The notes under the pieces: model-generated
The model's input: the letters and a program-made list of their open reading frames with translations, nothing else
Told to the model about the DNA's origin: nothing
Database searches by the model: none
Assembly: GCA_002839605.1 (NCBI GenBank)
Contig: PGYK01000006.1
Span: forward strand, 62,001 to 126,000
Length of the DNA stretch: 64,000 nucleotides
Direction: 5' to 3'
Source: Methanomicrobiales archaeon HGW-Methanomicrobiales-3
GTDB taxonomy: Archaea > Halobacteriota > Methanomicrobia > Methanomicrobiales > Methanospirillaceae
Program-made: the position numbers and the translations under genes
Shown here: positions 1-64,000 of the stretch, in pieces
Layout of the letters: each line of letters begins with the position of its first letter
Position numbering within the stretch: the first letter of the stretch is position 1

Positions 1-686
1 TTCTTGTAATCGGGGGCGATAACCTTGATGCGGTAGATCGGTGCGCCAAGATAGAGGAGCTCGACATCGACCCCGCCGGTCTTCTGCTCGGCCCCTGCTT
101 TCTTGAGCGCGTTCCTGATGACCGTAATTCCGTCGGGGGAGGTGCAGGTGAGGTGGAGGTGACCCGTCACTTCGACATGGGGAACCTTGACATTCTCCCC
201 TGCCACTTTTACGAGAATCTCGGAGACTTTCTTTGAGAGGCCCAGTTTCTTGAGCGTGGGTTCGGGGTCGATGACCAGATCCTCAAAGACCGGGTAGAAC
301 GCCCCGTACTTCGCGTAGATCGCATCCTCGAGTTCGGCGGGAGGAGTGCCGGTCTGTTCGGCAACAAACCCGAGCCACTTGTGGGCCTTGCTCTCGCTCT
401 TCCACTCGCGGATCTTCTCGCGCCGCTGGTGATCGTTGACGTCTTTCAACGAAAGGTCGATGTGTCCGCGGGTCCGGTCAACATTGAGAACCTTGCAGAC
501 AACCTTCTGGCCTTCGCGGATATGATCGCGGATGTACTTGATCCAGCCCCGTGCAACTTCAGAGATGGGGATGAGCCCCTGGCGGCCACCGTACTCATCC
601 AGTGAAACGAACGCGACAAAGTCCTTGACGTTTTCTACTGTGCAGACGACAAGTTCTGCTTCCTGTGGCCACTCTCTGTCCTGCAT
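1..686 (-). CDS. eif2a: translation initiation factor aIF2 subunit alpha (3' end cut off by the window)
   Basis: The alpha subunit of the archaeal aIF2 heterotrimer helps deliver initiator Met-tRNA to the small ribosomal subunit. About 228 residues are visible. The N-terminus (about residues 8-85) is an S1/OB RNA-binding fold with the family motifs GRQGLIPISEV and GHIDLSLKDV; the helical middle and the start of the C-terminal alpha-beta domain follow. The family is usually near 260 residues, so only the last 30 or so are missing. ATG at 686 gives the usual short N-terminus. An in-frame GTG at 698 overlaps the stop of the S27e gene and is a possible alternative. It is the third gene of a translation operon with L44e and S27e, an arrangement common in euryarchaea. 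Confidence 0.96.
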   Translation of the reverse strand, partial: MQDREWPQEAELVVCTVENVKDFVAFVSLDEYGGRQGLIPISEVARGWIKYIRDHIREGQKVVCKVLNVDRTRGHIDLSLKDVNDHQRREKIREWKSESKAHKWLGFVAEQTGTPPAELEDAIYAKYGAFYPVFEDLVIDPEPTLKKLGLSKKVSEILVKVAGENVKVPHVEVTGHLHLTCTSPDGITVIRNALKKAGAEQKTGGVDVELLYLGAPIYRIKVIAPDYK

Positions 687-694
687 AGCCGGGC

Positions 695-883
695 TCACTG
701 GAGCTCTTGGACGATATCAGCCTTAAGACTTGCCTTTCCGCCGGTGGGGGTGGCAAGGTCGCGTCCGCAGACAACGCACTTGACGACCGTGCTGGCCTTC
801 TCAAAGATGGTCTGCTCGTTCTCGCAGTCGGGACACTTTACTTTATAGAATTTGCTCCGGTTTTCCCTTATTGTGCTTACCAT
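695..883 (-). CDS. rps27e: 30S ribosomal protein S27e
   Basis: This is a 62-residue zinc-ribbon protein of the small ribosomal subunit. The zinc ligands are visible as C17-x2-C20 and C36-x2-C39 (CPDC and CVVC). The length and the motif KFYKVKCPDC are typical of archaeal S27e. It lies 6 bases after L44e, and its stop overlaps a possible GTG start of the aIF2-alpha gene, so the three genes are probably co-transcribed and translationally coupled. Confidence 0.97.
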   Translation of the reverse strand: MVSTIRENRSKFYKVKCPDCENEQTIFEKASTVVKCVVCGRDLATPTGGKASLKADIVQELQ

Positions 884-889
884 AACGCT

Positions 890-1168
890 TCACTCCGTAA
901 GTTCGAATTTCGCGACACGGTAGCCCTTGCGCAGGTGTGCCTTCTTGCAGGTTACACAGCGGTACCGGACGTTGATCTTCTTGGTCGGCTTGTCGCCACC
1001 GGGCACTTTTGAGAACTTGCCCATGTTGCCCACCCTGCCCCTGCGGGCTTTCTGGCGGTCAATCCAGTGGAGGCCGGTCGTCTTGCCTTTCTTTACCTTC
1101 TCAACCTCGTGCACCTGGTGACTCCTGCAAAAGGGGCAGTAGGTTGTAAATTTTGCTGGCATTTTCAT
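890..1168 (-). CDS. rpl44e: 50S ribosomal protein L44e
   Basis: This is a 92-residue zinc-binding protein of the large ribosomal subunit near the E site. Cysteine pairs C11/C14 and C71/C74 form the zinc site, and the basic middle part ([15 protein letters not shown]) is typical of the family. The ATG at 1168 is preceded by GGAG at a spacing of about 9, and an AT-rich TATA-like stretch lies about 35 bases upstream, so this gene probably heads the L44e-S27e-aIF2-alpha operon. Confidence 0.97.
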
Positions 1169-1207
1169 ATTAAATGTCTCCGATAATCCTGATGTCGAAT
1201 ACCTATA

Positions 1208-1900
1208 TTATTTGCAGAGATTGATATTTAAGACTATGTTGCGCTCGTACAGGACCGCAGCATTCCGCTCGGGAAGCGTCACTATATCTCCTTTTGAGAG
1301 GGTATAAATTCTCCCATCCACTCCCATGAACGATTCCATGTCCTGGAGCACCCGGACAAGGGCGCAGGGATGGACGATCGGGCTTTTCTGGACCGCCGGC
1401 GCTGCCGCTGGAACCGGAAGATCGCCCCCGATATCCTCATCATAGGGTTCTTCCGCGGGCAGATCCTCTGCTGCTTCATCCTCACCATAGAGCGCCAGCG
1501 GGGCGGTGGCGGCATGGGTAACGTGGGGAGCATTGTGCAGCAGGACTTCCTGGCACTGCTCGATTGCTGCCGTGATCTGGTCGAACATTGCCTTCTCGGG
1601 CGGGATCATCCGTTTGACCTCGTCCCGGTCGTAATAGTTCCCCTCCGCGTGCATCATGGTAAGCGCAAGGATCTTGCGCGAACGCATGGCAAAGATGTCC
1701 TGGAGGGTCTCCCGGATAGCCAGCGTCTCATCGATGAGTGCGCGGGCATCGTCCGAGAACGGGTCGTCGATGGCATAGACCTTTTTTGTGATCGCCGCAA
1801 GCTCGGCGTGCCCTTTCTCGAAGATATCCGGGGCAACCGGGGTAAGCCTGCCGGTCTCGCGTTCGGACAACAGGATACTGCGCAGGTCATCGAGCTTCAT
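1208..1900 (-). CDS. GINS complex subunit (Gins51-type)
   Basis: Archaeal GINS is part of the CMG-like replicative helicase complex that links MCM to primase and polymerase. The 230-residue product has an all-helical A domain (about 1-130), an acidic and Ala/Pro-rich linker (about 130-175) and a small beta-rich B domain at the C-terminus (about 180-230, ending LYERNIVLNINLCK). The A-then-B order is that of the Sld5/Psf1-like (Gins51) type. It follows the primase gene priS by 8 bases, a conserved archaeal pairing that supports the call. The linker is the least conserved part. The exact subfamily is inferred from domain order and context. Confidence 0.85.
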   Translation of the reverse strand: MKLDDLRSILLSERETGRLTPVAPDIFEKGHAELAAITKKVYAIDDPFSDDARALIDETLAIRETLQDIFAMRSRKILALTMMHAEGNYYDRDEVKRMIPPEKAMFDQITAAIEQCQEVLLHNAPHVTHAATAPLALYGEDEAAEDLPAEEPYDEDIGGDLPVPAAAPAVQKSPIVHPCALVRVLQDMESFMGVDGRIYTLSKGDIVTLPERNAAVLYERNIVLNINLCK

Positions 1901-1908
1901 GTCTTTCC

Positions 1909-3039
1909 TCAGGCAATCTCTGCTGCCCCGCGGGCGCAGAGGAAGACTGCCACCGCTTCCGGTACTGTAGTGATGCCCTTTTGGAGCTCATAAGTACTTC
2001 CGAGCATCGGCATCTTCAGGTTGAAGTTCAGGTTCACCTTCACATCCCGCGTCCCGAATACCACGGCATCCACGAGCGGATCGAATTTTTCAAGATCGCG
2101 GAGTTCGAGCGACTGTACCCGCATGCCGCTGCCCCCGTGGAGGGAGGTGGGCATCCGGATCAGTCGTTTGGTATCGGTCGTGACCGGTTCATCGGCAAGG
2201 GCGGCCCGCGTGAGGAGACGTTTCTTGAATTCCCCGTCCTGCTGGCTGACAATGATGCCAAGGACGCGGTTTTTGGCAATCATCGATGAGGGGCGCGTCT
2301 CGATCATGGTGATGAGCTCCCCGCAGTTTTTCAGAAACGTGGTCGCCGAATCCTTTCCGATCCCGTCGATCGCGGTCAGGTGGGCCATCGCATCTTCAGG
2401 AGGGATTGCAAGAAGCCAGCGCAGGTATTCGGTGAGCGTCTCGCGGTACCGGTTCTGCCAGCCGGGCGTTGAGGGGGCTTTTCCTGCAAGCATGGCGGCA
2501 GGATCGATCCCGATCCCGCAGATGTAATCGATCAGTTCCCGGCGCTCCTGGCTCCCCCAGCTCCGAAACGCGAGATCCTTGACATGGACGTGGTAGCCCC
2601 GGCCCCCCGAGAAGACGAGCTCGATCTTCTTTTTGTCCATGCCGAACTCGATGAGGAGCATGTCGAGGAGTTTCTGCGTCTCTTCCTTGACCCTCGCAAG
2701 CATCTGGTCGTACGGTCCCCGCACGATATGGTCGGCATCGAGATCGAAGATGAGATCCGCCCCGCACCATCCTTTGTCTGCCATGGTTCCCGCGTCGGGT
2801 TTCTCGTAATACGCGGTCGAGTAGTAGGTGTGCTGCGGGATGAGGTTCTGGATATACCCGGTCATCTCATCGCGGCCGGAAAAGCCGATGTGCCGCCGCA
2901 TCCGCATATCGGCAGCGCCCGGGTTAAAGAGGACAAAACCCCATTCGCGCTGCTCAAGCGATGACGGCGCAACGAGCACGGCTTTCCGGTAATATTCCGT
3001 AAACCGCTGCCGGAGAAATTCGGTGGTGGCCGGGTTCAT
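1909..3039 (-). CDS. priS: DNA primase small (catalytic) subunit PriS
   Basis: PriS synthesises RNA/DNA primers as the catalytic half of the archaeal-eukaryal primase. In the 376 residues the catalytic aspartates are visible at D99 and D101 (FDLDADHI), followed by the nucleotide-binding motif SGGRGYHVHV at 144-153. The length fits the family. The start overlaps the Elp3 stop by four bases (3036-3039), which suggests coupling. The large subunit gene priL is not in this window. The GINS gene directly downstream supports a replication role. Confidence 0.96.
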   Translation of the reverse strand: MNPATTEFLRQRFTEYYRKAVLVAPSSLEQREWGFVLFNPGAADMRMRRHIGFSGRDEMTGYIQNLIPQHTYYSTAYYEKPDAGTMADKGWCGADLIFDLDADHIVRGPYDQMLARVKEETQKLLDMLLIEFGMDKKKIELVFSGGRGYHVHVKDLAFRSWGSQERRELIDYICGIGIDPAAMLAGKAPSTPGWQNRYRETLTEYLRWLLAIPPEDAMAHLTAIDGIGKDSATTFLKNCGELITMIETRPSSMIAKNRVLGIIVSQQDGEFKKRLLTRAALADEPVTTDTKRLIRMPTSLHGGSGMRVQSLELRDLEKFDPLVDAVVFGTRDVKVNLNFNLKMPMLGSTYELQKGITTVPEAVAVFLCARGAAEIA

Positions 3040-4616
3040 GACAACTCCCGTACCATATAAGGTCCTCTCCGTTCATAACCAAGCTTGCGATAATAGGGCC
3101 GGACACCGATCCCGCTCATGATGGCAAGCCGCACGAAACCGGCCCCGCGGGCGATCTCCTCGGCCTTTGCGATCAGTTCCCGCCCGAAATTCCGGTGCTG
3201 CCATTCGGCAGATTCGGCATCCATCCCCACCGGCACGAGGCTGCCATACACGTGGAGCTCGCGGAGGAGCGCCGCCCCGTCAAGTTCCGGGCGATAGACT
3301 GCGGAGGGGAAGCGGAGCCGGGCAAAGCCGATGAGCGAATCGTCCGAGACCGCCGAGATGAAATGCTCCTTTCCGTCGCAGGCATCGTATTCCAGCACCC
3401 GGATCTCCGATTCAACCACCGAGGGGAGCCGGCCGATCTCGCGGCAGCGGATGCACCGGCAGCGTTTGCCCTGGGCTTTGAGCCGGTTCTGGGCCAGCTG
3501 CCGGAAATTGGAATGCTTGGATCCGGCCACGATCAGCTTTGCGGGGATGTCGCGCTGGATCCGCTGGAGCCGGGTATATTCGGGGATGAGGGACTTGCCG
3601 TACGCAACGAGGTCGATGAGTTCGTCTTCATCGTATGGCGAGAAGAGTCCCCGCTGCCAGTGGTCCTCGATCTCGGAGCCGGGGGTGACGAGCGTGGGGT
3701 AGATCTTGAGGAAGTCCGGCCGGAACCGGGGGTCAGAAAAGAGCGTCTCGAACATCTTTTTGTCAGACTCGATGCTGGAACCGGGCAGGTTGGGCATCAT
3801 GTGGAACCCGACTTTCAGTCCCGCGTCGCGGAGGAGCGTGTTTGCCAAAACCGTGTCGGCAACCGTGCACCCCCGCCGGTTATAGGCAAGGATCGCGTCG
3901 TCCACGTGCTGGACGCCCAGTTCCACTTTCGTCACACCATACTCCAGCATCCGGTCGATGTGCTCCCGGCGACACCAGTCCGGCCGGGTCTCGAAAGTTA
4001 TGGCAATGCAGCGGATATGGGCACTCTCGTTGGCATCTTCAACCTCGCGGATGCCATGGGGTTGCAGAGCGGGTGAGCCACCCGGGTACACGTTCATCGC
4101 CTCGATGCAGCGGGAGACAAATTCTTCCTGGTATTCCACCGGCCGGGCAGTGATGGTCCCGCCCATCACGATCAGTTCCACCTTGTCCACCCGGTGGCCA
4201 AGGATCTCGAACTGTTCGAGCCGGGCGTGCACCTGCCGGAACGGGTCGAACTCATGCTCTCTCCCCCTTTTTGCGGCCGGCTCCTCGCCGGTGTAACTCT
4301 GCGGGGAATGGAACGGGTGGTCGGGCCCCCCCGGGCAGGGCAGGCATTTGCCGTGCGGGCAGGGATACGGCGAGGTCATCACCGCAACGGGGGCGACACC
4401 GGAGAGGGTTCGGGAGGGTTTGACGAGCAGGATCTTCCGGAGGATCTCCCGCTCTTCAGGAAGGGCCATGGCTAAGAGAGCCGAATTCTTCGGCACCGCA
4501 GGCAGCCCGTACTTGCGGCAGATCTCGATCTTGGCCGCAACGATGGTTATGTCGTCACCGGGCGTGAGGCCGAGGATGCGGGAGATGATCTCCCGGTATA
4601 CCAGTGCCTCGTCCAT
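3036..4616 (-). CDS. elp3: Elp3 family tRNA U34 carboxymethyltransferase (radical SAM plus GNAT)
   Basis: Archaeal Elp3 acts alone in modifying wobble uridine-34 of tRNA, using acetyl-CoA and S-adenosylmethionine. The 526-residue protein shows the Elp3-specific cluster motif C86-x4-C91-x2-C94 (CPHGKCLPC), a radical SAM barrel to about residue 380, and a C-terminal GNAT acetyltransferase domain ending VRPYYRKLGYERRGPYM. The length is typical. It overlaps priS by four bases and follows the UPF0058 gene by 6 bases on the same strand. Confidence 0.95.
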   Translation of the reverse strand: MDEALVYREIISRILGLTPGDDITIVAAKIEICRKYGLPAVPKNSALLAMALPEEREILRKILLVKPSRTLSGVAPVAVMTSPYPCPHGKCLPCPGGPDHPFHSPQSYTGEEPAAKRGREHEFDPFRQVHARLEQFEILGHRVDKVELIVMGGTITARPVEYQEEFVSRCIEAMNVYPGGSPALQPHGIREVEDANESAHIRCIAITFETRPDWCRREHIDRMLEYGVTKVELGVQHVDDAILAYNRRGCTVADTVLANTLLRDAGLKVGFHMMPNLPGSSIESDKKMFETLFSDPRFRPDFLKIYPTLVTPGSEIEDHWQRGLFSPYDEDELIDLVAYGKSLIPEYTRLQRIQRDIPAKLIVAGSKHSNFRQLAQNRLKAQGKRCRCIRCREIGRLPSVVESEIRVLEYDACDGKEHFISAVSDDSLIGFARLRFPSAVYRPELDGAALLRELHVYGSLVPVGMDAESAEWQHRNFGRELIAKAEEIARGAGFVRLAIMSGIGVRPYYRKLGYERRGPYMVRELS

Positions 4617-4622
4617 GAGAAG

Positions 4623-4889
4623 TTAATGTTCGGCTGCAACTTTCTGCGTTGCAGATTCATGAGAATAGTTCACCACGGGAAGCGAGTGGCCGTGGATATG
4701 GGATACGATCTCATCCCCGAGTGTGAGGAGAGCGTCTTTATGGGCTTTTTTATCTTTGTGAATATGAACAGGAGAAATTTCAAGGGAACTGTACCGATCC
4801 GTGCGGATTTCGTCGTTGGAGATGCCTTCGTAGTACTTTTTGATGTGGATCATCAACATGTGGAGATGGAGTAACTCTTCCTTTTGCAC
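4623..4889 (-). CDS. UPF0058 family protein
   Basis: This 88-residue soluble protein belongs to a conserved archaeal family of unknown function. It is helical and unusually rich in histidine (HLHMLMIHIKKYYE near the N-terminus, VHIHKDKKAHKD and VSHIHGHS later), but no known metal site can be assigned. It sits first in the run leading to elp3 and priS. A TATA-like element, CTTATAAATC, lies about 60 bases upstream at 4949-4958 on the minus strand, just before the divergent ADP-ribosylglycohydrolase gene. Confidence 0.88.
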   Translation of the reverse strand: MQKEELLHLHMLMIHIKKYYEGISNDEIRTDRYSSLEISPVHIHKDKKAHKDALLTLGDEIVSHIHGHSLPVVNYSHESATQKVAAEH

Positions 4890-4948
4890 ACTATCGCCTT
4901 CTCTAATACGATCCTTTTTTTGTGGGACACATATACCTTATTGGTGAG

Positions 4949-4958
4949 ATTTATAAGA
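4949..4958 (-). promoter_or_regulatory. TATA-like box for the UPF0058-elp3-priS run
   Basis: The element reads CTTATAAATC on the minus strand in the 75-base divergent gap. It would place the transcription start some 35 bases before the UPF0058 ATG. This is seen in the sequence only. Confidence 0.45.
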
Positions 4959-4964
4959 GGCAAA

Positions 4965-5834
4965 ATGCGGCACGTAGGATCCATAATTGCGCTCGCAATT
5001 GGGGACGCGTTGGGTGCGCCTTTGGAAGGATCTCGAAAACCTGAAGCGTGGCTGGCAGAATTCCGTCCCGGTGGGCGCCATTTCCGGAAGAAGGGTGAAT
5101 GGACCGATGACACATTGCAGGCCATTGCGGTCGCAGAATCGCTGGCTGATCGCAGGGCTTTTTGCGAAACCGAGCTTGTGAAAAAACTATCCGGAGCCTA
5201 TATAGTACGGCCGGAATGGTTTGGTCCTACATCAACTTTCTTCTTTGATCTTGTCAGATCCGGGACCGTGCCGCACCAGGCTGCATGGCTTGTGCACAAA
5301 AGGAACCATGGCAGCCGGACGAACGGGAGTGTCATGCGGGGTTTTCCTCTGGGAATATTCTTTCCGGCACCGCAGGTCTATGAGATCAGCCTCCGTTGTT
5401 CGGCAATCACCCACTTCGATCCGGTTGCCGGCCATGCTTCCGCGTTCCTCAACGTGATGGTGAGCGACATGGTGCGGGGATCTTCCCGCCAGCGGGCGTT
5501 CCGGCATGCCCGGTCGCTCTGCACCGGGCCGGAAGTGCATGCAATGCTTGGCAGTTATGATGAGTATAACCCGGAACCATCCTTAGATAGTGTATTGTGC
5601 GCACATGCTGCACTTCATTCTTTTATGAACGCACGGTCCCTGGAGATGGCCATCCTCTCTGCGGTGAACCTCGGGGGCGATGCGGATACGGTTGGTGCAT
5701 GCTGTGGTGCGCTGGCGGGGGCGTACTGGGGGCTTGATGCTATTCCCTCGCGTTGGAAGGAGGGGCTGGAGGGTTACGACCGGCTGGTGCAGCTCGCGGG
5801 GCGGGTGTGGGAGAGGAGGGTGGACAGGTCGTGA
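4965..5834 (+). CDS. ADP-ribosylglycohydrolase family protein (DraG-like)
   Basis: Enzymes of this family remove ADP-ribose from proteins or small molecules using a di-magnesium centre. The 289-residue product has the family motifs GDALGAPLEG (13-22), WTDDT (46-50, metal ligands), TNGSVMR (119-125) and GGDADTVG (237-244, metal ligands), so it looks catalytically complete. ATG 4965 is chosen because GAGG lies just upstream and the conserved fold begins at once; an upstream in-frame ATG at 4884 would overlap the divergent gene. A fragment matching its last 39 residues lies 1 kb downstream (6797-6913). The substrate is unknown. Confidence 0.9.
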   Translation: MRHVGSIIALAIGDALGAPLEGSRKPEAWLAEFRPGGRHFRKKGEWTDDTLQAIAVAESLADRRAFCETELVKKLSGAYIVRPEWFGPTSTFFFDLVRSGTVPHQAAWLVHKRNHGSRTNGSVMRGFPLGIFFPAPQVYEISLRCSAITHFDPVAGHASAFLNVMVSDMVRGSSRQRAFRHARSLCTGPEVHAMLGSYDEYNPEPSLDSVLCAHAALHSFMNARSLEMAILSAVNLGGDADTVGACCGALAGAYWGLDAIPSRWKEGLEGYDRLVQLAGRVWERRVDRS

Positions 5835-5908
5835 TCGAATTTCCCGGTCGATACAACCGCTGCCGTCACCCCGAAAATATGGAGCCCGCATTGACCAGTT
5901 CTTCCATT

Positions 5909-6598
5909 TCAGGCAGTATCCGTTTTCTGCAGTATCACGAAGATATAGACTATCATAATGAGACTTATCACGATACTGACCCATAACAGGCAACTGAAAT
6001 TCTCATAATACTGTGCCCAGTCAATTCTGCCGTCTCTTAGTGCAATGGAGTTCGCCTGCAGGAAGACGATGATACCAGCAAGGAATGCGAAACCCGCAGA
6101 AAAGACATATATCGAATTCCGGGCCCCTTTTGGGTCCCGGTGATACCATGCAAAAAACGAGTCACGGATTATGGTTATCTCCCTGAGGAGAGCCAACAGG
6201 ACGTACGCTGTCGCGGAGACTGCAAGGGGGACGAGGACCAGGGCCTGGAAGACGAGAGGTGAAACAGAAAATGAGGGGAACACCCGCGGCAGGATGAGAT
6301 ACTGGGTGAGTGCAAGCCCTTCAAGGTAGCAGAAAAAAACCAGACTCCAGATGATTGCATCCCGATAATTCCCCCGGTGTGTGAACATCGGGTCATCAGG
6401 GTCAGGATTTATTGTCCATTTGTAAATCAGATGCAGGCCAAGGATAACAAGTGTGAAGGCCACCATAATTACAGGCCCGACAAATGCGAGTCGCTCGCCC
6501 TTTATGAATGCACTCATGATAAGGGAGATGATGAGGAGCATGCAGATCGTAAAACGGATGATTACACCATTCACCTGCATTTCTTCGGAGACATTCAT
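5909..6598 (-). CDS. polytopic membrane protein of unknown function
   Basis: The 229-residue product has about six hydrophobic segments (near residues 10-30, 37-58, 83-105, 115-140, 165-185 and 203-225) with short polar loops, including a 62-79 loop rich in Asp and Pro. I do not recognise a family. It is convergent with the ADP-ribosylglycohydrolase gene and has no close operon partner. An AT-rich stretch at about 6605-6635 could carry its promoter. Codon use resembles the neighbours but is slightly more AT-rich. Confidence 0.7.
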   Translation of the reverse strand: MNVSEEMQVNGVIIRFTICMLLIISLIMSAFIKGERLAFVGPVIMVAFTLVILGLHLIYKWTINPDPDDPMFTHRGNYRDAIIWSLVFFCYLEGLALTQYLILPRVFPSFSVSPLVFQALVLVPLAVSATAYVLLALLREITIIRDSFFAWYHRDPKGARNSIYVFSAGFAFLAGIIVFLQANSIALRDGRIDWAQYYENFSCLLWVSIVISLIMIVYIFVILQKTDTA

Positions 6599-6781
6599 GA
6601 AGAGCCTGATAAATTATTTTTTCCAGATGATATTTAGGTATACCCACATATCCAGCGATCGGATGACAACTGCATAAGAAGGTGCGGGAGGCGAAAGCCC
6701 CCCCCCGCTGTGGCGCCCCCGATTTGGATAACATAGTATTACCGATCCCGGGAAACAAAAAACCTGAATCATTTAGATGAT

Positions 6782-6806
6782 CCGGTAATTGAGACCGCCG
6801 CGGGGG
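6782..6806 (+). repeat. partial R2 repeat (left end only)
   Basis: The stretch CCGGTAATTGAGACCGCCGC and the G-tract after it match the left end of the full R2 copies at 21971 and 32145. The rest of R2 is absent, and the sequence passes straight into an ADP-ribosylglycohydrolase fragment within the shared G-rich run. Confidence 0.6.
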
Positions 6807-6991
6807 CATACTGGGGGCTCTTTGCGGTGCCTGAACGGTGGAAGACCGGGCTCAAATGGTACGACCGGCTGGTGCAATTCGCGGAGCGGGTATGGGTGGG
6901 GAGGGTGGACCAATCTGGGGGGTGCATTCTGAAGATATCACCGGAACCTTGTCCCGCGCCTTTGAACCAGTCGTGGCCGGCATATGAGTAA
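6797..6991 (+). pseudogene. 3' remnant of a second ADP-ribosylglycohydrolase gene
   Basis: Read in the frame starting at 6797, this codes for a stretch beginning AAGAYWGL and containing YDRLVQ, matching residues 251-289 of the intact gene at 4965-5834 at 28 of 39 positions; the match ends near 6913. The frame then runs on without similarity to a TAA at 6989-6991. No start codon or upstream domain is present, so it is a broken 3' fragment of a duplicated or replaced paralogue. Confidence 0.85.
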
Positions 6992-7053
6992 AATCAAAAA
7001 ACCCTTTTTTGAATCCTTCGGATTCCCTGCAAAATGCTTCGTTAAAAGAGATA

Positions 7054-7500
7054 TTACGCCGGCCGAATCTCCACCAGCTTCAGGGCCCGGCCCTTGTCGC
7101 AGATGTCCGGCGCATTCCCGAGCACATCGGTGACGATGTACTTCTCACCATCAACAACACCATCCGGGCGGCAGAGGGAGTAACTCCGGCAGTCCGCCTT
7201 GTTGCACGTGAACTCGATCTTGATCTTCGAATTGACGATCGCCATCTCGGGGCTGATGAGAGCACTGATGGGAGCCTCCATCACCTCGACTGCGGTTGCC
7301 CCGTTGAGGTGCACCGGGCATTCGTGGTGGGTGGTTCGGACGGTCACAATCCGGTACTTGTGTCCCTTCTGGAGATTATTGCAGGCCTTTTTGACTTTAC
7401 AGGTATCGCACTCCGGAGCCTCGTTCTCGTAGATGAACTCCACACCCGTCTTTGCAAGCACGGTTCCAACCAGCGTCACTTTCGTCTTTGCTTCTGCCAT
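7054..7500 (-). CDS. UPF0179 family protein
   Basis: This 148-residue archaeal protein of unknown function is rich in cysteines in clusters (CDTCKVKKAC, CPVH, CNKADCRSYSLC), suggesting a bound metal or iron-sulfur centre; that is an inference. ATG 7500 is preceded by GAGGTG at good spacing, and an upstream in-frame start at 7536 would intrude on the egsA stop region. It lies 10 bases after egsA and is probably co-transcribed with it. Confidence 0.9.
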   Translation of the reverse strand: MAEAKTKVTLVGTVLAKTGVEFIYENEAPECDTCKVKKACNNLQKGHKYRIVTVRTTHHECPVHLNGATAVEVMEAPISALISPEMAIVNSKIKIEFTCNKADCRSYSLCRPDGVVDGEKYIVTDVLGNAPDICDKGRALKLVEIRPA

Positions 7501-7510
7501 TGTGTCCACC

Positions 7511-8590
7511 TCACTCCCGGTAGAGCATTGCCACAAGATTCTCGGCAGAATCCTTTGTTACGCCCATATCAAATATGGTGAAGCGTTCCGGACGAATAGT
7601 CTTTGCCATCAGGAGGGCTTCAACTGCCGTCGCATCATCAATCCCGAGATCGGCCGGCGTTGTCGGGGCGCCGATGATCTTCAAGGACGAGCGGATCCCC
7701 CGCCAGTCGCCGCCGTGCAGGTACATCGAGATGATAGTGCCGATCCCGCAGCTCTCGCCATGCAGGGCCTTCCCCGGCGCGAGCCGGTCCAGCGCGTGGG
7801 AAAACTTATGCTCCCCGCCACTTGCAGGACGCGAGGACCCGGCGATACTCATCGCAACCCCGCTCGAAACGAGTGCCTTGATGACGAACCGGGCGGACTG
7901 CTCCTGGTGCGGTTTGATGATCGCGGCATTCTTCATAAGGATCTCGGCGGTCATCTTCGAGAGCGCAATCGCGTACTCGCTCACCGGCTCGCCTTTCACG
8001 CGGTGCGCGAGCTCCCAGTCAAGGATCGCGGTGTAATTCGAGATCACGTCTGCACAGCCGGCCGCAAGAAGGCGGTGCGGCGCCGAGGCAATGACCCCGG
8101 TATCGGCAACGATTGCCATCGGCGGCTGTGCTTCGAGCGAGGAATGCCCGCTCTCCAGGGGAACGGAAGCGCGGGCAGAAGCGATACCGTCATGGGACGC
8201 TGCCGTAGGAACCGAGATGAACGGGAGATCGAGGTTGTAGGCCACGATCTTCGCCGTGTCGATCACCCGGCCGCCCCCGACCCCGATAAGGAAATCGGCA
8301 CCCTCTGCCGCGCCCGCTGCATCCGCAATGATCGCGGGACTGATGGTTGCCGCAGTGAACGTTTTGACCGTATGGTGCGCTGCAAGGATCTCCCGCACGC
8401 GCTCGCCGGCATAGCCCATCGTCCCGCTGCCCGAGATCAGGAGTGCAGAGGATCCGAGCTTCAGGTCGGCACAGACCGCGGGGATCTGCCCGTACACATC
8501 ATGGCCGATCACCACATCGCGGGGCAGCTGCATCCATGAGGACGTGTCGATACCCTTCTGCTTGAGTAATTTTATTGCATCTGCACTCAT
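7511..8590 (-). CDS. egsA: sn-glycerol-1-phosphate dehydrogenase EgsA
   Basis: This enzyme makes the sn-glycerol-1-phosphate backbone of archaeal ether lipids from dihydroxyacetone phosphate with NAD(P)H. The 359-residue protein shows the nucleotide-binding motif GVGGGRVIDTAK and the family signature VPTAASHDGIASARAS, with conserved histidines in GGEHKFSHALD and ALHGE for the zinc site. The length is typical. It diverges from the DUF63 membrane gene at 8603 with only 12 bases between start codons, so the two promoters must overlap the coding ends or the transcripts must be leaderless. Confidence 0.97.
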   Translation of the reverse strand: MSADAIKLLKQKGIDTSSWMQLPRDVVIGHDVYGQIPAVCADLKLGSSALLISGSGTMGYAGERVREILAAHHTVKTFTAATISPAIIADAAGAAEGADFLIGVGGGRVIDTAKIVAYNLDLPFISVPTAASHDGIASARASVPLESGHSSLEAQPPMAIVADTGVIASAPHRLLAAGCADVISNYTAILDWELAHRVKGEPVSEYAIALSKMTAEILMKNAAIIKPHQEQSARFVIKALVSSGVAMSIAGSSRPASGGEHKFSHALDRLAPGKALHGESCGIGTIISMYLHGGDWRGIRSSLKIIGAPTTPADLGIDDATAVEALLMAKTIRPERFTIFDMGVTKDSAENLVAMLYRE

Positions 8591-8602
8591 TCTAGATCAT
8601 GG

Positions 8603-9469
8603 ATGGTTAGTGATTTCATATACAAATATTACATCGGTCCCATCACGCAGGGTGAAGCGTACAATATTGTAGACACGCTCACCTACGCAATTATTCTTGT
8701 TGCCGGGGTCTATCTGCTGTACCGCTGGCTCACGACATCGACATGGTTAACCGATATCGGCTTTACGATCGACCAGGGATTCATCCTTGCCACCCTCCCG
8801 TATGTTATCCTTGGCGGGGTGATGCGGGTCATCGAAGACACCGGCATGATCACCGGCCCCTTAAAATTCCTGCTCATCACGCCGCTCATTTACTTTGTGC
8901 TGTTTGCCTTCACGGTCAGCATGATGTTCCTCTCCCTGTTTTTGGTAAAACGGGGGATTCTTACAAGTTTCAACGCGTTCTACGCAGGCGCTGGAACCTT
9001 TGCGCTCTTTGTCGCGTGTCTTGTTCTTGTGGCATGGAGCACAACGCACCACGGGATCGACCTCTTCATCCTCTGCATCATCCCTTTCATGGCGCTGTGT
9101 GCAACAACAATCGTCTGGGCATTCATGCGCTACATTCTCTCGTGGACCTATGTTGCCGATCCGCTCTACATCACCCTCCTCTTCGGCCAGCTGCTGGATG
9201 CCAGCGCAACCAGTTTCGGCATCGAACTCCACCCGTCCGTCCAGTACGTGGAGCAGCACGTGGTGGGTTCCGCCCTCATCGACGCCACCGGCACCGCCTT
9301 TGTGATGTTTCCCTTAAAACTCGTCGTGCTCTTCCCGGCCATCTATATCATGGAACTCTACCGGAAGGAAGCGAACACTGCGTTCTGGCACCTGGTCCTG
9401 CTCGCGATGATCGTTGTCGGGTTTGCCCCCGGTATCCGGGACATGGTGCGGATGGTCCTCTATGTCTAA
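8603..9469 (+). CDS. DUF63 family integral membrane protein
   Basis: The 288-residue product has about eight hydrophobic segments and fits the archaeal DUF63 family of membrane proteins with unknown function. Recognisable stretches include GQLLDASATSFGIEL and a C-terminal IVVGFAPGIRDM. It starts 12 bases from the divergent egsA start and overlaps the next membrane gene by 8 bases. The pairing with a SpoIIM-like protein suggests a shared membrane role, which is an inference. Confidence 0.9.
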   Translation: MVSDFIYKYYIGPITQGEAYNIVDTLTYAIILVAGVYLLYRWLTTSTWLTDIGFTIDQGFILATLPYVILGGVMRVIEDTGMITGPLKFLLITPLIYFVLFAFTVSMMFLSLFLVKRGILTSFNAFYAGAGTFALFVACLVLVAWSTTHHGIDLFILCIIPFMALCATTIVWAFMRYILSWTYVADPLYITLLFGQLLDASATSFGIELHPSVQYVEQHVVGSALIDATGTAFVMFPLKLVVLFPAIYIMELYRKEANTAFWHLVLLAMIVVGFAPGIRDMVRMVLYV

Positions 9470-10028
9470 CGCGCCCTTAACAAACGCCATCATCATCACC
9501 CTTCTCCTCTTTTTTTCCTGCCTCACGGTCGGCTGGGTGGGCTCAGCCCAGAACCCGCAGATCGGGCAGGATCTCCTGCAACTCTTTGAAAAAGAGGTTG
9601 CAGGTGAGATAGACAGCCAGAATCCGTTCGACATGGCAGTCAAGCTCTTTGTCAACAACCTCCAGGCATGCTTCCTTCTCTTCTTAGGCGGGGCATCGTT
9701 TGGGATCCTCACGATCTTCATCATGAGCCTGAACGGGATTGTCATCGGGGCCATCATGGAGATCATCAGCAAGGACCATTCAGCCCTGTTTGTTGCAGCA
9801 GCTCTCGTCCCCCACGGGATCTTCGAGATCCCGGCGTTCATCATCGCAGGAGCGCTCGGGATCCTTCTTGCCCAGTCGCTCATCGCGGAGTGGTATGGCA
9901 GCGGCGATACCGCGGTTGCCGCACACGCGTATGCTAAGTTGTTCCTCGCAACGGTCCTTCCTCTCGTTATTGTTGCGGCGCTGGTCGAGGCTTTTATTAC
10001 GCCGGTAGTCATACATTTAGTAGCGTAA
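9462..10028 (+). CDS. stage II sporulation protein M (SpoIIM/DUF95) family membrane protein
   Basis: The 188-residue protein has about five transmembrane segments and the family core FVNNLQACFLLFLGGASFGILT followed by LVPHGIFEIPAFIIAG. SpoIIM-family proteins in non-sporulating archaea have no established role. The ATG at 9462 overlaps the DUF63 stop by 8 bases, which points to coupled translation. proS follows after 16 bases. Confidence 0.9.
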   Translation: MSNAPLTNAIIITLLLFFSCLTVGWVGSAQNPQIGQDLLQLFEKEVAGEIDSQNPFDMAVKLFVNNLQACFLLFLGGASFGILTIFIMSLNGIVIGAIMEIISKDHSALFVAAALVPHGIFEIPAFIIAGALGILLAQSLIAEWYGSGDTAVAAHAYAKLFLATVLPLVIVAALVEAFITPVVIHLVA

Positions 10029-10044
10029 GAGGGTTTTTTAAAAA

Positions 10045-11481
10045 ATGGATGATGACACCGGCACCCTGCCACCGAAAACTGACTTTTCCGGATGGTTCAA
10101 CGATATCCTGTGGCGCGCAGAGATCATGGATGTCCGCTATCCGGTCAAGGGGCTCTATGTCTGGTACCCGTACGGATTTGCGATCCGGAAGTTTGTGTAC
10201 AACCGACTCCGCAGCCTCCTTGACCGCGATCACGAAGAAACGCTCTTTCCCCTCCTGATTCCCGAACATGAGTTCATGAAGGAAGCAGAGCACATCAAGG
10301 GGTTCGAGGAGGAAGTCTACTGGGTCACCCACGGCGGCACAACCCCGCTTGATGTGAAACTCGCCCTCCGGCCAACCAGCGAGACGGCAATCTACCCGAT
10401 TTACGCGCTCTGGCTCCGGTCGCATGCCGATCTCCCGATGAAGTACTACCAGATCGTCAACACGTTCCGATACGAGACCAAGCAGACCCGGCCACTCATC
10501 AGGCTCCGGGAGATCACCTCGTTCATGGAGTCCCACACGGTGCATGCAACCTGGGACGAAGCGGAGGCGCAGTGCGAGTACGAACTCGGCCTGACAAAAG
10601 AGTTCTACGACACCTTCTGCATCCCGATCACCATCTCGAAACGCCCCGACTGGGACAAGTTCCCCGGCGCGGATTACACGATCGCGGTGGACGCGATCAT
10701 GCCGAACGGCAAGACCCTCCAGATCGGCACGGTTCACCACCTCGGCACCCATTTCTCAAAGACCTTCTCCATCACCTACGAGGACAAGGACGGGGCACAG
10801 CAGTTCGCGCACCAGACCTGTTACGGCATATCGGAGCGCTCCATCGCGGCGCTCATCAGCATGCATGGCGACGACAAGGGCCTCATCCTGCCGCCCGCGG
10901 CAGCCCCCGTGCAGGCAGTCATCGTCCCCATCACCATCGGCAAGCGCCATGACGACGTGCTCGCTGCTGCACAGAAACTCGAAGCGGATCTCAAAAGTGC
11001 CGGGTTCCGGGTAAAGACGGACACCCGCGACATGCGTCCCGGCGCGAAGTACTACTGGTGGGAACTCCGCGGCGTCCCGCTCCGGCTCGAACTGGGCCCG
11101 AGAGACCTTGATGGCGGGAAAGTCATGGCCGTGAAGCGGACGGGCGAGAAGGTATCGCTCGATCTTCTGACCGTTACGGAGGGAGTTGGCCGCGTGCTTG
11201 GCGAGATCACGGATGCTATCCGGCAAAAAGCCGAGGAGCACACGAAGTCCCATCTCATCAGCGTGGATACGATCCCGGCCCTTGAAGCGGCACTCAATGA
11301 CGGGAAAGTTGCCGTGGTCCACTGGTGCCGCGAACGTGCCTGCGGGGATAGTATCGAGGAGAAGGCGAACTCGAGCATCCTCGGAACGGAAGTCCGGTCG
11401 CCGTACGTTTCGGATGGCGACGGCACCTGTATCGTCTGCGGAAAGCCGGGCAAGGCGACGCTGGTCGGCCGGACCTATTGA
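10045..11481 (+). CDS. proS: prolyl-tRNA synthetase, archaeal type
   Basis: ProS charges tRNA-Pro. The 478-residue protein is a class II synthetase of the archaeal/eukaryal type: motif 2 region [18 protein letters not shown] with upstream [10 protein letters not shown], an anticodon-binding domain (about 285-385), and the extra C-terminal zinc-binding domain with cysteines in CRERACGDS and CIVCGKPG, ending in tyrosine as is usual. There is no bacterial editing insertion. A T-run at 11489-11495 follows the stop. Confidence 0.97.
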
Positions 11482-11488
11482 ACCACCC

Positions 11489-11495
11489 TTTTTTT
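11489..11495 (+). terminator. T-run terminator after proS
   Basis: Seven thymines lie 7 bases after the proS stop. Archaeal RNA polymerase commonly terminates at such T-runs without a hairpin. Confidence 0.5.
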
Positions 11496-11548
11496 CAATA
11501 ACCGGACCCGGACCGGTCCATCAACGGCTGGAGTACTTCCCTTAACCC

Positions 11549-11564
11549 TTGTGGTTGACCACAA
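11549..11564. promoter_or_regulatory. perfect 7-bp inverted repeat, operator-like
   Basis: TTGTGGT and ACCACAA flank a 2-base spacer, 48 bases before the start of the small membrane protein gene. The symmetry would suit a dimeric regulator, but no partner is known. Confidence 0.3.
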
Positions 11565-11611
11565 ACCTGTTGAGCCTCCTGTTCCAACAGACCTTCCGGA
11601 GATGTGCATAC

Positions 11612-12007
11612 ATGCAGCATCGGGCTACCGGCAGGGGCATCCGGATTCTGGGATTCCTGTTTGTTATCGCAGTCATCGTGCCGGCTTTATCGGCAGACGG
11701 GATTGAACAGGATCAGCGGTACCAGCCTGCCACCCTCGCCACGGAAATTTTTGAGATTAACCAGTCGGAGATCAACGAGACGGCGCTCGTGAAGTACAAG
11801 AAGACTCCAGAACCCATTACCGTATTCGAAGTCGGGGTGAGCGAGACTTCGCTTCCCGGACCACGATACATGGCATTCGGCCCGAGCGTCATCGGCATCT
11901 CGATGAGTCCCGATGTTCTGGGTGCCCTGTTCGTCCTCCTCTCCTTTGGTCTTGCAGCAGTGTGCATCCGGGCCATTGGCCGGTGGGGCAGGAACGGGAA
12001 GAAATAA
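11612..12007 (+). CDS. small membrane protein with signal or anchor segment, unknown function
   Basis: The 131-residue product has an N-terminal hydrophobic segment (about 12-29, ending ALSADG, which could be a signal cleavage site), an extracytoplasmic middle, a second hydrophobic segment (about 95-118) and a basic cytoplasmic tail (RWGRNGKK). I do not recognise a family. ATG 11612 is preferred over an upstream start at 11549 because GGAG lies about 10 bases before it and it puts the hydrophobic segment near the N-terminus. A hairpin terminator follows directly. Confidence 0.7.
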   Translation: MQHRATGRGIRILGFLFVIAVIVPALSADGIEQDQRYQPATLATEIFEINQSEINETALVKYKKTPEPITVFEVGVSETSLPGPRYMAFGPSVIGISMSPDVLGALFVLLSFGLAAVCIRAIGRWGRNGKK

Positions 12008-12030
12008 CCGGAAAATTCCATCCGGTTTTT
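12008..12030 (+). terminator. hairpin terminator with T-run
   Basis: CCGGA and TCCGG form a short stem around an 8-base loop, followed by five thymines, immediately after the stop of the small membrane protein gene. Confidence 0.6.
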
Positions 12031-12135
12031 CCCGGTTGATGATTCCCGCACACGCACCGGCCCGCACGGGAATCCTGCAGAATATCCACCCTTTTTTTAA
12101 ATTCCTGCGGGGAATAGGTATACAAGGGTAGTGAA

Positions 12136-13032
12136 ATGGCGGAAGAAAATTTTGAGGACGATAACGATGACTTCAATACCCCGCACCTTCCGGAGCGGTA
12201 TCACCAGACCGTGAGAGCCAAGAAACAACAGCGCTTAAAAAAGCGGATCCTGATGGCGGTTGCTGCAATCATCGTTATTGTGGTACTCTACTCCCTGATA
12301 AGCTGGGCTGCCGGGGGTCTCCTTTCCAGCATGGGGAGCCAGTCTCCTGCAGGGCAGGCCCCCGCGGTACCATCCCCTTCCGCACCAGCCACGCCCATTC
12401 CGGCAACAACCGCGCCCATGGTTACTCCGATTACCGGCAGCACCACCATCCCGCAGGGGGGGAGCCCGCTAACTCCTCTGGTCAGTGCAGAACGGGCACG
12501 GGAGATTGCCGATGCGTATGTCATCGAACAGAACCATGGTTCCCTGCCGCTCAACATGAGCCGGTCATGGCTGGGACCGGCCACTTCATCGAAAGGCAGC
12601 GGTTCAGGGCAGTATACTTTCGTCTACGAGCGAACGTACCAGGACATCCCCACGGACGTTGACGGGTTCACGGTCGTCGTGGACGCAGGAACCGGCGAAG
12701 TTGTCGATTACACGCACCAGTGGACCACGCCGGAACATGCCTTCCTCTCGGCAACGCAGGTGGACATTGTCCGGCACGAAGCAACCTTTGCCGTGTTACA
12801 GAGAGCACGGGAGTTCTACCCGGACCAGGCTGACAGTCTCCGGATTATTTCAGCCGAGCTCCGGTGGATGAACGACGTCTCTTCGGGAACGGTTCCCCGG
12901 CCCGGATCCATACCGGCTGCATGGAAAGTGCTCTTCAATGACGAGACCATCCGCCAGTCATCAGCAGATCCCGCGGTCGCATGGGTTGATGCGCACACCG
13001 GTGAAGTGATCTCGTTCGAGTACCGGCACTGA
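12136..13032 (+). CDS. membrane-anchored protein with PepSY-like C-terminal part
   Basis: The 298-residue product has a charged cytoplasmic N-terminus (1-36), one transmembrane segment (about 38-60), a Pro/Thr/Ser-rich extracellular linker (about 65-112) and a globular part from about 115. The globular part has two strands typical of PepSY-type domains, GFTVVVDAGTGEVVDYTHQW near 185 and PAVAWVDAHTGEVISFEYRH at the end. The PepSY relation is my reading of the VD..TGEV pattern; substrate and role are unknown. A TATA-like run lies near 12090-12103. Confidence 0.75.
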   Translation: MAEENFEDDNDDFNTPHLPERYHQTVRAKKQQRLKKRILMAVAAIIVIVVLYSLISWAAGGLLSSMGSQSPAGQAPAVPSPSAPATPIPATTAPMVTPITGSTTIPQGGSPLTPLVSAERAREIADAYVIEQNHGSLPLNMSRSWLGPATSSKGSGSGQYTFVYERTYQDIPTDVDGFTVVVDAGTGEVVDYTHQWTTPEHAFLSATQVDIVRHEATFAVLQRAREFYPDQADSLRIISAELRWMNDVSSGTVPRPGSIPAAWKVLFNDETIRQSSADPAVAWVDAHTGEVISFEYRH

Positions 13033-13057
13033 TGTGAAGTGCCGGCACTTCCTGTTT

Positions 13058-13402
13058 TTAGAGCAGCACGAGCCCGAGCAGGAATGATGCTGCGTTCATC
13101 ACAAACGAACAGATGAGCGCACGCTTCAGATCCAGCCCCAGCAGCCGGTTGAGGATAACCGCTTCGACAAGGAATACCAGTGCCTCCCCGATCTGCACGT
13201 AATACGCTGCGTCAACAAACGGCGGCAGCACGAACCAGAGGTACGGGAGGGTAATGGCGGTGCAGAGCGCCCCTATGCCGATGATTTTTAGTAATGGGAG
13301 TGTCTTGTTTCGGAAGGCGAAGCGGATGAGCACGACAAGAACGCAGATCTCGATTATCCATGTCGTGACGAGAGCGAGCAGGAAATACGTCTCGTAGAGC
13401 AT
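13058..13402 (-). CDS. small hydrophobic membrane protein
   Basis: The 114-residue product consists almost wholly of four hydrophobic segments (about 4-25, 32-55, 60-82, 94-113). No family is recognised. ATG 13402 lies one base after the stop of the upstream cysteine-rich gene (TGACATG), with GGAG about 12 bases before it, so it is the last gene of a three-gene operon with the two secreted paralogues and may act with them at the membrane. Confidence 0.75.
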   Translation of the reverse strand: MLYETYFLLALVTTWIIEICVLVVLIRFAFRNKTLPLLKIIGIGALCTAITLPYLWFVLPPFVDAAYYVQIGEALVFLVEAVILNRLLGLDLKRALICSFVMNAASFLLGLVLL

Positions 13403-13403
13403 G

Positions 13404-14498
13404 TCAGCACTTAACTCCGAAGAGGGAGAGGAGGGAGCAGTAGAGGGAGGTGACTGGGCTTTTCTCAGGAAGAGGGAGCCCGGAGTCTCCGCTAAAAACA
13501 CTGGGAGGGGCGTCATTTTTGGGAATCTCAAACCGGACCGTGCACTCACGCAGTGCCGGTCCTGCTTCGCGCTTGGTATGCGGGTCTATCCACATTATCA
13601 TGGTTGACGGATCGACCCGTTTTAGGAATACAGCGCAGTCTCTCCGTTTTTTATCGGCGGCATCCCTGCAGGCAATCGCTTCGGGTGTGTTCCTCACGTA
13701 TGTTCCGTCAATGATCCAGTTCCCGCAGTCACTGTCCGAAACCGGGTTGCACTCTTCCATAAACCGGCTGCAGAGATCGGAATCGGCATAGGTTGCGTGT
13801 ACGCATTCCTCGTATTCAGGTGTTGTATTATAGTACTCATCCGGGTTTCGGAGGGAGTCGCAGGTCCGGGTGGCGTTAGCAGATTCCCGATAGCATGCAA
13901 TGGATGCCGGAGTATCTTTTATCATACGGCCGCCATATTCGATACAATCCAAATCCACACCAGGCCGGCATTCAGCCATAAGTGCAGTACAACTATCATA
14001 CTTCGGCTCCGATGCATCGGTGCACCGCTCGTATTCCGGGTTCTGGGTGCGGGGCCCGGTCATAATGTGGAACGGTTGGAGATTGGTACAATCCGGGGGA
14101 AGTGGCGTGTTGGAAAAATCCTTTATCGAGAAATGTTCCCCGCCCGCTTCACCTTCAAGATCGCAGGAATCGATTACCCGGTAATTGAGATAATAAGGTT
14201 CGTAAACGGTACATCCGTAATCTGCGCATGTCGCAGTGTAGGTATAGATGACTTCCTTTACGGGGGTTCCGTTCAGCCCCGATGCCGTTTCCGGTTGTAT
14301 CAGGGGGTATTCATAGTGGCCATAACAGGTTACAGTATAGCGGATGTTCTCATTTACCGGAGCACCGTCCTTTTCAAAATAGATGTGGGTAATCGTTGGC
14401 ATGGAGACATCTGCCGAAACTGGAAGGATGACACAAAGGATGAGCATAAGGATGAACAGAAAAAACGGGACACTCCTCACGGATCGGAATCGAATCAT
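13404..14498 (-). CDS. secreted cysteine-rich protein, paralogue with internal duplication
   Basis: The 364-residue product has a signal peptide (hydrophobic to about residue 27, then PVSADVS). The secreted part begins with a beta-type domain (ITHIYFEKDGAPVNENIRYTVTCYG) that is shared with the upstream gene product. A cysteine-rich unit then occurs twice (about 153-215 and 226-289), each with the pattern PEYE.C...D.C......EC.P..D.DC and an ..TP..IAC....... C tail. The upstream paralogue has one such unit. ATG 14498 overlaps the upstream stop (ATGA), indicating coupling; a GTG at 14507 is the alternative. The family is not recognised. Even numbers of cysteines suggest disulfides outside the cell. 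Confidence 0.85.
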   Translation of the reverse strand: MIRFRSVRSVPFFLFILMLILCVILPVSADVSMPTITHIYFEKDGAPVNENIRYTVTCYGHYEYPLIQPETASGLNGTPVKEVIYTYTATCADYGCTVYEPYYLNYRVIDSCDLEGEAGGEHFSIKDFSNTPLPPDCTNLQPFHIMTGPRTQNPEYERCTDASEPKYDSCTALMAECRPGVDLDCIEYGGRMIKDTPASIACYRESANATRTCDSLRNPDEYYNTTPEYEECVHATYADSDLCSRFMEECNPVSDSDCGNWIIDGTYVRNTPEAIACRDAADKKRRDCAVFLKRVDPSTMIMWIDPHTKREAGPALRECTVRFEIPKNDAPPSVFSGDSGLPLPEKSPVTSLYCSLLSLFGVKC

Positions 14499-15376
14499 TC
14501 GCACCACCCGCCAAGGAGCTCAACGAGCCGACACCAGACCGCCTGAGGGATAAACTCCTTTTCCATGCGGGCGATCTGCATTGGAGGAACATACGACAAC
14601 TTGTATTCATCGTCCGAAGGAATCACAAGCCGAAGCTCACATGCACGCATGGCAGGCTGTTCATTGTAGTTCCCATACTTCCAGAGGATCATGTCGGCCA
14701 TGTTGATCTTTTTCAGGTACTGATCACAGTCCTTCCTTTCACGGTCAACGGTGTCCATGCAGGCACGATAGGAAGGAGTCGCTTTCACATTCTTCCCGTC
14801 AAGAATCCAGTTCCGGCATTCGGGATCCTCTGCCGGGTCGCATACGGCGATGTACTGATAACACCGGTCACGGTGCCTGCGGCTCTCCGCAATGCACTCA
14901 TCATATTCCGGAGTACCATTGTAATACATCCCCCCCCCGCCACCCTTCGAGAACTGGCGGAGATCGCTGCAGCCCTGCGGGACTGCCGTCTGCGAGAAAT
15001 TTGTGATCGTGAATGGTTTTCCTCCTGTAACCCCATCAACATTGCAGGTTGTGCCGAAATTCCGCTCTGCATGGTAATACGGCTCATAAATCCGGCAGCC
15101 GTAGGAGGGGCAGGTCGCGTGATAGGAAAAGACAAGTTGTGGAGTGAAATTGGAATACCGCCGCGCAAGAAGATCCGCCTCGTCTCTCTGGCAGTCCCAG
15201 GATTTGCAGAGATAGCCGTAGCAGTTCACGGTGAACTGGACGGATTCATTCCACGGGAGACCATCTCTTTCAAAGAAAACATCGGTGATGGTAGGGTAGA
15301 GTTCATCCGCATGAACTGGACACGAAAGCACGGCAAGCATCACAAGGAAGACAAAAACCCACCCGCTCCATTTCAT
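14495..15376 (-). CDS. secreted cysteine-rich protein, paralogue with single unit
   Basis: The 293-residue product starts with a signal peptide (MKWSGWVFVFLVMLAVLSC, cleavage likely near HADE). Its N-terminal domain (ITDVFFERDGLPWNESVQFTVNCYG) matches the downstream gene product, and it carries one copy of the PEYDEC...DRC....VCDPAEDPEC unit that is doubled there. A glycine run (SKGGGGGMYY) separates the parts. It heads a three-gene operon. An AT-rich stretch 15400-15425 upstream may be the promoter. No known family is recognised; the N-terminal beta domain could bind a ligand at the cell surface. Confidence 0.85.
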   Translation of the reverse strand: MKWSGWVFVFLVMLAVLSCPVHADELYPTITDVFFERDGLPWNESVQFTVNCYGYLCKSWDCQRDEADLLARRYSNFTPQLVFSYHATCPSYGCRIYEPYYHAERNFGTTCNVDGVTGGKPFTITNFSQTAVPQGCSDLRQFSKGGGGGMYYNGTPEYDECIAESRRHRDRCYQYIAVCDPAEDPECRNWILDGKNVKATPSYRACMDTVDRERKDCDQYLKKINMADMILWKYGNYNEQPAMRACELRLVIPSDDEYKLSYVPPMQIARMEKEFIPQAVWCRLVELLGGWCE

Positions 15377-15444
15377 AGAGAGAGTAAAATTTTAATCCAA
15401 TAAATGAGTTACTATTTGATTTTATAAAAAAGGAGATTGGAACG

Positions 15445-15900
15445 TCAGCACCGGCTGCACACGAACCCGGTGGCAAGCGCCGTCTGGCGCATGTCACCCG
15501 AGATCTGTTTTTTGCCGCCGCGGAAGAACCATTTTTTGCACCGGCTGCACTGCTTGGGCCGGATCCGGTCGAGATGGTTCATCGGGATCTCGAGCGTGAA
15601 CTCGGTCCGCGTCCACTCCTCGGGGGGCTTCTCCGCGTTCTGCTCGTAGATATTGACAAACTCCATTATCTGGTGGGGGGGCACGCCCAGGTCCACGAAT
15701 TTCTTGAATACGAAATAATTGAAGATGAGCCACGAGAGATCCGAGCGGTCGAGGAGTCCTTCATACTCCCCGAACGTCTCTTCGAAGTCCTCGAGCGTGC
15801 AGCCGCACAGCGGGCACTTGCCGCCAACGAGTTCGTCGAGAAAAACCTCTTCCTGGCACCCCGGGCAGGTTGTGTGCGGGGATTGCATGCGTGATGTCAT
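15445..15900 (-). CDS. zinc-ribbon protein of unknown function
   Basis: This 151-residue cytosolic protein has three cysteine pairs, at the N-terminus CPGC and CPLC (about 13-16 and 30-33) and at the C-terminus CSRC plus CSRC as the last residues. They frame a helical, acidic middle (about 36-95). The layout suggests two zinc ribbons around a helical core. I do not recognise a named family. A second in-frame ATG lies four codons later. It stands alone between a secreted-protein operon and the Mrp operon. Confidence 0.75.
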   Translation of the reverse strand: MTSRMQSPHTTCPGCQEEVFLDELVGGKCPLCGCTLEDFEETFGEYEGLLDRSDLSWLIFNYFVFKKFVDLGVPPHQIMEFVNIYEQNAEKPPEEWTRTEFTLEIPMNHLDRIRPKQCSRCKKWFFRGGKKQISGDMRQTALATGFVCSRC

Positions 15901-16062
15901 TGTTGCTCCGGTATTGACTGGGTTATTGTGTATTCATATCTGCACTGGCACAAACAGTTTGTGGTATAACGAAAATGTTTGTTCCTAGTATTGATCGGGA
16001 CGGCAGATAAGCGTATCAGTGCACGCAATCTTCCCCGATAAAAGGGTTGTGGAAAGGGGGGA

Positions 16063-16371
16063 TCAGTCAGCGGAAGGTTCGCCCTGCTCCATCACGAGCG
16101 TGCCGAAGACCACTTTCTCAAGCACCTGCGCAACGTACCTGATGTGCATGGCTTTCTCGAGATCCTCGTTCCGGTGAATGTCGGCCCAGAGCTGGAGCCG
16201 CATCAAGGAGAAGCGGAACCGGTCAAGGGAATCATCGTCCATGTTCATTGCTTCCCGGTAGATTGGCTCCAGAAGATCGGGAAAGGAGAGCGGGTTCTCA
16301 AGGGCTGGTATGATACCCTTGTAGATGGGGAGGGGCTTTTCCCTTCCGGTAAGGATCCGCTCGTAGTCCAT
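16063..16371 (-). CDS. small helical protein downstream of the Mrp ATPase gene
   Basis: The 102-residue product is soluble, mostly helical and without recognised motifs. ATG 16371 is preferred because it lies 4 bases after the Mrp stop; an ATG-like start at 16389 would overlap that gene. Close spacing suggests an operon with the Mrp-type ATPase. No function can be assigned. Confidence 0.7.
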   Translation of the reverse strand: MDYERILTGREKPLPIYKGIIPALENPLSFPDLLEPIYREAMNMDDDSLDRFRFSLMRLQLWADIHRNEDLEKAMHIRYVAQVLEKVVFGTLVMEQGEPSAD

Positions 16372-16375
16372 CGTA

Positions 16376-17269
16376 TTATCCCTCGACAACCCGGGTCAGT
16401 TCGGTCATGACCGCATCCACGCTCTTCCACGTGGGGCTGTCACCGCGCCGGATGATGAACGGCCGGCCTTCGTCGCCTGCCTTGCGCATCTCGATATCGA
16501 GCGGGATCGCGCCAAGGAAGGGAACCTTGAGATCTTCGGCAATCTTCTTTCCGCCGCCTTTTCCGAAGAGATCGACTTCCTCACCGCAGTGGGGACAGAT
16601 CATGCCGCTCATGTTCTCGACAATCCCAATGACCGGCAGGCCAAGCTTCTCGATGAATTTGGCGGATTTGACGGCATCAAGGGTTGCCACATCCTGCGGC
16701 GTGGTGACAATGACCGCTCCGCGGACATTCGGAGCGAGCTGGGCGATGGTGAGTGCTTCGTCACCGGTTCCGGGCGGGAGATCGACAACAAGGTAGTCGA
16801 GGGGGCCCCAGTTCACTTCGCCAAGGAACTGCTGGATCGCTGCCATCTTCATGGGTCCGCGCCAGATGATAGGGGTGCTCGTGTCCGGCAGCAGAAATGC
16901 CATCGATATAACCGAGAGATTCCCGGTAATGCGGACAGGTTCGATATGGTTGTCCATCACGCCGAGTTTGTGATCCTCGATCCCGAGCATCTTGGGCACA
17001 TTGGGGCCGTGCATATCAAGGTCAAGGAGCCCGACCTTCTTCCCGTGGGCCGAGAGTGCATACGCAAGGTTGACTGAAACGGTGGACTTGCCTACCCCGC
17101 CTTTTCCGGAGAGGACCATGATGACATGTTTCACGTCAATGTCTGCCTTGGGCGGCAGGCCGGCCTGCTCTTTCTTTGCCGATGAACAGCTGGATGCGGT
17201 TGCACAGCTGGAACAGTTGCTGTTGCACTCCTCTTCCGGCTTTTTGGATGGTGTATTGCTCATTGCCAT
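16376..17269 (-). CDS. Mrp/NBP35 family P-loop ATPase (Fe-S cluster carrier)
   Basis: Proteins of this family bind and hand over Fe-S clusters. The product of about 297 residues begins with a cysteine-rich leader (CNSNCSSCATASSCSS), then the deviant Walker A GKGGVGKST, the LDLDMHGPN and DLPPGTGDE motifs, and the carrier cysteines in MICPHCGEE. ATG 17269 is chosen because AAAGGG precedes it; 17263 is also possible. The N-terminal cysteine cluster resembles that of Nbp35 more than bacterial Mrp. It is followed 4 bases later by a small helical-protein gene. Confidence 0.93.
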   Translation of the reverse strand: MAMSNTPSKKPEEECNSNCSSCATASSCSSAKKEQAGLPPKADIDVKHVIMVLSGKGGVGKSTVSVNLAYALSAHGKKVGLLDLDMHGPNVPKMLGIEDHKLGVMDNHIEPVRITGNLSVISMAFLLPDTSTPIIWRGPMKMAAIQQFLGEVNWGPLDYLVVDLPPGTGDEALTIAQLAPNVRGAVIVTTPQDVATLDAVKSAKFIEKLGLPVIGIVENMSGMICPHCGEEVDLFGKGGGKKIAEDLKVPFLGAIPLDIEMRKAGDEGRPFIIRRGDSPTWKSVDAVMTELTRVVEG

Positions 17270-17576
17270 AGTATCCCTTTGATAATTACTGATCGTGTAC
17301 TCATACCGGTTATCCCCGCAAGACAATAAAGATGTGGAAATACGACCCTTCCCGCGCTACGTGACCATGAGTGTTCCTGCAAGTGCCGTTGCCCTGGCGC
17401 CATTAAGGCACCCCGTGACAAACGAGGGCTTTACTATCTGCGGCAGGTTCCGAAATAAGGGAAATTCTGCAGTAAATGTTACAGCGAACGGACATTCCCC
17501 CCGCAGTTTTCTAAAAGAACGAATCCTGCACCAGAAAGGCATCATCTTATTATTCTTCCATCACAAGGGAGGTAGT
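17270..17576. other. 307-base gap between divergent genes
   Basis: The gap lies between the Mrp-type ATPase gene and the first PEBP gene. It is AT-enriched near both ends, as expected for promoters, and includes a weak TATA-like run near 17543-17556. No convincing gene, repeat or structured element was seen. Confidence 0.5.
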
Positions 17577-18029
17577 ATGGAAAAGCTCATCGTCTCGCTG
17601 GATTTCCTCGAGTTCCCGCCAACCCATACCTGCGACGGTGAAAACATATCCCCGCGAATCCGGTTCAAAGGACTCATCGCTACGTCAATCGTCGTGATGG
17701 TATTCAACCCGTTCGAGAAGTCCTGCTGTTCATTTACTCCCTGGATCTGCTGGAACCTGCCCCCGTTGCCGGTCATTCCGGCGGGTATCCCGAAAGAGCC
17801 AACCACGACAGCACCGGTCACCGCGGTCCAGGGAATCACGGACTACGGGACCATCGGGTATACCGGACCCTGCCCGCCCCCGGGCGGGATGATACGGTAC
17901 CAGTTCAGGGTATACGGGCTGGATACCATGCTGGATCTTGCCCCGGGCTCAGACAAACATGAACTTATCCGGGCCATGAAAGACCATGTCCTCCAGTATG
18001 GTGAGACGGCAGCGATCTGTTCCCGGTAA
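17577..18029 (+). CDS. YbhB/PEBP family protein, divergent copy 1
   Basis: This 150-residue protein belongs to the phosphatidylethanolamine-binding (Raf kinase inhibitor-like) family, whose prokaryotic role is unclear. It keeps the family outline FLEFPPTHTCDGENISPRI, ..VMVFNPF.......PW.CWNLPP, and GYTGPCPPPG...YQFRVYGLD. AAGGGAGG upstream of ATG 17577 is a strong ribosome site. A second copy follows at 18098. The usual metal- or anion-site DPD is NPF here. Confidence 0.88.
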   Translation: MEKLIVSLDFLEFPPTHTCDGENISPRIRFKGLIATSIVVMVFNPFEKSCCSFTPWICWNLPPLPVIPAGIPKEPTTTAPVTAVQGITDYGTIGYTGPCPPPGGMIRYQFRVYGLDTMLDLAPGSDKHELIRAMKDHVLQYGETAAICSR

Positions 18030-18097
18030 GGGCCTGTGAGCAGGCATAATTATTTTAAGGATATGATACATTATCCCTGCACTAAAGGGAAAACCGC

Positions 18098-18559
18098 ATG
18101 GATAACCTTGACGTGAAGATCGACTTTCTGGACTTTCCCCCGGAGCATACGTGCGAGGGCGGGAATATCTCGCCGAAGATAACCATCAGGGGACTCGAAG
18201 CAAGCTCGGTCGCCATCATGGTCTTCAACCCGTCAAAACGGGGTGTCTTCTCCTACTGCGCCTGGCTTATCTGGGACATGCCGGCCATCGGGGTCATCCC
18301 GGCCGGGATCCCGCATGGCAAGATCGTGACGAGCCCGATCTCTGCGGTGCAGGGGCTCAATGACGCAGGCGAGATCGGGTATACCGGCCCCTGCCCCCTG
18401 CCCGGAGAAACCCACCGGTACCTCTTCCGGATCTGCGGCCTTGACGACTTTCTGGAGATCTCTGCCGGGGCGGACAAGAACCAGCTCAAGGCGGCCATGC
18501 ACGACCACATCGTCCAGTACGGGGAGACAGAGGCGGTGGCAACCCGGAAGGTTGCCTGA
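18098..18559 (+). CDS. YbhB/PEBP family protein, copy 2
   Basis: The 153-residue product closely resembles the preceding gene product and the YbhB/YbcL family (FLDFPPEHTCEGGNISPKI, GYTGPCPLPGETHRYLFRICGLD). It probably arose by tandem duplication. There is a TATA-like run at about 18047-18060 in the 68-base gap, so it may have its own promoter. Substrate is unknown. Confidence 0.88.
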   Translation: MDNLDVKIDFLDFPPEHTCEGGNISPKITIRGLEASSVAIMVFNPSKRGVFSYCAWLIWDMPAIGVIPAGIPHGKIVTSPISAVQGLNDAGEIGYTGPCPLPGETHRYLFRICGLDDFLEISAGADKNQLKAAMHDHIVQYGETEAVATRKVA

Positions 18560-18660
18560 TACCGTGAAGCAGTAACTATCAGGAGAGGTTGTACTGCAGG
18601 ATGCAACCGTGTTTCAGATGGCTAAAGGACCTTTTTCCCCGACCGGTTTTCCTGGTATGA

Positions 18661-18695
18661 TTAGTATAAAAACAGCACAAAGCAGAATTTATACG
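18661..18695 (+). promoter_or_regulatory. two TATA-like boxes before the anchored protein gene
   Basis: TTAGTATAAAAAC at 18661-18673 and GAATTTATACG at 18685-18695 both lie at plausible distances from ATG 18732. The second would give a leader of about 15 bases. Confidence 0.45.
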
Positions 18696-18731
18696 TCATG
18701 AATGCCCTGTAGTGGTATCCCTGAGGTTTCT

Positions 18732-19403
18732 ATGGCAGAAATGAGCTCAACTACCAAAAAGATAGTCGCAATCGTCCTTTCACTCTGCGTCATCCTTGCC
18801 GTTATCGCAGCAACAGGCGTCTTCTATGTTCCCGGTTTCTCTGAGGCACTCGGCACGAACAAACCCCGCGATCTCGGAGTAAAAGCAGATCCCGCAAAGT
18901 TCGATGCAGTCCTTAGCCGTGAGAACGTGAAACTGAACGGAGATGTATCCGATTTCTACCTTGGCTCAGATGTCCGCTGGAGTACTGCGGTTCCCATGGA
19001 TGTGACCATGACGAATGAGGAACTCAGCTCCATGATGCAGGCAACCAATAATGAGAAGGGGCCGTTAAAAGAGGTCCAGTTAAAGATGGGAGACAACAAC
19101 CTAGTCGAGATGTCGGCACAGATTGACTTGAATGAATTCGGGTACCCCATCAATGTTCCCGTCTATACCAAAGGTACCTTGAAAAAAGGCAGCGGCAACC
19201 GGATCCGGATTGATATCCAGGAGGGCGCATCGGGCCTTGTTCCGATACCGGAAAACATCCTTGACCAGGGGGAAATGGGCCTTGAGGACGCGGTCAACAG
19301 CCAGCTTGCGCAGATGCCGGGACTGAAGATTGATACCCTCGATATCAGCGAGGGGCAGCTCCAGTTCAACGGTGCGTTCCCGCAGAGTGGGACTCCAGAA
19401 TGA
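18732..19403 (+). CDS. membrane-anchored extracytoplasmic protein, unknown function
   Basis: The 223-residue product has one N-terminal hydrophobic segment (about 12-33) and an extracytoplasmic domain of about 185 residues made mainly of beta strands and amphipathic segments. The pattern of repeated hydrophobic strands (LKEVQLKMGDNNLVEMSAQIDL, IDTLDISEGQLQFNGAFP) resembles lipid-binding LmeA/YpmS-like folds, but this is only a guess from pattern. GAGG before ATG 18732 decides the start. A T-rich stretch follows the stop. Confidence 0.75.
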   Translation: MAEMSSTTKKIVAIVLSLCVILAVIAATGVFYVPGFSEALGTNKPRDLGVKADPAKFDAVLSRENVKLNGDVSDFYLGSDVRWSTAVPMDVTMTNEELSSMMQATNNEKGPLKEVQLKMGDNNLVEMSAQIDLNEFGYPINVPVYTKGTLKKGSGNRIRIDIQEGASGLVPIPENILDQGEMGLEDAVNSQLAQMPGLKIDTLDISEGQLQFNGAFPQSGTPE

Positions 19404-19432
19404 TTTTTTAATCCTTTCATCACTCTTTTTTA
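19404..19432 (+). terminator. T-rich termination region
   Basis: Two T-runs, at 19404-19409 and 19424-19431, follow the stop codon directly and could end transcription in the archaeal manner. Confidence 0.45.
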
Positions 19433-19517
19433 AATGTGAATTTTCCAGGAGGGGATCATGGGATCACAGGTCAGGGATCGTGATCCATGTGTTCGCCTTG
19501 TTGCGGCACTCCGGTGA

Positions 19518-20519
19518 TCAGAAGGCGTAATCGGCGGCAAATTTGAGGTAGCGCCGGGATGCCCAGAACCCGGCAGAATAGAAAAGGGAACTCTCCACCG
19601 TTGATGAGTTCATGCACTGGTGACAGTCAGACGCAGTTTCATCAAACGCTTTCCATGCAGGAGAATCGAGGATCTCCATAATTGACTGTTTTTTCACATC
19701 GCCAAGTATCTGATCTGTTTTCCGGCACCAGAACGGGTGGATGATCCCATCTTCTGCTACCCGGAGAAAGATCCGGGGCTGGGCGCAGGAATAGGTAACA
19801 GGGGCAATCTGATGTTTCAGGAACGATTCTGAGTTAAGGATGGGGGCTCCCTGCTCTTTTGCACCAAGAAGCATCGAGAACACCCGACGACGATCGGCCT
19901 CTGCCATCACACCGTCATCATTGATGCCGGGGAACGGCTCCATGGGATCAAACGCAATCTTCAGGCCATGCTCCTTTGCATAGGAAAGGAGTCTCTGTTC
20001 AGCACCGGGCGAAAAGCAACTGGTAACACCGTTGAGCGCAACACGGGCTTTGTGCTGTTTCATTGCAGAAATACCGGCACAGGCCCGAATGAAAAGGTTC
20101 TCACGGCCCCGAAGGCGGTCATGAGCAGTGCCGACATCATCCAGCGAAACAATGGTCAGATCTGTACAGGCAGCAAGATCCGCAGATTTCTCTTCAAGGA
20201 GATACCCGTTCGTTATCAGGATCGTATAAAGCCCTCGACGGCGGGCATGCGTGAGGATTTTGGTGATATCCTCATGCAGGAGGGGTTCGCCGCCAAATGC
20301 AACATAGGCGACAAAACCTGCGTCTGCGGCCTGGTCCAGCATAGGGAGGATCTCGGCAGTACCCATTTCATGAGGACTGGCTGGCCTGCGCCAGGTATCG
20401 CAGATCGCACAGGTACAGTTGCACCGGCCGGTTACCGCATGGGTCAGGATAAACGGGCGGTGCGTGACCAGATGGGAATGAATGTATTTTCCGGCAATTC
20501 TCAGGTTGCGCAGGAGCAT
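19518..20519 (-). CDS. radical SAM protein (HpnH-like group)
   Basis: The 333-residue product has the radical SAM cluster motif C33-x3-C37-x2-C40 and the usual GGEP.L motif near 77. The C-terminal part contains further cysteines (YSCAQP, PFWCRKTD, CHQCMN), as in proteins with auxiliary clusters. The N-terminal layout resembles the HpnH/MoaA-like group, but the substrate cannot be named. It diverges from the HD-domain gene at 20646. Confidence 0.85.
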   Translation of the reverse strand: MLLRNLRIAGKYIHSHLVTHRPFILTHAVTGRCNCTCAICDTWRRPASPHEMGTAEILPMLDQAADAGFVAYVAFGGEPLLHEDITKILTHARRRGLYTILITNGYLLEEKSADLAACTDLTIVSLDDVGTAHDRLRGRENLFIRACAGISAMKQHKARVALNGVTSCFSPGAEQRLLSYAKEHGLKIAFDPMEPFPGINDDGVMAEADRRRVFSMLLGAKEQGAPILNSESFLKHQIAPVTYSCAQPRIFLRVAEDGIIHPFWCRKTDQILGDVKKQSIMEILDSPAWKAFDETASDCHQCMNSSTVESSLFYSAGFWASRRYLKFAADYAF

Positions 20520-20645
20520 AGGATTCGATGTAATACCAGAGGTCAGGAGAAAAGAAAAAGATTACACTTTGGTTTTTGCGATCCGTGATGCAGGAAGCCG
20601 GTTCCATCACGCTTAATAGCCTGTGGATACAGATTCACCGGTACG

Positions 20646-21833
20646 ATGCCCCGTTCCGATACGATCCGGCGCCCGCCCAGTCTTGGGATCGACTCTGCTA
20701 TCCGGGCAATGACGGCAAAACGCGAAGCCCTCCAGTCCCCGCGTGCCACCATCAGTGCCGATGCCATCCGCCGGCACAACCGGAAAACCGAAGATATCCG
20801 CACCCCCTATTCCCGCGATGCAGACCGGATCATCCACACCCGGGCATACACCCGGTATATCGACAAGACGCAGGTGTTTTACCTTGTCGAGAACGACCAC
20901 ATCACCCACCGGGTTATCCATGTCCAGCTCGTCTCAAAGATTGCCCGGACCATTGGCCGCTGCCTCCGGCTCAACGAGGACTTAATCGAGGCAATAGCAC
21001 TCGGTCACGACATCGGTCATACCCCTTATGGGCATTTTGGCGAGACCTGCCTCTCGGAACTCTGCGAGCGGCATTGTATCGGGAAGTTCTGCCACAATGT
21101 CCAGAGTGTACGGTTCCTCGACCAGATCGAGGACTGCGATCTCACCATGCAGGTGCTCGACGGCATTCTCTGTCACAACGGGGAGGCTGACGATGTGAAG
21201 ATCGTTCCCACACCCTGTGGTAGCTGGGCGGAGTTTGACAAGAAGGTGCAGGACGCAACAGAAGGGAGAAGTCCCGGTTCGCCCATGACCCTTGAAGGCT
21301 GCGTGGTCAAGTTCGCCGATACCATCGCGTACATCGGCAGGGACCTGCAGGACGCACGGGAGGTAGGGCTCATTGCGGATGATACGAAAATACCCGACAT
21401 CTGCCGGGAGGTTCTCGGCGAGAATAACCGGGAGATCATCAATACGCTCATCTTCGATCTCTTACAGAACAGCGATACGGAAGAGGAAGGGTGCATCTCG
21501 TACAGCCGTCCCGTCGAGGAGGCACTCATCTCCCTGCGCTCATTCTCGCGCCGGAACATTTACGACAACCCGGCTCTCTGTTCCGAACGGGAGAAAGTCA
21601 GGGCAATGTACGCCACGCTCTTTTCGGCATGCCTTGACGACCTTGTACAGGAACGGCAGAATGCCCGGATCTCTACGGATTTCATACAATCAGGGTATGT
21701 CAGTAGGACGTACCTTGGTTCTGCAACACCTGCTGAGCTCGTGCGGGACTTTATCGCCGGTATGACCGACCGGTACTTTGCCCGGCGCTTTGAAGAGTGC
21801 GTCATCCCGCGGCGTATTGAAGGGAGATTTTAA
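20646..21833 (+). CDS. dGTPase-like HD domain phosphohydrolase
   Basis: Enzymes of this family remove triphosphate from dNTPs. The 395-residue product has the metal motif H...HD...D: the sequence starts RTPYSRDADRIIHTRAYTRY, then THRVIHVQLVSKIAR and GHDIGHTPYGHFGE, with a later HD-domain aspartate in CVVKFADTIAY. The length fits the Dgt family. The start is uncertain: no clear ribosome site precedes ATG 20646, and an ATG at 20709 would also leave the domain whole. Confidence 0.88.
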   Translation: MPRSDTIRRPPSLGIDSAIRAMTAKREALQSPRATISADAIRRHNRKTEDIRTPYSRDADRIIHTRAYTRYIDKTQVFYLVENDHITHRVIHVQLVSKIARTIGRCLRLNEDLIEAIALGHDIGHTPYGHFGETCLSELCERHCIGKFCHNVQSVRFLDQIEDCDLTMQVLDGILCHNGEADDVKIVPTPCGSWAEFDKKVQDATEGRSPGSPMTLEGCVVKFADTIAYIGRDLQDAREVGLIADDTKIPDICREVLGENNREIINTLIFDLLQNSDTEEEGCISYSRPVEEALISLRSFSRRNIYDNPALCSEREKVRAMYATLFSACLDDLVQERQNARISTDFIQSGYVSRTYLGSATPAELVRDFIAGMTDRYFARRFEECVIPRRIEGRF

Positions 21834-22086
21834 CTTCGTGCTCGGTAGAAACGAGCATGAATTGGCAAGGTTCACACCCAAAGAATGAAAAACGCCACAC
21901 GGGGGATTTCTTTGAGCACCCCCGATTCTGTCCCCCTCGTGCGGTATGGCCGGGCATTTTCCGGTTCGGAAAACCAGTAATTGAAGCCGCCGCGGGGCGC
22001 CCTACGGGGCGGCGGCAGTAATCCCCAAGGGGTATGGGGGTCTCAACCCCCATAATCTATTTTTCCGGGAATCCGTTTTTCATTTA
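21834..22086. other. intergenic region with repeat R2
   Basis: After the dGTPase stop there are short hairpins (for example a stem in GCTCGGTAGAAACGAGC near 21841-21857) and a C/G-rich tract, then repeat R2 from 21971. No gene is seen. Confidence 0.6.
21971..22083 (+). repeat. repeat R2, full copy a
   Basis: This 113-base copy begins AAACC...AATTGA and ends AATCCGTTTTTCAT. It contains three consecutive hairpins: a 7-bp outer stem CCGCCGC (21987-21993) with GCGGCGG (22009-22015), CCCC/GGGG near 22023-22032, and TGGGGGT/ACCCCCA near 22035-22052. The same three stems occur in the copy at 32032-32145 on the other strand. Confidence 0.85.
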
Positions 22087-22315
22087 GAAAACCTGCGATA
22101 GATTATTTTGGGTTACGATGGGGCCACGGCCGCTTGGGGTCTTTTGACCCCCGCCTTTGTGGAACAGGCCGTTAATGGGTGCCTGAAAATGGATGGCAGA
22201 AATTGGGGGGTTTTGGGGGCTTGCCCCCGCAGGCTGCCTCCCTCATCTTTAGGTAGAGAGGGTATCACCCTCGCAATTCTACAAAAAGACGCTGTGGGAA
22301 TAATTTCTCCAGAGC
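22087..22315 (-). repeat. repeat R1, diverged full copy a
   Basis: Read on the minus strand, this 229-base stretch aligns end to end with the R1 copies at 39283-39509 and 62568-62798: shared landmarks are GCTCT..AGAAAT at the start, TGTAGAATT, CCCTCTCT, GGAGGCA.CCTGCGGGGGC, and GCAGGTTTTC at the end. Stems kept are GGGGGC/GCCCCC (22215-22228) and GGGGTC/GACCCC (22136-22151). It abuts R2 copy a with only 3 bases between. Confidence 0.8.
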
Positions 22316-22327
22316 ATAACACCGGCG

Positions 22328-22519
22328 TCAATCGTACTTCCCTTTCGGGTGCGTCCAGCCGGTAAACCCGCAGTAGAAACACCCCACGCCATCGCAGTGG
22401 CGGCAGGGGGTTTTTGGTGCTGCCACCAGAACGATTCCCGTCCTGTTGCAATAGGTGCACCCGTACCCCTCGCAATGCCCGCAGGGTGCAGGTTCCCAAA
22501 CCTTCTCCTCATCGCTCAT
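22328..22519 (-). CDS. small DnaJ-type zinc-finger protein
   Basis: The 63-residue product contains four CxxC-type pairs in the order CGHCEGYGCTYCNRTG and CRHCDGVGCFYCGFTG, closely resembling the CxxCxGxG repeats of the DnaJ/HSP40 cysteine-rich domain, which binds two zinc ions. No J domain is present. It lies just downstream of the receptor kinase gene on the same strand (43 bases), so it could be co-transcribed. The role is unknown; a zinc-bound adaptor is an inference. Confidence 0.75.
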   Translation of the reverse strand: MSDEEKVWEPAPCGHCEGYGCTYCNRTGIVLVAAPKTPCRHCDGVGCFYCGFTGWTHPKGKYD

Positions 22520-22562
22520 GGTACAGCCTCCTGACAGCAGGTGAAACGATCGCTATTTTTTG

Positions 22563-24662
22563 TCATTCATCATCCTCATCAAGGTACCCGTGCAGGGCGT
22601 CGAGGAGTTCTGCTGACGACTGGTACCGCCTTGCCGGGTCCTTCTCAAGGCACTTGAGGATGATCTTCTCAACAGCCTGGGCATCAGGATTGTATTCGAA
22701 TGGCGCGGTGGGCGTGTCCCGCAGGATGGCATTTCCCACCTCAACAATACTCTCGCCACCGAACGGGATCGACCCGGTCACCAGTTCGTAGAAGACCACG
22801 CCGAGCTGGTAGATATCGGTACGTTCGTCAGTCCGGCCAAACTCCGAGGGGGATACCTGCTCGGGCGCTGCATAGGAGAGCGAGAAGCCGGCTACGCTTG
22901 ACTTTTTCACTTCGGCAGCAAGCACTTTGCTCATCCCCCAGTCGGTGATCTTCGGCACCATTTCCGCGGTCAGGAGGATATTGTGGGGCTTGATATCCCG
23001 GTGGATGAACCCGTGCTCGTGGGCATACCGGAGCCCGTCAACCACGAGGGTGATGAGATGGACCGCCTTCCAGACCGGCAGGGGTTTATCGAGGGCCTCG
23101 AGCGAGCCGGGCACAAACTCCATCTCCACATACGGGACAGGAAGGATATTGACCGCCGTGACCTCGACTATATTCTCGTGCCGGAGCGTCTCCCACGCCG
23201 CGATCTCATTGAGGAAGCACTTGCCCGTGACCTCATCGAAACTTATCGGGATCTTGACGGCAACTTTCGTACCGTCGGTCTTGCGGATTGCCGAGAAGAC
23301 CCACGCGATCCCCCCGCGCCCGACAAAGGTAATCTCCGTGTATTTGTTCTCCAGTTCGCGCGGGAAGTAGTTCTTCTGGTCCGTAACCGAGGGTTTCGGT
23401 TCGGCATCCTGCGTATCGGAAAGCACGGTCTTCAGGCTCGGGATCGTAACAAGCGACCGGGTCTTTAAAACGGCACTTTTGAGTGCCGATGCTGCCTTGG
23501 TCATGACATGCGGTCCCGGTTCGGGGGCATCTGGTGCAGGGGTGGCCGGTTCATCCTCATTTACCGGGGCCCCGCGCCGTTTCCTGATATAATAAGCCCC
23601 GCCCCCGAGCACAACGGCTGCAACGAGAATGATGAGCCCGGCCATCAGCAATGCGCTGTCGGAAAGGGGGAGCTGGATGGGTGACGAAGCTACCGTGGGT
23701 TGCAGGCCCGGGGTCTGCACACCACTGGGCAGAGTGGTTGGCACCGGTTCTGTGAGAGACGAATTCACGGAGCCGGAACCCACCGGGGTCACTTTGGCGT
23801 AGTACTCTTTTGGATCCATGAGGGGGAACGCATCCACACGGTTCTGGTTCGATTCCAGCGTTGCCTTCAGGTTGGCCCCGATGCTGATGGAATACGGGGT
23901 ATCCCCGATACCGTCCCCATTGACATCCAGTCCCCGGTAATCGCTCCAGTAATTACCCATCTGACTCTTCTGGCTCTTGCCCAGATAGGTATACGTGAAG
24001 GGGAGCGGCGAGGAAAAAACCGACGTTGCGCTCCGGGAGAAGACGTTCTGGGCATTCTGGAAATTATTCCGGGAGATGGTGTTGGAGAGGGAATACTCGT
24101 CTTGTGAGATCCCGGTCGGGTTTTTTTTCACCACATTGTTCTCAATACGGTTGCCGGTCGATTGTTCAAGAACAAGCCCGGTCTTCTCGTTTTCCGAGAT
24201 CTCGTTCTCCCGGATCACATTTTTACCCGAAGAGACCAGGATGATACCGATCCCGTTTCTTTTAATTGTGTTCTTCTGGATGGTGTTGTTATTGGACGTG
24301 ATCCGGATCCCGCTTGACTGGACGCTGTTCTGGACTGAGAAACCCTCAACCGTGCATCCATCGGCAAGGACCACTACCGCCGGATCCCGGTTGTCAGGGC
24401 TGATCACCGGCGCTCCCGCCCCGGTATCCACTCCGATGAGGGTTATCGTCTTGGTGAGCCGGACATTTTCCAGGTAAATCCCGCTCCGGACGATGATCGT
24501 CTCTCCGGATGACGACCAGTCAACCGCGTCCTGGATGCTGACAAACTCGGCACCGGACGGGGAGACGATACGCTCCGCTGCTGCACCCATGGGAAGGAGG
24601 AGGAGGCACAGGATACCGGCAAGGAGTATCCATACGGCGGAAGTGCGGGAGGAAGGCATCAT
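22563..24662 (-). CDS. receptor-like Ser/Thr protein kinase with extracellular beta-helix domain
   Basis: The 699-residue protein has a signal peptide (1-29), a right-handed parallel beta-helix of the NosD/PbH1 type (about 35-285, with repeated N.I..N.I.. units and the typical GNYWSDYRGLDVNGDGIGDTPY end), a Pro/Ser/Thr-rich stalk (about 291-332), one transmembrane segment (about 336-358), a basic stop-transfer and a linker, then a Hanks-type kinase (440-695). Kinase landmarks are GRGGIAWV (448-455), Lys470, Glu486, HRDIKPHN (554-561), DWG in place of DFG (574-576) and AAPE (598-601), so it should be active. A TATA box at 24693-24701 is about 31 bases before ATG 24662. The wHTH-FHA gene lies directly upstream on the same strand. 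Confidence 0.93.
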   Translation of the reverse strand: MMPSSRTSAVWILLAGILCLLLLPMGAAAERIVSPSGAEFVSIQDAVDWSSSGETIIVRSGIYLENVRLTKTITLIGVDTGAGAPVISPDNRDPAVVVLADGCTVEGFSVQNSVQSSGIRITSNNNTIQKNTIKRNGIGIILVSSGKNVIRENEISENEKTGLVLEQSTGNRIENNVVKKNPTGISQDEYSLSNTISRNNFQNAQNVFSRSATSVFSSPLPFTYTYLGKSQKSQMGNYWSDYRGLDVNGDGIGDTPYSISIGANLKATLESNQNRVDAFPLMDPKEYYAKVTPVGSGSVNSSLTEPVPTTLPSGVQTPGLQPTVASSPIQLPLSDSALLMAGLIILVAAVVLGGGAYYIRKRRGAPVNEDEPATPAPDAPEPGPHVMTKAASALKSAVLKTRSLVTIPSLKTVLSDTQDAEPKPSVTDQKNYFPRELENKYTEITFVGRGGIAWVFSAIRKTDGTKVAVKIPISFDEVTGKCFLNEIAAWETLRHENIVEVTAVNILPVPYVEMEFVPGSLEALDKPLPVWKAVHLITLVVDGLRYAHEHGFIHRDIKPHNILLTAEMVPKITDWGMSKVLAAEVKKSSVAGFSLSYAAPEQVSPSEFGRTDERTDIYQLGVVFYELVTGSIPFGGESIVEVGNAILRDTPTAPFEYNPDAQAVEKIILKCLEKDPARRYQSSAELLDALHGYLDEDDE

Positions 24663-24692
24663 GAAGTCCGGTTGTTATTCCAGAGTTTGTTC

Positions 24693-24701
24693 TTTTAAAT
24701 A
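24693..24701 (-). promoter_or_regulatory. TATA box for the receptor kinase gene
   Basis: TATTTAAAA on the minus strand, about 31 bases from the kinase ATG, is at the distance expected for a leaderless or nearly leaderless transcript. The kinase could thus be expressed separately from the upstream FHA gene. Confidence 0.6.
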
Positions 24702-24740
24702 CATAAGGGGGATTATTCAGGCGGGTGCCCGGCCATCTTT

Positions 24741-25526
24741 TCAGCCTTTTGCAGGAAGGACCATGAGGAGTTTTATTCCCGATACCCCTTTTGCCAGCTC
24801 GATGAGATCGCCATCCCGCAGGGCAACCGGAACAGCCTTCTCAAGCCGCTTGTTGTTGACCTGTGTCCCGCCCGTGCTCCCGCAGTCCTCGATAAACCAG
24901 CCATCGTTCTTGTGCAGGAACCGCCCGTGGGGTTTTGAGACGCGGGTGACTGCCGTGTACCCTTCGGAGAAGACCACATCCGACCCCGGATGGTAGGCTT
25001 TCAGGTTCTCGGGATCGCACCTGCCGATGTTGACGGACTCTTCACGGATCAGGAATACCTTTGTGTCGTCCGGGCCGCCAAGGACAATGACTGCCGGAAC
25101 GTTCCCCAGAACTTCCCGGGATATGGTACCTTTGACCGCGTCGAGCCTTTGCGAGATCTCGCTTCCGACAACACTGACCCGCGTGTTGGAGAAGAGACTG
25201 AGGTTCCGGATAATGGCCTCAAGGCCGCCCGGCACAAGCGAGTACTGCCAGACCGGGTGAATACCCTTGGATGTCGGTGCGCCAAGACCGGCCTCCTTTT
25301 TGATGACCCCGATGCTTAAGAGTTTGTCGAGGTGCTTTTTTGTGTTCTCATAGCTGGTCTCGATCTCCTTTGAGATCGAACGGGCATCGCGCGGCTTCTT
25401 TTCCAAAAATTTTAAGATCCTCAGCCGTGCGCTGCTGGAAAGGACATCAAGATAGTCCGACAGTTCCTCTAAGGAATCGGATTCTGCGGGAACAATAAGC
25501 GTGGGAGATTTATCGTCGGGGTCCAT
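24741..25526 (-). CDS. winged-helix DNA-binding protein with C-terminal FHA domain
   Basis: The 261-residue product combines an ArsR-like winged helix (about 20-100: DVLSSSARLRILKFLEKKPRDARSISKEI) with a forkhead-associated domain (about 140-258). The FHA phosphothreonine-binding residues are visible in NIGR (166-169), S197..H200 in RVSKPHGRF, and the GSTGGTQVN loop. A middle helix (105-135) links them. FHA domains bind phosphothreonine, so the adjacent transmembrane kinase is the obvious partner. ATG 25526 is preferred over the upstream start at 25667, which would run through the promoter. A good TATA box lies at 25601-25610. Confidence 0.9.
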   Translation of the reverse strand: MDPDDKSPTLIVPAESDSLEELSDYLDVLSSSARLRILKFLEKKPRDARSISKEIETSYENTKKHLDKLLSIGVIKKEAGLGAPTSKGIHPVWQYSLVPGGLEAIIRNLSLFSNTRVSVVGSEISQRLDAVKGTISREVLGNVPAVIVLGGPDDTKVFLIREESVNIGRCDPENLKAYHPGSDVVFSEGYTAVTRVSKPHGRFLHKNDGWFIEDCGSTGGTQVNNKRLEKAVPVALRDGDLIELAKGVSGIKLLMVLPAKG

Positions 25527-25600
25527 TGCTCTTCCACCGGAACAGGTGCTTTTTTTTGTGTACCTGTACTCTTTGGTCACTGGAAGATAAGGGCATGACG

Positions 25601-25610
25601 GTTTATATTT
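25601..25610 (-). promoter_or_regulatory. TATA box for the wHTH-FHA gene
   Basis: AAATATAAAC on the minus strand preceded by a purine-rich BRE-like GAGGAGG. It implies a leader of about 50 bases before ATG 25526, room for autoregulation by the encoded winged-helix protein. Confidence 0.6.
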
Positions 25611-25784
25611 CCTCCTCATTCGGTCATCCCTGCGGTTATGCCGTGTAACTTCGGAGTTCAACAGCACAACCGGGGCGATTTGGGGTATTTATCTGCACCG
25701 GGAAAGGACATAGTGATCAGGTGATACACGAGCATGATTCGGCGTGTCACCGACCCATGAAAGAACCGTACGAGGAAAATTACG

Positions 25785-26012
25785 ATGAACACCGGAAAGA
25801 TCATAATCGGTTTCTCACTGGTCCTGCTCTCCATTGCCATGATGGTATCCCCGTCAGCGGCAGCCACACCGCAGGACTGCTGTGAAGCGGGATACCCAAT
25901 CGCCGTATCCTTTGGAGAGACCGGATGCCCGGCCGTTATGCACCACGATCAGGCTGAAGGGTTCATTGTACACGATCCCCGTACCGATGCCACATACCCG
26001 TACGAACGATGA
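25785..26012 (+). CDS. small secreted protein, unknown function
   Basis: The 75-residue product has a signal peptide (hydrophobic to about residue 20, cleavage near SAAA-TP) and a mature part of about 48 residues with three cysteines (DCCEAG and TGCPAV) and His/Asp-rich stretches (HHDQ, HDPRTDATYPYER). GAGG lies about 9 bases before the ATG. It is divergent from the wHTH-FHA gene. No family is recognised; it is short, so the call rests on the signal peptide and ribosome site. Confidence 0.55.
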   Translation: MNTGKIIIGFSLVLLSIAMMVSPSAAATPQDCCEAGYPIAVSFGETGCPAVMHHDQAEGFIVHDPRTDATYPYER

Positions 26013-26258
26013 ACATCCATGCACATCCCCGGTCCTCACCGCACAGGATATTCGGGACACGTAACCCTGCAACAGCAAAAACGCCCCGGATCACGCGGGG
26101 AAGACCAAGAACAACTCTCTCTCCAGAGATCAGGAGGAACAAAGCCTCCCGGAATCATACATACAAGCCACTATCCATACATTTTTTGCCATGATCCCCC
26201 AAAAACCGGATGAGGGATCGGTCACGATTTTGCCCGGTTGGGCCGGGTAAAAAAAGGG

Positions 26259-27230
26259 TTATTCCTTTCGCCGGAGACTCAGTATGCCGAGCGCAGCGAG
26301 GGCAACTGCTGCAAATGGCAGCACCGCAGATGGCGGGGATTGCGGGGTTTGTTCAACATATGCAGTCGGCACAGTACCGATGGGTATGGCAGTGGTGGGG
26401 ATGGGTGTTGGCCGGGTCGTAATTGCGGTGTCCTGCACGGTCACGACCGGGGTTGCTGATGCCTGGGCCGGCACGGTCAGCCGGACATTATCGATATAGC
26501 CGGTCGCATAAATTCCCGTGGGACCGTAATCCCCAACGGATCCGATAAAGATGCGGTTCATGCCGTGAAGTTCCTGGGCAACATTGACAAAATAGCTCCA
26601 GATCTCGTTGCCGCTGGTCTTCTCGTTCACCTTCATGCTCAGGAGCGCATTCTCCGAATCATAGTCAACGGTGACATGGTACGTCTTGTTCAGCTCGTAC
26701 TTCACCGTGGGTCCGTCATAGGCACGCGAACCGCTGGTCAGGGTGTCGCCGTGCTGGCTGTTTACCTGGGTCATCTTGTTGCCATTCGTCACCATGCGCA
26801 GCCACATGATCCGGCCGAACTTGGCGTTGGTGAACTGGGTCAGGACCATGGGGCCTTTGTTCGGGTCCATCTCTGCACCCGAGAAGCCGAGTCGGAACGT
26901 TGCACCATCGTTTGCAAACGCATCTACCCGGTTGAGGATGACATCGTACTCGAGCCTGAAGGGGCCGCGCTCGTAGTCAAGGGTGTCAAATTTGGGATCG
27001 GGGTAATAGGCATAATTGCCGGTGCTCGGCTCGATACCGAAGTGATACATGCCGAGTTTGGAATCCCAGTAATCGGATGACGGATTGTTGGTCACCCAGC
27101 GGGGATCGGTCGAGAACGTGGTCTGGTAGATCACGGTCGGGGACTGCGTATCGTCTGCAAGTGCCGGGGGTGCCAGCGCCAGCAGGAAGGTTACAAGGAT
27201 AAGATAACAGATTGCGGATCGGAAGTTCAT
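26259..27230 (-). CDS. secreted surface protein with LamG-like domain and C-terminal anchor
   Basis: The 323-residue product has a signal peptide (1-25), a beta-sandwich domain of about 210 residues resembling concanavalin/LamG-type lectin folds (YQTTFSTDPRWVTNNPSSDYWDS... IDNVRLTVP at the end), a Thr/Pro-rich stalk (about 245-295) and a C-terminal hydrophobic segment followed by RRKE, the layout of archaeal cell-surface proteins. The sugar-binding inference is from fold pattern only. Its TATA-like box (near 27353-27365) suggests a leader of about 100 bases. Confidence 0.8.
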   Translation of the reverse strand: MNFRSAICYLILVTFLLALAPPALADDTQSPTVIYQTTFSTDPRWVTNNPSSDYWDSKLGMYHFGIEPSTGNYAYYPDPKFDTLDYERGPFRLEYDVILNRVDAFANDGATFRLGFSGAEMDPNKGPMVLTQFTNAKFGRIMWLRMVTNGNKMTQVNSQHGDTLTSGSRAYDGPTVKYELNKTYHVTVDYDSENALLSMKVNEKTSGNEIWSYFVNVAQELHGMNRIFIGSVGDYGPTGIYATGYIDNVRLTVPAQASATPVVTVQDTAITTRPTPIPTTAIPIGTVPTAYVEQTPQSPPSAVLPFAAVALAALGILSLRRKE

Positions 27231-27561
27231 GGTGATACTCCTTTTGCTCGGTTCGGCAACAGCGGGGGCAAAAAACCGCTCCCGTGATGCTGCATGGGAT
27301 CCCTCGAATACCGCGCGTGCACGGCAGGTTCCTGTACGTACTCTGTCCCGGTGCGCTTAAAAATATTGACCTTATAGAGGAAAATGATGCGGAGGTCGCG
27401 AGACCTTGGTCGAAGAACCGGATACCTGCCATCCCCAACAACCGGGAACCGGAAGCAAAAACCGGGTACGGGATACTAGAAGGTTCGAAGAGGGCGTTCC
27501 GGGAGCACTAGGTTTATCTAAAATTCACGCAAATTTAGAGAGCAGAACAGCATACGTTCGT
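27231..27561. other. 330-base gap before tRNA-Gly
   Basis: It holds the long 5' leader and promoter of the surface-protein gene (AATATTTTTAAG on the minus strand near 27353-27365) and, on the plus strand, a TATA-like GGTTTATCTAAA near 27510-27521 that fits the tRNA-Gly promoter. No gene is seen. Confidence 0.5.
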
Positions 27562-27632
27562 GCGATAATAGTCTAGCGGTAGGACAGGAGCTTCCCAAGC
27601 TTCTAACCCGGGTTCGATCCCCGGTTATCGCA
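27562..27632 (+). tRNA. tRNA-Gly (anticodon CCC)
   Basis: The cloverleaf is complete: acceptor GCGATAA pairs with TTATCGC, the anticodon stem GGAGC/GCTTC encloses the loop TTCCCAA with anticodon CCC, and the T arm is CCGGG-TTCGATC-CCCGG. The discriminator is A and CCA is not encoded. The next gene's ATG starts only 8 bases after the discriminator, so the two are probably on one transcript. Confidence 0.95.
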
Positions 27633-27640
27633 TCTGGTAT

Positions 27641-28324
27641 ATGGAACACGTTCCCGAACGCTCGGCAATCAGGATCATCGCGGAGAACCGCAGGGGCGCA
27701 CTGCGGGACATCGCAACGGTAGTAGCGGATCATGATGCCAACATCGTGATGATCAGCCAGGAAGTGTTCGATTCCGGGCCTTTTTTGGGTCTTGCGGAAC
27801 TCTACTTCGAGTATGACAGTGACGAGGTACGGGACCATGACAGGCTCATCGCTGACTTAAAGAACATCCCGCAGGTCCGGGAAGTGAAGTGCTACCAGCC
27901 GTTTGGACACATCTTCGGGTCCCGGGTTATCATCATTGGCGGCGGAGCACAGGTGGCACAGGTGGCAATGGGTGCGGTGAACGAGGCGGACCGGCACAAT
28001 ATCCGGGGCGAGCGGATCTCGGTGGACACCATCCCGCTTGTAGGGGAGCATACCCTGGCGCTTGCCGTAGACGCAGTCGCCCGCCTCCCCCGCGCCTCCA
28101 TCCTTGTACTGGCCGGATCGATCATGGGCGGCGAGATCGCAAAAGCCGTGGACCGGGTGAGGGAGGCCGGCATACCGGTCATCTCCCTGAAGATGGCAGG
28201 CACGGTCCCGGAGCATGCCGATCTTGTGGTCTCCGATCCCATCCAGGCAGGCGTATTTGCCGTCATGCATGTGAGCAGCAAGGCAGTCTTTGATATCAAC
28301 CGGGTCCGCGGGCGTGAGTTTTAA
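27641..28324 (+). CDS. ACT domain protein (DUF5612 family)
   Basis: The 227-residue product has an N-terminal ACT domain (about 5-85: AIRIIAENRRGALRDIATVVADHDANI), a small-molecule-binding fold, followed by a C-terminal domain found in archaeal DUF5612 proteins (VAQVAMGAVNEADRHNIRGERISVDTIPLVGE). The ligand is unknown. The ATG lies 8 bases after tRNA-Gly, leaving no room for a promoter or ribosome site of its own, so the message probably arises by tRNA processing. Sua5 follows after 2 bases. Confidence 0.88.
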   Translation: MEHVPERSAIRIIAENRRGALRDIATVVADHDANIVMISQEVFDSGPFLGLAELYFEYDSDEVRDHDRLIADLKNIPQVREVKCYQPFGHIFGSRVIIIGGGAQVAQVAMGAVNEADRHNIRGERISVDTIPLVGEHTLALAVDAVARLPRASILVLAGSIMGGEIAKAVDRVREAGIPVISLKMAGTVPEHADLVVSDPIQAGVFAVMHVSSKAVFDINRVRGREF

Positions 28325-28326
28325 GT

Positions 28327-28902
28327 ATGGATATCATTGAGAAGGCGGTCACCGTCCTGATGCATGACGGGCTCGTCATTTACCCGACCGAGACCCTCTA
28401 TGGTCTTGGAGCCGATGCATTCTCCGATGAAGCGATTATCAGAGTGTACGAGGCCAAGAAACGCCCGCTCGGAATGCCGATCTCCATTGCTGTCTCGGAT
28501 TTCGATATGCTGGCCGCAGTCGCCCATGTAAAGCCCGAAATGGAGGGATTCCTTCACGAGTTCCTCCCCGGCCCGATCACCGTTGTCATTCCCGCCCGGA
28601 ACACGGTTCCGGAGATCCTGACCGGCGGGACGGGGATGATCGGCATCCGGATGCCGGCCCATGAGATGGCAAGGCGCCTCATTGAGAGATTCGATGCCCC
28701 GATCACCGCAACGAGTGCAAACCTTCATGGTGCAAAAGATCCGCAGACACCGGACCAGTGCACCGTGCCGCATGAGTTTTTGATCGATGGCGGGCATCTC
28801 CCCGGCACCCCGAGCACGGTCGTTGATCTCGTGGCAAAGACGATCCTCCGGCCGGGCGCGGATGTGGAAAAAGTCGGGCAGTTCCTCAGGAAACTCTTGT
28901 AG
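28327..28902 (+). CDS. L-threonylcarbamoyladenylate synthase (Sua5/YrdC)
   Basis: This enzyme makes threonylcarbamoyl-AMP from threonine, bicarbonate and ATP, the first step to t6A in tRNAs reading ANN codons. The 191-residue YrdC domain shows the family motifs YPTETLYGLGADAF, KKRPLGMPIS and PGPITVVIPAR, and SANLHGA. The C-terminal Sua5 extension is absent, so it is the short form. It sits in a tRNA-linked operon, 2 bases after the ACT gene. Confidence 0.95.
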   Translation: MDIIEKAVTVLMHDGLVIYPTETLYGLGADAFSDEAIIRVYEAKKRPLGMPISIAVSDFDMLAAVAHVKPEMEGFLHEFLPGPITVVIPARNTVPEILTGGTGMIGIRMPAHEMARRLIERFDAPITATSANLHGAKDPQTPDQCTVPHEFLIDGGHLPGTPSTVVDLVAKTILRPGADVEKVGQFLRKLL

Positions 28903-28911
28903 GTGGACAGC

Positions 28912-29844
28912 ATGGTGCCCGTTATCCGGCTGCGCGATTTTATCGAGGATGCTGATGGCTGGCTCTACGCGGTATCCACGTACGACAACACGTCCGCTGT
29001 CGGAGGGGTTCTCCGGTATGTGCCGGAGCCGGACGGTAAACGGCTTCACCCATCCGGGCGCCGGTACACCAAGTACGATTTTGAGGAGGCATTTGCATTC
29101 ATCAAAGAGCACAAGCCGCAGTATGCCGGTCTCCTCCACCGTATCCCGCACGAGGATGTGAAACGGGTGTATAAGCCCGACGAGGAGATCGACCGGATCG
29201 CTGCAACGCACCCCCGCGTGAAGAAGCTCGTCGACCTCTTCAATCTCCCGCCCGGGACGGTGGGGTGCACGGGCTCCCTCCTCATCCAGCTCGATGACGG
29301 CACATCCGATATCGATATGGTGGTGTACGGAAAGCACTGGTTCACTGCCCAGGCGCTCGTGAAGCAGGGGATCCGTGACGGAAAGGTCGAGGGGCTCTCG
29401 GAAGAGATGTGGCGGAAGGTGTACGAGAAGCGCAAACCCGAGATCCCGTATGATGCGTTCGTGCTCCACGAGATGCGGAAATTCAACCGCGGGCAGATCG
29501 AAGGGACCTATTTCGATATTCTCTATACCCGCTCGTATGACGAGATCGGTTCCGCTCCGACCGGAAAGGGTACGGTTATCGGGAAGATGACCATCGAGGC
29601 GCCGGTCACGGATGCATCGCTTGCCTATGACAACCCGGCGGGATATCATGTGGAGCATGAGAGCATTACAAAAGTCCTCTCCTTCACCCACACCTACAGC
29701 GGCCAGGCACTTGCCGGGGAGACCATCGAGGCGTGCGGCGTCTGCGAGCAGCACGGGAATGAGCGCTGGCTCATTGTCGGCACCACCCGGGAGGCCCGGG
29801 GCGAGTATATTATCTCAAAAACCCTGCTGGAACAGGGTGCCTGA
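28912..29844 (+). CDS. nucleotidyltransferase-like protein
   Basis: The 310-residue product contains the nucleotidyltransferase signature GCTGSLLIQLDDGTSDIDMVVYG (about 117-139), in which the GS and DxD pattern of the pol-beta superfamily is recognisable. The surrounding sequence is not similar to known CCA-adding or kanamycin enzymes in my reading. The C-terminal part has two cysteines (EACGVCEQH). ATG 28912 is chosen because AGGTGG lies 6 bases upstream; an in-frame GTG at 28903 is the alternative. It follows Sua5 by 9 bases. Substrate unknown. Confidence 0.8.
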   Translation: MVPVIRLRDFIEDADGWLYAVSTYDNTSAVGGVLRYVPEPDGKRLHPSGRRYTKYDFEEAFAFIKEHKPQYAGLLHRIPHEDVKRVYKPDEEIDRIAATHPRVKKLVDLFNLPPGTVGCTGSLLIQLDDGTSDIDMVVYGKHWFTAQALVKQGIRDGKVEGLSEEMWRKVYEKRKPEIPYDAFVLHEMRKFNRGQIEGTYFDILYTRSYDEIGSAPTGKGTVIGKMTIEAPVTDASLAYDNPAGYHVEHESITKVLSFTHTYSGQALAGETIEACGVCEQHGNERWLIVGTTREARGEYIISKTLLEQGA

Positions 29845-29880
29845 AACGCAGGGGCGCCTCGCATTTTCTTCCCCCTCCCT

Positions 29881-30228
29881 TCATGCAGCGGAACGGGGGG
29901 CATTCCTTCCCGGGGACTGCCAGACCTCGACCTGGTCCTCGTACTGGTCCGGCAAAAATTCCCGGGACGGTTCGAACCGGAATTTTGTTAAGATGTGCTG
30001 CATGATCGGCCGGGGCATCACCACCCGGACATCGTAGCCCTGTTCCAGCCATGAACGGATCAGTGCCTGTGTGTTTCCCTCGTTCTTGTCCCGCGAGATG
30101 ATGTAGTGGAGATAGAGCCGGTTGTTTTCAGCCATCTCCAGCCAGCCGGAGAAGAGGCTTTCAGTAAATCCCAGTGCGTCGCCCTCGGGGGTCCCGGTCT
30201 CGATACGGTATGCAGCCAGTATGGTCAC
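29881..30228 (-). CDS. conserved-looking soluble protein, unknown function
   Basis: The 115-residue product is soluble with mixed helix and strand (FTESLFSGWLEMAENNRLYLHYIISRDKNEGNTQALIRSWLEQGYDVRVV...). No family is recognised. It is convergent with the nucleotidyltransferase-like gene (36 bases) and divergent from the DUF3795 gene. The evidence is length, codon use and absence of a better frame. Confidence 0.6.
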   Translation of the reverse strand: MTILAAYRIETGTPEGDALGFTESLFSGWLEMAENNRLYLHYIISRDKNEGNTQALIRSWLEQGYDVRVVMPRPIMQHILTKFRFEPSREFLPDQYEDQVEVWQSPGRNAPRSAA

Positions 30229-30375
30229 TTCCTTTCGTTATGCACTTCTCCACCATTTTTCCGGACCCTGCTATAAGGCGACGGGACGCGGGGCGTGAAA
30301 GTGAGGGGGATAACCTTCGGCCCTGCTGCCCGCAATCCAGCAGGTTTTTGCAGGATACGGGATAATTCTCAATCA

Positions 30376-30777
30376 ATGGCCCCGAAGAACCCGTTCAGGA
30401 CAACCCTGATCGCACCATGCGGCATGAACTGCGCCATCTGCTCGGCCTTCCTCCGGGAGAAGAACCGGTGCGGAGGGTGTTATGCACCGGACCGGCTGTG
30501 CAGCATCAACTGCACCATATCAGCCTGCGAGAAGATCCAGGGCAGGCACCATCACACCTGCGATGATTTCCCGTGCAAGCGGCTGAAGCAGCTGGACACG
30601 CGCTACCGGACAAAGTACGGTATGAGCATGCTCGGGAACCTTGAAGCGATCAAAAACGAGGGCATCCGTGCGTTCGTGAAGCGCGAACGGGAGCGCTGGA
30701 CCTGTACCTCATGCGGGGGGACGATCGATGTGCACCACAAAAAGTGCGCAGACTGCGGAAAAGATCGGGAATCCTGA
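30376..30777 (+). CDS. DUF3795 domain protein
   Basis: The 133-residue product has the cysteine-rich DUF3795 pattern: APCGMNCAICSAFLREKNRCGGC near the N-terminus, CSINCTISACEK and TCDDFPCKRL, and a C-terminal zinc-ribbon-like part CTSCGGTIDVHHKKCADCGK. At least 12 cysteines suggest metal binding. ATG 30376 is chosen because upstream in-frame sequence lacks domain similarity. A longer DUF3795 protein is encoded at 61787-62341. The function of the family is unknown. Confidence 0.85.
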   Translation: MAPKNPFRTTLIAPCGMNCAICSAFLREKNRCGGCYAPDRLCSINCTISACEKIQGRHHHTCDDFPCKRLKQLDTRYRTKYGMSMLGNLEAIKNEGIRAFVKRERERWTCTSCGGTIDVHHKKCADCGKDRES

Positions 30778-30837
30778 ACCGGGATTGTTTTATCCTTTCT
30801 AAGGAGTTGCGCTATCCATCTCGGAGGAGAACACTGA

Positions 30838-30860
30838 GGGGGGTCGCATGGGTACACGAG
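30838..30860 (+). repeat. repeat R3, copy a
   Basis: The 23-base unit starts with GGGGGGTCGCATGGG and ends with TACACGAG. It matches the copies at 30988-31010 (opposite strand) and 31088-31110 with few changes. Confidence 0.75.
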
Positions 30861-30987
30861 CGATACCGACAGCCCGCATTTTTCCTTTCCGGGATGCATC
30901 AGAACCGGGTGCATGCATCACAGATACGACGACACATCGTACATGATTGCAAAAAAGGACACGACCACGAGCGCGGTTGCAAAGAAT

Positions 30988-31010
30988 GGTGTACCCACGC
31001 GACCCCCCCT
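30988..31010 (-). repeat. repeat R3, copy b (inverted)
   Basis: On the minus strand it reads AGGGGGGGTCGCGTGGG then TACACC. Upstream in that orientation it keeps a CCGGAGAAAA..AGAACCCTGA stretch also seen before copy a, so the shared unit may be about 40 bases. Confidence 0.7.
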
Positions 31011-31087
31011 CAGGGTTCTGGTTTTCTCCGGATTTTTTAAGAGATTTATCGACGGAAAAACCCTCCGGAAAGGGTAATGGGGGTGAA

Positions 31088-31110
31088 GGGGGGTCACGCG
31101 GGTACACGAG
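31088..31110 (+). repeat. repeat R3, copy c
   Basis: GGGGGGTCACGCGGG followed by TACACGAG. Copies b and c face each other across about 77 bases, forming a large inverted repeat. Confidence 0.7.
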
Positions 31111-31161
31111 ATCGTGCGGGCCCGGGCATCGGGTTTTAAAAAGTTCGGTTGAACCCCCCGA

Positions 31162-31797
31162 TCAGAGCAGCTCGGAGAGGCGACGGCCGACACTCCCTGC
31201 ACACTTCTCCTGGTACTTGCACCGGTTGCAGGGGGCATTGAGCGGCGGTTCGGGCACCGTTCCGTCCATGATGGACCGGTACTTGTGCAGGGTGGCGATC
31301 ACCTGCCGCCGGTCGCGGGGCTGGACCTCATGGTATCGTACGACCCCGTCCGGGATATAAACAACGTTCCCGCCGGCTACCTCGCTTCCTGTCATCTCCT
31401 CAAGGCAAAGGGCGAGGGCAGCAATCCGGAGCCGGTCGGCAGCATAGGTTCCCATCGGCATGGCGCCGGAAGCCCGGATGATAAAAAATGCCCCGTCATC
31501 CGTGATGCGGTCGATCATCCCGGAAAGCCCGTGCTTCTTCGAGACTACCCGGACATCGGTCTCCTTTGCCGGTATCCACTCGTGCTTGTTACACGCGGTG
31601 ATGCAGAGCGCGAGAAAATCTTTTTGACCGGGATCAATGGCCGGCCGGACCGTGGAAATCTCGTTCCAGATGTCTTCGGAATCAAGCAGATTTCCAAGGT
31701 GGTACGAGAGCTGCTTGCAGATGGCGTACCGGTCCGATTCGGCAACCGTCTCACTCTTCTCGTAATAAAACCGGACCGGACAGGCATGCACCCGCAC
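31162..31797 (-). CDS. Cas4-like (Dna2/RecB-type) nuclease-family protein, not next to CRISPR
   Basis: The 211-residue product shows the Cas4/Dna2 Fe-S ligand layout: a single N-terminal cysteine in HACPVRFYYE (C6) and three near the C-terminus (C190-x2-C193-x5-C199). The nuclease core has LSGMID (91-96), but the expected acid-x-Lys strand reads FIIRAS, so activity may be lost. The first start codon is GTG 31797, yet the upstream in-frame sequence codes for PISDL, a typical Cas4 N-terminus. An SD-like GAGGAG at 31842-31847 lies 5 bases before CTG 31836, the likely true start. No cas1, cas2 or CRISPR is nearby. Confidence 0.8.
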   Translation of the reverse strand: MRVHACPVRFYYEKSETVAESDRYAICKQLSYHLGNLLDSEDIWNEISTVRPAIDPGQKDFLALCITACNKHEWIPAKETDVRVVSKKHGLSGMIDRITDDGAFFIIRASGAMPMGTYAADRLRIAALALCLEEMTGSEVAGGNVVYIPDGVVRYHEVQPRDRRQVIATLHKYRSIMDGTVPEPPLNAPCNRCKYQEKCAGSVGRRLSELL

Positions 31798-31962
31798 AAG
31801 ATCGGAGATCGGAATACTTCGTTGCTGCTCGGCCAGGATAACTCCTCATGATACCGTGGGAATCACAAAGAGATTAGCGTTATTATCCGCTGGTTTGGAG
31901 GAAGAACTGCTTTTGCAGGAATCATCACTATGCTCTGGCGCACTTTTGGCCTGAGGCCCCGG

Positions 31963-32028
31963 ATCCCCCATTGGGGGAGAGAGGCGGGTCACCTTCAAAA
32001 ATTCCACTGAGCGTTTCTGTAAAGATTT
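31963..32028 (-). repeat. repeat R1, truncated copy d
   Basis: On the minus strand it matches the first third of R1 (AAATCTTTACAGAAACGCTC onward) nearly identically to the copy at 62725-62789, then diverges after the CCCCCAATGGGGGA hairpin. It lies directly after R2 copy b in the same orientation. Confidence 0.8.
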
Positions 32029-32031
32029 GCC

Positions 32032-32145
32032 ATGAAAAATGGATTTCCAGAAGAATAGAGTATGGGGGTTGAGACCCCCATTCCCCCTTGGGGATTGCTG
32101 CCGCCACCCCCGCGGGGCGCCCCCGTGGCGGCCTCAATTCGGTTT
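32032..32145 (-). repeat. repeat R2, full copy b
   Basis: The 114-base copy has the same order of three hairpins as copy a. The outer stem is CCGCCAC/GTGGCGG, where copy a has CCGCCGC/GCGGCGG, so both partners of the sixth pair changed together. The 31-base core 32101-32131 is identical, in inverted orientation, to 47214-47244. Confidence 0.85.
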
Positions 32146-32427
32146 TTTCATAAAGATCTCCAGGAGAAATCATCTGTTTAAAAGTCCCGCATGGTGACCA
32201 TAGGGGGAACTATCGCAACAGCAGCCCGACCATTGCGTGACGATGGGGGCCTTGTTGCCCCCATAAGGAGCGCAAGGATACGGGCGAGGACGGTAATTTT
32301 CAAATATTCTTCAAATTTTCCTCATACGGGTGCGAACTCCCGTTCATGCACGTTTCCCCAGACCAAAAAAAGACTGCATCGTCATCTCGCACCAGTTGAG
32401 TTCCGGCCCGCACTATCAACCTCCCGT

Positions 32428-34935
32428 TCAGTGCGGGCAGCGGACCCCGAGGTTCGTTCCCAGTTCCTCGAAGGCCAGAAGCCAGCGGCAGGCTTCGTCC
32501 ACGCCACAGGACTTCTTCGCAATCATGTCCGCATGCCGTGCACACCCGATCCGGAAGTACAGGTTCTGGCATTCCCAGAGATCGTACGTCAGGGACAGGG
32601 GTTCAAGGGTTTTGAAGATGGCATTCACCGTCTCCAGGATTGCAGTATCCTCAGCACTTCCAAGGATCTGCTGCATGCGGGTGAGGATAGCCTTTGTTGC
32701 CGCAAATTCGAGCGCCGCGGTATCGGGCGCAAACCTGCCATTGACCATCTCGTGGACCAGGATGTAGAGGTCAGCTATGTCGATGACGGGGGATTTCAAG
32801 GCCTTTTTAATGTCCGCATTCAGGATATACCAGACGGGATCCTCAAGCGCTTTTGGTACCGGGATCTGCATCTCCCGCATCACCTTGAGGAGCGGGAAAT
32901 GCTGGCGGTAGATCTGCCGGTATTCCGATTCGATATCAGGAAGCGTGGATTTTAGAATATAATAGAGAACCTGCCGCTGCCCATCCCTGAACAGGTCAAA
33001 GAGCGTATACGACCGTGAACCAAAGTGCCGTTCAATGGCAAGAATGAGCTGCGGGGAATCGCTCAGGGCAAAGGCACTTTTAAGCTCGGCCTGCATGTGC
33101 CGGAACGCCGCGTCATCAAAAGACTCCCGTGCACCACCTAAGAAGTTGTGACCCCCCAGGTACACGACCGCAAAATCAAGAGTATTTTCCTCCCCGGTGA
33201 TCTGGGAGTGGAGAAAGACTTTCCCCATGGCAAGCCGGAGATCCCCGGAGATTAATCGTTCGTAGGCCTCGGTCCGGATCGTGTAGTTCCGGATAAGGAT
33301 CTTGTCGGGCGATTCGGCAACCAGCGACGAGAGGGCGACATGGAATCCCACGCGGGAGAGATCGACAACCGCGGTCCGTACAAAGTTCCGGTACACGGCG
33401 GCCCCGTTTTCGTATTCCTTCAGGTTGCTCTTCGCATTATGGAGGATCTCGGTAAACTCCGGTTCAAGGTCAAGGCCGGTGATCTCCCGGAAGAGCTGCA
33501 TGGCACGACAGGCGTACTGCATGACCTGCACGGGCTCGATGCCGGAGATATCGTCAAAGAACCAGCCGCAGCTCGTGTACATCAGGAGCGCGTTCCGCTG
33601 CATCTCCAGAAGTTTGAGCGCCTGTACCCTATCCTCATATGAGAGCGGGCGGAGGGCATGCGAGGCAAAGAAAGCAGCTGTATTAGCCGGTGACCGGTCA
33701 AGGATAACCCCGATATAATCATCCCGGACCTGCCACGGGTCCGATACATACGAGTTCATCCGGTCCAGGTAGACCGGAACGATGGTATCCCGGAGCCAGT
33801 CCATTGCCGTGCGGAGCGGGGTTCGCCAGCCCTGGCGCCACGAGATCTCGCAGGCCTGTGGAAGAACCGCTGGCGGAGGGGGGCCTGGCGGGCCATGCGG
33901 GATCGGCAGCGCAGCCCTCACAATCGCTCCGTGCGTGCAGCAGCCACAGTCACTGCGCCACCGCTCTATCCCGTGGGGGCAGCTCCAGGAGGTGTTCTCG
34001 ATGATTGTAACCTCATAGGTAGGGGGAAAGAGCGCGAGGTACTCCCCGAAGATGGTGATCTGGGCCGGGTGTTTCTGTTCGATAAGCCAGAGGGCATAGG
34101 AGAGCGCCATGTCGCCGAACCGGTGGTGGTGGCCATAGGTCTCGCCATCCGATGCAACGGTCAGGAGCCCGAACTGCTTCTGGTTCCGGGTGAAGTACTG
34201 CATCATCCGGCTGGCAAAGACCTCCCCGTTGTCGAGCAGGTTCGAGAATGCCACTTCCTGGGCAAGGGCATCGTCATAGAAGAAGAGCGCAATCGACCGG
34301 CCCGAGGGAAGGTGACAGAGGTAGGGCATGGAGGTGTCAAGCGTTTTCCCATTCACCTCGGTCCAGCGGGTCTCCCCGGTCTTCCGGACGCGGCAGGCCT
34401 GGTTTGGCGAGAGGATGGTGAACAGGATGCCTTCCTGGGCAAGCATCTCGAGCGTTGTTATATCTACCGCAGTTTCTGCAAGCCACATCCCCTCGGGTTT
34501 TCGCATGAACCGGTGCTCGAAATCCCGGATGCCCCAGAGGATCTCGGTGTGCTTGTCGCGGCGGTTTGCAAGCGGCATGATGATATGGTTATACACCTGT
34601 GCCAGCGCAGCGCCGTGACCGGAGAACCGCTCCCTGCTCTCGGCATCCGCAGCAAGGATCGCGGCATATACCTCAGGCTTGTGCTCCTCTAACCACGCAA
34701 GAAGGGTAGGCCCGAAATTGAAGCTGATCCGGGCATAGTTGTTGACAATATCGATGATCCGCTTATCGGAATCCAGGATCCGGGACGCTGCATTGGGGGC
34801 GTAGCATTCAGCAGTGATCCGGGCATTCCAGTCATGGTATGGGTAGGCCGAATCCTCTACCTCCACCTCTTCAAGCCACGGGTTCTCGCGGGGTGGCTGG
34901 TAAAAGTGACCGTGAATGCAGACATAGCGGCTCAT
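32428..34935 (-). CDS. GH57-like glycoside hydrolase family protein (DUF3536)
   Basis: The 835-residue product has the GH57-type N-terminal catalytic fold (HGHFYQPPRENPW at the start, then ...SFNFGPTLLAWLEEHKPEVY, EGMWLAETAV and TVASDGETYGHHHRFG, which carry the usual nucleophile and acid regions) followed by the long C-terminal DUF3536 domain. Substrate is probably an alpha-glucan, an inference from the family. A Pro/Gly-rich insert (IPHGPPGPPPP) lies near residue 340 after the cysteine-rich SDCGCCTHG. Its length is typical. It is divergent from the DUF3467 gene. Confidence 0.88.
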   Translation of the reverse strand: MSRYVCIHGHFYQPPRENPWLEEVEVEDSAYPYHDWNARITAECYAPNAASRILDSDKRIIDIVNNYARISFNFGPTLLAWLEEHKPEVYAAILAADAESRERFSGHGAALAQVYNHIIMPLANRRDKHTEILWGIRDFEHRFMRKPEGMWLAETAVDITTLEMLAQEGILFTILSPNQACRVRKTGETRWTEVNGKTLDTSMPYLCHLPSGRSIALFFYDDALAQEVAFSNLLDNGEVFASRMMQYFTRNQKQFGLLTVASDGETYGHHHRFGDMALSYALWLIEQKHPAQITIFGEYLALFPPTYEVTIIENTSWSCPHGIERWRSDCGCCTHGAIVRAALPIPHGPPGPPPPAVLPQACEISWRQGWRTPLRTAMDWLRDTIVPVYLDRMNSYVSDPWQVRDDYIGVILDRSPANTAAFFASHALRPLSYEDRVQALKLLEMQRNALLMYTSCGWFFDDISGIEPVQVMQYACRAMQLFREITGLDLEPEFTEILHNAKSNLKEYENGAAVYRNFVRTAVVDLSRVGFHVALSSLVAESPDKILIRNYTIRTEAYERLISGDLRLAMGKVFLHSQITGEENTLDFAVVYLGGHNFLGGARESFDDAAFRHMQAELKSAFALSDSPQLILAIERHFGSRSYTLFDLFRDGQRQVLYYILKSTLPDIESEYRQIYRQHFPLLKVMREMQIPVPKALEDPVWYILNADIKKALKSPVIDIADLYILVHEMVNGRFAPDTAALEFAATKAILTRMQQILGSAEDTAILETVNAIFKTLEPLSLTYDLWECQNLYFRIGCARHADMIAKKSCGVDEACRWLLAFEELGTNLGVRCPH

Positions 34936-35103
34936 GGTTACCCTAAGTCCTCCGGCTGACGGGTTTTGGGGCCGGTAGCGTTATTCTCCCACTCTCTTTT
35001 TCTCCCAGATAATAGTTCCGGGGTGGTGAGGCATCACCGGGCCTGAACTCCGTATCAAAAAACAGGAAAAGACGGATATTCCGGCAGGGGCAACACTGAT
35101 GAC

Positions 35104-35397
35104 ATGACCAGCCAGGAAATCTCAGTCAATATCCCGCCCACGCTCGACCCCGTGTACAGCAACATGATCCAGATCGCCTACAAGGACGACGAGTTCACGT
35201 TCATGTTCCTCCACCAGCTCCCGCAGGTGAACCAGGCGCGGGCAAAGGCGATCGTCTCGATCACCCCGGCACATGCCAAGAATCTCCTTTCGGTGCTGAC
35301 GAAGACCGTTGCCGACTACGAGTCCAAGTTCGGCACCATTGCCCCAAAAGAGCAGCCCGGGCCCAAGAACGTTACCACGCTGTCCGGCTATTCCTGA
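35104..35397 (+). CDS. DUF3467 domain protein
   Basis: The 97-residue product has the DUF3467 pattern (SNMIQIAYKDDEFTFMFLHQ ... KAIVSITPAHAKNLLSVLTKTVADYESKFG). The family is widespread in archaea and bacteria with unknown function. It stands alone, 55 bases before tRNA-Thr on the same strand. Confidence 0.88.
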   Translation: MTSQEISVNIPPTLDPVYSNMIQIAYKDDEFTFMFLHQLPQVNQARAKAIVSITPAHAKNLLSVLTKTVADYESKFGTIAPKEQPGPKNVTTLSGYS

Positions 35398-35452
35398 TCC
35401 GGGCGCACACATATTTTTATTAACGCACAAAGCGGATAGTATGAGGTATTGC

Positions 35453-35524
35453 GCCGCCGTGGCTTAGCGGCATAGCGGCTGATTCGTAATCAGCAGGTCG
35501 GGGGTTCAATTCCCCCCGGCGGCT
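35453..35524 (+). tRNA. tRNA-Thr (anticodon CGT)
   Basis: The acceptor GCCGCCG pairs with CGGCGGC; the anticodon stem GCTGA/TCAGC encloses TTCGTAA with anticodon CGT; the discriminator U is typical of archaeal tRNA-Thr. CCA is not encoded. A TATA-like ATTTTTATTAA lies about 40 bases upstream. The 12 bases directly after the acceptor stem start (GGCTTGCAAACA, 35521-35532) recur at 36391-36402, after a toxin-antitoxin pair, suggesting an integration site. Confidence 0.95.
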
Positions 35525-35532
35525 TGCAAACA
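35521..35532 (+). repeat. possible attL: 3' end of tRNA-Thr
   Basis: The 12-base stretch GGCTTGCAAACA is repeated exactly at 36391-36402. The preceding C-run of the tRNA T arm is also partly matched there. Confidence 0.4.
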
Positions 35533-35695
35533 AAAGGTTCAAAGCCTTACTGTTTTAAAAAAAAATGTAAATCTCTCCATGGAAGAGATTCAACAAAATT
35601 GTCCATATCTTAACAAGCAGCGATTATCTTAAAAATCCTGACGCATCCCTCTTCGGTAGGGAAAAGAGGAAATCTGGTGTGATTTTTCGATACGT
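35525..35695. other. AT-rich spacer after tRNA-Thr
   Basis: The 171 bases are much richer in A and T than the flanks and contain a hairpin with AATCTCT/AGAGATT arms (35569-35589). This change in composition begins right at the tRNA end. Confidence 0.4.
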
Positions 35696-35998
35696 TTATT
35701 CAGAGAATGATCTGAAATGCCCATATTTTTTATGAGCCTGTTCGATGGGCATAACATCGAGGATCTTAACCGCCTTATCCTCATCGTAAATCCGGTAGAA
35801 TGCGGTCCATGTCCTGCCGATGTGCAACCGGTACAGGACATAGCCGTCCTTTAAGCATAATTTCTCCTTATCCCCTCGTTTGCCCGGATACGGATTCTCT
35901 CTGAGGGACAAGAGTTTTTCTTTCGTGATTCTCCGGCTTTTCTCATCAAAGCTGTTGATCTTATCGACCTGTTCCTGTTCGATGAGAAGGTGAAACAT
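35696..35998 (-). CDS. RelE/ParE-family toxin
   Basis: The 100-residue product matches the type II RelE/ParE fold (VDKINSFDEKSRRITKEKLLSLRENPYPGKRGDKEKLCLKDGYVLYRLHIGRTWTAFYRI...). Such toxins usually cleave mRNA at the ribosome or poison gyrase. ATG 35998 shares its A with the antitoxin stop (TGATG), the tight coupling typical of toxin-antitoxin pairs. Base composition is AT-richer than the neighbours. Confidence 0.85.
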   Translation of the reverse strand: MFHLLIEQEQVDKINSFDEKSRRITKEKLLSLRENPYPGKRGDKEKLCLKDGYVLYRLHIGRTWTAFYRIYDEDKAVKILDVMPIEQAHKKYGHFRSFSE

Positions 35999-36192
35999 CA
36001 ATCTTTGATCTCCGAGAGTGAAACAAAATTGCCCTCTTCCTCGATCCGTTTCATATCAGTAACAAGGCGCTCCTTTTTACGAGCCTCCATCATCTCTTCC
36101 AGAAGCTCGGTGTAGGTCTGTCCCGCAGAACGCATCTCGGAAAGCTCTTTCCAGACCGATTCAGCTACCGGTATCCGCTTTACTGCCGACAT
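35998..36192 (-). CDS. antitoxin of the RelE-type pair
   Basis: The 64-residue helical, acidic protein (SAVKRIPVAESVWKELSEM...LLEEMMEARKKERLVTDMKRI) precedes and overlaps the toxin gene. It is of the small archaeal antitoxin type with an N-terminal DNA-binding strand and a C-terminal helix. ATG 36192 is used; 36198 is possible. No ribosome site is seen, so the message may be leaderless. It lies in the segment between the tRNA-Thr end and its repeat. Confidence 0.75.
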   Translation of the reverse strand: MSAVKRIPVAESVWKELSEMRSAGQTYTELLEEMMEARKKERLVTDMKRIEEEGNFVSLSEIKD

Positions 36193-36390
36193 GATCATAT
36201 GATACACATGACAAATATGAATAATTTTGGACATTCCCATTTCGCTTTTGCACCATCCTCGTGGAAGATCTCGCGGTGGGCTTCGCAGGCGGTAAGAACC
36301 TAGGGGATAGTCCTGCCAGTCCGGGCATAATCGAACGCCCGGCATTTGAACGTGGACAATACGCGGGAACACGACAGAGCTACCCCCTCC

Positions 36391-36402
36391 GGCTTGCAAA
36401 CA
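36391..36402 (+). repeat. possible attR: repeat of the tRNA-Thr 3' end
   Basis: An exact copy of GGCTTGCAAACA found at the tRNA-Thr end 870 bases before. A partly matching C-run precedes it. No integrase lies between, so the element, if real, is a remnant. Confidence 0.4.
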
Positions 36403-36494
36403 GACATTCCTGAGGGAATTGGATTTTTTTTAAATTTTCCACAACGAACGTATCTGAATTTTTCCTGACTGGCCTATTCAAAGGCCCGCCATAT

Positions 36495-36505
36495 CTTTAT
36501 TAAAT
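36495..36505 (+). promoter_or_regulatory. TATA box of the histidine kinase gene
   Basis: CTTTATTAAAT lies about 25 bases before ATG 36525, the distance expected for a leaderless transcript; no ribosome site is present. Confidence 0.6.
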
Positions 36506-36524
36506 TATCCGGATAATTCCATTC

Positions 36525-38588
36525 ATGGCATTTGCCCTTTTTGAGGAGTTCGTCCTTCTGTTCCAGATGGCATGCGTCGTCTTCCTCTTCGCCTACCTCT
36601 TCTCAAAAAGCCGGTTTTATACCCAGGTGCTCGAACATCGCGCAACCATCGCCACTCAGGTATTGCTTGCCATCATCTTCGGGCTGCTCTCCATATACGG
36701 CATGAGCAGCGGGGTCTCATTTTATACTGCGAATGTCAATATCCGTGATTTCGGGCCTATGGCAGCCGGCCTTGCCTGCGGACCCTATGTCGGACTCGGA
36801 GCAGGAATTATCGGACTCCTGTACCGCATCTCACTTGGGGGTACCAATGTCTATGCAGTCGCTCTCGGGCCCCTCGTGGCAGGTATCATTGGCGGACTGG
36901 TCTACTCTTACAGCAAACGTGAACTGGTCCCGGTGACACGTGCGGTAATTATCACGTTTGTCGTGGAAACCCTCATCTCCGCGTTTGCCATCATCATCCG
37001 GATTCTTGGAGGCGAGTCATACGAGAAATGGATGACGGTGACGGTCAATGTCGCATTCCCGATGATCATCATGACCACCATTGCCGTCGGAGTGTTCTGT
37101 TACATCCTCCACAACCAGATACACGAGCGAAAGACAGCAGCAGAGAAACTGCAACTCGAACTCGAGGTGGAGTCCAAGAGGAACCTCAATACCATCATCA
37201 ACACGATCGCCTATCCGGTCTATGTCCTTGACCGTGACCATCTGCTGATCCTTGTGAATGATAGTTACTGCCGGTTTATCGGACGGCCAAGGGAAGAGAT
37301 TTTGGGAAAAACCCACCGCGAACTCTTCAACCAGTCAGATGCAGAACGGCACTGGGACCGGGTCGAGGATGGATTTTCAACCCATGCGCCGCGCGAAGAA
37401 GAAGTGACGATCATTCGGCCAGCGGACGGACAGTCCTGCACGATCATCTCCACGTCTGCCATGTATACGGATGCATCCGGGCAGGAATTCATGGTGGGGG
37501 TCATCCAGGATATCACGGAGCGCAAGAAGATGCAGGTGGAACTTGCACAAAACGAGGCGTGGTATCGTATCCTCTTCGAGCATACGGGCGCTGCCACCAT
37601 CATCATAAACGATGACGGGACGATCGATCAGGCGAATTCTGAGTTCGTTCAGCTGGTCGGTGTCCCCCGGGAAGAGATCGAGGGTACGATGAGCTGGACC
37701 CTGATTTCCCACCCGGATGACCTCGATATGGTGAAAAAGTTTCACCATGAGCGGCGGAAGGATCCCGCTTCTGCCCCCGCTGCATATACGGTCAGGATCA
37801 TTGACAGGAGTGGCGTCACCAAAACCCTGCATGCCGTAGTTGCCCTGATACCGGGAACAAAAAAATCCATCGCTTCCTATGTTGACATCAGCGAGCAGAA
37901 ACGATCCGAGGAGGCATTGGCGCAGGTAAACCGGAAACTGAACCTTCTCTCCTCCATTACCCGCCATGACATCATCAACCAGCTCCTGGTCCTCAAAGGA
38001 TATCTCGCGCTGCTGCGGAAGAAGACCGAAGAGCCGCAACTCATCGATTTTATCGATCGGACCAATAAGGCAACCGTCAATATCGAGCACCAGATCCTCT
38101 TTACCCGCGACTACCAGGACATGGGGGTGAACGCCCCGGCATGGCAGAATGTGAAAACAACCATCCTCGATGCCTTGGCTGCATTGCCGATGGGCAGTGT
38201 CATCGTGGAGGTGGACCGGCCGGATCTTGAGATCCTTGCCGATCCCCTCTTTTTAAAAGTCTTCTACAACCTGATCGACAATTCCCTCCGGTATGCCGGG
38301 GAGGGGCTCCAGAAGATCCGGGTAGAATCGCAAAGATCCGATGATGGTCTGGTAATCACCTACACGGATGACGGGGTGGGAGTTCCAGACGGGGACAAAA
38401 AACATCTCTTTGAACGAGGCTTTGGAAAAAATACCGGCTTTGGCCTCTTCCTCTCCCGTGAGATACTCTCGATCACCGGAATCACCATTGATGAGACCGG
38501 AACGTTCGGGAAAGGGGCAGAGTTTACCCTCAGGGTGCCCCCTGGGATGTACCGGTTCGGGAACGGAAACGGATCCGTATCCGGATAA
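36525..38588 (+). CDS. membrane-bound sensor histidine kinase (5TMR-LYT, two PAS, kinase)
   Basis: The 687-residue product has about six N-terminal transmembrane segments with the 5TM receptor LYT-type motif DFGPMAAGLACGPYVGLGAGIIG, a coiled coil, two PAS domains (about 215-330 and 345-460), a helical phosphoacceptor region with the H-box SSITRHDIINQL and a HATPase domain with DNSLRYAGEGLQKI (N box), TDDGVGVP (G1) and GFGKNTGFGLFL (G2). The signal is unknown. No response regulator gene is adjacent. The H box is almost the same as that of the kinase at 44367, so they belong to one group. Confidence 0.93.
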   Translation: MAFALFEEFVLLFQMACVVFLFAYLFSKSRFYTQVLEHRATIATQVLLAIIFGLLSIYGMSSGVSFYTANVNIRDFGPMAAGLACGPYVGLGAGIIGLLYRISLGGTNVYAVALGPLVAGIIGGLVYSYSKRELVPVTRAVIITFVVETLISAFAIIIRILGGESYEKWMTVTVNVAFPMIIMTTIAVGVFCYILHNQIHERKTAAEKLQLELEVESKRNLNTIINTIAYPVYVLDRDHLLILVNDSYCRFIGRPREEILGKTHRELFNQSDAERHWDRVEDGFSTHAPREEEVTIIRPADGQSCTIISTSAMYTDASGQEFMVGVIQDITERKKMQVELAQNEAWYRILFEHTGAATIIINDDGTIDQANSEFVQLVGVPREEIEGTMSWTLISHPDDLDMVKKFHHERRKDPASAPAAYTVRIIDRSGVTKTLHAVVALIPGTKKSIASYVDISEQKRSEEALAQVNRKLNLLSSITRHDIINQLLVLKGYLALLRKKTEEPQLIDFIDRTNKATVNIEHQILFTRDYQDMGVNAPAWQNVKTTILDALAALPMGSVIVEVDRPDLEILADPLFLKVFYNLIDNSLRYAGEGLQKIRVESQRSDDGLVITYTDDGVGVPDGDKKHLFERGFGKNTGFGLFLSREILSITGITIDETGTFGKGAEFTLRVPPGMYRFGNGNGSVSG

Positions 38589-38685
38589 TTCTGTGTATTG
38601 TCTGAACCGAAACATACCGGGCAGGGGAGACCGGCGGGTTCTGCTGGCCGGTTGCACCTGCTTTAGTCCGTTCTGAATCAAGGGA

Positions 38686-38696
38686 CTATTAATACC
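38686..38696 (+). promoter_or_regulatory. TATA box of the small-export-family gene
   Basis: CTATTAATACC lies about 35 bases before ATG 38727. Confidence 0.45.
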
Positions 38697-38726
38697 ATTC
38701 AGGACAAAGGGCACAACGAGAATCGT

Positions 38727-39266
38727 ATGGAGAATAAGAAACCCCAATCCGGCTGGCTGCAGGTGGTGCAGGTAGCCGGATTTTTCCTTGGCGGCATCCT
38801 CGCCATCCCGCTTGCAATCGGCATATCTGCCGGCAGCACCCTGCACGTAACGCTCGGATTCATCGGATCCATCCTGATCCTCCAGCCGGTTGCGACAGCG
38901 GCCGGGATTTTGCTCGGCATCCCGCCGGTCCCGGTCCTTTTGATCATGCTCTCGATTGGGATCTCGGTCATCTTCATCTTCTTTGGCATCTGCGATCTTT
39001 TTGCTGAAAAGTCCGCGTGGCTCCGGAGCCAGCTTGACAAGGTTGATGCAATCGCACAACGGTCCGCCCTGTTCCAGAAGTACGGGATCATCACCCTCAT
39101 CCCATTCATCTGGGTGCCGGGCGTGGGACTGTACGGCTGCGTGCTCCTCTCGTGGATCTTTGGCTGGCGGGACCTCAAAGGCATCAGCATCATCCTTGCC
39201 GGCTGGATGCTGGCAGTATTCATCGTGCTCGGGGCATCGCTTGGTGCAATGGAGATTGTCACCTGA
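38727..39266 (+). CDS. small multi-drug export family membrane protein (COG2426)
   Basis: The 179-residue product has four or five transmembrane segments and the family signature TLIPFIWVPGVGLYGCVLLSWIFGW. Members are predicted small exporters of unknown substrate. It stands alone; a dispersed R1 repeat follows its stop. Confidence 0.82.
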   Translation: MENKKPQSGWLQVVQVAGFFLGGILAIPLAIGISAGSTLHVTLGFIGSILILQPVATAAGILLGIPPVPVLLIMLSIGISVIFIFFGICDLFAEKSAWLRSQLDKVDAIAQRSALFQKYGIITLIPFIWVPGVGLYGCVLLSWIFGWRDLKGISIILAGWMLAVFIVLGASLGAMEIVT

Positions 39267-39282
39267 TCCATTGTGGAAAGAT

Positions 39283-39509
39283 GCTCTTTAGAAATCATTC
39301 CCATAGTGTCCTTTTGTGGAATTACGAGGATGAAACCCTCTCTCCCCCAAAAGGGGAGGCAACCTGCGGGGGCTAGCCCCCTTGACCCCCGGGTCTGTCA
39401 TTCAGTTTCAAGCGCCCATGTACGGCCTGCTCCACGGGGCGAGGGTCGATGAGACCCCGAGCGCCCGTGGCTCCATCGCAGATCAATCTATGATTTCTGG
39501 CAGGTTTTC
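39283..39509 (+). repeat. repeat R1, full copy b
   Basis: The 227-base copy begins GCTCTTTAGAAAT and ends GCAGGTTTTC. Hairpins are CTCCCC/GGGGAG near 39342-39357, GGGGGC-TA-GCCCCC (39368-39381) and GGGTC-GATGA-GACCC (39443-39457). From 39428 to 39487 it is almost identical to 62590-62649 on the other strand. Confidence 0.88.
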
Positions 39510-39585
39510 AACAGAACTCGGAAAGATGAACAAAGAATTCCCCTTTCGGATTATCTTTTTCGGTTGTGAGGAGCATTACCTGTGA
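39382..39585 (+). CDS. possible R1-encoded micro-ORF (doubtful)
   Basis: This 67-residue open frame contains the stretch LLHGARVDETPSARGSIA, which is also encoded by R1 copy c. Across 17 shared codons the two copies differ at two bases, both synonymous. Beyond the shared part only RxSTExxKxN is kept. There is no ribosome site and the frame is open by chance in GC-rich repeats, so coding is unproven. Confidence 0.25.
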   Translation: MTPGSVIQFQAPMYGLLHGARVDETPSARGSIADQSMISGRFSTELGKMNKEFPFRIIFFGCEEHYL

Positions 39586-39661
39586 TCCGGAAGATAGCTA
39601 CACCGTTCCAGGCAAAAGGGAAAATAATCGCAGTTCACGAGTGAATTTCCAGATCACCCGG

Positions 39662-40048
39662 TCACTCCTTTGCCTTCATCACGAGCCACTCCTTCTCGCC
39701 GGCCTTTTTAAACCGGACCAGCACGTATTTCCCGGTGAACCGGCTGCCATGGAAGACCACTTCGATCCGATCATCGCCCCACACGAGCGCCTCGTACGTT
39801 CCGTGGTCGGCAATGGAAACCGTCCCCGCCCCGTACTCTCCTTCCGGGATCGTGCCCTCGAACGTGATATAGGAAAGTTCGTGGTCCTCAACCGCAATCG
39901 CAAGCCGGCGTTCACCCGGAACTTCCGGCAGCCCCTTTGGCACAGCCCAGCTCTTCAGCACCCCGTCGCGTTCCAGCCGGAGGTCGAAATGATGGTGCTT
40001 TGCGGCATGGTCATGGAGCACGAACCGCAGGGCTGGCGTCTGGCTCAA
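39662..40048 (-). CDS. stand-alone LigD-type 3'-phosphoesterase domain protein
   Basis: The 128-residue product is the phosphoesterase domain known from the N-terminus of LigD (DNA end processing): RFVLHDHAAKHHHFDLRLERDGVLKSWAVPKG, with histidines and the Asp/Arg of the active site, and a later EGEYGAGTV motif. No ligase or polymerase domain follows. The start overlaps the ThiE stop by four bases, so it is the last gene of the thiM-thiE unit despite its unrelated role. Confidence 0.9.
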   Translation of the reverse strand: MSQTPALRFVLHDHAAKHHHFDLRLERDGVLKSWAVPKGLPEVPGERRLAIAVEDHELSYITFEGTIPEGEYGAGTVSIADHGTYEALVWGDDRIEVVFHGSRFTGKYVLVRFKKAGEKEWLVMKAKE

Positions 40049-40683
40049 TCTTTTGCCTCCTCTCTTGCCTGCCTGATCAACGTTTTGAGGGTGCGGGCTG
40101 CGACGGTGATATCCGGCGCGGATACGACTGCGGAGATGACAGCCGCCCCCGCCGCCCCGGCCCGGATCACGTCCTGGACATTGCCGGGCCCGATCCCGCC
40201 AATAGCGATGACCGGAATACGGATTGCCATCCGGATCTTCCGGAGCTGGCCAAGACCCTGCCCCGGCCCGGCATCGGCTTTTGAGGTTGTACCAAACACC
40301 GGGCTGAGCGCCACATAATCCGCCCCCGCAGATTCTGCCGCAAGCGCCTCATCCGCGTTTCCCACCGAGACGCCGATGATGAATCCCGGCGGGGCGAGTT
40401 GCCGGGCAACGTCCAAAGAGAGATCCCCCTGCCCGAGATGGACCCCGTCCGCCCCGCAGGAGAGGGCAACATCCAGCCGGTCATTGACAATAAAAAGTGC
40501 ACCGGCAGGGTTCGTTACTGCCCGGATCTTTTTGCCGACCCTGGCAAGCTCCCGGCAATCCAGGGTTTTATCCCGGAGCTGGATCGCGTCAGCCCCTCCG
40601 GCAACAGCACGCCGTGCAATCTCTGCATGCGAAAGCCCTCCCGCAAGCGTCTCATCGGTAATGACGTAGAGATCGTAGGGCAT
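40045..40683 (-). CDS. thiE: thiamine-phosphate synthase ThiE
   Basis: ThiE joins HMP pyrophosphate and thiazole phosphate to thiamine phosphate. The 212-residue TIM barrel has the motifs QLRDK, NDRLDVAL..GADGVHLGQGDL, GVSVGNADEAL and GADYVALSPVFGTTSK with later GGI..GNV. It lies 10 bases after thiM and overlaps the LigD-type gene by four bases. Confidence 0.95.
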   Translation of the reverse strand: MPYDLYVITDETLAGGLSHAEIARRAVAGGADAIQLRDKTLDCRELARVGKKIRAVTNPAGALFIVNDRLDVALSCGADGVHLGQGDLSLDVARQLAPPGFIIGVSVGNADEALAAESAGADYVALSPVFGTTSKADAGPGQGLGQLRKIRMAIRIPVIAIGGIGPGNVQDVIRAGAAGAAVISAVVSAPDITVAARTLKTLIRQAREEAKD

Positions 40684-40693
40684 AAAAAAAAGA

Positions 40694-41494
40694 TCAGGCT
40701 TTTTTTATCTTTGCTCCCCGTGCAAGCATCGCCGGAGTGAGTCCTGCCAGTTCATCGAAGAGGGCGGTCTTGAAGGTGAAGGGGCCCTTTGCCTCCCCTG
40801 CTGCCCGCTCCCCGGCAATACCGAACGCCGCGAGCGCTGCTGCCGATGCATTGAGCAGGTCATCGGATACCGCACAGAATACCCCGGTCACAGATGCTGC
40901 CATGCAGCCGGTGCCGGAGATGCTGCCCATCAGGGGGTGACCGTTTGTTACAAGGAGCGTGCGTTTGCCGTCCGTGACAATATCCGTCTCGCCGCTGACC
41001 GACACAATGAGCCGGGCGGACTTTGCAAAATCCTTGGCAATGGCTGCAACATCCCCCGCAAGGCCGTGGGAGTCAACCCCGCGCACCTTTCCCCCGGCAC
41101 CGGCAAGGACACCAATCTCGCCGGCATTTCCCTTGAGCACACTTATTTTCAGCTCGTCCATGAGGCGCTGTACCGTCGCAGTCCGGAACCTTGTCGCCCC
41201 CGCTCCCACGGGATCGAGGATTACCGGGATCTTCCGGTCGTTTGCCATTCCCCCGGCAAGGATCATGGACTCAACCTGCGCAGCATTCAGCGTCCCGATG
41301 TTGAGGACGAGGGCCCCGGCAAAGGAGGTCATCTCCGCAACTTCCTCGGGAGCATCTGCCATGACCGGCGCTCCACCGGCACAGATCGTGATGTTCGCAC
41401 AGTCGTTGACCGTGACATAGTTGGTGATGTGGTGGACGAGCGGGCGTCTCTCCCGCACGCTCTTAAAAAGGTCAGTGAGCTCTTTTTGTCGCAT
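40694..41494 (-). CDS. thiM: hydroxyethylthiazole kinase ThiM
   Basis: ThiM phosphorylates hydroxyethylthiazole for thiamine salvage. The 266-residue protein shows [16 protein letters not shown] and [14 protein letters not shown] at the N-terminus, [14 protein letters not shown] and [11 protein letters not shown], and the ribokinase-like loop [15 protein letters not shown]. It heads the thiM-thiE-LigD-like unit. Its leader contains an inverted repeat at 41512-41530. Confidence 0.95.
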
Positions 41495-41511
41495 AGCAGA
41501 TCCTGCCTTGT

Positions 41512-41530
41512 GGCAACCACGAGAGTTGCC
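41512..41530. promoter_or_regulatory. inverted repeat in the thiM leader
   Basis: GGCAAC and GTTGCC flank a 7-base spacer about 20 bases before the thiM ATG. It could be an operator for a thiamine-responsive regulator or an RNA hairpin near the ribosome site. It does not resemble a TPP riboswitch. Confidence 0.35.
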
Positions 41531-41560
41531 GGGTAAATCTACGGCTATATTGGACGCAGG

Positions 41561-41572
41561 GATTATTAAAGG
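41561..41572 (-). promoter_or_regulatory. TATA box of the thiM operon
   Basis: CCTTTAATAATC on the minus strand would place the start of transcription about 45 bases before the thiM ATG, leaving the inverted repeat inside the leader. Confidence 0.5.
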
Positions 41573-41610
41573 CTGATAATTCCGGCAGGATTTTCCTTAT
41601 GACCTGAGCA

Positions 41611-44250
41611 TCAGCGGATCAGTTCTTCGATCGCAGCAAGGAAGAGGTCTGCTTCCTCAACCGTGTTATACGGCCCGATGCTCACCCGCGCTGTCCCATC
41701 GGGGAGTCCCAGCCGTTCCATCAGCGGCATGCAGCAGTGGTGGCCGGAACGGATCATGATGTCCGCCGTCTCATCGAGACGCTGGGCGATCTCGTGGGGA
41801 TGGAGATTGTCAACCGTGAACGAGATGACACCGACACGGTTCTCCGGCTTCTCCGGGGCATAGACCCGGACACCGGGAAGCGCCCGGAGGCCAGCGATAA
41901 TCCGGTTCGTGAGCACTTCCTCATGGCAACGGATTGCATCCATCCCCATTGCCTGCAGGTAATCCACCGCAACCCCAAGGCCGATGCCACCGGCAATGTT
42001 GCCGGTCCCGGCCTCGTATTTTTGGTACCCTTCGGCAAGAGTGTACTCAAAACCCGAAACTGATTCAACCGCCCCGCCACCCAGCAGGAGCGGCTCGATG
42101 ACCGGATCCTTCATCCACAGGACACCGGTCCCCGTGGAGCCGAGCATCTTGTGGCCCGAGAACGCGGCAAAGTCGCACCCCAGCGCGGCAACGTCGACCG
42201 GCATATGGGGAACGCTCTGGGCCATGTCCACGAGCAGGAGCGCCCCCTTCTCGTGGCAGATCTTCGCAATCTCCCGGATGGGGGTGATCACCCCGAGCAC
42301 ATTCGACGCGTGAGTGACTGCAACAAGCCGGGTCGTGTCCGTGACTGCCGCTTCGAGCGCGGAAAGGTCGAGCGTGTAATCATCCGAGATCCCGACAACA
42401 TCCACGGCAACGCCATTTTTCCGGAGGGCAAACCATGGCAGGAGATTGGAGTGGTGCTCGAGGATGGTCGTGACAATACGGTCGCCCTTCCCAAACGAAA
42501 AGCCCCGCGCCACCATGTTGATGGACTCGGTGGAGCTCTTCGTAAAGACGGTCACACCCTCCTTTGCTCCGATAAATTTAGCCACCTTCTCGTGGGCGTG
42601 CCAGTACCGCTGGCTGGCAATCCGGGTGAGACGGTGGATGCCCCTCCCAACATTGGCCCGGTAATTATGCTCGAACACGGCCATGGACTGTACGACCGGC
42701 TCCGGCGAGAGGCTCGTTGCCGCATTGTCAAAATAGACGATCTCGGACAGGAGCGGGAAATCCCTGCGGATCTCCCCCACATCATACCCCCCTGCCATAT
42801 CCGGTTTCATTGCTGCTTTCACTTCTGGCACTTCCCGTGTATCGCCACGATCCTTTCGGACAACCGGCGTTTTCACCGGACGGAGCGTATAATCCGGGTT
42901 GAACTGAACACCCTTCTCCCGGCAGAGCTCCCGCATCTTGGGCGGCAGCGCACGCCACCGCCAGAGCCCCCAGTCGCAATATGCGTCAGGGAGCCCCTTC
43001 TTCTCAGCCCAGCGCTCGATAAACTCGTCCCACCGCCTGGCAAGATCCGGGTGCGTCTTTTTGATCATCTCGTACTCGCTCTCGAGCATGGCGGGGCACA
43101 GGTAACAGCCGATCCGCTCGATCCCCTCCTCGTACAGGGGGTTCATCGGCACCTCCTGCCACCAGAGATACAGAAAGACTTCCAGCGCCCGCCAGTTCCG
43201 GATGGGTGAAACATTGAGCTGGAGCGGGTTATCGGGATTCTGGCTCGTCTCCTCAAGCGTTGCACGGTTCCACGACTCGTACCAGCGGTTCCCCTGGATC
43301 GTAACGCAGGGGCCGGTCTTTGCAAGATAGAGTTTGAGCGGCCGGAGTTTCTGGAACTTGCAGCACCAGCGGTTGTCCTTTCCCGGGGGCCCGGCCTTCT
43401 CCACCGCCTGCCAGAAGTCCCCTGCCCCGCTCACAACCTCGACACCCTGCGACCGGACAAATTCGTAGGTCTCGGGAAATTCAAGGTTCGTATCGATAAA
43501 GAAGGCTTTGGTTACCCCCGCCTTCCGGGCCAGATGGAGTATTGCCGTGCTGTCCTTGCCACCGGAGAACGAGACGTTTGCGGTCGGGCGGTCCGTCATA
43601 TGGTGCTTAATCGTCCGGACCGCGTTCCGTTCCAGGTTCTTTAAATGAAACCGGTTCTTTTCGATTGCCACGTCCCAGCCGGGATCCGGAAGGGTCTTTG
43701 GAACAACAGGCCTGAGTTCTTTAACCTTGATCGCGTTGTCCCTGACCATGCCGGTACCGTATTTTCCGCGGTACTTCACGATCACCGTCCCGTCCGGGAA
43801 CGGGGTTTTTAACGGGATCCGCTTGCCGCCGATCCGGCCCTGCTCTTTTCGTGCATCGGTGTGGATCTCAAGGTCAACGATCCCTTTTGTCACATGGCTG
43901 ATCAGGAAGGGAAGGGCTTCCGGGGCGAGATCAAGCTGGAACTTCCGGTGTACCGGGTCGAACGTGAGCCACCCCAGCCGTTCGCCGTTCATGATCACCA
44001 GTTCTGCCCGGTCAACGCCACCGCTCTTGTTGAGGAGCAGGATCTGTGCAACCGGGACATCCCCGTACCGCTCCACAAGGAGTTCCCGGATAAGCCTGCG
44101 ATCCGCTGACAGCGCGGGCCGGAGATCGAACGGTTGCAAAAGATCGATCTTCTTCCCGTCCTTTCCACACGCACAGCTCTTCGCAATCAGGGGAACATTG
44201 CAGTCCTCGCACCAGTAGAGGACCTTTTTTACCGGAGGTTCGCGGAACAC
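41611..44250 (-). CDS. fusion of a PAPS-reductase-like protein and a SufS-type cysteine desulfurase
   Basis: Taking GTG 44250 as start gives 879 residues. Residues 10-30 form a zinc knuckle (C14, C17, C26, C28), then comes a PUA-like part, then a PP-loop domain of the PAPS/APS reductase family with SGGKDST (229-235), a CC pair (296-297) and CYLC (382-385). From about 490 it is a complete class V aminotransferase: PLP lysine in SGHKMLG (Lys701) and catalytic cysteine in SGHHCCMP (839). The fusion links sulfur release from cysteine with a PP-loop enzyme, suggesting sulfur transfer onto a substrate (inference). An open frame continues upstream to 44355, but this extension overlaps the divergent promoter and lacks conserved features. 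No SufBC is next to it. Confidence 0.92.
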   Translation of the reverse strand: MFREPPVKKVLYWCEDCNVPLIAKSCACGKDGKKIDLLQPFDLRPALSADRRLIRELLVERYGDVPVAQILLLNKSGGVDRAELVIMNGERLGWLTFDPVHRKFQLDLAPEALPFLISHVTKGIVDLEIHTDARKEQGRIGGKRIPLKTPFPDGTVIVKYRGKYGTGMVRDNAIKVKELRPVVPKTLPDPGWDVAIEKNRFHLKNLERNAVRTIKHHMTDRPTANVSFSGGKDSTAILHLARKAGVTKAFFIDTNLEFPETYEFVRSQGVEVVSGAGDFWQAVEKAGPPGKDNRWCCKFQKLRPLKLYLAKTGPCVTIQGNRWYESWNRATLEETSQNPDNPLQLNVSPIRNWRALEVFLYLWWQEVPMNPLYEEGIERIGCYLCPAMLESEYEMIKKTHPDLARRWDEFIERWAEKKGLPDAYCDWGLWRWRALPPKMRELCREKGVQFNPDYTLRPVKTPVVRKDRGDTREVPEVKAAMKPDMAGGYDVGEIRRDFPLLSEIVYFDNAATSLSPEPVVQSMAVFEHNYRANVGRGIHRLTRIASQRYWHAHEKVAKFIGAKEGVTVFTKSSTESINMVARGFSFGKGDRIVTTILEHHSNLLPWFALRKNGVAVDVVGISDDYTLDLSALEAAVTDTTRLVAVTHASNVLGVITPIREIAKICHEKGALLLVDMAQSVPHMPVDVAALGCDFAAFSGHKMLGSTGTGVLWMKDPVIEPLLLGGGAVESVSGFEYTLAEGYQKYEAGTGNIAGGIGLGVAVDYLQAMGMDAIRCHEEVLTNRIIAGLRALPGVRVYAPEKPENRVGVISFTVDNLHPHEIAQRLDETADIMIRSGHHCCMPLMERLGLPDGTARVSIGPYNTVEEADLFLAAIEELIR

Positions 44251-44322
44251 TAAAGAACAGTTGGGGCGGCAGGGGAGATAAGAGAAGCGATTGCGGGGAA
44301 GTTGCAGGGGAGTATCGTTGGC

Positions 44323-44330
44323 ATTAAATA
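44323..44330. promoter_or_regulatory. TATA-like box placed to serve two divergent genes
   Basis: ATTAAATA reads TATTTAAT on the other strand. It is about 40 bases before ATG 44367 of the kinase and about 73 bases from GTG 44250 of the fusion gene, so it could serve one or both. Confidence 0.4.
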
Positions 44331-44366
44331 GGAACGGTATCCCATACCAGTGCATTGAGACCGGCT

Positions 44367-45479
44367 ATGAACGATAGTGAAATCCGGAAAAACTGCGAGG
44401 TGACGGGTACCTGGTGGCGGCTGCTCACCGAGCCCCACCCGGTCAAACTTGCCCTTCTGGTCATCGCGGGAATGTTCCTTGAGTTCTATGTCCACTATAC
44501 CCTGGGTATTTCCGTGGTGTACACCCATTTCTATTACCTCATCATCGTTATTGCCGGGCTCTGGTACGGCAAGCGTGCCATCTGGATCGCCCTCTTCTTG
44601 GGCAGCCTCCACATTGCGGTCACGGATCTCATCACGGGAGGCATCTCGCATGAGGCACTTGTCCGGGCCCTGATGTTCGCAATCGTTGCGTTTGTTGTCG
44701 GCACCGTTGCAGAACAGCTCCGCTGCTACCAGGCACAACTCATCCGGCAGAACCGTGAGCTCCAGGTGCTCAATGAGAACCTGAAGGACGCAAACACGCA
44801 GCTGGAGATGGCACGGGGATCTTTTGAGACGGCGAACCGGAAGCTCAACCTCCTCTCCGGCATAACCCGTCACGATATCCGCAACCAGCTGACCGGGCTT
44901 TTGGGATATATCGGGCTGATGAAAGAGCAGGTGAGCGATCCGGATCTTCTGGCACTGGTCGAGAAGGAGGAGCGGGTTGCCGGTCATATTGTACGGCAGA
45001 TCGAATTTACCAAAAATTACGAGGAACTCGGGGTCAGTGCACCCATCTGGCAGGATGTTGCGATGAGTATCAACGCCCTCAAATCAGCCCGTCCGCCGGG
45101 CATCGTGAACATCACGACAAAACTCGACGGGCTTGAGGTGTATGCCGATCCTCTCTTTTTGAAGGTCAACGAGAACCTCATCGACAACTCGATCCGTCAT
45201 GGTGAGCGGGCAAAGAACATCACCGTTTCCTGGCTGCCCTATTCCAACAATGCCATCGCACTGGTGTATGAAGATGATGGTGTCGGCATTCACGGGGAGG
45301 ATAAAGAGAGAATATTTGAGAAGGGCTTTGGGAAGAATACCGGTCTCGGGCTCTTTTTAATCCGTGAGATCCTGGCCATCACCGGCATTACAATCAGGGA
45401 ACGCGGGACGTATGGAAAAGGAGTCCGGTTCGAGATTCACATTCCCCAGGGCAAGTACCGGTTCCCGGAACCGCCATAA
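44367..45479 (+). CDS. membrane-bound sensor histidine kinase without PAS
   Basis: The 370-residue product has four N-terminal transmembrane segments (about 25-45, 50-68, 72-95, 100-120), a coiled coil (about 120-160), the H-box SGITRHDIRNQL and a HATPase domain with ENLIDNSIRHGERAKNI, YEDDGVGIHGEDK and GFGKNTGLGLFLIRE. ATG 44367 is preferred over a TTG at 44355. It has no partner response regulator nearby. Its kinase core resembles that of 36525-38588. Confidence 0.92.
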   Translation: MNDSEIRKNCEVTGTWWRLLTEPHPVKLALLVIAGMFLEFYVHYTLGISVVYTHFYYLIIVIAGLWYGKRAIWIALFLGSLHIAVTDLITGGISHEALVRALMFAIVAFVVGTVAEQLRCYQAQLIRQNRELQVLNENLKDANTQLEMARGSFETANRKLNLLSGITRHDIRNQLTGLLGYIGLMKEQVSDPDLLALVEKEERVAGHIVRQIEFTKNYEELGVSAPIWQDVAMSINALKSARPPGIVNITTKLDGLEVYADPLFLKVNENLIDNSIRHGERAKNITVSWLPYSNNAIALVYEDDGVGIHGEDKERIFEKGFGKNTGLGLFLIREILAITGITIRERGTYGKGVRFEIHIPQGKYRFPEPP

Positions 45480-45529
45480 CCGGTCCATATACCACGCATT
45501 TATTTTTAACAACGCCAACCGCTATTTGT

Positions 45530-46747
45530 ATGAAGCATGCAAAGTCCGGGATCGGGAGGCCTGTTGCGGCACATGGAAAAAAGACATTCTTCTCCGTCCA
45601 CCCGTCCCGGGCGGATTCGTTCACCGAATCGGTGATCCGGGAGATGACCCGGCTCTCCATAAAGCATAAGGCTATCAACCTTGCGCAGGGGTTTCCGGAC
45701 TTCCCCTGCCCGCCCGAGCTTAAGGAAGCTGCCTGTGCATCGGTCACCTGCGATCACAACCAGTACGCGATCACGTGGGGGGCAAAGGAGCTGCGCGATG
45801 CCCTTGCTGCCCGGATAAAGACGTTTAACCGGATGGACCTCAACCCCGAGACCGACATCACGGTCACCTGCGGGTCAACCGAAGCGATGATGGCCTCCAT
45901 GCTTGCCCTCATCCAGCCGGGGGACGAGGTGATCGTGCCGGAACCCTTCTATGAGAACTATGGCCCGGATACCCAGATCTCCGGTGCAGTTCCCCGGTAT
46001 GTCCCGCTGGCAGCAGACTTCTCCATCGATGAGGAGAAGATGAAGAGAGCCTTCACGAAAAAGACCCGGGCGGTTATCCTCAACACTCCCAACAACCCGA
46101 CGGGCAAGGTCTTCACCAAAAAGGAACTCGCGTTCATCGCCGACCTCTGCATCGATCACAATGTTGTTGCGATCACGGACGAGATTTACGAGCATATCGT
46201 GTACGACGGTCACAAGCACGTCTCGATCGGGTCGCTCGACGGCATGCACGACCGGACCATCACCATCGGCAGTTTTTCAAAGACCTACAGTGTTACCGGC
46301 TGGCGGGTCGGGTACGCTCTTGCCGATGAGGCCATCAGTTCCCGGATCCGGAAGATCCACGACTTTTTAACGGTCGGCGCACCGGCACCGCTCCAGCAGG
46401 CCTGCGTTGCCGCCCTGAACCTGCCGGAATCATATTACCGGAATCTTGCAGCGGAATATGACCGGAAGCGGAAGATCCTGTTTGCCGGCCTGAAAAAATC
46501 GGGGTTTGCCTGCGAACTTCCCGAAGGGGCCTACTATATCTTTACGGACATCTCGGGATTTGGCATGAACGACATGGACTTTGCAAAAACTCTCATTGAG
46601 CAGGCCGGTGTCGCGGCAGTCCCCGGCAGCTCCTTCTACAGCCATGGCGGTGAGGACCGGCTCCGCTTCACCTTCTCGAAAAAAGACGAGACGCTTGATG
46701 AGGCATGCCGGCGGCTGGAAGGCCTGGAGATTTCCGGCAAGAGATGA
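45530..46747 (+). CDS. pyridoxal-phosphate-dependent aminotransferase (class I/II)
   Basis: The 405-residue protein has the fold-type I features: INLAQGFPDFP, the cofactor-binding CGSTEAM, NTPNNPTGK, the PLP lysine in SFSKTYSVTGWRVGY and the arginine in RLRFTFSKK. It resembles aspartate/aromatic aminotransferases; the substrate cannot be named. It has its own promoter region 50 bases after the kinase gene. Confidence 0.92.
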   Translation: MKHAKSGIGRPVAAHGKKTFFSVHPSRADSFTESVIREMTRLSIKHKAINLAQGFPDFPCPPELKEAACASVTCDHNQYAITWGAKELRDALAARIKTFNRMDLNPETDITVTCGSTEAMMASMLALIQPGDEVIVPEPFYENYGPDTQISGAVPRYVPLAADFSIDEEKMKRAFTKKTRAVILNTPNNPTGKVFTKKELAFIADLCIDHNVVAITDEIYEHIVYDGHKHVSIGSLDGMHDRTITIGSFSKTYSVTGWRVGYALADEAISSRIRKIHDFLTVGAPAPLQQACVAALNLPESYYRNLAAEYDRKRKILFAGLKKSGFACELPEGAYYIFTDISGFGMNDMDFAKTLIEQAGVAAVPGSSFYSHGGEDRLRFTFSKKDETLDEACRRLEGLEISGKR

Positions 46748-46964
46748 GGTTTTTACTCGCCAGAAACCTGCATGAACTGATCCTGTTCTGACCGGAACAA
46801 TGGAAATTGGCGATCTTTGAAATCGTCTTTTTGCGCGCTCAGCGGAGTATACGATGGTGATCCCCACTCTGTTCCCTTCTGGAATATTCAGATTTTTGTT
46901 TAAGAAGAGAATAAAAAATGGCAGAAAAAAAACATGCCAGTGATTAGAGTGAGTGCCCCCCGGC

Positions 46965-47017
46965 CCCCTCCCCGCCCGACTGCCGCCACGGGCAGGCAGT
47001 CGTACGGGCGGGGGAGG
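46965..47017. repeat. long imperfect hairpin
   Basis: Left arm CCCTCCCCGCCCG then ACTGCC pairs with right arm GGCAGT then CGGGCGGGGGAGGG, with four extra bases in the right arm and a short loop containing GCCACGGGCA. The stem is close to 20 bp. The loop resembles the R2 core start. Confidence 0.6.
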
Positions 47018-47213
47018 GAGGTTCACAACGTGAGGGATCTGCCTCATATCTGATTCAGAGTTTTCCAGTACTGCCGCATGGGGGGATGCCTTTCCGGGGG
47101 CGACGGCTTGAATCTGAAAACAGGAATGGATCTGGTGTAACCATCGTAACGAGGGATGATCACTCCGCGGGGCAGGGATTATCAGATACACGAGAATGCA
47201 ACCGGATTTTAGA

Positions 47214-47244
47214 CCGCCACGGGGGCGCCCCGCGGGGGTGGCGG
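47214..47244 (+). repeat. R2 core, partial copy c
   Basis: The 31-base hairpin core is identical to the R2 core at 32101-32131 read on the minus strand. The flanking R2 parts are not conserved. Confidence 0.8.
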
Positions 47245-47420
47245 CAGGCATCACAATCATCGTAAAAAGGCCCCGAAACCGTTTTTTAGTATGACAGTAT
47301 CTGACTTCCATTAACACAAGTGACAGTGTCAATCCTCCCGGCCACGGAACTTTTCCAAAATTTTATCCTCTCGTTTTCACAACCGGTGTATACCAGAAAC
47401 GATTGGGAGGATCAGGAGCA

Positions 47421-48566
47421 ATGCCATTTTGCACGAACTGCGGGAACACGGTTGATGAGGGCTGGGAATTCTGCAATGCCTGCGGCGCACGGATGCAACA
47501 GGAAGGAACGACCGGGCAGGCTGCGTCCCGCCCGGCGGCTGCCACAGCATCCCCGGCTCCTGAACCGGAACCTGTCACCGATTTGCCCGGCCCCTCGCGG
47601 TCCGGCGCCTTCCCGCCTCTCGTGATTGTGGGAGTTATCGCCCTTGTCCTTCTCGTTGCCGGTGCCGGGGCGTTTGTTGTCCTCTCCGGGTTCACGCTCC
47701 CCTTCGGGGCAGCTGCCAACAGTACCGCACCGGGGAGTGGGGACAACCCGGAGGCCGTCACATCCTGTGCCGGTGACCTGACGCTCTGCAATGGGGCGTG
47801 TGCGGACCTCCAGACCGACAGCAACAACTGCGGGAAATGCGGCTTCTCTGTCCCGTACGGTATGATATGCAGGGACGGTGTGTTTGTGGATCCCGCGGCA
47901 ACGCCAACAACTCCTCCCACGCCAACGGAAATCCCAACGCCTATCCCCACAACGGGACCATGCCCGTCCGGCGAGAAACTCTGTGACGGAAAATGCACCA
48001 ACCTCCTGACTGACAACGACCACTGCGGGAAATGCGGGTGGGACTGCCCGAAAGGGCAGATCTGCCAGAGCGGCCAGTGCCTCCCGCCGGATCTGACTCC
48101 GGTTTCTACCGCTGCAGCGGGAGTCACGGTCACCATGGCAGTGTCATGCACCGGGGGCGAGATCGCCTGCGGCAGCACCTGCGTCAATGTCTTCACCGAC
48201 AAGAAAAACTGCGGGGTCTGCGGCCGCACATGCGGGGACCAGGAGATCTGCATGCAGGGGCGGTGTGGGCCGGCCTGCGATGGAGACGAGACCCTGTGCG
48301 ACGAGACCTGCGTAAACCTTGACACGGACATGGAGAACTGCGGGGCCTGCGGGACGGTCTGCCGGTCCTCCCCGCCAAACTCGCTCGGATCGCTCTGCGC
48401 GAACGGCGAGTGTATCGTCTCCGGGTGCACGACAAATTATGGCGACTGCAACGGGAATGGTGAAGACGGGTGCGAGGTGGATCTCCGGTTCGATGACAAC
48501 AACTGCGGGTCCTGCGGAACCAAGTGTCCGTCAGGGACGAAATGCTCGCTCGGGCAGTGCGCCTGA
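47421..48566 (+). CDS. zinc-ribbon, membrane-anchored protein with five Stig1-like cysteine repeats
   Basis: The 381-residue product begins with a zinc ribbon (C4, C7, C18, C21), an Ala/Pro linker, one transmembrane segment (about 66-90) and then five extracellular units (about 116-151, 181-220, 243-282, 286-331, 336-380), each with a pattern like C..G.C.....D..NCG.CG..C..G..C..G.C. This is like the plant Stig1 repeat and similar repeats in myxobacteria. A Thr/Pro linker separates units 1 and 2. The ribosome site GGAG is just before ATG 47421. A cell-surface binding role is likely, ligand unknown. Confidence 0.85.
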   Translation: MPFCTNCGNTVDEGWEFCNACGARMQQEGTTGQAASRPAAATASPAPEPEPVTDLPGPSRSGAFPPLVIVGVIALVLLVAGAGAFVVLSGFTLPFGAAANSTAPGSGDNPEAVTSCAGDLTLCNGACADLQTDSNNCGKCGFSVPYGMICRDGVFVDPAATPTTPPTPTEIPTPIPTTGPCPSGEKLCDGKCTNLLTDNDHCGKCGWDCPKGQICQSGQCLPPDLTPVSTAAAGVTVTMAVSCTGGEIACGSTCVNVFTDKKNCGVCGRTCGDQEICMQGRCGPACDGDETLCDETCVNLDTDMENCGACGTVCRSSPPNSLGSLCANGECIVSGCTTNYGDCNGNGEDGCEVDLRFDDNNCGSCGTKCPSGTKCSLGQCA

Positions 48567-48614
48567 TCTCGATCGCACGGGTAGATCGCCCACCTCATCA
48601 GGGCCTCACTCAAA

Positions 48615-48908
48615 CTACGCCACGGCATCCGGCAGGCAGGTGACGACGCCCCGGATCCCGGAGACGGTCAGGGTCATGAGGATGGCATCGACGGCCTCTT
48701 CTTTTGTTGCCCCTGCTGCCTTTGCCATCGGGACGTGAGCCTTCACGGCCATCTGGTCGCCCATCGATGCCTTCATCGCGATGTAGATGAGCTGTTTTGT
48801 CTTCTGGTCGATACCTTTTGTTGCCACGAGCGACATGATGAGGCCGTTAAACGCTGCTGCCACTTCGGGCGCTTCACGCTGGAACACTTCCATCGGGTTT
48901 GACTGCAT
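48615..48908 (-). CDS. carboxymuconolactone decarboxylase-like (AhpD-fold) protein
   Basis: The 97-residue helical protein matches the AhpD/CMD fold (NGLIMSLVATKGIDQKTKQLIYIAMKASMGDQMAVKAHVPMAKAAGATKEEAVDAI). The cysteine pair of the AhpD-type active site (CxxC..H) is missing; the corresponding place reads GDQMAVKAH, keeping only the histidine, so a thiol peroxidase role is unlikely. It is convergent with the Stig1-like gene. Confidence 0.85.
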   Translation of the reverse strand: MQSNPMEVFQREAPEVAAAFNGLIMSLVATKGIDQKTKQLIYIAMKASMGDQMAVKAHVPMAKAAGATKEEAVDAILMTLTVSGIRGVVTCLPDAVA

Positions 48909-49065
48909 GGGATTCCCTTACCAGTACTGGTGATATGATCGATGTATACATGGGCCGGGCGGGAAGTGAAAGTGACAGGAAAGACCTTCCACCGCTGCCG
49001 GCTGATTCATACAGGCAAAAAGTATATGGGATCCAAAATCATTGGGGTTGAATGGTGAAGGTACC

Positions 49066-49470
49066 ATGGTAAAACTGACTGCAGAAATGAAGGAAGCATT
49101 CTCCAAGATGAAGGTATTTCCGGTCGCAACCGCATCAAAGGACGGGACACCGAACGTCGTCCCACTGGCGATGGTCAGCCTCCATGACGACGAGACCATC
49201 TGGATCACGGACAACTTCATGAACAAGAGCATGACCAACCTCCGTACAAACCCGAAGGTTGCAATCTACCTCTGGGGGCCGGAGATCAAGGGCTGCTACC
49301 AGATCAAGGGCGTGGCCGCGATCAGGAACAGCGGGCCGGAGTACGAGGAGATGAAGGCCGACATCAACAAGAAGCGGCCCGAACTCCCCGCACGGTCGCT
49401 CGTGTCGGTGAAGATCACGGAGGTCTTCGAGTGCAAGCCGGGCCCGACGGCCGGGGCGAAACTTCTCTGA
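49066..49470 (+). CDS. pyridoxamine 5'-phosphate oxidase family (FMN-binding) protein
   Basis: The 134-residue product has the split-barrel pattern FPVATASKDGTPNVVPLAMVSLHDDETIWITDN and a C-terminal IKGVAAI. Proteins of this group bind FMN or F420 and reduce unknown substrates. ATG 49066 is preceded by a purine-rich stretch. T-runs follow the stop. Confidence 0.85.
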   Translation: MVKLTAEMKEAFSKMKVFPVATASKDGTPNVVPLAMVSLHDDETIWITDNFMNKSMTNLRTNPKVAIYLWGPEIKGCYQIKGVAAIRNSGPEYEEMKADINKKRPELPARSLVSVKITEVFECKPGPTAGAKLL

Positions 49471-49483
49471 TTTTCTTTTTTTT
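49471..49483 (+). terminator. T-run terminator
   Basis: TTTTC followed by eight thymines directly after the stop of the FMN-binding protein gene. Confidence 0.5.
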
Positions 49484-49688
49484 GGCTCTGGAGAAATCCT
49501 CGTTCCGGATAATTGGTTCCCCCATTTATGCCATCCCTGCCCCCACGGGGACTTATGGCGCATGCGACGTCTCAGCATTACCTGTTTCAATATCCGGATA
49601 TGGAATTGGTTTTTTTCTCACAGATCCGCCAGCACAAAAACAGGCATTTTTATTATCCGGTACCATAAAAAAATCCTGAGGGAACCAG

Positions 49689-50387
49689 ATGGATGCACCA
49701 CCCCCCAAAATCCCGTTGTCAGGTATTATCCGGATGCTTTTTGTCATACTCCTCTTCTCCTTCCTGCCGCTGCTCGTTTCCGGGCGCCGGGACTGGTGGG
49801 AGGGGTGGGCATATGCCCTGCTGATCCTCCTCCACTTTATCGCAAGCAGGGCTCTCCTCATCCGGTATAATCCGGACCTTGCACTCGAACGCAGCCGCTC
49901 CCTGGCCCATACCGGGGTCAAACCGTGGGACAGGATCCTTGCACCGGTCATGGCACTGGGCGGTACGCTGATTGCAGCCAGTGCCGGGCTCGGGGTCCGG
50001 TTCGGGGCAGAAGCCCCCTTCTCCCCTCCGGTCCAGGCCATGGCATTTCTCCTCATCCTCTTCGGGCTCGTCATCGGTACATGGGCAATGATGAAGAACT
50101 GTTTCTTCTCCGGTGTCGTGCGGATCCAGACGGAGCGTGGCCACACGGTCGTAACAGCCGGTCCGTATACGTGGGTGCGACACCCCGGCTATTCGGCAAC
50201 GCTGCTCTCCTTTATCGCGTTGCCGTTCTTCCTGAACGCACCTGTCGCACTCCTGTCGGCAGGTTTCCTGCTCGTGATCAGCATCCTTCGCACGTCCATG
50301 GAAGACGCGGCTCTTATGGAAGAACTGCCCGGCTACCAGGAGTATTCCCGGACTGTCCGCTACCGGCTGGTGCCCGGCGTCTGGTAA
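49689..50387 (+). CDS. isoprenylcysteine carboxyl methyltransferase family protein
   Basis: The 232-residue product has five hydrophobic segments and the ICMT/phospholipid-methyltransferase motif VVTAGPYTWVRHPGYSATLL followed by MEDAALMEELPGYQEYSRTVRYRLVPGVW. The family methylates lipids or prenylated proteins with S-adenosylmethionine at the membrane. Substrate is unknown. A TATA-like box CATTTTTATTATC lies at about 49646-49658. Confidence 0.88.
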   Translation: MDAPPPKIPLSGIIRMLFVILLFSFLPLLVSGRRDWWEGWAYALLILLHFIASRALLIRYNPDLALERSRSLAHTGVKPWDRILAPVMALGGTLIAASAGLGVRFGAEAPFSPPVQAMAFLLILFGLVIGTWAMMKNCFFSGVVRIQTERGHTVVTAGPYTWVRHPGYSATLLSFIALPFFLNAPVALLSAGFLLVISILRTSMEDAALMEELPGYQEYSRTVRYRLVPGVW

Positions 50388-50459
50388 TGGAGGGGGAAAA
50401 GAAAGGAGTGATGTTGCATCGATCTATGGAGGAAACGCATCGCGGGAAAAAGATGGTAA

Positions 50460-51185
50460 TTATTTCGCCCCGGGCTTGGAGCCGGGCGCCGCGGTCACAA
50501 TTTTCAAAGATTCGATAAGTTCAGGGAGTAACTCGGCCGGAATGCCCATGACCATCTCGCCATCGGCGATACCGGAGAACTTCCTGGAACCATCGCACCC
50601 GAGCGAGAAGTTGATGTGGCCGTTTAAGTATGTCTGGGCACAGGCATCGGCACAGACCGACTGGATACCGGCAAATTCTGCACTGATCCGGCCACCGGTT
50701 AAAAACAGGGTGCTCTGCGCGATCTTGAGCATTGCCCACGGGTTGGCAACGATGATGACAACCTGCGGGTCGAACGGGGTCTTTTCGAGAGGGGCATACA
50801 GGGTTGCATGAATGAAACCCGAATTCAGGTGGGGGACCCGGTCGATGGTCCGCTTGCAGGACGCAGAACTGTCGAACTTGCCCAGTTTGAAATAGAATTC
50901 GCCGGTCTTTAAGGTCTCGGTAAGTTCACGAAGGCCAAGCGACCATGCGCCACCGTTGCATTCGTGGTTCTCGGAGGTTGCAAAAAAGGCCTTTCCCTCC
51001 TTTCTTGCGGTATCAACCATGGTGCAGTGCCGGACGGTCTTGTCGAATTTCTGCATTCCTTCGGGGATATCTTCTTTCTTTGTCACAAACCGGAACGCAA
51101 CCGGAGAACCGGACAGTTTAAGAACAGTCTTTAAGGTCTCTGCTGCCGCTGCATAGTCAATCGGGATCTTCACATCTGCTGCCAT
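50460..51185 (-). CDS. DUF169 family protein
   Basis: The 241-residue soluble protein has the DUF169 features KLSGSPVAFRF near the N-terminus, several conserved cysteines (HCTMV, ECNGG, SCKRTID, SVCADACAQTY, GCDGSRKF) and FSGIADGEMVMGIPAELL at the end. A metal or cluster role is suggested by the cysteines but not proven. It is convergent with the ICMT-like gene. Confidence 0.85.
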   Translation of the reverse strand: MAADVKIPIDYAAAAETLKTVLKLSGSPVAFRFVTKKEDIPEGMQKFDKTVRHCTMVDTARKEGKAFFATSENHECNGGAWSLGLRELTETLKTGEFYFKLGKFDSSASCKRTIDRVPHLNSGFIHATLYAPLEKTPFDPQVVIIVANPWAMLKIAQSTLFLTGGRISAEFAGIQSVCADACAQTYLNGHINFSLGCDGSRKFSGIADGEMVMGIPAELLPELIESLKIVTAAPGSKPGAK

Positions 51186-51423
51186 AATCTGACCTCTGGG
51201 AGTCCGGCATACGGGGACTTCTCAGATACACCATAGGACGGGCACGAAATAAAACCTCGTATGATACCGGGTGGAAAAAAAGAGATCAGTCACCGGTTGA
51301 TCGATTTCCCTGCGGGAGGGGTAAATACTTTTTTCTTCTGGCAGCAGTAATCTACATCCCGTCTTTCTGGTGAGCGGGCATCTATCCTGCCTCACAGAAA
51401 ATGAACAGATATACTGGTGAACT

Positions 51424-52143
51424 ATGGAATTTGGCGCACTTCTTGACGATGCCTTCTCCTATACAAAAGAGGGCATTCTCTGTAACATCAGCCGCTGGGC
51501 AGCACTCATCCTTGCCGTCATCTGTCTTGGCATCCCCATGAACGGGTATGCGATGCGGATCTACCGGGGCACGGACACGGCACCGGACGTTGACCGCTGG
51601 GGCACGCTCTTTATTGACGGGATCAAACTGGTCATTGTCGGCCTTGTCTATTCAATCCCTATCCTGGTTGTCTGGGCATTCATCTACGGGAGTATGATCC
51701 TTACCCTTGGCCAGGGGAACCTGGAAGCCGCGGGAAATTTTGAACCAAACCTCGCCCTCCTGCTGCTGATGTATGCAGTTGAGATTGCCGTTGGGATCAT
51801 TATGCCCATCGCATCCATCCGCTTTGCCCGGACGGGAAGCTTTGGCGAGGCGTTCAATTTTGGTGCCATCTTCGGGACAATAGGGAAGATCGGCTGGATC
51901 AATTACCTGCTCGCGCTCATCATTCTCACGCTCGTGATCGGCATCCCGATCTTTATCCTGATGTTCGGGATTATCATCGTCGGGGGAGGGGGCATTTATC
52001 TTGTGGTGGGCGGGGGGGTTGAATTGTTGTTTGCCATCGCCGGTCTCCTCATCCTGGCAATGCTCATTCTCTCGCCGATCATCGGGGTCTTCCAGGCACG
52101 CTACATGACCCGGGTATACGAGAGCCAGGAGCAGGCTGAATAA
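51424..52143 (+). CDS. DUF4013 membrane protein
   Basis: The 239-residue product has about six hydrophobic segments with a glycine-rich one near the C-terminus. The pattern GYAMRIYRGTDTAPDVDRWG near the N-terminus matches the archaeal DUF4013 family, of unknown function. A TATA-like AT-rich stretch lies at about 51322-51335. T-runs follow the stop. Confidence 0.85.
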   Translation: MEFGALLDDAFSYTKEGILCNISRWAALILAVICLGIPMNGYAMRIYRGTDTAPDVDRWGTLFIDGIKLVIVGLVYSIPILVVWAFIYGSMILTLGQGNLEAAGNFEPNLALLLLMYAVEIAVGIIMPIASIRFARTGSFGEAFNFGAIFGTIGKIGWINYLLALIILTLVIGIPIFILMFGIIIVGGGGIYLVVGGGVELLFAIAGLLILAMLILSPIIGVFQARYMTRVYESQEQAE

Positions 52144-52155
52144 CCAGATTCTTCC

Positions 52156-52163
52156 TTTTTTTT
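52156..52163 (+). terminator. T-run terminator after the DUF4013 gene
   Basis: Eight thymines lie 12 bases after the stop codon. Confidence 0.45.
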
Positions 52164-52234
52164 CCACGTTCTTTTTCGTCTTTCAAAGAAATGCCCTCTT
52201 TTGGGAGATCCTGGTCACCCGACCTTTTTGATGA

Positions 52235-52283
52235 ATGCTAAAAAATTTCGAATTCCATTTTAAAGAATTCAAAATTTTAGCAT
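52235..52283. promoter_or_regulatory. long AT-rich palindrome, candidate operator of the metal-uptake operon
   Basis: ATGCTAAAA..TTTCGAATTC and GAATTCAAAATTTTAGCAT form an imperfect palindrome of about 20 bases per arm with a 9-base centre, just upstream of the TATA box at 52302-52313. Symmetry and position suit a dimeric metal-dependent regulator or activator; the regulator is unknown. Confidence 0.55.
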
Positions 52284-52301
52284 CCGGAAAGATCATATGA
52301 A

Positions 52302-52313
52302 CATATTTTAATA
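52302..52313 (+). promoter_or_regulatory. TATA box of the metal ABC operon
   Basis: CATATTTTAATA lies about 35 bases before ATG 52344, giving a leader of about 8 bases. Confidence 0.55.
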
Positions 52314-52343
52314 GCATTTGATCTTAACAAATTTTAGATTCGT

Positions 52344-53513
52344 ATGAAAAAACAATGGATTCATTTCATAGGAGTAGCAATCATTCTCCTTGTTCTTGCC
52401 GCGTGCACGGGATGTACCAGCACCGCTGCATCCCCGCAGGACGCACCAGCCACTGTAGCGGGATCTTCATCAACCAAGACGATCACGGATGGTTTCGGAA
52501 GAACCGTGACTGTTCCGGCAGACCCTGCCCGCATTGTCTGTTCCGGGTCCGGCTGCCTGCGGTATGTGGTATACCTTGGGGCGCAGGACAGGGTAGTGGG
52601 CGTGGACAGTCAGGAAAAGAAAGTACAGCCACGAGAGGGGCGGGCGTACGCCGTCACGAACCCGCAATTTTCCGATCTTCCCCTGATCGGAGAGATGCGG
52701 GGTAAGGACGATCCAGAAAAAATCATCGGCATTGGTCCCCAGATCATCTTTAAAACAGGCTCATCGGGAACCACCTATGGAACCAGTGGGCCGGAAGCCG
52801 ATACCCTCCAGGCCAAGACCGGCATACCCGTAATTGCCTTCCCGTATGGCTCTCTCCGGACGCCCGCAGAACGAGCTGAATTCACTGCTGCCTTACGACT
52901 TATGGGCAAGACGCTTGGAAAGGATGCCCGCGCCGGGGAACTGATTGCGTATGTTGACGAAGTTACCGCAGATCTTGAACGCAGGACAATGGATATTCCG
53001 GCCGATCAGCAGAAGACCGTGTACATCGGGGGAGTCAGTTCGGCAGGGGCCCACGGGATCATCTCGACCGAACCCGCGTATCCGCCCTTCCTCTGGGTGC
53101 ATGCAAAGAACATCGCAGCCGGATCCGACACCCAGCATGCCGATATCTCTAAAGAGATCATTGTGGAGGGCGATCCCGAATTCCTGTTCATCGATGTGGG
53201 TACCATCCAGATGGACAATGACGGGGCAATCGGCGAACTGAAATCCAACCCCGCCTACGCGGGCCTGGCCGCAGTGAAGAACGGGAAGGTGTATGGCGTT
53301 CTGCCCTACAATTTCTACAGCGTCAACTACGAGACCGTTCTTGCCGACGCCTATTTTATCGGAAAGATCCTGTATCCCGACCGGTTTTTCGATATCGATC
53401 CCCAGATGAAAGCCGATGAGATCTCCATAAAATTCGTCGGGAAACCTGCTTTTGGCGAGATCAACAAAAATTACAGGAATCTTGGATTTACTCAGATAGC
53501 GACAACAGATTGA
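52344..53513 (+). CDS. ABC transporter substrate-binding lipoprotein (iron/cobalamin type)
   Basis: The 389-residue product has a lipoprotein signal (LLVLAACTGC) with the lipid-bearing cysteine near residue 21-24, then the type III binding-protein fold (DGFGRTVTVPADPARIVC and the helix-linked halves). Substrates of this class are ferric-siderophores, haem, cobalamin, or molybdate-like metals. It heads an operon with permease, ATPase and FmdE. The palindrome upstream suggests metal-dependent control. Confidence 0.92.
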   Translation: MKKQWIHFIGVAIILLVLAACTGCTSTAASPQDAPATVAGSSSTKTITDGFGRTVTVPADPARIVCSGSGCLRYVVYLGAQDRVVGVDSQEKKVQPREGRAYAVTNPQFSDLPLIGEMRGKDDPEKIIGIGPQIIFKTGSSGTTYGTSGPEADTLQAKTGIPVIAFPYGSLRTPAERAEFTAALRLMGKTLGKDARAGELIAYVDEVTADLERRTMDIPADQQKTVYIGGVSSAGAHGIISTEPAYPPFLWVHAKNIAAGSDTQHADISKEIIVEGDPEFLFIDVGTIQMDNDGAIGELKSNPAYAGLAAVKNGKVYGVLPYNFYSVNYETVLADAYFIGKILYPDRFFDIDPQMKADEISIKFVGKPAFGEINKNYRNLGFTQIATTD

Positions 53514-53523
53514 GAACACTGCC

Positions 53524-54594
53524 ATGCACTTAAACCAGGGAAAAGTCCCAAACGATTATCAGGAATACCTTAACCGGAAGGTTCGCTGGATCATCGCCGG
53601 GATCATTCTGACCTTCATCCTCTTTATTGCCGCCATTTCCGTTGGTGCCGTTGCCATCCCGCCGCGTGAGGTCATAGAGAGCCTTGCAGGGATCTCAACA
53701 TCCATGAAATGGGACATGATCGTCTGGAACATCCGGCTGCCGCAGGCACTCGCTGCTGTGATCGCCGGTGTCGGCCTTGCCGTTGCCGGTGTCGCTATGC
53801 AGTCAATACTACGAAACCCGCTGGCATCACCGTTTACACTTGGGATCTCCAGTGCTGGTGCTTTTGGCGCTGCCGTTGCTATCATCTTTTTCGGTACCGG
53901 CACTATGCAGTCCACCGTGGCAAGCCCGGTAGCGGTCTCGAACCCCTACCTCACCACCCTTGTCGCGTTCATCTTCTGCATGCTGGCGACCGGAATCATT
54001 CTTCTGATCTCCCATGTCAAGGGAGCTTCACCGGAAGTGATGGTACTGACCGGGGTTGCTCTCTCCTCACTCTTCTCGGCAGGGGTCATGTTCCTCCAGT
54101 ACTTCTCAAACGACGCGCAGCTCGCTGCAGTGGTCTTCTGGACGTTCGGGGACGTGGGGAGGGCAACCTGGGAGATGCTTCCGCTGATGGCACTCGTTGT
54201 GGGGGCCGGGACTTTGTATTTTGTGGCAAACCGCTGGAACTACAATGCGATTGATGCCGGGGATGAGACGGCGCAGGGGCTCGGGGTGAATGTCATGCGG
54301 GTACGGCTGATCGGCATGACCGTTGCCGCATGCATATCTGCCGTTGTTGTTGCACTGCTGGGCGTTATCGGGTTTGTCGGCCTTGTCTGCCCGCACATGG
54401 TCCGCCGTATTGTCGGGGACGACCAGCGGTTCCTGATCCCGGGATCGGCAATAGCGGGGGCAGTCCTGCTTTTGGCATCCGATACCGTGGCCCGGGTGAT
54501 CGTGGCACCGTACGTCCTCCCGGTCTCCGTGCTTACGGCATTCATGGGAGCGCCCGTTTTCATCTATCTTCTCTTCAGGGGGTATAAGCGATGA
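53524..54594 (+). CDS. FecCD/BtuC-type ABC transporter permease
   Basis: The 356-residue permease has about ten transmembrane segments, the LRLPQALAAVIAGVGLAVAG start pattern typical of the FecCD/BtuC family, and the coupling region GVNVMRVRLIG and GFVGLVCPHMVRR. It starts 10 bases after the binding-protein stop and overlaps the ATPase gene by four bases (ATGA). Confidence 0.94.
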   Translation: MHLNQGKVPNDYQEYLNRKVRWIIAGIILTFILFIAAISVGAVAIPPREVIESLAGISTSMKWDMIVWNIRLPQALAAVIAGVGLAVAGVAMQSILRNPLASPFTLGISSAGAFGAAVAIIFFGTGTMQSTVASPVAVSNPYLTTLVAFIFCMLATGIILLISHVKGASPEVMVLTGVALSSLFSAGVMFLQYFSNDAQLAAVVFWTFGDVGRATWEMLPLMALVVGAGTLYFVANRWNYNAIDAGDETAQGLGVNVMRVRLIGMTVAACISAVVVALLGVIGFVGLVCPHMVRRIVGDDQRFLIPGSAIAGAVLLLASDTVARVIVAPYVLPVSVLTAFMGAPVFIYLLFRGYKR

Positions 54595-55367
54595 TGTTGA
54601 CCGTAAACGAACTCAGATTCATGTACCGGAACAAGGATGTCCTCAAACAGATCGGTTTCTCGATTGAGGAGGGAAAAGTTATCGCGGTACTCGGCCCCAA
54701 CGGGGTCGGGAAGACCACGCTTTTAAAATGCTTAAACCGGATCTTAAAGCCCCGAAAGGGAACCGTGATGCTGTACGGGGAGAACCTGCTCGACCTCAGC
54801 ACCATGGACATTGCCCGGCGGGTCGGCTACGTGCCGCAGCGGGTCGAGACCGGGCGGCTTACCGCGTTTGATGCAGTCCTGCTCGGCCGCAGGCCGTATA
54901 TCGGGTGGGACATCTCAACCCGTGATATTACCATGGTCGACGCCATCTTCACACGGCTCGGCATGGAATCCCTGCGCCTCTCGTATATCGACGAGATGAG
55001 CGGCGGCGAACTCCAGAAGGTTGCCATTGCCCGGGCCATTGTACAGGAGCCGAAGATCCTGCTCCTCGATGAGCCGACCAGCAACCTTGATTTGAAGAAT
55101 CAGGTGGAGATCTTAACCACCATCCGTGACATTGTCCGCGATCACAAGATCGCGGCTATCATGACCATGCATGACCTGAATCAGGCCCTGCGGTTTGCGG
55201 ATACGTTCATTTTCATAAAAAACGGAACCGTACATATTCACGGAAACCACGATATCGTCACCCCCGCGGTAATCGAGGATGTGTACGGCCTTCCCGTCAT
55301 GATCGGAGAATTCGGCGGAATCCGGTGTGTCATCCCCGGCGCCGCTAACCTTGCAACAGGAGAGTAA
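54591..55367 (+). CDS. ABC transporter ATPase of the metal-uptake system
   Basis: The 258-residue ATPase has Walker A GPNGVGKTT, the Q loop YVPQRVET, signature MSGGELQKVAIARA and Walker B ILLLDEPTSNLD with the switch histidine in TMHDLNQ. It is FecE/BtuD-like. The C-terminal HIHGNHDIVTP part is slightly longer than usual. It completes the import system with 52344-54594. Confidence 0.95.
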   Translation: MMLTVNELRFMYRNKDVLKQIGFSIEEGKVIAVLGPNGVGKTTLLKCLNRILKPRKGTVMLYGENLLDLSTMDIARRVGYVPQRVETGRLTAFDAVLLGRRPYIGWDISTRDITMVDAIFTRLGMESLRLSYIDEMSGGELQKVAIARAIVQEPKILLLDEPTSNLDLKNQVEILTTIRDIVRDHKIAAIMTMHDLNQALRFADTFIFIKNGTVHIHGNHDIVTPAVIEDVYGLPVMIGEFGGIRCVIPGAANLATGE

Positions 55368-55371
55368 AACC

Positions 55372-56022
55372 ATGCACGAGCACAATCACGACCAAAAACA
55401 CCACCACCCTGCCCCCCTGATCGTAACGTTCGACGACTGCATCCGGTTCCACGGCCACTCCTGCCCGGGCCTTGCTTCAGGGTACCGGGCGGCTGTAGCC
55501 GCCATGGAGGCGCTGGGCGTGACCCGGCCGGAGGATGAGGATCTTGTCGCCATCTGCGAGACCGATGCCTGCGGCGTTGACGCAATCCAGGTCATTGCCG
55601 GGACAACGGCCGGCAAGGGCAACCTCATCGTCCACGATTACGGCAAGCACGCGTTCACGTTCTACAACAGGAAAGACGAAAAGGCGGTCCGGATCACCTT
55701 CAACCGTGGCGAAGATGAGAGCACGAACGAGATGAATACTATCAGGCCAAAGGTCTTCTCAGGAACCGCGACAAAGGAGGAAGAGGCCAGGTTCCACGAA
55801 CTGATGCACAAGGCAACGGTCAGGATTCTGCACGCGCCAGCGGAGAAGATCATGAAGATCGAGGAGATTTGCATGGATGCCCCAAAGAAGGCCCGTATCT
55901 TCAAATCGGTCACCTGCGAGGAGTGCGGCGAGTCGGTTGCAGACTCAAAGACACGGGTTGTTGGCGGGAAGTGCCTCTGTATTCCCTGCGCTGAAGGCAC
56001 ACATCCTGCAAAGAGGAAATGA
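55372..56022 (+). CDS. FmdE-family protein with His-rich N-terminus
   Basis: The 216-residue product has a histidine-rich leader (seven His in the first 12 residues), the FmdE domain with FHGHSCPGL (H27, H29, C31) and CETDACGVD (C62, C67), and a C-terminal zinc ribbon (C182, C185, C203, C206). FmdE is named from the molybdenum formylmethanofuran dehydrogenase operon, where its role is not settled. GGAGAG precedes ATG 55372, 4 bases after the ATPase stop, so it is in the same operon. Its metal ligands suggest it receives or stores the imported metal (inference). Confidence 0.9.
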   Translation: MHEHNHDQKHHHPAPLIVTFDDCIRFHGHSCPGLASGYRAAVAAMEALGVTRPEDEDLVAICETDACGVDAIQVIAGTTAGKGNLIVHDYGKHAFTFYNRKDEKAVRITFNRGEDESTNEMNTIRPKVFSGTATKEEEARFHELMHKATVRILHAPAEKIMKIEEICMDAPKKARIFKSVTCEECGESVADSKTRVVGGKCLCIPCAEGTHPAKRK

Positions 56023-56147
56023 CAACCCTTTTTTAACATCCACCCGGTGCAGATGCCGGCACGCCGGAACCCTTGTCACGGGCACAAGCAAGAAATACCC
56101 CCTCCCGCCAACCACTCACCTAACCACGGTGATGGAGCGTTCCCGAG

Positions 56148-57107
56148 ATGACCCTTGCAATAGAGACCACCGCATTGACCCGGTATTATGATGACCTGTG
56201 TGCTGTTGACCACCTTTCGCTTTCGGTGAATAACGAGATCTTTGCCCTCCTTGGCCCGAACGGCTCCGGCAAGACCACCACCGTCCTGATGCTCACCACG
56301 CTCCTCCACCCCACAACCGGCACGGCAACGGTCTGCGGCCATAATATCACAACAGAAGCCGGGCAGGTCCGGAACTGCATCAGTTATGTACCGCAGGATA
56401 TGGCCGTGGACATCCGGCTTACCGGCCGGGAGAACGTCCACCTCTTTGCGAAACTGTACGGGGTAAAAAACCCCAAAGACCGGACAGACGAGGTGCTTGC
56501 GGTCATGGAACTCACCGACCGTGCCGATGACCTGATCAAAACGTACTCCGGGGGTATGCGCCGGAGGCTCGAACTGGCGCAGGCGCTCGTCCACGAACCA
56601 GAGGTCCTCTTCCTTGACGAACCCACCCTCGGGCTCGATGTGGCAGCCAGGAAAAAGATCTGGGAGCATATCCGGGGATTGAGACAGAAGGGCATGACCA
56701 TCTTTGTCACCACCCACTACATGGACGAGGCGGACCAGTTCTGCGACCGGGTCGGGATCATCAGCAACGGGAAGATCGCAGCCCTGGGATCGCCAGAGGA
56801 ACTCAAAGCCCGGCTGATGAAAGACGTGATAACCGTCCGGATCGAAGGCCAGTACCCGGACCATCCGGTTGACGCGGTGAGCTATGTCGGGCAGTCGGGA
56901 GACGAGGTCACCTTCACAGCAGAGAATGGAAGCGAGGCCCTCCCGCATCTCGCAAAGACGCTGGAATCGCGCGGTGTCCGGGTCCATGCCATCGATCTCC
57001 ACGAACCTACCCTTGACGACGTCTTCCTTCAGGCTGTCGGACCCCAGGAGGAACCGCACGGGTTTTCCGATGCTAAATTCCGGATCATGCTGCGGAGGCG
57101 GAAATGA
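56148..57107 (+). CDS. ABC-2 type exporter ATPase
   Basis: The 319-residue protein is a single ABC ATPase (Walker A GPNGSGKTT, signature YSGGMRRRLELAQAL, Walker B VLFLDEPTLGLD) with the C-terminal extension typical of drug- or lipid-export ATPases (DrrA type). It overlaps its permease gene by four bases. The substrate is unknown. Confidence 0.93.
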   Translation: MTLAIETTALTRYYDDLCAVDHLSLSVNNEIFALLGPNGSGKTTTVLMLTTLLHPTTGTATVCGHNITTEAGQVRNCISYVPQDMAVDIRLTGRENVHLFAKLYGVKNPKDRTDEVLAVMELTDRADDLIKTYSGGMRRRLELAQALVHEPEVLFLDEPTLGLDVAARKKIWEHIRGLRQKGMTIFVTTHYMDEADQFCDRVGIISNGKIAALGSPEELKARLMKDVITVRIEGQYPDHPVDAVSYVGQSGDEVTFTAENGSEALPHLAKTLESRGVRVHAIDLHEPTLDDVFLQAVGPQEEPHGFSDAKFRIMLRRRK

Positions 57108-57829
57108 GCGGTATTGTCACCTACATTGAGCGGGACTTTTTGAAGTGGAGCCGGGGCAGGGTTGCGGTGATCTCGGCCCTCATCATGCCGGCAGCCTGGC
57201 TCATCTTTGTCGGGCTTGCCCTGCCGGTCCGGTTCACGGGAAATTATCTGGACTTCATCACGCCCGGCATCCTCGTGATGACGATGCTCACGGCCGGGCT
57301 CTCGGGCGGAACGCTCCTTATGTTCGACAAGATCCTCGGGTTCCTCAACAAGTTCCTCGCACTTCCCACCCCGCGGGAGGATATCCTGATTGGCAAGATC
57401 CTCTTCATCACCGGCCGCGGGCTGATCCAGACCAGCATCATTCTCGTCATCGCGGTCCTGATCGGGGCAACGCTCCTCTCCCCCCTCCAGTACGGGCTGA
57501 TCTACATTGTCCTCTTCCTGTTCGGGGTGCTCATTGCCGCGTTCTCGACCACCATCGCTCTCTACCTTGACGACCACGACTCCTATTCAGCGTTCAACAC
57601 CATGATCTCGATGCCGCTCTTCTTCACGTCAAGCGCGCTGATGCCCTACGATGTTATGCCACCCTGGCTTGCCACGATTGCCCGGCTCAATCCGCTAAGC
57701 TACGCTATCGACGCTGTGCGCGATGTCGGGAGCGGGGGCCTTCCGCTTGGATCTGTCAGCCTGCTTACCATCATGGCCCTTCTGGTCCTCGTATGCAGCA
57801 TCACCGTTTTCCGTAAAGTGACGATCTGA
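57104..57829 (+). CDS. ABC-2 type exporter permease
   Basis: The 241-residue product has six transmembrane segments in the ABC-2 layout (IERDFLKWSRGRVAVISALI at the start, LPTPREDILIGKIL in the middle, and SMPLFFTSSALMPYDVMPPWL). It pairs with the preceding ATPase. Confidence 0.92.
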   Translation: MSGIVTYIERDFLKWSRGRVAVISALIMPAAWLIFVGLALPVRFTGNYLDFITPGILVMTMLTAGLSGGTLLMFDKILGFLNKFLALPTPREDILIGKILFITGRGLIQTSIILVIAVLIGATLLSPLQYGLIYIVLFLFGVLIAAFSTTIALYLDDHDSYSAFNTMISMPLFFTSSALMPYDVMPPWLATIARLNPLSYAIDAVRDVGSGGLPLGSVSLLTIMALLVLVCSITVFRKVTI

Positions 57830-57948
57830 CAGCAGGGAAAAAGCCTGCAGGAGTGATTGGGAAAAATCATACCGCGTGGTACCGAACGGGAACTTTTTCA
57901 AAACCTTAAAAAACCTGCAATGAAGATATTCTCAACACTGGTGAATTA

Positions 57949-58371
57949 ATGCCCATGGACGACGACCTTTCCCGTATTGGGATCTCACTCCCGAAAAACC
58001 TGCTCGACCGCTTCGATGAAATCCTCAATCACCGCGGTTATTCCTCGCGATCGGAAGGCATCCGCGATGCTATCCGCACCTACATCACGTATTATAAGTG
58101 GATGTCGGATGTCAAGGGTGAACGTGAGGGTGTCATCACGATGGTCTACGACCACGAGCAGCGCAATCTTCTCTCATCGATCACGGAGATCGAGCATGAA
58201 TACCACGATATTATCAAGGCATCGCTCCACTCCCATGTCACGCACGACCGGTGCCTTGAAGTGATCCTTGTCCACGGTGAAGGCACACAGCTCAAGGAAC
58301 TCGCTGAAAAACTCATGTCGCACAAAGGTGTTGAATCCGTCAAGCTGACAACCATCTCGATCGAGGATTAA
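57949..58371 (+). CDS. nikR: nickel-responsive transcription regulator NikR
   Basis: NikR is a ribbon-helix-helix repressor that uses nickel as a corepressor. The 140-residue protein has an N-terminal RHH (LSRIGISLPKNLLDRFDEIL) and the C-terminal ACT-like metal domain with the nickel ligands in SLHSHVTHDRCLEV. The nickel-uptake genes it would control are not in the window, but nickel is needed for hydrogenases and coenzyme F430 in methanogens. ATG 57949 is used; 57955 is an alternative. It lies between the ABC-2 exporter and the antiporter gene. Confidence 0.95.
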   Translation: MPMDDDLSRIGISLPKNLLDRFDEILNHRGYSSRSEGIRDAIRTYITYYKWMSDVKGEREGVITMVYDHEQRNLLSSITEIEHEYHDIIKASLHSHVTHDRCLEVILVHGEGTQLKELAEKLMSHKGVESVKLTTISIED

Positions 58372-58517
58372 AACAAAAGTGATCGTGCTTTCCACCCTGT
58401 CAAGACAGAGAGATCCGACAGAGCGCAACAGGGGGAGGGGTGTGTTTCCCCGGGCATCATATCCTCCCAACCCTTAATTAAGAAGAGCATAATACCTCAT
58501 CCACAGGAGGCTTACCT

Positions 58518-60527
58518 GTGGTATTCGCCCTCTTTACCGACATCCTGATCGTCTTCTCGATAGCGCTCATAGTCGGCCTCATCTTCAACCGTCTCAAAGT
58601 CCCCCCGCTCGTCGCATTCATCCTGACCGGCATCATCGTCGGCCCGTACGGCTTCTCGTTAATCCAGAGCGAGGAGCAGGTCAATGCTCTTGCCGAGATC
58701 GGCATCATCCTTCTGCTCTTCACCATCGGCATCGAGTTCTCCTTCAAAGACCTCTGGAAGATCCGGCTCATCGCGCTCGTTGGCGGAGCCCTGCAGGTTG
58801 GCCTCTCGTTTATCTTCTTCTGCGGCCTTGCGCTTCTCGTCGGCTGGCCGACCGGCGAGGCAATCCTGATGGGTTTTTTACTCTCCCTCTCAAGCACCGC
58901 AATCGTGCTGAAGATCCTTCACGAGCGCGGGGAGATCGACTCCCCGCACGGCAGCATCGCACTGGGGATCCTCATCTTCCAGGACCTTGCTGCCATCCCG
59001 ATGATCATGGCAATCCCGTTTCTTGCCAGCACCACCCTTTTTAGTATCGAACCGCTCCTCACAGGAACCGACCTGCTCTGGCTGGTATTCCAGGACATAG
59101 CCATTGTCGTCACGCTCATTGTCAGCGCCAAATGGTTCGTTCCCCGTATGCTCTACGAGATCGCGAGAACGAAAAACCAGGAGATGTTCCTCCTCTTTGT
59201 CATCCTTATCTGCTTTGGCGTGGCATGGCTCGTCTCGTTTGCCGGCGTCTCCTTTGCCATCGGGGCGCTCCTTGCCGGCCTCATCATCTCAGGATCGGAA
59301 TACAGCCACCAGGTGGTCAGTATCGTGCTGCCCTTCCGGGACATCTTCACGAGTTTCTTCTTCATCTCGGTCGGGATGCTCGTCAACATCCATTTTGTTG
59401 CAGCCAACCTCTGGCTGGTCATCTTCCTCATCCTTATTGTGCTCGGTGCAAAAGCCCTTCTCTCAACAGCGGCTCCGCTTGCCCTCGGATACCCATTGAG
59501 GACCGCGGCCCTGAGCGGCCTTGCTCTTGCTCAGGTCGGAGAATTCTCGTTTATCATCGCCCAGAGCGGGGTGACCGCCGGCATATTGCCGGTCGACACC
59601 TACCAGATGTTCCTCGCAATCGCGCTCGTGACCATGGCGGCAACTCCCTTTGTTCTTGACTTCGGGCATCCGTTCACCAGCCGCATCTGCCGGATTTCGG
59701 CCCTCTCCCGGATCGCGCAGGGGACCTGCGGCGTTGATGACGGAAAGCCCCACAAGGAGCGCAAAGACCACCTCGTCATCATCGGGTACGGGATCACGGG
59801 AAGGAACCTTGGAAGGGCCGCACGGCAGGGAAAGATCCCGTATGCCATCATTGAACTGAACCCCGACCTCGTGACCGAGGCGCGTCTCGAAGGCGAACCG
59901 GTCATCTTCGGTGATGCCACGAGCGAGGGTGTGCTGAACCATGCCGGCATTCATCTGGCCCGGATCGCGGTTATCGCTATCAATGATCCGGTAGCGACCC
60001 GGAAGATCACTTCACAGGTCCGGCGGCTGAACGAAGGGATCACCATCATTGTGAGGACCCGGTATGTCAGCGAGATGGAAGCACTCTACCTGATGGGGGC
60101 TGATGAGGTGATAGCGGAGGAGTTCGAGACCTCGGTCGAGATCTTCACGGTCGTGCTCCACAGGTACTTTATCCCCTGGGACCAGATCGAGGCGTTCATT
60201 GGCGAGGTGCGGGCCGGCGGGTACCAGATGCTCCGCAAGAGGAGCGAGCCGGTATCCGGCCTCCCCGATCTCGTAAAGAACATCCCGAACATCACCATCT
60301 CTGCGTTCACCATCGAGGACAGATCGCCCCTTGCGGGAAAGACGCTTGCCGAGTTCAACCTGCGCAAACGGCACAATATCACCATCCTTGCTCTCCAGCG
60401 GGGTGACGCGACCATCACGGGACTTGGCGGGGAGACCCGGCTTGAGGCCGGCGATGTGGCTATCGTGTACGGGACACCCTCGTATATCGCGCTCGCGGCG
60501 CCACTGTTTCGGAAGGAGGAGGGATAA
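58518..60527 (+). CDS. CPA2-type cation:proton antiporter with RCK domains (KefB/GerN-like)
   Basis: The 669-residue product has 12-13 transmembrane segments (1 to about 385), a TrkA-N nucleotide-binding domain (HLVIIGYGITGRNLGRAA) and a TrkA-C domain at the end. It exchanges K+ or Na+ for H+ under ligand control. GTG 58518 is the start; GGAGG lies 8 bases upstream. It is alone in its orientation group after nikR. Confidence 0.94.
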   Translation: MVFALFTDILIVFSIALIVGLIFNRLKVPPLVAFILTGIIVGPYGFSLIQSEEQVNALAEIGIILLLFTIGIEFSFKDLWKIRLIALVGGALQVGLSFIFFCGLALLVGWPTGEAILMGFLLSLSSTAIVLKILHERGEIDSPHGSIALGILIFQDLAAIPMIMAIPFLASTTLFSIEPLLTGTDLLWLVFQDIAIVVTLIVSAKWFVPRMLYEIARTKNQEMFLLFVILICFGVAWLVSFAGVSFAIGALLAGLIISGSEYSHQVVSIVLPFRDIFTSFFFISVGMLVNIHFVAANLWLVIFLILIVLGAKALLSTAAPLALGYPLRTAALSGLALAQVGEFSFIIAQSGVTAGILPVDTYQMFLAIALVTMAATPFVLDFGHPFTSRICRISALSRIAQGTCGVDDGKPHKERKDHLVIIGYGITGRNLGRAARQGKIPYAIIELNPDLVTEARLEGEPVIFGDATSEGVLNHAGIHLARIAVIAINDPVATRKITSQVRRLNEGITIIVRTRYVSEMEALYLMGADEVIAEEFETSVEIFTVVLHRYFIPWDQIEAFIGEVRAGGYQMLRKRSEPVSGLPDLVKNIPNITISAFTIEDRSPLAGKTLAEFNLRKRHNITILALQRGDATITGLGGETRLEAGDVAIVYGTPSYIALAAPLFRKEEG

Positions 60528-60693
60528 CGAGACGGGGATCGCCGGATCTGCCCGATCTCACGATAAAACCGGGGTTTCTCGTTTCTTTTCATCCGGTTGT
60601 GAACGGGGCAGCCAGGCCATCCATCGCCACCCCATTATACAAACCGGACGAGCATCAGGCATATTCCCGGACACGTTCAATAGCACAATCCGG

Positions 60694-61056
60694 TCACATT
60701 CGTTTCACGTCGCCACAGATCCTCCGGATCGCGGGGGAGTCCTGTTCCCGGAGCCGGTAGATCTTGTGGTTTGATCGATAATACGATTCAATGAGCCCGC
60801 CATCCCGGAGTTTCTTTAAATTGTACGAGATGAGGTTCCGGGGCTCCTCAAAAACATAAAAAAACTCGCAGACACAGTGATCCCGGTTGAGCAGCATCAG
60901 GATGATCCGGAGACGGAGCGGGTGGGCAAGGAGTTTTATGAGCCGGTCCAGGTCCGTGACCGACACGGAACCGAGCATCTCCTTTTCAATACGCAGTTCG
61001 TCTTCCCAGTCGCTCCGGAGGGCGCAGTCGGCCGGACAGCAGCGGGCAGTTGCCAT
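60694..61056 (-). CDS. ArsR-family winged-helix regulator
   Basis: The 120-residue product has the ArsR winged helix with HPLRLRIILMLLNRDHCVCEFFYVFEEPRNLISYNLKKLRDGGLI. The CVC pair (C61, C63) is the arsenite-type metal site, and further cysteines are at C6, C7 and C11. A TATA-like run at 61094-61107 lies about 40 bases upstream. It is divergent from a DGC-domain gene at 61204, so the 147-base gap probably contains a shared operator. Confidence 0.9.
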   Translation of the reverse strand: MATARCCPADCALRSDWEDELRIEKEMLGSVSVTDLDRLIKLLAHPLRLRIILMLLNRDHCVCEFFYVFEEPRNLISYNLKKLRDGGLIESYYRSNHKIYRLREQDSPAIRRICGDVKRM

Positions 61057-61093
61057 GAGAAAAGATTGATGGGGGAAGACTAATAGATTCCCG

Positions 61094-61107
61094 CTTTTTA
61101 AAAAATA
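61094..61107 (-). promoter_or_regulatory. TATA-like box of the ArsR gene
   Basis: An AT-rich run, CTTTTTAAAAAATA on the plus strand, about 40 bases before the ArsR start. Confidence 0.5.
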
Positions 61108-61166
61108 GTCATGATCGGATAAAGGAGATCCGTCCAGTACAATTTTATTTGAAATCCGGTTCCGGC

Positions 61167-61177
61167 TTCTATATAGA
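61167..61177 (+). promoter_or_regulatory. TATA box of the DGC-domain gene
   Basis: TTCTATATAGA lies about 28 bases before ATG 61204, indicating a leaderless or nearly leaderless message. Confidence 0.6.
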
Positions 61178-61203
61178 GACAGTTCCTATGTGCTGTGAGA
61201 ATT

Positions 61204-61755
61204 ATGGAGTACGAAACCGTAAGAATTGCAAAGGTGACCGGGAAGTGCCCGGCCTGTGAAGATTATGCAGCGAAGAATTCCACGACCCCGCCAAAGATCG
61301 CGGTGATGGCCTGCGAGGGTGCATGCGCCCGGGGCGAAGTTGCACGAAGGGCTGCAAACCTTATAGCCCACCGGCTGGCAAGGGACGAGACCGTCCGGAT
61401 CTGCCTTGGCGGTGCATTCACCAAAGATACCGGCCAGCGGAACCTTGTGCGCCGGGCAGAGAAGGTGATCGCCATCGAGGGCTGTTTCATCAACTGCTCC
61501 TCGCGGATGATGGAAGGGGTTTTGCCGGAGGTGAAACCTGAGATCGTCCGGGCGGACCTTATCTACAACCTCGATCTGCCGTTTGGGATCGATGAGGTGC
61601 CGGACGATATGTTCACGGTCTATGCCTGCCAGGTTGCGGAGCAGGTTGTCCACAATTTCGGGAAAAAATCCGGGGGTTGTGGCACCCCGGACGAGGGATC
61701 CGGCTGTTCAGCGGGCGGGTGCAGCCAGAAGCCGGACGGGGGTTGCGGCCAGTAA
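61204..61755 (+). CDS. DGC-domain zinc-binding protein (PF08859 type)
   Basis: The 183-residue product has CPAC (15-18), CEGAC (37-41), GGAF, GCFINCSS and a Gly/Cys-rich tail ending CGQ with many cysteines (GGCG, GCSAGGCS, GGCGQ). This matches the DGC domain family of predicted zinc-binding proteins. The linked ArsR gene suggests a metalloid or metal response. GTG 61195 is an alternative start. Confidence 0.88.
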   Translation: MEYETVRIAKVTGKCPACEDYAAKNSTTPPKIAVMACEGACARGEVARRAANLIAHRLARDETVRICLGGAFTKDTGQRNLVRRAEKVIAIEGCFINCSSRMMEGVLPEVKPEIVRADLIYNLDLPFGIDEVPDDMFTVYACQVAEQVVHNFGKKSGGCGTPDEGSGCSAGGCSQKPDGGCGQ

Positions 61756-61786
61756 GGGAAACATCCGGCAGCCGGAGATTTATCCC

Positions 61787-62341
61787 TCATTTCCTCAACT
61801 TCAGATGATAGTTCCGTTGCCGGGCTACGTCATCCAGGAGTGCATGAAGCACCCCGGCTTTCTCTTTGATTGCCAGCCCGGCGGAGTTCTTTTTCGCTTC
61901 AGCCAGAATTCGTTCCAGTTCAGCGATCGCAAGAACGGTAGCGGCAATGCAGTAGTAGCTCTTTGAACGACCTTCGTTGAACTCGGCAAGCATCTCATTC
62001 AGGAGGCTTTCTCTCTTCTTCTGCAGGTTTTCAAACGCCTCCACGCCGTCCTTTTGGATAAAGGCAATATCGTCCTCAAGGGTCTGGTAACACTTGAATG
62101 AATCGGCGGTTTTCCCGGCCTTTCGGTGTCTGGCCCATTTTTCACACATCTCCTGCTCTTTGCAGTCCCAGCAGAATTCCACTCCTTTTTTCTTTAAAGC
62201 GCAGGTGATGAACGGGCAGCCGGCAGAGATCCGGGATTCGGTCTTGCAGCCGCCGCACCGGCTTCTCCCTTCCGTGTGGTAATGGGGGCAGAGCCGGCAG
62301 GAGAGACCGCAGATGGCAATTTCAGGATAGCTGATGGTCAT
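61787..62341 (-). CDS. DUF3795 domain protein, longer form
   Basis: The 184-residue product has the DUF3795 cysteine pattern (ICGLSCRLCPHYHTEGRSRCGGC, GCPFITC, FCWDCKEQEMC) and a helical C-terminal half. A shorter relative is at 30376-30777, lacking the C-terminal half. It is convergent with the DGC gene. Function unknown. Confidence 0.88.
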   Translation of the reverse strand: MTISYPEIAICGLSCRLCPHYHTEGRSRCGGCKTESRISAGCPFITCALKKKGVEFCWDCKEQEMCEKWARHRKAGKTADSFKCYQTLEDDIAFIQKDGVEAFENLQKKRESLLNEMLAEFNEGRSKSYYCIAATVLAIAELERILAEAKKNSAGLAIKEKAGVLHALLDDVARQRNYHLKLRK

Positions 62342-62374
62342 AATCGCTGTACTCTACTATCTTTTCGGTATCGC

Positions 62375-62653
62375 TCAAAAATTCTCTCCAATCCCGGGAT
62401 GAACGTACACGCGGGTGCCGGAAAAGGATGGCAAAAAATAGGGATTGCCGAAGAAAATTGGAGGGTGCATGATTGGCCGGGTCTGCTGAACATCACACCG
62501 ACAACGGCATTCGTTCAACAACAAATCCATTAAAATCGTGCGATTATTCTGTTTTCTCTGCTCTGTAGAAATCCTTACCACTCTCCAGAATTCGATTGCG
62601 ATAGAGCCACGGGCGCTCGGGGTCTCGTCGACCCTCGCCCCGTGGAGCATCAA
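62375..62653 (-). CDS. possible R1-encoded micro-ORF, copy in R1-c (doubtful)
   Basis: This open frame starts MMLHGARVDETPSARGSIA and keeps that stretch exactly as at 39382-39585; the next shared residues are RISTE..K.N. It then runs out of the repeat into unrelated sequence. No ribosome site is obvious, so it may be a chance open frame. Confidence 0.25.
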   Translation of the reverse strand: MMLHGARVDETPSARGSIAIEFWRVVRISTEQRKQNNRTILMDLLLNECRCRCDVQQTRPIMHPPIFFGNPYFLPSFSGTRVYVHPGIGENF

Positions 62654-62798
62654 AGAGGTAGTGGATTTTGTGAGTGAAAATTGCTAGAAATTGGGGGTCA
62701 AGGGGGATTACCCCCTTGGGCTGCCTCCCCCTTTGGGGGAGAGAGGGGGTCACCTTCACAAATTCCACTGAGCGTTTCTGAAAGGATTTCGACAGAGC
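62568..62798 (-). repeat. repeat R1, full copy c
   Basis: The 231-base copy has all landmarks of R1 and the best-preserved hairpins: CTCCCCC/GGGGGAG, AAGGGGG-ATTA-CCCCCTT (62700-62717) and GGGTC/GACCC (62620-62634). It shares a near-identical 60-base segment with copy b and a 65-base segment with the truncated copy d. Confidence 0.88.
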
Positions 62799-62876
62799 CG
62801 TTTTCTTAAAAATCATCCCTGGATCACAACAACGGCACCGGTACACGGAAAGCATGCTTAAAAAGGGGGTTAGCGG

Positions 62877-63305
62877 TCATTCCTGCGGTTTCCCCGCACC
62901 ATGCCCGTGCTCGCCGTCAACCCATCGCCCGCCATCTCGGGTGAGCTCCTTCTTCCAGATCGGGACGGTGTGCTTGAGCTCATCGATGATGAACCGCGAG
63001 CCGTCATATGCCTCGTGCCGGTGGCCGGCGCTCACCACGATGACGACAATATTTTCCCCGATCGCAAGCCTCCCGATCCGGTGGACGATTGAGACATGTA
63101 ACAGACCGAACCGCTCCGTTGCCTCCACTGCGATCTTTTCCAGTCCGGCAACCGCAACATCCTCATACGCTTCGAGTTCCATCTCGGTGATCCCGTCATC
63201 CCGCACGATCCCGTCAAAGACAACGACCGCGCCCGTCCCGGGCACCTTTGCTGCCGCGATCATTGCCGCGACATCCACATCGTCTGTCTGGATACGAATC
63301 ATCAT
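62877..63305 (-). CDS. moaE: molybdopterin synthase catalytic subunit MoaE
   Basis: MoaE, with MoaD, converts precursor Z to molybdopterin. The 142-residue protein has GAVVVFDGIVRDD, the YED(V) and HRIGRLAIGE motifs, SAGHRHEAYDG and the active-site lysines in KHTVPIWKKE. ATG 63305 is preceded by GAGGGAAGT. It lies 7 bases after moaD. Confidence 0.94.
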   Translation of the reverse strand: MMIRIQTDDVDVAAMIAAAKVPGTGAVVVFDGIVRDDGITEMELEAYEDVAVAGLEKIAVEATERFGLLHVSIVHRIGRLAIGENIVVIVVSAGHRHEAYDGSRFIIDELKHTVPIWKKELTRDGGRWVDGEHGHGAGKPQE

Positions 63306-63312
63306 ACTTCCC

Positions 63313-63591
63313 TCATCCCCCCGCAACCGGCGGAAATATCGCAATCTCGTCACCATCCGCGACAATCACCGTGCCGGCGTCGGCAGTCTCGATGCGTTTG
63401 CCGTTCTGCATGACAATGACAAACTCCCGGAACGTGCCGTGTTCATCGAAGATCGCATTATACCCTTCCCGGTTCTTTTGGGCGATGCCGTCAACGAGCA
63501 AAGCTATGGAGGAACCGTTTGCGGGTTCGGCAATTATTTCCGTCCCCAGCAGCTCCCGGAACCGGGCAAAAAATCGTACTTTTACGCTCAT
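63313..63591 (-). CDS. moaD: molybdopterin synthase sulfur carrier subunit MoaD
   Basis: The 92-residue ubiquitin-fold sulfur carrier ends in the GG needed for thiocarboxylation (IFPPVAGG). The start overlaps the HesA/MoeB-type gene by four bases. It belongs to a moaD-moaE pair for tungsten- or molybdenum-pterin cofactors. Confidence 0.92.
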   Translation of the reverse strand: MSVKVRFFARFRELLGTEIIAEPANGSSIALLVDGIAQKNREGYNAIFDEHGTFREFVIVMQNGKRIETADAGTVIVADGDEIAIFPPVAGG

Positions 63592-64000
63592 GATTTCTCC
63601 TTATAAAGGGTTGTTGGCGTGGGGGAACCGCAGGCAGGGCACGACGGATCCTGAACAATCGTTATCTCCTCGGCTTTTGCACAAAGCCCATCCCAGATGA
63701 AGAGCCGGCCGGCCAACAGGTCGCCCTGCCCGACAAGATACTTGACAACCTCGGTTGCCTGCACCGTACCAATCACCCCGGCCGTTGCACCAATGACCGG
63801 GGAGGTCTCCTTTGGGGGGGCTTTTTTGAAGATACATGCAAGACAGGGGGTCTGGCCCGGAATGATCGTGGTTGCCTGCCCGTAAAAGCCGCGGATTGCG
63901 CCGTGGAAGAACGGGACCTTCTTCTCCAGCGCAACCCGGTTTAACAGGTAGCGGACAGGATAGTTATCCATGGCATCGACGATCCCGTCGACCCTGCCCA
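63588..64000 (-). CDS. HesA/MoeB/ThiF adenylyltransferase (5' end cut off by the window)
   Basis: About 137 C-terminal residues are visible, including the MDNYPVRYLLN motif, the catalytic-cysteine region PCLACIF, and the C-terminal zinc pair in DPSCPACG. It would activate MoaD by adenylation. The N-terminal nucleotide-binding loop is outside the window. It overlaps moaD by four bases. Confidence 0.9.
   Translation of the reverse strand, partial: GRVDGIVDAMDNYPVRYLLNRVALEKKVPFFHGAIRGFYGQATTIIPGQTPCLACIFKKAPPKETSPVIGATAGVIGTVQATEVVKYLVGQGDLLAGRLFIWDGLCAKAEEITIVQDPSCPACGSPTPTTLYKEKS

Follow-up and report, generated by a model that had tools for sequence, protein, structure and literature searches.

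To our knowledge, the archaellum network of Sulfolobus is the only archaeal case in which the route from a Ser/Thr kinase to a promoter has been worked out in some detail. The nearest archaeal parallels to the genes described here, Sulfolobus ArnA (Saci, SisArnA) and St0829, are FHA proteins tied to Hanks-type kinases and to transcription (PMC6509490, PMC10470591), and the published view is that most archaeal genomes lack FHA domains and that FHA proteins, rare elsewhere among archaea, are conserved in Crenarchaeota alone (PMC6509490, PMC10470591). Nearest in function is a bacterial case, EmbR-PknH: in M. tuberculosis, embR precedes pknH within one operon, and the FHA domain of EmbR mediates its phosphorylation by PknH (PMC9239209). 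Nearest in switching are GarA, OdhI and DgcB, each with an FHA domain and an N-terminal tail that carries a key Thr and hydrophobic residues at positions +2 and +3; in DgcB, as in GarA and OdhI, the tail Thr binds the protein's own FHA domain, and the +3 residue of DgcB is described as crucial (PMC6733907). The succession of ectodomain, one membrane span and cytosolic Hanks kinase is that of PknB/StkP-type kinases.

The window, a stretch of 64,000 nucleotides from Methanomicrobiales archaeon HGW-Methanomicrobiales-3 (contig PGYK01000006.1), contains two adjoining genes on the minus strand, an FHA regulator gene and, 78 bp downstream of it, a receptor-like kinase gene; these are the sole Pkinase match above the cut-off and the sole FHA match of the 2.59-Mb, 98%-complete Methanoregula-like genome. 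The regulator comprises the following parts:

24741 to 25526, minus strand: regulator of 261 aa joining a winged helix-turn-helix (wHTH) to an FHA domain, ATG at 25526 and stop at 24741 (Pfam, AlphaFold2)
25482 to 25526, minus strand: disordered N-terminal tail, residues 1-15 (pLDDT <50)
25500 to 25502, minus strand: codon of Thr9, the proposed phospho-switch residue, with mostly hydrophobic residues after it (invariance in the family)
25296 to 25433, minus strand: ArsR-like winged helix (HTH_5), residues 32-77 (Pfam, alignment, model)
25311 to 25352, minus strand: helix 59-72 with the nearly invariant YENTKKHLDKL (alignment, model)
24759 to 25094, minus strand: FHA domain, residues 145-256 (Pfam, alignment, fold match, alignment to a solved FHA domain)

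The Pfam matches of the regulator are HTH_5 (ArsR) at residues 32-77, with 27.9 bits against a cut-off of 22, and FHA at residues 170-244, with 48.1 bits against a cut-off of 20.7 (E 1.6e-12). The AlphaFold2 model places the disordered tail, the winged helix, a helical linker and the FHA sandwich in this order; it is of moderate quality (mean pLDDT 78, pTM 0.57) and gives no indication of the position of the tail. Profile-search matches include the ArsR-family regulator 2p4w, in agreement with an ArsR-type winged helix. Since most residues of the YENTKKHLDKL helix are invariant or nearly so, the alignment suggests that regulators of this family read a common DNA target. Structural comparison of the FHA domain places the GarA-PknB complex (6i2p), phosphorylated OdhI (2kb3) and DgcB with its phosphorylated tail peptide (6hc1) among its best matches.

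The kinase comprises the following parts:

22563 to 24662, minus strand: receptor-like Hanks-type Ser/Thr kinase of 699 aa (ORF, Pfam, AlphaFold2, fold match)
24579 to 24662, minus strand: signal-peptide-like N terminus, residues 1-28 (model helix 5-21; hydrophobic run in most relatives; cleavage site by eye)
23784 to 24575, minus strand: extracytoplasmic right-handed beta-helix of NosD-like repeats, residues 30-293 (Pfam NosD/Beta_helix; strands mostly pLDDT >90)
23577 to 23660, minus strand: single membrane helix, residues 335-362 (AlphaFold2; matching hydrophobic peak in relatives)
22620 to 23342, minus strand: kinase domain, residues 441-681 (Pfam, family alignment)
22995 to 23003, minus strand: HRD motif (Pfam, family alignment)
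22935 to 22943, minus strand: DWG motif (Pfam, family alignment)
22896 to 22901, minus strand: activation-loop Ser588-Ser589 (loop comparison)

Pfam matches cover the kinase domain (Pkinase, residues 441-681, E 2.9e-40, 138.8 bits against a cut-off of 31.7) and part of the ectodomain (NosD/beta-helix, residues 99-244, E 1.7e-23). The AlphaFold2 model consists of a signal-like helix (5-21), the beta-helix (about 30-293, mostly pLDDT >90), the membrane helix (335-362) and, on the cytosolic side, a disordered juxtamembrane stretch followed by the kinase fold, to which PknB is closest (about 30% identity). The residues by which we define a Hanks-type Ser/Thr kinase (P-loop, VAVK lysine, alpha-C Glu, HRDxKxxN, metal-binding Asp and APE) are all present; none of Lys470, Glu486, HRD 554-556, Asn561 and Asp574 is altered, and across 68 sequences they vary hardly or not at all. 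Thus, the first-pass annotation correctly described a kinase with an outer beta-helix, one membrane span and an intact Hanks-type domain, as well as the ArsR-like and FHA domains of a protein encoded directly upstream on the same strand. It also listed DWG in place of DFG as the only departure from intact catalytic motifs; since DWG is found in 68 of the 68 kinases, it is a family signature and no defect, and the notion of a kinase weakened by this substitution was rejected. With the PASTA kinase family (PknB/StkP, NF033483) the protein scores 201.7 bits against a cut-off of 450, and it has no PASTA repeat match; in contrast to PknB/StkP, it carries a beta-helix, its relatives have PEGA or other ectodomains, and DWG replaces DFG throughout the family. 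The ectodomain reaches 119.2 bits with the NosD copper protein model TIGR04247 (curated cut-off 300) and, judged by these matches, is a beta-helix of NosD-like repeats, not NosD.

In EmbR-PknH as in this locus, a winged-helix DNA-binding protein ends in an FHA domain, and its gene immediately precedes that of a receptor-like Hanks kinase (PMC9239209). The combination, which had been considered unusual, has a precedent in embR-pknH (PMC9239209) as regards the pairing of a receptor-like kinase with a winged-helix FHA regulator; the ArsR-FHA/kinase domain combination is new. The DNA-binding domain of EmbR is of the OmpR/SARP type and is accompanied by a helical BTAD, whereas that of the methanogen regulator is ArsR-like, and neither OmpR/SARP nor BTAD is matched in this regulator by Pfam or NCBIfam models, so that the likeness is one of function rather than family membership. 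EmbR (2fez) appears in the profile search of the regulator with E 0.0015, over the FHA part only, and the sensors of PknH and the window kinase differ. The mapped phosphosites of EmbR are T22, T164, T198, T209 and T275; we know of no single invariant tail Thr in this protein. The bacterial and methanogen pairs are likely convergent. The ArnA/St0829 proteins differ from the regulator in that they have a zinc ribbon for the winged helix, a partner ArnB and an origin in the class Thermoprotei; the N-terminal part of the regulator is a winged helix without Cys and contains no four-Cys zinc ribbon.

The conservation of the pair was assessed in a scan of genome contigs for which the FHA protein alone served as query; it yielded 80 loci, and representatives of these are 48-95% identical to the window regulator. 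Eight of the 80 loci end with the contig before the kinase position and were excluded; in all 72 with readable downstream DNA, a kinase gene adjoins the regulator gene, on the same strand and downstream in 70 and convergently in two. The kinase is also adjacent in 18 of 18 distant paralogous loci picked by FHA similarity, and in some loci the stop and start of the paired genes overlap. Among 232 Methanomicrobiales genomes, 149 have both the FHA protein and a strong kinase match, three have the FHA protein only, 15 the kinase only and 65 neither (Fisher p 7e-39, uncorrected for phylogeny, with genomes that share ancestry); in two of the three FHA-only genomes, the FHA gene is located at the end of a contig. 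The distance matrices of kinases and regulators are correlated with r = 0.909 over 85 pairs, a value matched in 0 of 500 permutations, and among the several paralogous pairs included the nearest neighbours agree between the kinase and regulator sides. Flanking genes differ outside Methanoregula, and a downstream dGTPase is common to no more than 24 loci; the conservation of the pair thus exceeds that of its neighbourhood. By the measures of adjacency, co-occurrence and co-evolution, the kinase and regulator genes are a conserved functional unit.

About two-thirds of Methanomicrobiales genomes encode the wHTH-FHA fusion, which is almost never found without a receptor kinase. In the searched genomes of the same phylum outside Methanomicrobiales, there were no full-length relatives of the regulator, only partial matches to its winged helix, and FHA domains occurred in four sampled genomes outside the order. 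The adjacency proposed for inspection across relatives is borne out, and in the genomes searched the fusion is confined within its phylum to a single order. The sensors are far less uniform: among the ectodomains of 56 kinases, 26 are NosD-like, 15 are PEGA and the remainder are neither; some relatives have short ectodomains or several membrane spans. Besides the signal peptide, most kinases of the Methanoregula clade have one span, and several are found elsewhere. The beta-helix is missing from about half of the kinases and was rejected as the defining sensor. Hence, of the membrane-to-promoter pathway originally put forward, the parts fit and form a conserved unit, whereas the beta-helix sensor does not define the system.

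The DNA around the regulator gene contains several candidate regulatory elements and a small divergent ORF:

24694 to 24701, minus strand: TATTTAAA, TATA-box-like, in the 78-bp gap (sequence only; also in the near-identical locus L064, not evident in most relatives)
25601 to 25610, minus strand: AAATATAAAC, TATA-box-like, conserved in most of the clade (upstream alignment)
25720 to 25751, no strand assigned: inverted repeat GGTGACAC-N16-GTATCACC, a candidate operator or leader hairpin of the divergent gene (clade conservation)
25785 to 26012, plus strand: divergent small ORF of 75 aa with a signal-peptide-like N terminus (sequence)

Judged from upstream conservation, AAATATAAAC is likely the promoter of the regulator gene. 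By its sequence, TATTTAAA may additionally provide the kinase gene with a promoter of its own. In 28 of the 29 Methanoregula-clade loci (window counted), the regulator gene is preceded, at a distance of about 200 bp, by the inverted repeat, which reads GGTGACAC-N(13-18)-GTRTCACC with minor variations. The loose pattern also occurs in three of the 51 other loci, and shuffled upstream sequences average 1.55 matches per 80. The exact pattern has two copies in the genome, one within an ORF, so that the window copy is the only intergenic one; a genome-wide regulon operating via the GGTGAYAY inverted repeat was rejected on these counts. Matches across the genus fall mostly at the regulator-kinase locus. 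Given the variable spacing between its halves, the repeat could act either as an operator or, at the RNA level, as a hairpin in the divergent gene's leader. We make no claim that the regulator binds it, since it was not found upstream of the regulator in other genera despite the same DNA-binding helix. No common operator was recognised across genera: the inverted repeat belongs to the Methanoregula clade alone, and the regulator upstream regions of Methanolinea and Methanoculleus conserve other elements. The intergenic region has no match to a known RNA, the only RNA gene nearby being tRNA-Gly at 27562-27632. Speculatively, the divergent 75-aa ORF is possibly a co-regulated gene or encodes a ligand.

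The most telling feature of the locus, absent from the first-pass annotation, is the invariant Thr9 in the disordered tail of the regulator. On a regulator tree built without the tail, parsimony yields no change at Thr9 in the 99 of 99 sequences that reach this position, including paralogues of about 40-50% identity, whereas each of the other 15 of the first 16 tail columns has undergone 18-39 changes (median 27). Positions +2 and +3 are mostly hydrophobic, as in DgcB; position +1 is Ile, Leu or Val, and here the regulator departs from the DgcB tail, with its Ser at +1 and Glu at -2 (PMC6733907). A conserved Thr in a disordered N-terminal tail (no changes in 99 sequences, pLDDT <50), as in the self-binding FHA tail switches, is thus found here. 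Such an invariant residue in a variable tail looks like a phosphosite under strong selection, and Thr9, as a putative phosphosite, is likely the on/off residue of the regulator.

The explanation that we favour, and consider moderately probable, is that Thr9, once phosphorylated by the kinase, is captured by the FHA domain and that DNA binding is thereby switched. The two proteins would form a dedicated Ser/Thr phospho-signalling pair, with two-component-like logic built from eukaryote-type parts. An exchangeable ectodomain, the beta-helix in the window kinase, would sense an extracellular cue, the putative ligand, and activate the kinase at the membrane; the kinase, presumably catalytically active, would then phosphorylate its partner regulator on Thr9. 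Capture of phosphorylated Thr9 and the following hydrophobic residues by the FHA domain, within the chain or across a dimer, would rearrange the regulator and switch the binding of its winged helix, on or off, at the putative target genes. The moderate quality of the regulator model and the want of a recognised operator common to the genera count against this explanation. The predicted output, DNA binding, differs from that of GarA and OdhI (inhibition of metabolic enzymes) and of DgcB (control of a diguanylate cyclase).

An arrangement closer to EmbR-PknH, in which the FHA domain binds the autophosphorylated kinase through a Thr of the activation loop or juxtamembrane segment, while the regulator is phosphorylated elsewhere and Thr9 is secondary, is possible but unlikely. 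The FHA domain of EmbR is essential for both interaction with PknH and phosphorylation (PMC9239209), and the juxtamembrane segment of the window kinase, disordered in the model, contains several Thr; an activation-loop Thr is present in 49 of the 68 kinases. However, the remaining 19 lack it, which rules out loop phosphothreonine as the FHA ligand of the whole family; Thr9, by contrast, is never missing. The window kinase is among the 19: its loop, KKSSVAGFS, has no Thr, the same as in most of the Methanoregula clade, and phosphoserine is mostly not recognised by FHA domains (PMC6509490). Furthermore, no juxtamembrane Thr is invariant across the kinases, and docking leaves the invariance of Thr9 unexplained.

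A rather improbable reading holds that Thr9 is structural or contacts DNA, that the FHA domain has lost phosphothreonine binding and serves as a module for dimerisation or protein contact, and that the kinase acts at variable sites or via a third protein. It draws on the canonical FHA Asn of the 'NGT' motif, one of the residues named for phosphothreonine recognition in FHA domains (PMC10470591). By comparison with a solved FHA domain, this Asn corresponds to Gly219, and 79 of the 81 regulator sequences have Gly there; phosphothreonine binding may consequently be weak or altered, a point against the favoured explanation too. Likewise, the spacing between Thr9 and the first helix is nearly fixed, which a floppy phosphosite would not seem to need and which counts against the switch; Thr9 could be fixed for another reason, for example, a contact made only in the dimer or on DNA. 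Nevertheless, the FHA domain keeps Gly168-Arg169, Ser197 and His200 (Arg169 and His200 invariant, Ser197 nearly so), the tail is predicted to be disordered, and the neighbours of Thr9 vary freely.

Distinctly improbable is sequestration at the membrane, whereby a phosphorylated kinase tail holds the regulator, dephosphorylation frees it, and location rather than conformation controls DNA binding. The strict pairing and the single kinase and single FHA protein of the genome would suit this scheme, as would three SpoIIE-type phosphatases, none of them linked to the pair; a PP2C_2 phosphatase partner has no match in the genome. Yet the juxtamembrane part lacks a conserved Thr ligand, Thr9 is again unexplained, and the SpoIIE proteins may serve the SpoIIA-like system reported to be a signature of Methanomicrobiales (PMC2686161). 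That the two genes are neighbours without shared function, as the TATA-like TATTTAAA in the gap might suggest if the kinase were transcribed alone, is very unlikely on the comparative evidence, given adjacency in every readable locus over several genera and in paralogous copies, the stop/start overlaps and the co-evolution (r = 0.91).

The open-access literature contains no description of the Methanomicrobiales pair that we could find, which is weak evidence of absence. Parts and logic are already known; the lineage, the domain combination and a specific testable switch residue, Thr9, are new. The presence of the wHTH-FHA fusion in about two-thirds of Methanomicrobiales genomes contrasts with the published view of FHA proteins as conserved in Crenarchaeota only. 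We see about an even chance that capture of phosphorylated Thr9 by the FHA domain operates across the order as one-to-one archaeal phosphothreonine signalling, in which kinases with swappable ectodomains each have their own adjacent wHTH-FHA regulator, switched when its FHA domain captures the phosphothreonine of its own tail. With one kinase and one FHA protein in the genome, the system consists of two genes, and the single residue Thr9 makes the mechanism testable by mutation, so that a rarely studied form of archaeal signalling becomes directly accessible to experiment. If the proposal is true, methanogens possess a Ser/Thr counterpart of two-component systems, duplicated as pairs, and the swappable sensors beside a constant output would let the sensed signals be compared across these organisms.

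The sequence upstream of the regulator gene contains the following features:

25720-25751: inverted repeat conserved across the Methanoregula clade, GGTGACAC-N16-GTATCACC
25785-26012: divergent open reading frame of 75 amino acids, with a signal peptide-like N terminus and several Cys residues
26259-27230: gene whose secreted product gives a weak CBM-like match

The inverted repeat, which is the sole exact match in intergenic DNA across the whole genome, may represent either an operator or a leader hairpin. The N terminus of the 75-aa product is discernible in about 10 relatives; in one relative, L064, the frame is interrupted by an in-frame stop. The secreted protein is encoded near the kinase-regulator pair in 25 loci of the Methanoregula clade and could be a co-conserved surface protein.

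In the related loci L064 (6787-7480) and L076 (6787-7773), the open frame of the kinase begins only 694 bp and 987 bp past the regulator, respectively, and most of the ectodomain is missing; a frameshift, an assembly error or genuine decay may account for these shortened frames. In one genome, a second, degenerate wHTH-FHA protein (L207:5951-6754) immediately precedes the kinase, with an intact regulator located approximately 3 kb upstream.

Other genomes of the same genus carry clusters of three large kinases (G176:C78 and G161:C20), with open frames of up to about 1900 aa, that are apparently distinct from the FHA pair. A distinct type of FHA protein, found in one related genus (loci L004, L006, L009 and L012), is, at about 184 aa, too short to accommodate a winged helix and a linker. 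In genome G451, which lies outside the order Methanomicrobiales, a stretch of about 4 kb (C1:2044264-2048421) contains three FHA matches; this cluster is resembled by those of two FHA matches each in genomes G369 and G427, and together these may constitute another archaeal FHA system.
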